Source of the DNA: Gracilaria vermiculophylla
Taxonomy: Eukaryota > Rhodophyta > Florideophyceae > Gracilariales > Gracilariaceae
Length of the DNA: 25,108 bases
Direction of reading: 5' to 3'
Assembly (NCBI GenBank): GCA_019155205.2
Contig: JAHNZQ020000308.1
Span: 459,150-484,257, forward strand
This document shows, piece after piece, positions 1 through 25,108 of this stretch. Under the pieces are notes generated by a model. It saw only the letters and a program-made list of their open reading frames with translations. It did not search any database and was not told where the DNA came from. Position numbers and translations under genes: made by a program. Each line of letters starts with the position of its first letter. The stretch's first letter is position 1.

Positions 1-956
1 GACACAATACCTACAGGGGCAGCGTCATGAAACGTCACCTTCCGCAGGCGTGGGTAAATTGCACGTACATATCGATCCACAAAGGAGGTACCCAATATGC
101 ACTGTGCGGCCAAGTTGGTCGCCACGAGGAACCAAACTTTCACCTGTAAGGAGCCCAACCGGAGGTACAAGGGGATTGCGCAGAGGATAGTCAATGCTCG
201 TCGCAACGAATCGCGTACCGTCGGGAGCTTGCCAGTCCTCAAGGAGTCGAGAGCAGACCGCGGGAGAACGTCGGCGTGCACCAGGTTGGGGCCAGCTCCG
301 GTATCGAGGATAGCGCGCACCGTGGTGGAGGCGAGCGGGGAACATCCTATAGAGGCGAACACCTTGTAGTTCTCACGGCGGAGCGTGCAGACAGAATCCT
401 CAAAGGTGTCGAATGGGTCCAACGGGATTGGGGGGCCCGCCGATTCTGCGTCGACGGAGCAGACGGCCTCTCCCCCTTTCCTAAAGGCGACCTCTGTGGA
501 GCTGAGGCTCGACGATTAGGAGCCACGCGGAGCCTCTACGCGTGGTCCGGAGAGATCTCCTGGTTGGAGAGGGGCTGAGATTCAGTCAGGGACGGCTTCT
601 CCGGTTGAGAATTGAGATGCGACGTGTTCCCCTAGGGGGCAACCGGTTTGGATACAGGTATCTGCGTTGCTGGTGGAAGTGACAGTGGAACAGGCTGCTC
701 TCCCGGTGGAGCGCAGTACCCGTAGTTTCCTTGGGGGGGAGCGGATGTCGCGATAAGCGGTTCGATAACTTCCGCTCTCCGTTGGCGTGTCCTTACCATC
801 CTGGAAGTTCTTTTTCCGTTTCTGCAGGATGGCAGCCCTCATTGCTGGGGATAGAGTCGTACAGTATACGGGCTTTCGAGAGAAGCAAATCCTGCAAGGC
901 GGTGGGTAGCCTCGTGGGTTCGATAATCGGACACTCCTATAAGATTCTGCCGAGGC
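1..956 (-). pseudogene. Retrotransposon linker and aspartic protease (start of pol), interrupted
   Basis: Continuing in the gag frame after the TAG at 957, the minus strand encodes a basic linker, TGA at 582-584, TAA at 516-518, and then an open stretch to base 1. Around 310-265 this stretch encodes VRAILDTGAGPNLVHADVL, the catalytic DTGA signature of retropepsins (one Asp per monomer, dimeric enzyme), and near 85 CILGTSFVDRY, which matches the ILG-x-D/N-F motif near the retropepsin C-terminus. Known role: maturation cleavage of Gag-Pol. The motifs are intact but the frame before them is broken twice. A short Cys-containing segment (CRIC, about 895) is not a CCHC knuckle. The rest of pol lies outside the window. 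Confidence 0.75.
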
Positions 957-2810
957 CTACGAGGTGGGAGACGAGGATGTCCTCGTCCTAGACGGTGCTC
1001 TCTGAGATGAGGCGTATGTGAGTGGAAGGGCCTCTTGCTCTACTGCGAGCGTGAGTTCGTCGACCTCCTTTGAGGTGCTGGGGTCGAACTTCAGGGCGGA
1101 TGCCCGACGGTTCCTTATTGTCTCCGGTTTGTCCGAAAGTGGAGCCTGGATGCGACGAGTGGCATGATGGCTATCCCTACAGGATTCCGCGAAACGTGCC
1201 AGCTCTCTATAGGTGGTCTTTGGGTGCGTTGTCAGGTGATTACGCACCCTAACGCGGATCGAGGGAAGGAGTCCCTCGACAAACAATGACTTCAACCGCC
1301 GTTCGGAGTACGCGTTCACACACCGTAGGGCCCTCGTCCACAACTTCATTGAGAACTCCGTCTCGGTCATTCCCGTGTACTGCATGTAAAAGGTGACGTC
1401 ATCGTCAGCATCGGCTATTACCTCGTCCGTGGTATATCTTCTGTGGAGGAAACTCACCACCTCCGGGTACGTCGTCAAGATCTCTGTTCCAAGATCATTT
1501 ACAATGGCACTCTCTCCCGTGAGGAGCGGCCGCACCAACCAGTGCGCTTGGCCTATGAGGTAGAACGGAAAGCACCATACGGTGGCACCTTCATCGACAC
1601 CATTGGTATTCCAAGCTGAACGGAAGCGCGTGAGAAAATTCAACACCGAGATGGGGTCTTTGCCTGAGAAGGAGTGCTTCTTCATGTAAATACCCATAAG
1701 GCGCTGGATCTTCGTGTGTCGTTTAGCAACCGGCACGTCGTAAAGAGTGGAGCGATCATTCAACCTGTAGGTGTCATAATCCACCACTTTGGCGAAGAGG
1801 TCGTTAAGCGGGACGACCTTCCTGACCCTTTTGCTTTTCTCTTTGGGAGGTATACTTTCCTCCCAGCTGGAGCTGTTTACGGATGCGGAGTCTGAGCTTC
1901 TCTCCAAATCGATGTCTCGCTTTCTTCTTTTTTCCCTCCATCTCTTACGGCGTCCTTTCTTAAGGTGGTCTGGGTGACTGACGATGCCCCCGCTATTGCT
2001 ATTCAGCCAAGTAGTATCCTGTCCTTCTCTCCTTGGTTGAATTCCTTCGCGACTGGTATCCTGTCCTCCTTCACGGGGCATCAGGTCCAGACGGTGCATA
2101 GCAAGATTCCTTAGGTGGTCCCGTTTCCCTACGGCAGTATCCTTTCTTTCTCTGGCGTAGAGGCTGGCAGTATCCTGCCCTTCTCTGCCTGGGGTCACCT
2201 TAGATGTTGATAGATGGAACTTCTCTTGTACTGAAGAATAATTTTGAAACGCCGCCGCTGGGAGCAACTGCGCGGTTTGGGAACAAACCTCCGCATAGAT
2301 AACATCTGAGATCACCTCTAGAAAAGGGTCGGAATCCAGCCAAGCATGCACAGCATGGTGAGCGCTCTCCATTGCAATTTCCTCCGCAACGACGTGGCAG
2401 CGCGCTCCGAAGTGTGCTACAACACCGGCAGGAATTTTTTCGACCAGCTCTTCTGAAAGGCAATCTATAAGGCACGGGGCCACAGACTCCAGGAGAGAGT
2501 TAGCCTCCGGGTGTTTCCATCCCTGCAGCTCCTTAGATGGCGGCTGCGATGCCGTGTGCGGTTCTTAAACCTCCATGTCGGCGTTCTTCAGAGGTTTCGC
2601 GGGGAATTTCGCTTGCCTCCGATCATGCAGTCTCCTAAAGCAATCCATGAAACGCTCCACAGAGGAGCCAGGATTCCTAAGGAGACTTCCAGGGTCCTCC
2701 AGTCTGGCGGCCATCTCCTGGGGAGCACTAGGCGTGCTGCGCCGACCAATGGAGTTCGCTGCTTGAAGGTCTTGTAGGGGGGTTTCCATTGGGGGTTCAG
2801 AAGAGTCCAT
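957..2810 (-). pseudogene. Retrotransposon gag, interrupted
   Basis: The frame opens at an ATG at 2810 (MDSSEPP...), meets TAA at 2565-2567, then stays open for over 500 codons to a TAG at 957-959. The second half has the look of the retrotransposon gag (capsid) family: a KKHSFSGKDPISVLNFLTRF stretch followed by WCFPFYLIGQAHWLV, where Gag capsids typically carry an F-x-G-x-DP motif before the capsid helices. The middle is highly basic (KKGRRKRWREKRRKRD). Just upstream of it lie imperfect repeats of an REGQDT-like hexapeptide. The role would be the structural protein of the virus-like particle. The early TAA separates the N-terminal 81 codons, so this copy is probably broken; the other reading is that the long segment starts internally, but it has no early ATG. 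Confidence 0.75.
2011..2187 (-). repeat. Degenerate repeats within gag encoding REGQDT-like motifs
   Basis: On the plus strand, variants of AGTATCCTGTCCTTCTCT recur at about 2013-2030, 2056-2070, 2137-2152 and 2169-2186. In the gag frame they encode REGQDT, REGGQDT, RERKDT and REGQDT. Spacing is irregular (roughly 20 to 80 bp), so this looks like an old expansion of a short unit and not a regular satellite. Confidence 0.6.
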
Positions 2811-3117
2811 ATAGGAGTAGGTCAGGGATGATTTTCTTACACTTCCGAACCACCTCAAGGCATAATTCCACTGCTGGGATCCGATGGTTGCATACTAGAA
2901 ACACAGTTCTGCTGCGACTTTTGGGAATCCTTTAGGAAACTGACCTTCTAAGTCGGGAGACCAGATGTGGCACTGTCAGTTCTCCTTTCGAGGCAGTAGG
3001 GCCCATCATCCGTTAGGAGTTCTGGTTGACTTCAGAGGTGCGTCTTCCTAAAAGTGGTCTCCGAAAATCGCTGTCGCGAGCCGCAGGAATTCTGAAAGGG
3101 GATCCGCAGACACCAAA

Positions 3118-3334
3118 TAGAGAGGGAGGTTCACTGGGCGGACAATGCTCTTACAGGTGCTGCTATGATGCGACCTGGGGATCGGCGGCTTAGAAAACTG
3201 AAGATGATCAACGAAAGTCTCCATCCGGAAAAGCAGATGAAGACTCAAGAGTGCTTTCTTTACTTCCCGAGAGGTAAAGCTCGACCGGCAGATTAAGTAT
3301 CAAGTCAGGAGCCCGCCTCGGCAGGTCTTACTAC
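3118..3334 (-). repeat. Putative 5' LTR of the minus-strand element
   Basis: This is assigned from its position directly before a TGG-starting possible primer-binding site and leader, and from patchy similarity to the plus-strand LTR next to it. Both carry a GTAGTA start, a shared block TAC..AAT.TG.CCGG.CG, and a similar end just before TT-TGGTG. The 3' end reads CTA where CA is expected, consistent with decay. The outer boundary at 3334 is set by the junction with the neighbouring LTR and is approximate. Confidence 0.5.
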
Positions 3335-3529
3335 TGTAGTAGCTACCCGCAAAAAATTACTTCAATAAATACAAATTTGACCGGCCGTTAAGGATAGTGT
3401 AGCGCACGCGTGCCGAAGTATGCAACACGTGGCTCATTTAATAAAATAAGAGCCCTCCATAAGAATATCACGCCATAAAGCCACACGATTATATTTTCTT
3501 AGGACCCACTGTACTACAATTCTTCTTCA
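3335..3529 (+). repeat. Putative LTR of a second, plus-strand element
   Basis: The segment begins TGTAGTAG and ends TTCTTCTTCA, the TG...CA termini expected of an LTR. It is followed after two bases by TGGTGTTTGCGG (3532-3543), a possible primer-binding site. It contains AATAAA at about 3364. It is more AT-rich than the minus-strand LTR and head-to-head with it. After this LTR only about 160 bp of related leader is recognisable, so the element is truncated or eroded. Confidence 0.5.
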
Positions 3530-3690
3530 TTTGGTGTTTGCGGATCCACTTTCAGAGTTCCACCGGTTTGCGATAGCGACTAACGGCAACCACCTTTAGG
3601 AACTCGCGCCTTGGCAACTAACAAAATACCTAACGGATGTTGTGCACTACAATCTCGAAAGAAGAATAGACGGTATCACAGTTCTGTTAA
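3530..3690 (+). repeat. Retrotransposon leader, inverted copy of 2962-3117
   Basis: This segment aligns base by base with the minus strand of about 3117-2962. Shared blocks include TTTGGTGTxTGCGGATCC, CTTTCAGA, TTTAGGAA, CCTAACGGATG and CTCGAAAG. The two copies differ by many substitutions and small indels. Both start with a possible primer-binding site TGGTGTYTGCGG, complementary to a tRNA 3' end ...CGCARACACCA. The tRNA is not identified. A coding function is not apparent. Confidence 0.6.
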
Positions 3691-3836
3691 ATATTTTTTG
3701 GCGCCTGAGAGTAGTTTACGGACTTTTCCAGAACTTCCAAAGTCGTGTACATCATCAACATACACATGTAGTTCATCTAGGCTATCATTGAAAAAATGAT
3801 AGATATCTTTCTTGAACATTTTTAAGCTTTCTTGCA
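3676..3836 (-). pseudogene. Possible reverse-transcriptase fragment (YVDD box)
   Basis: On the minus strand a frame after a TGA reads through MQESLKMFKK to FFNDSLDELHVYVDDVHDFG and on to LSGAKKYLTEL followed by TGA at 3678-3676. The FxNDxLxxL..VYVDDV arrangement resembles the catalytic YxDD region of LTR-retroelement reverse transcriptases, and the following HDFG and KKYL are plausible but weak. No upstream RT motif is visible. Alternatively it is the last exon of a small unrecognised gene, since TTGTGACAG just before it could be a splice acceptor, or it is chance. Confidence 0.25.
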
Positions 3837-4915
3837 TCTGTCACAATGCTCAAATTTCTAACTTTGATCAACATCGTTTTTATTGGCGGTACTGTAGAGG
3901 GACCACAAAGTTCTGAATTATATAGTTTAAAAAGAAAATAAAGCTTCTTACAATAGTGCCATACAAAAAGGCGCAAAAATGCCCAACGAACGAAAGCACT
4001 CAAACAAAATCTATGGTAAAGCACTCTAACAGCAAGCATTGCATTAATCATAGTTTGTATCAGGAGCAAACAGAAAACGGTGTGACATACCTTGACAAGC
4101 TTTAAAGTATATATTTCAAAACGATACTTATCGCAGAATAATATAAAGGTTGAGGTGCGAAAAAAGTCCTTTGCAATGCAGGAAAAAACACGAGGCATGA
4201 TGTACCGACAGAGATAGAGAACGAAAATCGATGTCGTCAGCAGTTCATAATGCACGTCAAAAGCGATCGTTGAAGTAGATGTTGCGATCGAGATTGTCCG
4301 TGGATTGAAAAACAAAACAAAAGTATAAATTGAGAGGATTTAAAAAATATTAATATGCGTTCTAAATAAGTGTACCTCTGATTTTGCATTTCAAAAATGT
4401 AATTGGGGACGGTGCGACGCCGGCGACGCCGTGTTTTTTCGGCTTTAGCCAAACATGAGGTCCATCTTTTGAGTGTTCTCAGTAGCCTTCTTGACATCGG
4501 AGAGCCAGGTGAGGAAAGCCGTTCACAAAGGCTACTGAAAGACGCATCAAAATATCTTCTCCGAACGAATTCCAAAAGTGCCTACGGAAGAACTTGATTA
4601 TAAGTTGATCTCCAGAGTTTATTGATATCCGGAGCGACCTCTCCCGGATCCCCCTCCTTCCCGCGCTCGTCCGTCCGGCAACGTCTCCTCTGTTGCAAGC
4701 CAAAGAAGCTTGGCGAGCCTAGGAGCGACATAGGAAATACTTATTGCCGTTCTGACGGGGGAGGTGAGCTCTCAGACTGATTTGTAATGTCATCAAGTCT
4801 TTCGGCACGGAAACCTTGAGCAACACCATCAAATCTCGCTTGGTGAACGAGAATCTCCCAGTCACTATTCAAGGCCTCCAAGCAGCTATCGCCACGATTC
4901 CAAGCAGAAGAATTC
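3691..4915. other. AT-rich unresolved stretch with coding-like scraps
   Basis: No convincing gene is seen. Minus-strand frames with protein-like composition occur in three overlapping registers: INSGDQLIIKFFRRHFW... (about 4625-4482), FLTWLSDVKKATENTQKMDL... (4519-4445, preceded by a stop) and EVAPDINKLWRSTYNQVL... (ending near 4588). They could be exons of one gene with tiny introns or a frameshifted remnant, but I could not assemble a clean model. A long Phe/Leu/Tyr-rich minus-strand frame at 3785-4315 looks like a by-product of AT richness. A good plus-strand donor-like CAG|GTGAGG lies at 4508-4513. Confidence 0.4.
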
Positions 4916-4917
4916 AT
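4741..4917 (-). CDS. Possible small divergent ORF (58 aa), unrecognised
   Basis: An ATG at 4917 on the minus strand opens a 58-codon frame ending TAA at 4741. It begins MNSSAWNRGDSCLEALNSDW and continues EILVHQARFDGVAQGFRAER, then ends in a Ser/Pro-rich tail. Its start overlaps the hydrolase start within the tetranucleotide CATG (4915-4918), which is unusual for two real divergent genes. The DWE...RFDGVAQGF segment faintly recalls the N-terminus of Yae1/Lto1-type proteins, but the Gly-repeat that defines them is absent here. It may be a first exon, a uORF-like transcript or a shadow of the hydrolase promoter. Confidence 0.2.
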   Translation of the reverse strand: MNSSAWNRGDSCLEALNSDWEILVHQARFDGVAQGFRAERLDDITNQSESSPPPSERQ

Positions 4918-6058
4918 GGCTCGTTGTAAAAAGCAGAACTCGCTTTGTTTTCCGCCACTGAGAGGCACTTCGTTCTCCCTTTCCACTGTTCATGTTTCAT
5001 CGTTCACTCCGAAATACAACTCATTTTTGTGCTCCCGGTATGTACATCGAAACGATATCGTAACGGGATGCAGAAGAATAGTGCCAAGTGCGGCGACGAC
5101 TGAACATGTAAATCATGATACACAGAAGCTCCCAAGACTACAAAGATACTACGAAACCTTTACATGGCGCGGTTATTCGATCAATTACAAGGTGGAGGGG
5201 TTTCAAACCGGTGTGTACCCAGTACTCATTATTCACGGGTTCGGGGCATCCATTAACCACTGGCGCAAGAACATCCCAGCGATGGTAGAGACAGGAAAAC
5301 TTAGAGTGTACGCCATCGATTTACTCGGTTTTGGAGGCTCAGATAAGGCCAGTCCGAAAGAAGTTCAATACGGCTTGTCACTATGGAGCGAACTAGTGTG
5401 TGATTTTATAGAAGCCATGAATGAAAAAGAGAAATGGAGTTTAATTGGCAATTCAATTGGGTCTCTGGTTAGCCTCATGGCAGCCACAGAGCTCGGACCA
5501 CAAAAGATCCGCGCATGCTCGCTGATGAACTGCGCCGGAGGCTTAGCAAGCTTTCGATACTCAGAACTGAACCCAATCCAAGCAGTGGTTCTGTGGCTTT
5601 TCAACAAAATTCTTTTCAACCCAATCGTCGGACCTTACCTCTTTGAAAACTTCCGCAAGCGTTCAACCATTGCCAACATTCTCAAGCAAGTGTACATTGA
5701 AGAGAAGGCAATCACCGCCGATCTATTAGATATTCTTTGCGAGCCTGCGATGGATGAGGGAGCGTGTGATGTTTTCCTAGCCATTCTGAATGCAGACTCG
5801 GGTCCATCACCAGAAGAGCTGTTACCTCAATTGACTTGGTGCCCTATCTTGGTCTTCTGGGGTGATAAGGATCCATGGACGCCTTTAGATAGGGGTTTTC
5901 ATGCGGGGATAAACTTCCCCAAGTATCACCCTTGCTTAGACCTTGAAATAATTCCAAATGCCGGGCATTGCATTCACGATGAGTGCCCAGAGGCTGTCAA
6001 CAGGTTGTTGGTGCCATTCCTGCTAGAACCTTCGTTTGAAGAGGAGCGAGGGTTGTGA
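4916..6058 (+). CDS. Plastid-type alpha/beta hydrolase (chlorophyll dephytylase/pheophytinase-like)
   Basis: Single exon, 380 aa. Residues 1 to about 75 are Ser/Thr/Arg-rich and poorly acidic, as in plastid transit peptides. The fold follows: oxyanion-region HGFGAS (108-112), YAIDLLGFGGSDK (132-144), nucleophile elbow GNSIGS with Ser180, the acid in WGDKDPWTP (Asp319) and NAGHCIHDE with His351. The triad is complete. HGFGAS...HWR followed by AIDLLGFG.SDK and LNCAGG (204-209) is typical of the plant/algal plastid group that includes chlorophyll dephytylase CLD1 and pheophytinase, which remove phytol from chlorophyll or pheophytin. Substrate is inferred from this similarity only. The ATG at 4916 is the first in frame. 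It is convergent with TSG101, the stops being about 200 bp apart. Confidence 0.85.
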   Translation: MARCKKQNSLCFPPLRGTSFSLSTVHVSSFTPKYNSFLCSRYVHRNDIVTGCRRIVPSAATTEHVNHDTQKLPRLQRYYETFTWRGYSINYKVEGFQTGVYPVLIIHGFGASINHWRKNIPAMVETGKLRVYAIDLLGFGGSDKASPKEVQYGLSLWSELVCDFIEAMNEKEKWSLIGNSIGSLVSLMAATELGPQKIRACSLMNCAGGLASFRYSELNPIQAVVLWLFNKILFNPIVGPYLFENFRKRSTIANILKQVYIEEKAITADLLDILCEPAMDEGACDVFLAILNADSGPSPEELLPQLTWCPILVFWGDKDPWTPLDRGFHAGINFPKYHPCLDLEIIPNAGHCIHDECPEAVNRLLVPFLLEPSFEEERGL

Positions 6059-6260
6059 ACGAGATGAGGAAAAGAGCCATACTGAGGAAGAACGAACTCA
6101 TGTTGGTAAATAGCATCGTAACACGTTTCCTTTTTTGTCGTTCTGAGATCCTCAAGAGTGAGGAATGTTATTAGTGCAGTTTTTGAAAACAAGAATAATA
6201 CGTATACGAAAAACATGATTGTGTGGCGAAAGAGAAGTCAATAAATGAATGGGGTCAATG

Positions 6261-7434
6261 TTAGACGTTGAAGGCGGCATGAGCAACTTGCTGCAGTCTC
6301 GGCGAAGCGTTGGGCATGGCAGAGTGACGGTCAGCGTGGAAATCGGTTGCGACGAGCAACTGTTGAATCTTCCGCAGCATGGCACGATGAAAGAATTGCA
6401 GACGAGCCAATTTGCGAACCTCCCTCATGTACGTGTCTGTGTCAATGACGCCTTTGTCAATGGCTTCGTCGATCTCATCTAGAGCGTCCGACATGGCAGC
6501 ATCGGCTGCCTTGGCGTGTAGGCTCTGTTCGCTGATTACTGTCGGAGGGTGAGTGAGTTGGTCTATGGATGAGTGGGCTGTTGGTGGCGGGTGGTGCGAA
6601 AGCCATTGTTTAAGCAGGGCTTGCTTGGCGGTGAGGACTTTGTGCTTATGCATTAGTGTTAGATATTGCTTTGTCTTGTGCTGATTGCGTGCATGGTTGG
6701 TATTTTCTATGGCAACAATATTCTCTTTTCGCAAGTGAAGCTGCTTAAGGTGGTGGTTGGCGGCTTGTCGACGCGTTTCCATCGTGGAGGTGAGACGAGC
6801 AGACAGGGTGCGCACGAGAGATTGTTTCTGGTGGTGGTGCGGTTGTGGGGTGTTGGTGACTAGGGAGTATACGGGGGGCTTGACGGAAAAGGCGTGGCGC
6901 ATTGCGTCGACGCACTGTTGCAAAGAGCTTGTGAGCGGGTCCCACTCCGACAGGTAAGGCAAATGCACGAAGCCATTTTTGGCGACGTGCTGGTGGTTTT
7001 GGCGCAGCACCATGGTGCTTGTGGGGACGACGAAGATGTGCGGCGGACCTAGAGGGTGATAAGCCATGACCCAAATGTGGACAGGAATCTTGTAGGTGGC
7101 GCCCTTGTATTCAATTGGGACGGTTCCACGCAGAGCGACGAGGCGCTGCGCACTGCGCTCGGGACGGAAGCTGGCCAAAATGGCGCGCAATGTGGGGTAG
7201 CGAACGCAGCATTGAATGATGTCGTGAATGACGCGCGGCTCGTTGTGCGGTTGGTATGCACGCGACTGTTGCTGCGGGGCGTTGGGGGGGGGGCGGGAAG
7301 GGAGCAGGGATAAGACACGTGTGTTAGAGGGAGGGCGATGAGGAAGGCGACGAGGGAGGGCGGTGACTTACGATACAGGCCCTGATGTGCTGTGGGATCT
7401 GCAGCGGCACTGGCGCGCGCGGGGAGGTCGGCAT
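6261..7434 (-). CDS. VPS23: ESCRT-I subunit TSG101/VPS23
   Basis: Two exons on the minus strand: 7434-7372 (21 codons from ATG, MPTSPRAPVPLQ...) and 7271-6261, separated by a 100-nt intron with GTAAGT donor and CCGCAG acceptor; joined, it gives 357 aa. Residues about 15-155 are a UEV domain, a ubiquitin-conjugating fold without the catalytic Cys: GTVPIEYKGATYKIPVHIW, then GPPHIFVVPTSTM, then HLPYLSEW, all diagnostic for TSG101/Vps23. A His/Gln-rich linker and a probable coiled coil (about 173-243) lead to the C-terminal steadiness box, AIDKGVIDTDTYMREVRKLA (291-310). Known role: ESCRT-I binding of ubiquitinated cargo at endosomes and membrane scission. Exon 1 is inferred from the splice signals and from helix 1 of the UEV domain. 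The first in-frame ATG is assumed. Confidence 0.88.
7272..7371 (-). other. Intron of TSG101/VPS23
   Basis: A 100-nt GT-AG intron with donor GTAAGT at 7371 and acceptor GCAG ending at 7272, phase 0. Removing it joins helix 1 of the UEV domain (...QIPQHIRACI to QQSRAYQPHNEPRV...) in frame. A second AG six bases further in would also keep frame. Confidence 0.75.
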
Positions 7435-7493
7435 ACGGGGAGTGTTGTGGCTGGCGGGGGCGGCGAAGGGGAGCTGCTCTGGCCGCGGAGGGT

Positions 7494-7545
7494 GGCGCGG
7501 GACGTCGGCGCGAGACGTCGGCGCGGGACGTCGGCGCGGGACGTC
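7494..7545. promoter_or_regulatory. Four-copy 13-bp array with GACGTC palindrome cores
   Basis: Four exact-period units GGCGCGRGACGTC run at 7494-7506, 7507-7519, 7520-7532 and 7533-7545; only the second differs, by one base. Each carries the palindrome GACGTC, the core of CRE/ATF-type bZIP sites (TGACGTCA). The array lies 60-111 bp upstream of the TSG101 ATG at 7434, a promoter-proximal position. Binding by a bZIP factor is inference. Confidence 0.5.
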
Positions 7546-7596
7546 GGCAGAGCAGCAGCGGTGGAGCGCGAGGGCCGCGGTGCCGATGCATGCAGT

Positions 7597-7642
7597 AGGT
7601 CATCAAGCGTGCAGCAGGCCATCAAGCGTGCGCCAGGCCATC
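7597..7642. repeat. 19-bp direct repeat, two full copies plus partial
   Basis: AGGTCATCAAGCGTGCAGC (7597-7615) is followed directly by AGGCCATCAAGCGTGCGCC (7616-7634) and by a partial third copy AGGCCATC (7635-7642). It lies about 160 bp upstream of the TSG101 start. Confidence 0.7.
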
Positions 7643-7848
7643 CGTCACTGCAAGTGCGCAGCGCGCTGGTGACAGTTACGGCGAACGTTGGAGCCAGTGT
7701 CGGGGAGGGGGAGCCGGGGGTGCTGGGCGCCACGTTGTGCATCTGGCGGCTGTTTACTGAGTTGGTGCAGGGCCCCGTGTGAGTACACGGGTACCACGTG
7801 AAAGCGTTGTCCACGCGGCGCTTGCGGTGCCGTGGCACCCGTGGCCGC

Positions 7849-8355
7849 CTAACACCTCGGGCTGGTGCTGACTTCGATGAGCAACCCGCTAGACGGGTCG
7901 CTAAAGAACAGCTGCTTGAGGTCGTCTTCCTCGAAACACCGCGTCACGTACTCCACGCCGCTCTTCCGCAGCGTGTCCACGATGCGCTCAAAGTCCGAGT
8001 CGCCCGCGCGGTCCGTGCACAGGAACGAGACGTGGTCGCTGCGCGGGTCGATGGTTCCCCGCGCGCTGCGCGCCGTCCGCCACTGGCGCGGCCAGCACTC
8101 GAGGCGCTGGATGAAGTGTATCTCCAACCCCAGTCCGCAGATCCACGCACCGTCCACCGTTCTGGCAATGGAACCTGGCCGTTTCAGCCGTTTGAAGCCC
8201 AGAACCGTTTCGAAGAAGATTGCTGTTTGCGCCGGTTGAGGCACTGCGAACGAGATGTGGTTCACGCCGAGCAGCGGCAGCGCTCGACGAGGGTAGCCTT
8301 GCAGCGCTTTGGAGTCGGCGACGTCACTAGCCGTTTCCGTGCGAACCATGGTCAT
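7849..8355 (-). CDS. VOC-superfamily (glyoxalase-fold) protein
   Basis: 168 aa from the ATG at 8355; a second ATG two codons on (8349) sits in the context ACCATGG and may be preferred. One VOC domain, residues about 28-165: LLGVNHISFAVP (28-39) with metal-ligand candidate His33, the FFETVLGFKRLKRPGS turn (47-62), GAWICGLGLEIHFIQ (69-83), RSDHVSFLC with His108, and a C-terminal GLLIEVST with Glu161. This order (H, then H, then E at the end) is that of glyoxalase I/fosfomycin-resistance-type metalloenzymes, closest in look to plant glyoxalase-like single-domain proteins. The substrate cannot be read from sequence. An open frame continues upstream without ATG and is GC-rich, so it is probably not coding. 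It precedes TSG101 on the same strand. Confidence 0.8.
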   Translation of the reverse strand: MTMVRTETASDVADSKALQGYPRRALPLLGVNHISFAVPQPAQTAIFFETVLGFKRLKRPGSIARTVDGAWICGLGLEIHFIQRLECWPRQWRTARSARGTIDPRSDHVSFLCTDRAGDSDFERIVDTLRKSGVEYVTRCFEEDDLKQLFFSDPSSGLLIEVSTSPRC

Positions 8356-9855
8356 CCAAACAGCTGCGGTGCACCTCAACAACCGCCACGCCCTTCGACG
8401 AGACGCGAAGCGCACCAAGGTAGCTGCGCGCCGCTTAAAAACACAGCTGCGTGCAGCAAGACATCGTGCGACATCGGCAGACGTAGCTCTCCCAGCGTGT
8501 GAGCTGGCGCTTCGCTGCGCATGCTGTATGCCCCCTTTGACGTTCCTTCTGCCACTAACGCGCACACATCGTCAAAGGGAGCACGCACCGTGTCACGAGC
8601 GACGTAGTTGGCGCGCGTGCGCACAATCACCGCGGGGCGTCCTCAGAACCCTTCCCGAGCGCCTGCTGTCCAATCACATCCTTTGGGTCGCAACGCCCTG
8701 ACCTCGCCGCCGTTTCGCTTGCGAGGCAAAGCGCGTGCTGGTGCATGCGCCGGCAGCGACGACGCACCGCATACGCTGCTGCCTACTCCCTTGCTGAATT
8801 TGGCGCCACGCTCGCGGTGGAAGCAGCAAGCAAGGAAGTACCGTCAGTGCAACAAAACATTTTTCGCGCCCAACCTATACCGTCGTGCGACCCACTCGCG
8901 ACTGGGGAACACGCACTCGCGCTTGCAACAGCTCAAGGCACGCAGCCGCTCACACGGTCCACCAGGAGCTGCCCGGGGCGCTACAAGCATATTGGCTCCG
9001 CGTACGTGTCTATCTACAGGATAAATCGCACAACGAGCGTGCGGTGGCTGCGCATGCGCATCGCCGTCGACTGTGCTCCCATCTCGCGACGGCACTCGAG
9101 TGAATCAAAGGGGCAAATATCTGAGCCAACGAACATATCACAATCGTCGTCTTTCTCTATTTTCGCCGTTGCTCTAAATATCATTCGGCGTGGCGGAGGA
9201 TGTAAGTGTACCAAGGATATCGTCTTTCGACGAGTTGGAAGCAGCCGAAAACCATGGCAAGCACAGCATCGTGCATGGAATTAAGTGGCGTACATCCTGT
9301 TTTCATGATGATGAAGCCCATCCTTGGACAAGACAGAAACTCGCCACTTGGATATTGACCCTCGATCCAGTCCGCCCTGACACCGCCGGCGCTGCAGCGC
9401 TACCTACGCTACGGATGTGGCTTGCGCATTTCTGAGGAGACTATCAGAACCGCGCCTACTTGCGAGTAACAAAATAATATCCAACTGCCAACGTTAAAAA
9501 TGAATCATTATTTTGCTCTCGTGCAATCTCGCCCTGTCTGGAGAATCGCCGCCACACCGCGTACGCACCGCTCTCACTCCACCCGGGCAGCTCCTGGCGG
9601 TTGGGCAGTGTTATCTCGGCCCCCGCGCGACGCCTACGACCCCCTTCCCCGTCCATGACTTACAACCGCCAACTTACCACGCCACCAAATGCAACGCGCT
9701 CTCAAAATTTTCTGCCACCACTTGCAGTAAAGCGACCGCCTACACTAGCGCTTAGGCTGCCCACATATCTTGTATTCGCTCATCAGCATCCCCCAACGTT
9801 TTCCGATCGTCTTCGAACTACCACTGCTTCCAACGTCGTCACGAAGTCCACCACC
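8356..9855. other. Intergenic between divergent VOC and EEP genes
   Basis: About 1.5 kb. The left half (8356-9090) is GC-rich with several mutually overlapping open frames and no recognisable protein. A frame at 9190-9435 has protein-like composition (ISSFDELEAAENHGKHSIVH) but starts at GTG and has no recognisable relative. GATGTAAGTG at about 9200 looks like a splice donor, so a non-coding 5' exon of the EEP gene is possible. An in-frame ATG at 9655 gives an alternative upstream start of the EEP protein. Confidence 0.5.
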
Positions 9856-11274
9856 ATGCTTACCTCGCGCGCTCCGTCCGCTTTTGCACTATCACCGGTC
9901 CCTCTTCGTGTCTCGCGCTACAGGTTGCACACAGCAGCGAGTGCATTCCCACAGTGGAAGCCATCCCCATGGCGCCCCTTTTCCAATCTGCGTCCTTTTC
10001 CGAGGACACCCTCCATGTCTACATCGCCAAAGCCGCAACGCGTTGGCCCCGGTGGAAACGGCGCTTCCAACGGCAACGGCGATACTCCGTCAGATTTTGG
10101 CGAAAAGGAGCTTTTTGCGTCGTCTCCAGAATTGGAACAACTTGCCATCAAGTCCTCTGATGCTCCCATTCTCACACGCATTGTATCGTATAATGTGCTG
10201 TCTTCATCTCTAGCCGCGGGGTCGCATTTTCCGGATTGCGATCCAGCCAATTTAAGCAATACCACGCGTTTGAAGCGCCTTCTGATCAAGCTGGAAGGCC
10301 CGGTTGCTTCGAGGTCAATCATTTGCCTCCAAGAGGTCTCGCTGTCTTGGAGTGGTCCTCTGCATACTTTTTTTGCAAACCGAGGCTTTCACTTACTATT
10401 AGCATCGCACGGTTCGTTTTTTAATGGATATATGGGGGAAGGCTTAGCATTTCCTCTTGACTTGTATGAGGCCATTGATCTTCACATTGAGCGACTTACG
10501 GACTTCATTCGCTGGCCGCAAGCTCCAAAGTTAGTAGGAATTCCCGGCGTGATTTCGGAGATACGTTCTCGAGTGATCAAGGCGGTGCAGGTGTTGGCCG
10601 GGTTTTCGAAACCATCCAGAACTGCGAAGAAAGAGCCATGGGCACACGCGAGAGGCAGACAGAATCGTTTCATCTTTGCCCGCTTGCGTTCTCGTACCAA
10701 CGGAGCTAAAATCTGTGTGGGCACTTATCACATGCCATGTATTTATTGGTCACCACCGGTGATGATGATTCATTCAGCGTTGGTTGTTAGTCGCTTTCAG
10801 AAATTATGCGGCGATGACTATGGCGTTCTTGCGGGGGACTTCAACATAAAGCCAACAGATGAATCATATGAGATGATTCTGCGAGGCACTGTTGATGAAC
10901 AACATCAGGATTTTCCTCCGAATGCACCGGACGGGTCGCCTGCGTCCTCATGGTTTCCCAAGCTGTTGGCACCTATGAAGAGCGCTTATCGCGAAATTCT
11001 CGGCAATGAACCCGACTTTACAAACTACGCTAAGGTTGAAAATCAACCTGTGTTTATAGAAACGCTTGATTACTTGTTCTGCACTTCCGACGTGGACGTA
11101 GTAGATGTACTCAGACTACCAAAGCGGGAGGCTGTTCAGGGTCCATATCCCGACGCGACAGAACCTTCGGACCACGTGATGATCGGGGCTACTCTGCGAC
11201 TACCGGCGCCTTCTCGCCAAGGGGAGCGGGAAAAGGCGGAGGCGAATGTGGGCGTTTACGAGGATGGATCGTGA
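9856..11274 (+). CDS. Endonuclease/exonuclease/phosphatase (EEP) family protein, organelle-targeted
   Basis: 472 aa from the ATG at 9856, chosen for its CCACCATG context and because an Arg/Ser-rich, acid-free presequence follows; an in-frame ATG at 9655 would add 67 residues. Residues 1-55 look like a mitochondrial or plastid presequence. EEP metal/catalytic motifs then occur in order: SYNVLSS (Asn113), CLQEV (Glu160), GTYHMPC (His292), AGDFN (Asp328, Asn330), TLDYLF (Asp405) and PSDHVMI (Asp439, His440), so the active site is complete. The set and spacing are those of the Mg2+-dependent EEP superfamily (CCR4/Angel-type RNA 3' nucleases, PDE12, DNase I relatives). With a presequence, an organellar RNA nuclease or phosphodiesterase is plausible, but the substrate is inference. 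It is convergent with the ATP synthase f gene. Confidence 0.85.
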   Translation: MLTSRAPSAFALSPVPLRVSRYRLHTAASAFPQWKPSPWRPFSNLRPFPRTPSMSTSPKPQRVGPGGNGASNGNGDTPSDFGEKELFASSPELEQLAIKSSDAPILTRIVSYNVLSSSLAAGSHFPDCDPANLSNTTRLKRLLIKLEGPVASRSIICLQEVSLSWSGPLHTFFANRGFHLLLASHGSFFNGYMGEGLAFPLDLYEAIDLHIERLTDFIRWPQAPKLVGIPGVISEIRSRVIKAVQVLAGFSKPSRTAKKEPWAHARGRQNRFIFARLRSRTNGAKICVGTYHMPCIYWSPPVMMIHSALVVSRFQKLCGDDYGVLAGDFNIKPTDESYEMILRGTVDEQHQDFPPNAPDGSPASSWFPKLLAPMKSAYREILGNEPDFTNYAKVENQPVFIETLDYLFCTSDVDVVDVLRLPKREAVQGPYPDATEPSDHVMIGATLRLPAPSRQGEREKAEANVGVYEDGS

Positions 11275-11574
11275 AGGGAAACAGCTTCGTGTACAAAACT
11301 TGATTTTTGGGACGTGTGATGAGCCAAACGCCTTGGAGCGCAGGTTAGTCTTTTTTTGTTGTATCTCACTTTTAACCATAAAACTTAAAAACTGCTCTTT
11401 CAATCATGACTTTAAATTAGTCTCGATGAGGTTCGACGCGTGAAACTACGAGTCACAGATCCAGTTTAACTCGGTGGCGGAGGCGCGGGCTTGAGCAGGG
11501 CGAAAAGATGAGCATGGGCGGCGACGATCGTGCGACTAGCGCTCGAATGCATACGTGAGCACGATCGGAAGCAA
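11275..11574. other. Intergenic between convergent genes
   Basis: 300 bp between the EEP stop and the ATP synthase f stop. It holds a T-rich tract (about 11350-11360) and nothing else that I can support. Confidence 0.6.
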
Positions 11575-11811
11575 CTAAACGTCATTGGCGTGCTTCTTAT
11601 GTTCCTCCAACTCGTGCTTGATGTGGGGGTACTCAATGGCGTAGCCGATGATGCCGATTCCCAGCATAACGTGCACAACCGGCGCAAAGCTGCCGGTCTT
11701 GAAATACGTTCGATGATACCATTCGTAGAACTTCATGAACTGGTTCTTGTTGACGGGGATTCTCTGGCGGAGCTGGGCGGCGACGTCCGCCACCTTGGTT
11801 TCGCCGCTCAT
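11575..11811 (-). CDS. ATP17: Mitochondrial F1Fo-ATP synthase subunit f
   Basis: 78 aa, ATG at 11811 to TAG at 11575, single exon. The soluble N-terminus includes NQFMKFYEWYHRTYFKTGSF (23-42). One membrane span (about 43-61, APVVHVMLGIGIIGYAIEY) is followed by a basic/acidic tail HIKHELEEHKKH (63-74). This layout, with a KxG-like turn before the span and a Y-x-HxKHE-type motif after it, is that of subunit f of mitochondrial Fo (yeast Atp17, animal ATP5MF), a small peripheral-stalk-base protein of the inner membrane. The length is within the family range. No presequence is seen, as for animal subunit f. The open frame extends upstream past the ATG, but that extension is not conserved-looking. 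Confidence 0.75.
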   Translation of the reverse strand: MSGETKVADVAAQLRQRIPVNKNQFMKFYEWYHRTYFKTGSFAPVVHVMLGIGIIGYAIEYPHIKHELEEHKKHANDV

Positions 11812-12021
11812 AATGGTGAGCGGGTTCGTGATGGTGGGGATGCAGCGATGCGATGGGAAGACGTCTTTTGATGGAAACGCAACCGTATCGTCAGAAGACG
11901 ATGAGACAATGACCACAAATATTGCAAGCGAGCTGGCAGAGGTCATATGCGCATGGCACTCGTCCGATGGGAGTTGTCGGACAGCTTGTCCCGGGCATGG
12001 CACAAGTGATGTAAGGCAGTC

Positions 12022-12035
12022 GGGCTGTAAAGCCC
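12022..12035. repeat. Small hairpin GGGCT-GTAA-AGCCC
   Basis: Perfect 5-bp stem with a GTAA tetraloop, 45 bp before the large palindrome. It may belong to the same structured region. Confidence 0.5.
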
Positions 12036-12080
12036 TGTTGGGGAGCAGCACCGCACAGATTGGGGGGTGTGAGCCTCACG

Positions 12081-12135
12081 CTCACATTGTGAGGAGTGCA
12101 CTTCAAAGTTTGAAGTGCACTCCTCACAATGTGAG
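12081..12135. repeat. Perfect 27-bp inverted repeat with 1-base centre
   Basis: The left arm (12081-12107, CTCACATTGTGAGGAGTGCA then CTTCAAA) is exactly the reverse complement of 12109-12135, with a single G at 12108 between them. Fifty-five bases therefore form a near-perfect palindrome, far beyond chance for this window. It shares its last bases with a second palindrome. Confidence 0.9.
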
Positions 12136-12182
12136 TTACGTACAGTAGCGGGTTTGAAGTTCAACCCCGTACTGTACGCAAC
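12134..12182. repeat. Second, imperfect inverted repeat (about 24 bp arms)
   Basis: The left arm AGTTACGTACAGTAGCGGGT plus TTGAA (12134-12158) pairs with the reverse complement of 12159-12182 with a few mismatches and one bulge, with no loop. It begins at the last bases of the perfect palindrome, so two fold-back units are joined end to end. Confidence 0.75.
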
Positions 12183-12606
12183 TAATCTGCCGTACGTGTT
12201 TTGTTGGGGTGGGGCCCACGGCGGCTGACGGGTAGAGAACGAAGTACTTTCTGGAGCTGACTGCGTCCACGAAGTCGTGATTGATCATCAATATGATATG
12301 CTAGAATAAGGCAAGGCTCCATTCTGGGTAACTTTCCATTCTCGTACGTGTTGCCCTCATCAGGACGAATACTATCTCAACACGTCACAACACATACTGT
12401 GACCTCCCTCATCACCGTCCTTCTTGTTTTCATTCTTCACCACATAATCAAATCAACCTCATAATGTACGCTCCGAACGGAAGCCCATTTTCATCCCACC
12501 CACGGGCTCGCGATTGTGTATCAAGCTTAGTGCCGCTTCATGGCCGTGCAGCCTTGTCCACTTTTCTTATTTACCATTTTGCTACGCACTTCGTTTTCAA
12601 AGTAGC

Positions 12607-15138
12607 ATGAGCGACGACCACGTGGTTGCAAACCACCAGACTCAACGCAGCCTTCGCAATGAAGACTCCACCTCTGATAGATATCGAGATGCTTCAGACG
12701 TCAACCCCTCTGCAATCAAGCTCAACAGTGACGAGCGTTTCTCCACTCATTTTTCTAATGATGAAGACGCCGACCGCTTAACGCTTATGACCAATGCTGA
12801 AAACTTTACTTTTTCTCTTCCTCTCAGACAATTCACCAAACTTGAAGTCGTCACAGCACGGGAGATTGAGACCATTTTACGTTGGCATCACGTTTTCGTC
12901 GGACTTGGGGTGCTCTTTACTTTGATTCTGGTCATTCTTGCTAACACTGCTTACCTTGAAATCTTCATCACTCCCAAGCAACAAGGATGGACCCATGACA
13001 TTCGCTTCTATAGACCTCCAACCAATCTCATCTGGTTTTCTCAAGTCATGGTCTTGCCGATGTTCTTATATGTGTTGATTCTTTGCCTGGTGTTCTCCAC
13101 AAGAATTTTTACCATGAAACCCACTGCACGAACAAAGGAACAGTACTGGGTGGTATTCCTCTTACTCGCAATGGTTCTTTATCTCAACCCAATTTTCGCA
13201 TTGACAAAGATTAATGACATCTTGATATATAAAAATGAACCGTGGAAGAAATGGTCAACTCATGATTGGTTTCAATGGCTACAATCAGTATCTAAGGTGT
13301 TGAGGTCGGGCGGCTTCACCGGAACAACAATCTTCTATGTCTGGGCAAGTATGCACTCGTATCGCATTCTTGAGTCAGATATTAACATCATGTTCTACTT
13401 ACCAAAGATCATCGTACTGGCCCTCTATATCGCCGCAAAAGTAGTTGTGGTCTTCACACACCGGATACATTCCTCAGAGCTAATGTTTGCGAGCTTTTTC
13501 GGCATGGTCTCGGTGTATAGCACGGCCCAAAAGTGGTACAAACCAGGCGTTCTTTTCGCATCCTTGTTGTTTGCATTTGAGCTTGGGTTGGGTATCTACA
13601 TCTTTGTCGAATACCTAAAGACCAAGCGAAAGCTTAAAAAGGCAGACTACTTGAAATACCGCAGCAAACAGATTGGTTTTCGATTCTTTGTTTATCACAA
13701 CATTACTTTTTATGCTGCCTTCATTGCAATGTATTTGGTGCTTCTCCTCGGGCTTCCAAACGGTACAAACGTGTTTTCTCTTTTGCTGAGGAATTTGGAA
13801 GCTTCATTCTTTGAGGTTCATGATTTGTTATTGGGAATTCAGATTTCGTTGCTGGCTTATTGTACAGTGGAGGCGTACGTGAATTTACCGGCAGATGCCT
13901 TGGGCTTCAGGGGCTGGTTTGCCCCTCAGCTGCCGAAAGGTGCCGGCGCGGAAAAAACGGAACTGGAACCCATTACATACAGGAAACGTGAGCCTCCGTC
14001 GCTGCATGGCGTGGTTTCAGATTTGAGAGTCAATTGCTTTGTGATGCAGACACATGTTACTTTGTTTAACTTTGCATGGTTGGTCTACTATTGGGACACT
14101 CCGAAGGTGGAGAACTTCAAATTGACCCAGGACGTGTTCCGATTTACAATAGCCGAGTATATCAAAGATAAGGAAACAGATACTCACGTTCTTGTTGTAG
14201 ATGGGCAGGATCGCATTGTGATTGTGTTCAAGGGGACGACATCCACAAAGAATTTGAAAACCGATGTGAACATGTTTTACGCGACGGCGCGAGCCGTGCT
14301 ACCAACGAAATTGGGAGACGAAGATCCTCAAGGGGATCAACAAGCGAGCGACAATCCTATTCTAAAGACTAGAAACTGGCGTAGGGCCAAAATCCACAAG
14401 GGTTTTGCAGTCGCATATGGTGCGGTGGGCTCTCGCCTACTTTCCATTGTGAAGAAACTGCAAGATGAGAAAAGGAGACCAGTGTTTCTGACGGGACATT
14501 CACTTGGTGGGGCTCTGGCGACAATTTGCAGTTTTGACTTATTTCTTCGTCTAGGTCTTACGAGGAAGGAGATCTTTGTATCTACATTTGGTGCCCCACG
14601 GGTTGGCAACTGGTACTTTTGGAATATATATGACGAGAACGTGCCGATTCATTGGCGTATCGTAGTTGGGCCTGACGTTGTTGCAAAGTTACCGAAAGTT
14701 GGATATGTACACGTTGGCAAGAAAGTTCTTTTGACCGTCGACGGTGATTTATTCATTGACCCAAACTCACTTGAGTTAAACATGTGGTCCGGAGATATCG
14801 CTTCAATTTTGTATCATAGGAAGGCGTCGTATCTTCTTGCCATGCGAGCGTGGTGCGAGCGACATCATGGGGATGAGTATTTACCCGAGTTTTGGCCCTT
14901 CCCAGTATCCAAGGACGATACAAAGCGATTCCAACACGCCATGGTGCGCAGCACAACAAAAAGCGGGCTGCTCGCCTCGCCTAGACCTCTTGCCAACAAA
15001 CGGGCCAGAATTATGTTGCTCGATGCTATGGTGGATGCTTTGGACGAGGGTGGTCTATTTGAGCCCCGAGTGATTGATAGATGGACCATTCTCACAAAAG
15101 GACTCATCGAGCGCACTGCCAATGAAGAAAGGCTGTAG
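12607..15138 (+). CDS. Multi-pass membrane protein fused to class 3 lipase
   Basis: 843 aa, single exon; ATG at 12607 is the first in a frame that is open further upstream without ATG. Residues 1-85 are acidic and polar. About eight membrane spans follow (roughly 96-118, 141-164, 180-198, 263-282, 288-306, 314-334, 362-381, 403-423), resembling the Wntless/MIG-14-like membrane region; that assignment is tentative. Residues about 470-750 are a class 3 (fungal-type) lipase: IVIVFKGTTSTKN (oxyanion strand), nucleophile elbow TGHSLGGALA with Ser632, STFGAPRVGN, GPDVVAKLP with Asp690, and candidate His737 in YHRKASY. The triad appears intact. It likely hydrolyses acyl lipids at an endomembrane or plasma membrane, with the lipase domain on one side after the last span. 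It is convergent with the next gene. Confidence 0.82.
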   Translation: MSDDHVVANHQTQRSLRNEDSTSDRYRDASDVNPSAIKLNSDERFSTHFSNDEDADRLTLMTNAENFTFSLPLRQFTKLEVVTAREIETILRWHHVFVGLGVLFTLILVILANTAYLEIFITPKQQGWTHDIRFYRPPTNLIWFSQVMVLPMFLYVLILCLVFSTRIFTMKPTARTKEQYWVVFLLLAMVLYLNPIFALTKINDILIYKNEPWKKWSTHDWFQWLQSVSKVLRSGGFTGTTIFYVWASMHSYRILESDINIMFYLPKIIVLALYIAAKVVVVFTHRIHSSELMFASFFGMVSVYSTAQKWYKPGVLFASLLFAFELGLGIYIFVEYLKTKRKLKKADYLKYRSKQIGFRFFVYHNITFYAAFIAMYLVLLLGLPNGTNVFSLLLRNLEASFFEVHDLLLGIQISLLAYCTVEAYVNLPADALGFRGWFAPQLPKGAGAEKTELEPITYRKREPPSLHGVVSDLRVNCFVMQTHVTLFNFAWLVYYWDTPKVENFKLTQDVFRFTIAEYIKDKETDTHVLVVDGQDRIVIVFKGTTSTKNLKTDVNMFYATARAVLPTKLGDEDPQGDQQASDNPILKTRNWRRAKIHKGFAVAYGAVGSRLLSIVKKLQDEKRRPVFLTGHSLGGALATICSFDLFLRLGLTRKEIFVSTFGAPRVGNWYFWNIYDENVPIHWRIVVGPDVVAKLPKVGYVHVGKKVLLTVDGDLFIDPNSLELNMWSGDIASILYHRKASYLLAMRAWCERHHGDEYLPEFWPFPVSKDDTKRFQHAMVRSTTKSGLLASPRPLANKRARIMLLDAMVDALDEGGLFEPRVIDRWTILTKGLIERTANEERL

Positions 15139-15404
15139 GTTTGCTGAAACGAAGGACTAGCGCAAATCATGACCATTTCAACCCGAAGGTAACAACTCAT
15201 TTCAAACAGGAGCCAAAACAACGTTTGACAAGTCAAGAAACGGGCAAGCGATAGGAGATAGCAAAAGCTGTTGCGTAAAAGCTTAGATATTGCATAAAAG
15301 ACAGCAGAAGCATGGTAGCTCGCATGGCGCGCAGGTGAAAACGAATGCGTTTTTGTTGATCGGAGTAAAACAGTGTGAGGTATTATGGTTGAGGGTTAGA
15401 AAAG

Positions 15405-16310
15405 TTAAATCTTCTGTTTGTTGAGGTTATGTCTCTTCTTCTCGGCACGTTTCCGCATTTGAACGAGGCGACTTATCGGTGCCGTAGTCCTGGAATCAGT
15501 TTTGAATTTGCTGGCATATTCAGATAGATTTTGCGGTTGGGCAACCACTTTTTGCTGAGTTTTTTTAGACTTGACTTTCCGCATTGAAGTGCTTTCAATA
15601 GAGGTAGTGACGTCGGCCCTGGGAAAGGCTTGTGCTCGGGTATGGCTACACGATTTAAAGGTTTCTTCGCGGAGCGGCACTGAGGGATTGTTGCTCGGTT
15701 GCTGAGGTGGGGATGGGTTGGAGGCTTGGTTGAAACCAATTTTATCGTTCTCTTTGGCGGTGGAGGATGAATGTTGAGAGCCCCGAATAACGGTGGACGG
15801 GCGCTTCTTGGCCACGTCCAGCAGACTGGAGGCCTTTTGAATAGATAGTCGTCGAGGAATGTTGGTGGTGGATGAGGAGGTGGGTTCGACTTGGAGCGGC
15901 TGGCACTGTGGCACAATTCGATTAATGCGAACGGCATGATATGCAAGATCCCTATAGCTGCGTCGTTTGGTGCGCATCTGGGGGCGGAAATGCGAAGGGC
16001 TTGATTGCTTGCGCGGGAGATCGGGGGAGTTCGAATCGGTGTTGGAGAGGCACAAGGTGACGTGGCGAACGACGATGGCACCAAGCATTTGAAGGTGGGT
16101 GTCCAAGTCAAAACATGGGGTATGAGCAATGAAGTTTCGTAGACGAGCGATAAGCTGGGGCGTGAAGGCAGAGACGGTCATGCTCGCCAGCTCGGTCCAA
16201 ATTTGACCAATGTTGTGAGGGTTATGTTGGGCAAAATTGCTGGGGTCGACTGGGAGAGGGGAGGAAAGGTTGGGGTTTGGGGAATCCAGAACGGTGTGGT
16301 TGGACTCCAT
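15405..16310 (-). CDS. Hypothetical Ser/Pro-rich basic protein
   Basis: 301 aa, ATG at 16310, TAA at 15405, single exon. I do not recognise it. Residues about 35-85 (IWTELASMTVSAFTPQLIAR, then FDLDTHLQMLGAIVVRHV) look like a short helical domain; the rest is low-complexity Ser/Pro/Gln/Asn, probably disordered, with a strongly basic C-terminus (SRLVQMRKRAEKKRHNLNKQ) that could act as a nuclear-localisation or RNA/DNA-binding tail. KSKKTQQK (about 247-254) adds another basic patch. A nuclear role is inference. It is convergent with the lipase gene (266 bp between stops) and divergent from the Spondin_N gene. Confidence 0.6.
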   Translation of the reverse strand: MESNHTVLDSPNPNLSSPLPVDPSNFAQHNPHNIGQIWTELASMTVSAFTPQLIARLRNFIAHTPCFDLDTHLQMLGAIVVRHVTLCLSNTDSNSPDLPRKQSSPSHFRPQMRTKRRSYRDLAYHAVRINRIVPQCQPLQVEPTSSSTTNIPRRLSIQKASSLLDVAKKRPSTVIRGSQHSSSTAKENDKIGFNQASNPSPPQQPSNNPSVPLREETFKSCSHTRAQAFPRADVTTSIESTSMRKVKSKKTQQKVVAQPQNLSEYASKFKTDSRTTAPISRLVQMRKRAEKKRHNLNKQKI

Positions 16311-17498
16311 GTCTTTAGGAATGGTAGATGTGTGCCGGAAGGGGCGAGGGGATGATAGCGGGGTGTTGGTGGTTTAAAAGAGTGTGTGGGAGATGTGAAA
16401 CGGACAAAGACGGTGAAAAGATTGGGGCGTTGAGGTTTGAAACGTTTGGAAAGATGAGAAACAAGAGAACTGTTTGGGTGGTAAGCTGCAGGGTACGACG
16501 GCGCTTGAAACAGATGCGAGTCAATTGCTAAAACGGCTAGGCGACGGGTGTGAGGCGAGTTTAAGAGGTGAGAAGGCAACGCTCATGACACGATGGTCGG
16601 TAATACAGAGGCGATAGGGGGGAAGTGGGTGACAGGGAGCGCGGACATGAGGCAATGCGGGGCGACGAAGCGGACATATAAGATGTGCGTTTTAAACGAG
16701 GAGATGATTGCGGAAAGCGATGCATGTGGTGGCGCTGTAGGCGCGGCAGGGGCGAGGCTGTGCACTGCGAAGTGCGAATCATCAAGCAGTTGTACAGTGT
16801 ATGATCGGTGTGTATGCGCGGATGATTTTGGCGCGCGCTTTTCAAATTTGACTTTGGGAGCCAATGGCGCTGCGCGGCGCGAGGCCACGCGTGGGTGGCG
16901 CGCGCTGCTGTGTTGTGCGCGGTGCGCGGGGGTGGACCACCGGCGGCTCATCGATAGGCCGCAGGCGACGGCGCGGGCGGCGTTCGCCGCGCGCAACGTG
17001 CCGGGGTTGCAGGGCTATGCGTTACCTTACCTTCGCCGCGGGGACACTGACTGCGATCCTCTGCGACTACGCCCGCGAGGAGTTGCGTTGCGATGCGGTC
17101 GGCGGGGCGGGACCGACCAGCAGGTGGTACGCCTTGCTCGCAGTACCCAGAACAGGTAACCGTTGAGGCGCGCAGCGTCTGCGCCAAAGCTTTGCTTGTG
17201 TTTGAACGCGGTGCTGCCGGGTAAGTCGCGTCGCGGCTGTCGGTCTTCTGCTGCTGCAGCTGCGCTCCTCCGCTTCCCGCCCTTTCCACGTCGTCCACCT
17301 TGCCACGCTGTGTATGGCAAGGTGGCGCTCACATGCGCCCAGATCATCAATTCAGATGGCGGTCTGACAGTGTTGCTGCGCACCACTGCGCACTGGCCCG
17401 GGTTGGTTCCCATCAAGCCACCGCGCTTAAGCTGCTCGCCCTCGCCCCGCTTCTCTTCTTCTCAAACGCCATCCCACCCGCTGCCCCTCTCCGTCACA
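16311..17498. other. Intergenic, divergent promoters with GC-rich core
   Basis: About 1.2 kb between two divergent genes. The core (about 16840-17130) is markedly GC-rich with CpG-dense runs, and open frames in it on both strands contradict each other, so I call none. ACAG|GTAACC near 17155 could be a 5' UTR donor. The pyrimidine-rich 17400-17498 precedes the Spondin_N ATG. An 11-bp inverted repeat is listed separately. Confidence 0.5.
17295..17325. promoter_or_regulatory. 11-bp perfect inverted repeat upstream of the Spondin_N gene
   Basis: CCACCTTGCCA (17295-17305) and TGGCAAGGTGG (17315-17325) form a perfect dyad with a 9-base spacer, about 175 bp before the ATG. It could be a dimeric-factor site or an RNA hairpin in the leader; neither is shown. 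Confidence 0.4.
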
Positions 17499-18293
17499 AT
17501 GCGTTTGCCCCCATGCCTTCTTCCTGTTCTTCTACTCCTGCTCCCCGCCGTGGCAAGCGCCGCCTGCTCAGGTGAACAATCCTATGTACTGTCGCTCCGA
17601 ATGTCCTTCACTCAAAACATCAATCCGTTGATCCCGCCCCGCGACAAGGCCCGTATTCCGGTCGTCGTTGCCGTCTCACACAAGCCCAACTACCATTTGT
17701 TTGAACCCGCTAAGAAGCTCAGTGATGCCGCTGCTGAGGTGGCTTCTGCGGGAAAGGCTGATGAAATAAAGCACCAGTTTGATATCCTGCGAGAAACTGG
17801 TGACGTACACTCTTTTCGCATCCTTCATGATGTTCCTATCGACGATATCTCTCAGCTACAGCTCGACGTCAAGGACTCTGCATCTAGAATATCCCTAATG
17901 GCCCAGCTCAGTCCCTCTCCATCCTGGTTTGTCGGCGTGGATTCTTTTGACCTTTGTGAACAATCAAGGTTTATCGTCGAACGCCAGAACATTCGCGTCA
18001 GGAACTACAACTCAGGACTCGACAGCAGCCAGCAGTTTGCCATGTCAGATCCTTTCAATGAGGGTGACACACTCCCTGTTGAGTTACTGTCGGCTGTGGA
18101 AACTGATACTCAGTTGGCTACGCTGTCCGTCAAGCAAGGTACCCTCGGCATTAGTTTTTGGAAGATAATCTTGGGAGCTGTTGCTGCTGCTGTTGTAGTT
18201 GCTGCCATTGTCTGTGTCGTTATTCCCTTATGGCGGCGAAGGAACAAAGCTACTCAAATTCCTCTCACCACTCAAGAAGGAACCGAGTGGTAA
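17499..18293 (+). CDS. Spondin_N-domain single-pass surface protein
   Basis: 264 aa, ATG at 17499 chosen because a textbook signal peptide starts there (LLPVLLLLLPAVASA, cleavage near 21-22); the frame is open upstream but not protein-like. Residues about 27-190 match the Spondin_N domain of F-spondin-type matrix proteins and their microbial relatives: FTQNINPLIPPRD near the start and the signature SLMAQLSPSPSWFVGVDSFD (132-151) followed by LC, then NYNSGLDSS (169-177), equivalent to the DAGTDSG segment. One membrane span (about 223-244) is followed by a basic stop-transfer RRR and a short cytoplasmic tail. Predicted: type I membrane protein with its adhesion-type domain outside. Ligand unknown. 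Convergent with the kelch-Hint gene. Confidence 0.85.
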   Translation: MRLPPCLLPVLLLLLPAVASAACSGEQSYVLSLRMSFTQNINPLIPPRDKARIPVVVAVSHKPNYHLFEPAKKLSDAAAEVASAGKADEIKHQFDILRETGDVHSFRILHDVPIDDISQLQLDVKDSASRISLMAQLSPSPSWFVGVDSFDLCEQSRFIVERQNIRVRNYNSGLDSSQQFAMSDPFNEGDTLPVELLSAVETDTQLATLSVKQGTLGISFWKIILGAVAAAVVVAAIVCVVIPLWRRRNKATQIPLTTQEGTEW

Positions 18294-18624
18294 ACGAACC
18301 CATACCCTTCCTTGCGCCGTTCGTCACGGGCAATGTTTTCGTACTGCCCATCAATTCACCCAGCATTTGAGCAAAACACGACTTACATCGTACGTAGAAC
18401 AGTTTTGTAGTAAACTTTAGCAGCAAATTATTCTTTGCCGTTATGTTAGAATCAGTTATCCCTTTTGCAGGGAAGCAATTGCAAGACGGGTGTTATTCAC
18501 CGGGAAACTAGCAAAACAATAACAAACGGTGGCCCGCTGCCATGCCACTTGCGTTCTCTCATTCTACCCTTCCTGCGTGCAATGCACTTGCGGAAAATCA
18601 GATAATCTATACCGCACGCAGTAT
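18294..18624. other. Intergenic between convergent Spondin_N and kelch-Hint genes
   Basis: 331 bp of 3' flanks; AT-leaning, with TGTAGTAAAC (18404-18413) as a possible plus-strand processing signal. No gene is seen. Confidence 0.5.
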
Positions 18625-20556
18625 TCAACTTCTCCAATAAGCCACATCTAAAGTTCGAAGCACCGCTCTGTTGACAATTTCCATTCTCTCCGCTGATTTC
18701 AAAATACTGTAAACCATCCTCATCGGCACAAGCAGCAATTTAGCAATAGTTGGCTTAATTGCAGATGTGAACGTGCTGGTAAGCACACCATTCACAACGA
18801 TGTCTCCATGTACGGTGTGCGGGTTATGTAGACCTGTGGCCCAAATCGTGGACACTTCGGATACGGCTGCAATCTTGGCGTCATGTGATATGGAAACCAT
18901 ATCACCAACCCGTACTCGCGACGCCTTCATCAACTTTCCGTTGGCGTACACTAAGTGTCCCGGTGACAAAGTCAAAGAAATGCCTTCCATTGATGTTCTG
19001 ATAACAACAAACTCGGATTGCTTGTGGGCATGATTGTGTGAAAAGAAGTATATCTCACTGTACTCATTGGGATGAGCAACCTTCACGCGATCGCCGATGC
19101 GTAATGAACTCATCACCTTCATGGACCCGTCTTCTAGCTCTACGGTGGCATCAGAGGGGAAACAGGCAGGAGTACTATTGGTGCTTTCCGCGGAGCTCTC
19201 AGCGGGAGCAGGTTCTTCTGCTGAAGGTGATGATGCTGCGCGAAAGGAGAGAATACGGGGTTAGATGCGGATTTGAAGCAATTTGTGCGAGGAAATACTT
19301 ACGATTTGATGGTGTGCTGCTGGCATCGAGGTCGTCCGCCCCAACAGCTCCACTAGAAGTATCATTGGGAGCAGAAGGCTCGCTCTCGCTCTGCTCTGCT
19401 GGAGTGGAAACAGGCGAGGGATCTTGAGTGGCGGGGGCATTGGTTGTAGTGCTAGGCGCAGCAGTGGCCGTAACAGTGGGTGCGGAGCTGCTGCCACAGA
19501 CCGGCACCTTGTCACCGTTATATAGAGCGTACGTGTCAGTGGCGGGATTCCCTGCGCCCAAAACACGCTCGCCACCAGCGATCCAGATAGCTCCGTTGCA
19601 TGCAACGATTCCCGTTCCGTGGCGAGGTTCTGGAAGAGAGGGACCTGGCTGGAAAGAAGAGCCTTTGAGCACATCAACCTCAGTCCACGCTCGGTTGTCG
19701 CCCTCGCCGCCCATAACATATATTGTCCCATCTAGCACAGCAGAGGCGGTGCCTCCACGCGGACGGGAAAGCTCTGTTAAAGTGCTCCACTTGCCAGAAC
19801 CGAAGTCATACACGTCAACCTCTGCAACGGTGTCGTCAAAAAATTCTGGAAAGTCAGACGTTGAGCGACGACCACCGGTGACGTAAACCTTATTGTCCTT
19901 CACCACAGCATTACAATGATCACGGGCTTCGTCGTTTAAATGAACAACCGGTTAGAAGAAATGCGCGAGATTTTTTTAAGAGATAGGCGAAGCGACGCGG
20001 CTTTCAACTTACGGTTGGGCATATCGGGGAGCCTTTCCCATTTGCCGGTGGCAGGGTCATATGAATCGAACCAGGGGACAACCTTGGCACCCTCACGATG
20101 ACCGCCAACGTTACCGGTAACGAGATATACCTTTCCATCATGGAAGAATGCACCCCCAGAACCTCTCGGACGGTCAATGACATCATCCTTAAACCACTGG
20201 TCCGAATCCGGACAATATCGCCAAATGTTGTCAACAGTAGATTCTGTGGGAAAGCCCCCGGTCCAGGCGCCCGCTACCCATACGCAGTTATCAGGACCTT
20301 GAAAGGCTTGGAAGTGATGCATCTCCAAAGAATTAGACTGCGCAGGTTGCCATTGACGCGTTTGCGTATCAAGGATATGAACACGATTGGCGCCGCGTCC
20401 ACCCAGAAGACATATTTTATTGCCGGCGCACAAAGAGAGAGAGGTTTCACCGCGACCCGGGTAACTACCAGATACGGGGACTTTTTTCCAAGATAACGCG
20501 GCTGAAGAAGATGTGGCGAGGTAAAATAGCACAACCAATTGGTATGCAGAGCGCAT
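18625..20556 (-). CDS. Secreted kelch propeller fused to hedgehog-type Hint (Hog) domain
   Basis: Three exons on the minus strand: 20556-20013, 19926-19303 and 19235-18625, with GTAAGT donors and AG acceptors, both introns phase 1; the spliced length is 1779 nt, giving 592 aa. Residues 1-20 are a signal peptide. About 25-320 hold six kelch repeats (e.g. NKICLLGGRG, GKVYLVTGNVGG, NKVYVTGGRR, GTIYVMGGEG, GAIWIAGGE), a six-bladed propeller. Residues 327-413 are a Ser/Thr/Pro/Ala linker. Residues 414-592 are a Hint module beginning CFPSDATVELEDGS (Cys414 as nucleophile), then LRIGDRV, LSPGHLVYA with His483 in place of the TxxH His, and LHNPHTVHGDIVVNGVLTST. Known family: Hint modules cleave the bond before Cys1 via a thioester; in Hedgehog a sterol then attacks. 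Here the residue before Cys is Ala. Self-cleavage and any lipid transfer are inference. Confidence 0.88.
19236..19302 (-). other. Intron 2 of kelch-Hint gene
   Basis: 67-nt GT-AG intron: donor GTAAGTA at 19302, acceptor TTTCGCGCAG ending at 19236, phase 1. It separates the Ser/Thr-rich linker from the Hint-encoding exon. Confidence 0.8.
19927..20012 (-). other. Intron 1 of kelch-Hint gene
   Basis: 86-nt GT-AG intron: donor GTAAGTTG at 20012, acceptor GACGAAG ending at 19927, phase 1. Splicing restores a kelch strand reading MPNPRDHCNAVVKDNKVYVT. A CTAAC-like branch sequence (TTCTAACC) lies inside. Confidence 0.8.
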
Positions 20557-21274
20557 GGCGAGGCAAACGTTTACTGCTCGACGATTGTTTGAAACGATTG
20601 CCTTCTCGACAGTAACTGTGTTAGAGGCACAAAACTGATGCTTCGACCAGTATGAAACGGAGTGATGAAGTTGCTGAACTAATGAGGTAGGAAGGTTACG
20701 CGGAGGTCCAGCCTCCTGTCTGAAGATAAATAACCTTGGTATAAAATGGGTGCGATGTGGCCGTTATTTTAGAAATGCGCCTACGTGGATCCTCGATTCA
20801 AATTTACGGTTGGTCAAAATGGGAATCGGTGAATGGACCTAACGATTCCCCGTGGATGAGGGCACGTTTTAGCTCCCACCGTATTTATGGAATACTGTAA
20901 AGTGTTGCGCTCTTACATAATGTGTGCACGTGCCATGTGATTAGTGCTTCGAGATGAACACGAATATACGTGGCCAACTGGCCAAATTCATTCGAGCACA
21001 GAGAAGGCAAACTAAAGTTGGCCGCTGTAACGTAGATGTACACTTTGTACATACATATATCTACAATTGCGAAATGTTCCGATCGTGCAACGTTGACAGC
21101 TTTTGGCCTGCCACAGATCCCTGCTCTTACTCTTGGAAAGAGTGGCATCTATTTTATACGACCGCGAAGTATTGTGGCAGAGCTACGTCGATGGATGAAT
21201 TCGCAGTTATCTTGAGCGTTCCCTGACCCCGGCTGGGCGAAGAGCGACCGCTGGGCGCGCAAATATCTTTCAGA
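20557..21274. other. Divergent intergenic region, kelch-Hint and GCFC genes
   Basis: 718 bp containing the promoters of both genes. Unremarkable base composition; no gene, repeat or clear motif that I can support. Confidence 0.5.
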
Positions 21275-23182
21275 ATGTCGGGGACTGAGCCCTCGAAGAC
21301 TGCACTCTTTTCGAAACGCAGCCACAGAGTCCAAAAGCGGCGTCGTGTGTTTTCCAGCGTCGATATTCCCGACATGCGTATTTCACCCGATGAAACTTCA
21401 GAAACCCCTGTCTCTACCACTGTCCTTTCTTGCGGTGCATCAAAAAACTCTTCTGGTCCATCCCCATCCACAAATGATTCGCAACCACTTCTTCGACAAG
21501 ATCCCGCTCGAGCACGTGCTTACTCGCTTCGCAAACAACCGCGAGTGCGAACGAAGCTCAAGCAGGCCCCGGCTGTGCCTGGTTACGACCCGGAATCGCA
21601 AAATGCCATTGAGCCTCAAACTTCATATACGCACGATCAACTTAAACAGCTCAAGCAAAAACTCCGCATTGGTCCCCATTCGAGTCTGCCGCAACCTGCC
21701 AAAACTCACAATGTACATGCTTCTACTTCCGCCAAGACGTCTTCAAATCAACCCCGTATCTGTCAACCTGTCTCCTCCAACGACGACAGAAATAAACAAA
21801 ACGCTTTGCAAGCTCAACTCCTTCGTTCTCCTCTATCCCAGCTCCCGAAACTGACAACGGTGAAGCCGAAATTCAGCGGCACTGCAGCTGCCCCATTCTC
21901 TGCCGAATGGAATGCGCAAGTGTACGATGACGACGATATCCAAATGGAACCCGTCTCAATTTTTTCCCGCGCGGAGGCCCATGGAAGCGACAGTGGCAGT
22001 GCTGATGGCGAATGGGAGGCCCAACTCATGCGGCGTGCTGTACAGAAAACCGCCCAGCAAGATCAGTACATGTTCAGACGCGAGTTGGGCATAATTCAAG
22101 ATGCTGAGATCAAAGGCATTCAATCTGGAGCGTTCAGGAGGCTGAACACTGATATCGCAAACCGTATAGAAGAACTCGCAGGGCAGCAGGCCTACATAGA
22201 ACAGAAAATCGAGCGATTGGAACAAGTAGTTGTACAGGACACCAAAATGGACGGAAACGCGAATGTCTCCGTTGAAAACTTGCGAAACAAGGTTGGGCTA
22301 TATGAAATTTTGGCACAGCGGATTTCCGACGTGTCCAAAACTATCGCGGCTTCTGTCGAGGTTTTTGAGAAATGGGAGGATTGTGTAGACAGGGAAATGG
22401 CAGAGAGGTTTACCCAAGTTATAGTGAGGCTTGAAGGTGGTATTGACCAATTTGGTCGTGAGAGAAAAGCTCAAGTTCGAAATATTGAAGAGGCGCGCGA
22501 CAGCTGTGGGAACTGGGGTGGTCGCCTCGCTGAGAATGTACAACCTGAGGTGATCCAACTTCGGGATAAGCTTGACTTCAATCAGATCCTAGAATCGATA
22601 ATGGATTGGTTTGAACGCTTTCCGGAAGAGTACATATCTGCTTTTGCTGATGTTTCATCGGGTAAGTTGTTGGGAAGATTAGCGTTGTTGGAAAATGACA
22701 TTAGCTATATCCAAAAGCTTGAGCAAAGACCAGAAATGATGAAAGCAGCATTCGTCTCGTTTGGGGCAGACCGTTTTGCAAGCTGGATAAAAGCGAGCTG
22801 GGAACCTAGGGTATCTGAAAGTTGTGGTCTTATTGGTGATTTAATGCGGCTCCTGAACACTGGCCCAAATGACTTGAAGCATATTGTTCATAAAGCACTA
22901 CACAGCCGGCTCGAGTTGGAAATCGAAGCTCTTGAGGCATTGAGAGATGTAGGAATTAGAGAAGTTGTGCGGGGTGTATTGCTTATTTCAAAGAAAGGGC
23001 AGTTTGACTCTGGTTTACTTCAGAGTGTTTTGGCCTGCGAACGAATCTGTGGGCTTGAGGGCTTTGAAGAAACACTCGAATGGATGGAAAATTGTCCATT
23101 TGTACGCGATGATGCCGGAGAAATTCGTCAGCGGCGAAAAAAAAGTTGCGATGATTTGAAAGCGTCAAGTAGTTCAAAGTAA
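21275..23182 (+). CDS. GCFC/PAXBP1-like protein (NTR spliceosome-disassembly factor)
   Basis: 635 aa, single exon, ATG at 21275. The N-terminal 210 residues are basic and disordered (KRSHRVQKRRRV at 14-25), with the YTHDQLKQLKQKLR segment (118-131) seen in this family. EWEAQLMRRAVQK (246-258) matches the conserved WE-x-QIRKGV motif of GCFC2/PAXBP1/ILP1. A coiled coil follows (about 290-322, IANRIEELAGQQAYIEQKIE). The GCFC core, about 430-560, includes FNQILESIMDWFERFPEEYI (435-454), AFADVSSGKLLGRLALLE (456-473) and WIKASWEPRVSESC (504-517). Known role of the family: with Prp43-type helicase and TFIP11/Ntr1, release of the intron lariat and disassembly of the spliceosome (yeast counterpart Ntr2). 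Shorter than animal PAXBP1. Assigned by motif order, not by an alignment score. Confidence 0.75.
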   Translation: MSGTEPSKTALFSKRSHRVQKRRRVFSSVDIPDMRISPDETSETPVSTTVLSCGASKNSSGPSPSTNDSQPLLRQDPARARAYSLRKQPRVRTKLKQAPAVPGYDPESQNAIEPQTSYTHDQLKQLKQKLRIGPHSSLPQPAKTHNVHASTSAKTSSNQPRICQPVSSNDDRNKQNALQAQLLRSPLSQLPKLTTVKPKFSGTAAAPFSAEWNAQVYDDDDIQMEPVSIFSRAEAHGSDSGSADGEWEAQLMRRAVQKTAQQDQYMFRRELGIIQDAEIKGIQSGAFRRLNTDIANRIEELAGQQAYIEQKIERLEQVVVQDTKMDGNANVSVENLRNKVGLYEILAQRISDVSKTIAASVEVFEKWEDCVDREMAERFTQVIVRLEGGIDQFGRERKAQVRNIEEARDSCGNWGGRLAENVQPEVIQLRDKLDFNQILESIMDWFERFPEEYISAFADVSSGKLLGRLALLENDISYIQKLEQRPEMMKAAFVSFGADRFASWIKASWEPRVSESCGLIGDLMRLLNTGPNDLKHIVHKALHSRLELEIEALEALRDVGIREVVRGVLLISKKGQFDSGLLQSVLACERICGLEGFEETLEWMENCPFVRDDAGEIRQRRKKSCDDLKASSSSK

Positions 23183-23889
23183 ACATACGTATGGGAAACT
23201 GTCGAAGTTTTCAAGCACTGCAGTTTCCGAAATGCGAGGTTCATGATTGTAGCTTTTACCATTAATGTGTACATAAAGATGTCTTGACATGCCACAGAAT
23301 GATATGTCGATGTGCCAGACGTCGCGGTGGTTGTACCAGAGCTAGATCTAGTTTTCCTGTTATGAGAAGCATGACATGTCATCTGAGATTCTTGCCGTCT
23401 ACTCTTGTTGTGCATGGAAGAGTGAGTATATGTCATGGACATTTCGCCATTGATGGGCCATGATTTGAGCGTATTGTGAACTGGTGGTGGTGCAATACCT
23501 GATGTGCAGCTCAACCTTTGTCGCGTGGGATTGCGAGCAACAAACTAGCTTGCAATAAACATGCTTGTAGCTCGATAAGTTAATGATGAGGGATAGAAGA
23601 TTACAGTTTGGCTTACCCTTACATGCTACAACAATCTATCCCTGGAATCTTACATGATTTTGTAAACTACTGTACCTGACAATGTCAGCTGACTTTCGGT
23701 TTTGAGTAGCTTTCTGTAAGAAGTGCTCTTCTATCCTCAGCAGCTAACAACCGCAAACAGCAGTTGAACCCTCCCAGTCGGAGATTTGCCGCGATGAGAT
23801 AAACTCGGAAGTTCGCTCGCCGAAAGCAGTCTTATCTCCTTCAGCAAAAGACATTTCGTTTTACCATAGCTCACAAGAAGAGAATCAGA
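23183..23889. other. Intergenic between tandem GCFC and pyrophosphatase genes
   Basis: 707 bp with the 3' flank of the GCFC gene and the promoter and leader of the pyrophosphatase gene. A minus-strand open frame here is not protein-like. Nothing else is supported. Confidence 0.5.
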
Positions 23890-24783
23890 ATGCGTCTGTA
23901 CGCCTTCACCTCGCCGGGAACCATCACACGAAGGCCCCTATTGCGTAACAGCTTGTGTGCCAGGGCCCAGTCATGTCGCTTCTTGGTAACCGTTTCCCGA
24001 TCTTCGAGTTCCCGTGCATTCATTCGCATGCACCACGACGCGGTCACGGATGTTCCCCCGATTCAGACTGAACCAATTGGTGACTCAAACACGAAGAGCT
24101 TTCGACTGTTCTATCGTTCTGCCAAAGACATTCGGCTTTCGCCCTGGCATGACATCCCACTTTATCCAGACCCATCTGATACATCTGTTGTTCATTTTGT
24201 TAACGAAATTCCGCGTGGAACACAGGCAAAGATGGAAATTGCGACCGACGAGGCTGGTACTCCCATAAAGCAAGACATCAAGAAAGGGGAGCTACGTTTC
24301 TACAAATATGGACCGTCTGTCGTCAACTATGGTGCAATCCCACAAACATGGGAAGATCCGTCCTCAATTCACCCTGAATTGAATTTCTGTGGAGACGGTG
24401 ATCCAGTTGATGTCTGTGAAATTGGCGATGCCGTGATGCCATTCGGTTCCGTCTACAAGGTAAAGCTTCTTGGATGTCTTGCACTTTTGGATGAGGGAGA
24501 AGTTGATTGGAAAGTAATTGGAATTAACACGGAAGACCCGAAAGCCAGCGAAGTAAACGACATTGACGATGTTGAACGTGTCTTTCCAGGGAAAGTGCAT
24601 GAGGTTCGAGAGTGGTTTAGACTATACAAAACGGCTGAAGGAAAGGGGGAGAACGAATATGGGTATGGTGGAGAAGCAAAGAACTTAGCATTCGCTCTAG
24701 ACGTAGTTGCTGAGACGCACAATAGTTGGGCAGATTTGAAGAGTGGCAAGATTGAGAACGAAGATGAGCTCTCCTTAAAGTAG
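23890..24783 (+). CDS. PPA: Family I inorganic pyrophosphatase, organelle-targeted
   Basis: 297 aa, single exon, ATG at 23890. Residues 1 to about 55 are Arg/Ser-rich with no acidic residue until Asp50, as in a plastid or mitochondrial presequence. The catalytic core is the eukaryotic type I soluble PPase: FHVVHEIPRG-like VVHFVNEIPRG (100-110), KMEIATDE (114-121), YKYGPSVVNYGAIPQTWEDP (138-157), the metal-binding signature DGDPVDVCEIG (169-179) and EVDWKVIGINTEDP (204-217). The acidic residues that bind Mg2+ are all present. It hydrolyses pyrophosphate to two phosphates, pulling biosynthetic reactions forward; in algae one isoform serves the plastid. Which organelle is targeted is inference. 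The C-terminus ends in an acidic tail. Confidence 0.93.
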   Translation: MRLYAFTSPGTITRRPLLRNSLCARAQSCRFLVTVSRSSSSRAFIRMHHDAVTDVPPIQTEPIGDSNTKSFRLFYRSAKDIRLSPWHDIPLYPDPSDTSVVHFVNEIPRGTQAKMEIATDEAGTPIKQDIKKGELRFYKYGPSVVNYGAIPQTWEDPSSIHPELNFCGDGDPVDVCEIGDAVMPFGSVYKVKLLGCLALLDEGEVDWKVIGINTEDPKASEVNDIDDVERVFPGKVHEVREWFRLYKTAEGKGENEYGYGGEAKNLAFALDVVAETHNSWADLKSGKIENEDELSLK

Positions 24784-25108
24784 ACCAACAGCGGTTTTGG
24801 CACTTCTGTTTTGACGTTCACCTCCCTGCGATATGTGACATTTGCATAACATGCCAACTTCTCATGGATTATTCATGGCGGATTCCTTGGCGAACAATCC
24901 AGTAATTCTCCATACCCGGCAGCGTGAAACAAGCGGTGGTGCAACTGTGCGATGTGTTTTTCGTTACCATAAGGTCTAATATTTTGGGGAGGATATTGTT
25001 GAAAGGTGAGCTTCGGCGCCTTTTCGAATGATTGTGAGGTAAGTGGCAAAACTAAATCTGAACGACGCCGATGATGTGTTCTGTATTAGCTCTATCGGAA
25101 TATCACGA
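24784..25108. other. 3' flank of the pyrophosphatase gene
   Basis: 325 bp to the window edge. No open frame, repeat or RNA gene that I can support. Confidence 0.5.

What the first reader, a model, noticed from the sequence alone, without database searches (positions are those of the whole stretch)
18625..20556. Kelch propeller fused to a hedgehog-type Hint (Hog) module in a non-animal gene
A signal peptide, six kelch repeats, a mucin-like linker and a full Hint module starting CFPSDATVELEDG sit in one clean three-exon gene. In Hedgehog the Hint module releases and lipid-modifies the upstream domain; here the cargo would be a secreted kelch propeller. Compared with Hedgehog, the residue before Cys1 is Ala instead of Gly, the block-B TxxH reads SPGH, and the position of the later Cys (ASCY) is TSTF. 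Hog-type proteins are known from various protists, but a kelch-Hog pairing is, as far as I can tell, not a described architecture. The C-terminal 45 residues after the Hint core are hydrophobic/basic and could play the sterol- or membrane-recognition role.
Basis: partly seen in the sequence, partly recalled or inferred. Interest (0 to 1): 0.88.

Follow-up and report, generated by a model that had tools for sequence, protein, structure and literature searches.

The report
Red-algal kelch protein with Hedgehog-type self-processing domain
A red seaweed gene joins a secreted propeller protein to the kind of self-cutting, lipid-attaching tail that Hedgehog has in animals; its genome holds at least 32 such tails on many different proteins, and those examined all share one altered catalytic residue.

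Summary

The genome has 32 Hog modules on varied N-termini (kelch, FAS1, trypsin, temptin, pentapeptide, many unnamed). All 32, and all 58 outside relatives counted, carry His where animal Hedgehog has the general base Asp46: the engineered D46H swap that keeps sterol ligation and widens its substrates. None has Gly before Cys1; the second Cys (C143) is mostly Thr. A Dispatched-like protein is present; four GPI-anchor families gave no match, with weak controls.

Best explanation: self-cleavage before Cys414 with transfer of the propeller to a sterol. Boldest reading: Hog sterylation stands in for GPI anchoring in red algae. No chemistry was tested, and big Hint families also occur in diatoms.

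The parts
18625..20556 (-). kelch-Hog gene, coding part, 592 aa
   Evidence: spliced model; orthologue P0001 76% identical over full length
20497..20556 (-). signal-peptide-like N-terminus, aa 1-20
   Evidence: hydrophobic stretch after Met; no dedicated predictor was available
20013..20556 (-). exon 1
   Evidence: open frame up to GTAAGT donor
19927..20012 (-). intron 1, 86 nt
   Evidence: GTAAGT...AG; the only one of three AG acceptors tested that keeps the frame open
19303..19926 (-). exon 2
19236..19302 (-). intron 2, 67 nt
   Evidence: GTAAGT...CAG; acceptors at 19221 and 19218 also keep the frame
18625..19235 (-). exon 3 with stop codon
19496..20496 (-). kelch propeller, aa 21-325 (interrupted by intron 1)
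   Evidence: Pfam Kelch_1/Kelch_6; model of orthologue
19165..19495 (-). Ser/Ala/Pro/Thr-rich linker, aa 326-413 (interrupted by intron 2)
   Evidence: 21 S, 16 A, 14 P, 12 T of 88 residues; the matching part of the orthologue's model has low confidence
18763..19164 (-). Hint core, aa 414-547
19162..19164 (-). Cys414 = Cys1 nucleophile
   Evidence: Cys in 32/32 own Hints and in 57/57 outside ones that reach it
19036..19038 (-). His456, at the place of the general base Asp46 (Asp303) of fly Hedgehog
   Evidence: aligned with the engineered His of PDB 6TYY; His in 32/32 own and 58/58 outside
18955..18966 (-). block B, Ser480-Pro-Gly-His483
   Evidence: His 32/32 and 58/58; first residue Thr 17, Ser 15 of 32
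18766..18774 (-). motif J: Thr544 at the C143 place, then Phe545 and Thr546
   Evidence: 544: T24 C3 S3 A2 of 32; 546: Thr 32/32 own, 52 T + 4 S of 56 outside
18628..18762 (-). SRR-like C-terminal helix-loop-helix, aa 548-592 with K555, P560, R562
   Evidence: model helices 161-178 and 181-200; H/P/R motif in 24/29/31 of 32 own

Best explanation
The gene makes a secreted precursor. In the secretory pathway the C-terminal Hog domain attacks its own upstream peptide bond: Cys414 takes over the carbonyl of Ala413 as a thioester, helped by block-B Ser480/His483. His456, in the place of Hedgehog's Asp46, then activates the 3-OH of a membrane sterol held by the helix-loop-helix, and the kelch propeller with its linker leaves as a C-terminal sterol ester, tethered to a membrane or handed to the cell surface. 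The Hog part is spent. The same module would do this for the 31 other Hog genes with other cargoes. Shown: gene structure, domains, predicted fold, residue conservation, orthologues, family size. Inferred: secretion, cleavage, sterol as acceptor, surface anchoring, any role of the Dispatched-like protein.
For: Hint profile and fold. Cys1, His46 and block-B His invariant in 32 of 32 own Hints; His46 and block-B His in 58 of 58 outside, Cys1 in the 57 that reach it. D303H (=D46H) fly Hint keeps structure and activity and widens sterol use (PMC9163320 section 11). SRR helix 1 carries Hedgehog's H374/P379/R381 motif in 24/29/31 of 32 own and 35/51/48 of 55 outside. In Hedgehog the SRR is needed for sterol transfer but mutants without it still undergo proteolysis (PMC7242414 passages), so keeping it argues for a transfer step. 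Cholesterol is a main sterol of red algae, including a Gracilaria (PMC3113362 passages); a sterol-reductase family gene is in the genome. A Dispatched-like protein is present, with red algal relatives, one named so in Gracilariopsis chorda; animal DISP1 releases Hedgehog from producing cells (PMC9222137 passages). Kelch 88.9%, Hint 74.6%, linker 60.9% identical to the orthologue.
Against: No biochemical data. Residue -1 is never Gly (0 of 32, 0 of 57), unlike Hedgehog. The C143 thiol, which PMC13060885 cites as forming a branched intermediate, is kept in only 3 of 32 own and 6 of 56 outside. In the window gene SRR His374 is Lys and I see no HWY motif of SRR helix 2; the SRR-like part is 45 residues against 97 in human SHH (32 of those are a dispensable loop) and is the least conserved part (55.6%). 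The sterol pocket was not modelled. Dispatched/NPC1/Patched-like proteins may serve general sterol transport, and Patched homologues occur in protists without the pathway, e.g. Chlamydomonas (PMC9222137).
Confidence: 0.6

Rival explanations
1. Self-cleavage only: the Hog domain forms the thioester and water (or a cell thiol) releases a soluble propeller; no lipid is added.
For: Residue -1 is not Gly, C143 is mostly replaced and the SRR-like part is short. Hedgehog mutants without an SRR undergo proteolysis without cholesterol.
Against: SRR helix 1 motif is conserved across the family (24/29/31 of 32), which hydrolysis alone would not need; His46 supports sterol transfer in fly Hint. In human cells an SHH construct without SRR yielded no N-product.
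Confidence: 0.22
2. Transfer to another nucleophile: the thioester is passed to a non-sterol lipid or to a hydroxyl of the wall polysaccharide, fixing cargoes in the wall.
For: D46H widens the acceptor range in vitro; Burglin 2008 uses the neutral name 'adduct recognition region' for divergent Hog tails; cargoes such as FAS1, trypsin and carbonic anhydrase suit the outside of the cell. A near-invariant Thr/Ser two residues after the C143 place is unexplained.
Against: The Hedgehog-like H/P/R helix argues for a membrane lipid; no direct evidence for any other acceptor.
Confidence: 0.12
3. The module is catalytically dead or only structural, or kelch and Hint belong to separate genes.
For: Gracilaria domingensis has a kelch-only protein model, P0004; no transcript of the window gene itself was seen.
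Against: Catalytic residues invariant in 32 of 32; full-length fusion in an orthologue whose sequence also appears in EukProt under a label that looks like a transcript record, GEZJ01001091.1 (label only, record not opened).
Confidence: 0.04

Closest known systems
Kelch+Hint (K+H) fused genes of Cyanidiales red algae (PMC9812998)
   Same: kelch domain, Thr/Pro/Ala-rich linker, Hint module annotated as hedgehog
   Different: those are described among subtelomeric duplications (3 and 11 copies); here two copies, both inside a 6-Mb contig, with orthologues in Gracilariaceae. The section read gives no catalytic-residue or mechanism analysis; Cyanidiales sequences were not at hand to test orthology. 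C. merolae Hog genes also bear H3K27me3 (PMC5405695 passages)
Animal Hedgehog, Hog part (PDB 1AT0; D46H mutant 6TYY)
   Same: Hint fold, Cys1, block-B His, SRR-like helix pair
   Different: kelch instead of the Hedge domain; His for Asp46, Thr for C143, no Gly at -1, shorter SRR
Hog proteins of protists, mosses and red algae (PMC2362128)
   Same: secreted N-terminus plus Hog; motif-J Cys replaced in red algae and mosses
   Different: N-termini there were largely without known domains, apart from Hoglet (cellulose-binding) and GmGIN1 (GTPase-like)
Large Hint-domain families of diatoms (PMC12803021: over 290 genes in Pleurosigma pacificum, 112 in S. robusta)
   Same: lineage expansion of genes with the Hedgehog Hint domain in algae
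   Different: cargoes and catalytic residues not given in the passage read
Nematode hedgehog-related families (warthog, groundhog, quahog)
   Same: lineage expansion of Hog with non-Hedge N-termini
   Different: there N-termini probably diverged mostly from one progenitor (PMC2362128); here several unrelated Pfam folds

Membership tests
Hog-type Hint (PF01079) | Hint profile over curated cut-off | tested here: met
   105.3 bits vs 29.7
Hog-type Hint (PF01079) | Hint fold closest to Hedgehog | tested here: met
Hog-type Hint (PF01079) | Cys1 and block-B Thr/Ser-x-x-His | tested here: met
   Cys414, Ser480, His483
Hog-type Hint (PF01079) | general base Asp46, as in animal Hedgehog | tested here: not met
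   His456, as in the engineered D46H. Lowers identity with animal Hedgehog, not membership of the Pfam family
Hog-type Hint (PF01079) | motif-J Cys (C143) | tested here: not met
   Thr544; replacement already known in red algal Hog
Hog-type Hint (PF01079) | SRR: helix-loop-helix with H/P/R motif | tested here: inconclusive
   two helices, P and R kept, His to Lys, no HWY seen
Hog-type Hint (PF01079) | self-cleavage and sterol ligation | not testable with these tools
   needs biochemistry
Hedgehog proper | N-terminal Hedge signalling domain (PF01085) | tested here: not met
   N-terminus is kelch; no PF01085 match in the genome, though no control genome rang
Vint | Vint profile over cut-off | tested here: not met
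   15.2 bits, cut-off 27
Kelch+Hint genes of Cyanidiales | kelch, T/P/A-rich linker, Hint in one protein | tested here: met
   the linker here is richest in Ser
Kelch+Hint genes of Cyanidiales | common descent with them | not tested
   no Cyanidiales protein is named among the 120 of 223 hits listed or the 53
Dispatched (locus L042) | closer to Dispatched than to Patched or NPC1 | tested here: met
   Disp1 E 2.5e-46; NPC1L1 8.7e-12; Patched 9.8e-11 (sequences of solved structures only; no tree)

The most novel reading that the evidence does not exclude
Red algae, which appear to lack GPI anchors, use Hog self-sterylation as a general way of anchoring or releasing surface proteins: one cargo-independent, self-consuming module with a natural His general base puts a sterol on propellers, FAS1 proteins, proteases, oxidases and carbonic anhydrases, and a Dispatched-like pump handles the products. 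Hedgehog would then be the animal relic of an old protein-lipidation system.
Probability: 0.23. Interest if true: 0.9.

Novelty: new variant of a known kind. Interest (0 to 1): 0.62.

Why it matters
To my knowledge Hedgehog is the only protein shown to be sterylated by its own tail. A seaweed family of 32 Hog proteins with unrelated cargoes, a uniform His at the Asp46 place and mostly no C143 is a natural test of what the chemistry needs: which base, whether the proposed Cys143 branched step is essential, whether Gly -1 is needed, which sterols are accepted. If active, it would bear on where the Hedgehog tail came from and on how organisms without GPI anchors tether surface proteins, and it would offer cargo-tolerant sterol ligases to enzyme engineers.

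Tried and rejected
Separate genes for kelch and Hint: rejected, full-length orthologues. Vint: profile below cut-off. Intein: the Hint profile and the fold ranking favour Hedgehog, and the sequence ends in the SRR-like tail, not in an extein (read by eye). The architecture as new: rejected. Frizzled/Smoothened, Hedge domain, PIG-T, PIG-S, PIG-M: no match in the genome, but no control genome rang, so absence is not shown; PIG-A: no match, one control rang below cut-off. Sterol-reductase PF01222, MBOAT, Patched and SSD families did match, so the search can find eukaryote genes here. The two MBOAT hits were not typed as Hhat or other. Paper searches for Hint with other cargoes (3 papers) gave one diatom paper to the point and for algal cholesterolysis none. 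Cargo grouping by BLAST is single linkage on uncurated open frames; in the crude hydropathy scan there (30 of 32; L011 and L022 left out) L014 and L033 lack a clear signal-peptide start, perhaps because an upstream exon is missing.

Full report
Check of the observation. The minus-strand gene at 18625-20556 splices into a 592-aa protein with two short GT-AG introns. Exons 1 and 2 score with kelch models and exon 3 with Hint PF01079 at 105.3 bits against a cut-off of 29.7. Its best relative, P0001 of Agarophyton chilense, is 76% identical over the full length and has the same architecture; the same sequence is in EukProt under a name that looks like a transcript record (I saw the label only). 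Kelch is 88.9% identical between the two, Hint 74.6%, linker 60.9%, SRR-like tail 55.6%.

Family. The genome (44.8 Mb, 27 contigs) gave 32 Hint matches, all over the cut-off, on 12 contigs, the window gene included; the tool calls such counts lower bounds. Pfam names a cargo in 8 of 32: kelch 2 (for L022 in open frames just upstream of the Hint frame), FAS1 2, trypsin 1, temptin 1, pentapeptide 2; the open frames of the other 24 gave no cargo family. Eight of these 24 share an N-terminal domain by BLAST. Outside, 53 Hint proteins were found from the window's Hint, with FAS1, trypsin (two named Porphyridium), copper monooxygenase, alpha-carbonic anhydrase (one named Porphyra) and kelch as partners. 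On a quick tree of 88 of 90 Hints (two short ones left out; SH-aLRT only) the FAS1-linked ones form one clade (14 rows, 99) and 8 of 10 kelch-linked ones lie in another (97), the other two kelch ones elsewhere; the 4 trypsin-, 2 copper-enzyme- and 2 pentapeptide-linked ones each fall in two places. All labels together need 12 changes against 31.2 in shuffles. So cargo and Hint often, not always, descend together.

Catalytic residues. I counted 32 own and 58 outside Hints (53 plus 5; chosen by likeness to the window, not made non-redundant). Cys1: 32/32 and 57/57 that reach it. His at the Asp46 place: 32/32 and 58/58. Block-B His: 32/32 and 58/58. Residue -1: never Gly (32 and 57). C143 place: Thr 24, Cys 3, Ser 3, Ala 2 of 32; outside Thr 41, Cys 6, Ser 5, Ala 3, Gly 1 of 56. 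Two residues later Thr is 32/32 and Thr/Ser 56/56. SRR His/Pro/Arg: 24/29/31 of 32 own and 35/51/48 of 55 outside. phmmer aligned the window's His456 with the engineered His of 6TYY. In fly Hint this exchange keeps activity and lets other sterols in (PMC9163320, section 11 read). C143 as a branched intermediate is known to me only from a footnote and a reference title in PMC13060885 (passages); the paper itself is not held.

Context. One of two Patched/SSD-family proteins is Dispatched-like; its relatives include a Gracilariopsis protein so named and a Chondrus one. The other is NPC1/Patched-like. PMC3797821 (abstract and passages) states that GPI-anchor synthesis is apparently missing in Rhodophyta; here PIG-A, PIG-M, PIG-S and PIG-T gave no match, with the weak controls noted under Tried and rejected. 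Cholesterol is a main sterol in red algae (PMC3113362, passages).

Known and new. Kelch-Hint fusions are in print for Cyanidiales (PMC9812998, section 13 read), Hog domains with a changed motif-J Cys in red algae since 2008 (PMC2362128, section 9 read), Hog genes of C. merolae as H3K27me3 targets (PMC5405695, passages) and large Hint families in diatoms (PMC12803021, one passage). The listings and the passages I read did not mention the uniform His46, the range of cargoes seen here, or a link between Hog and missing GPI anchors; but only open-licence papers are held, long lists were cut (20 of 749, 15 of 190) and no search was aimed at His46 in algae. Hence a new variant of a known kind, with the chemistry still to be shown.

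Noticed in passing
L014 and L018 (C22), L021 and L029 (C4): Two same-strand pairs of Hog genes whose Hint parts lie within about 3 kb of each other; both of the C4 pair carry FAS1.
   Followed up: partly
L013, L014, L016, L017, L018, L028, L032, L034: An N-terminal domain shared by BLAST among eight Hog genes, not matched by Pfam, with cysteines that look conserved by eye: the commonest Hog cargo here.
   Followed up: partly
L042:1-2910 minus: A Dispatched-like RND protein in a red alga, far closer to solved Dispatched chains than to Patched or NPC1.
   Followed up: partly
one search hits P0006, P0007, P0009: After the red-algal-looking hits, the nearest kelch propellers are 38-41% identical proteins from unlabelled or metagenome sources, and some further hits are named bacterial; the propeller may have come from bacteria.
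   Followed up: no
window 17160-18293 plus: Neighbouring gene with a Spondin_N domain and a C-terminal hydrophobic stretch, convergent with the Hog gene.
   Followed up: no
window 6-515 minus: Open frame with a gag-type aspartyl protease match below the Pfam cut-off; a retroelement may lie at the window's left end.
   Followed up: no
window 6261-7367 minus: UEV plus Vps23 core in one open frame: an ESCRT-I Vps23/TSG101 homologue.
   Followed up: no
P0008 and P0121: A kelch protein and a Hint protein whose longest contigs have the same length, 11826; possibly one kelch-Hog gene split by gene prediction.
   Followed up: no
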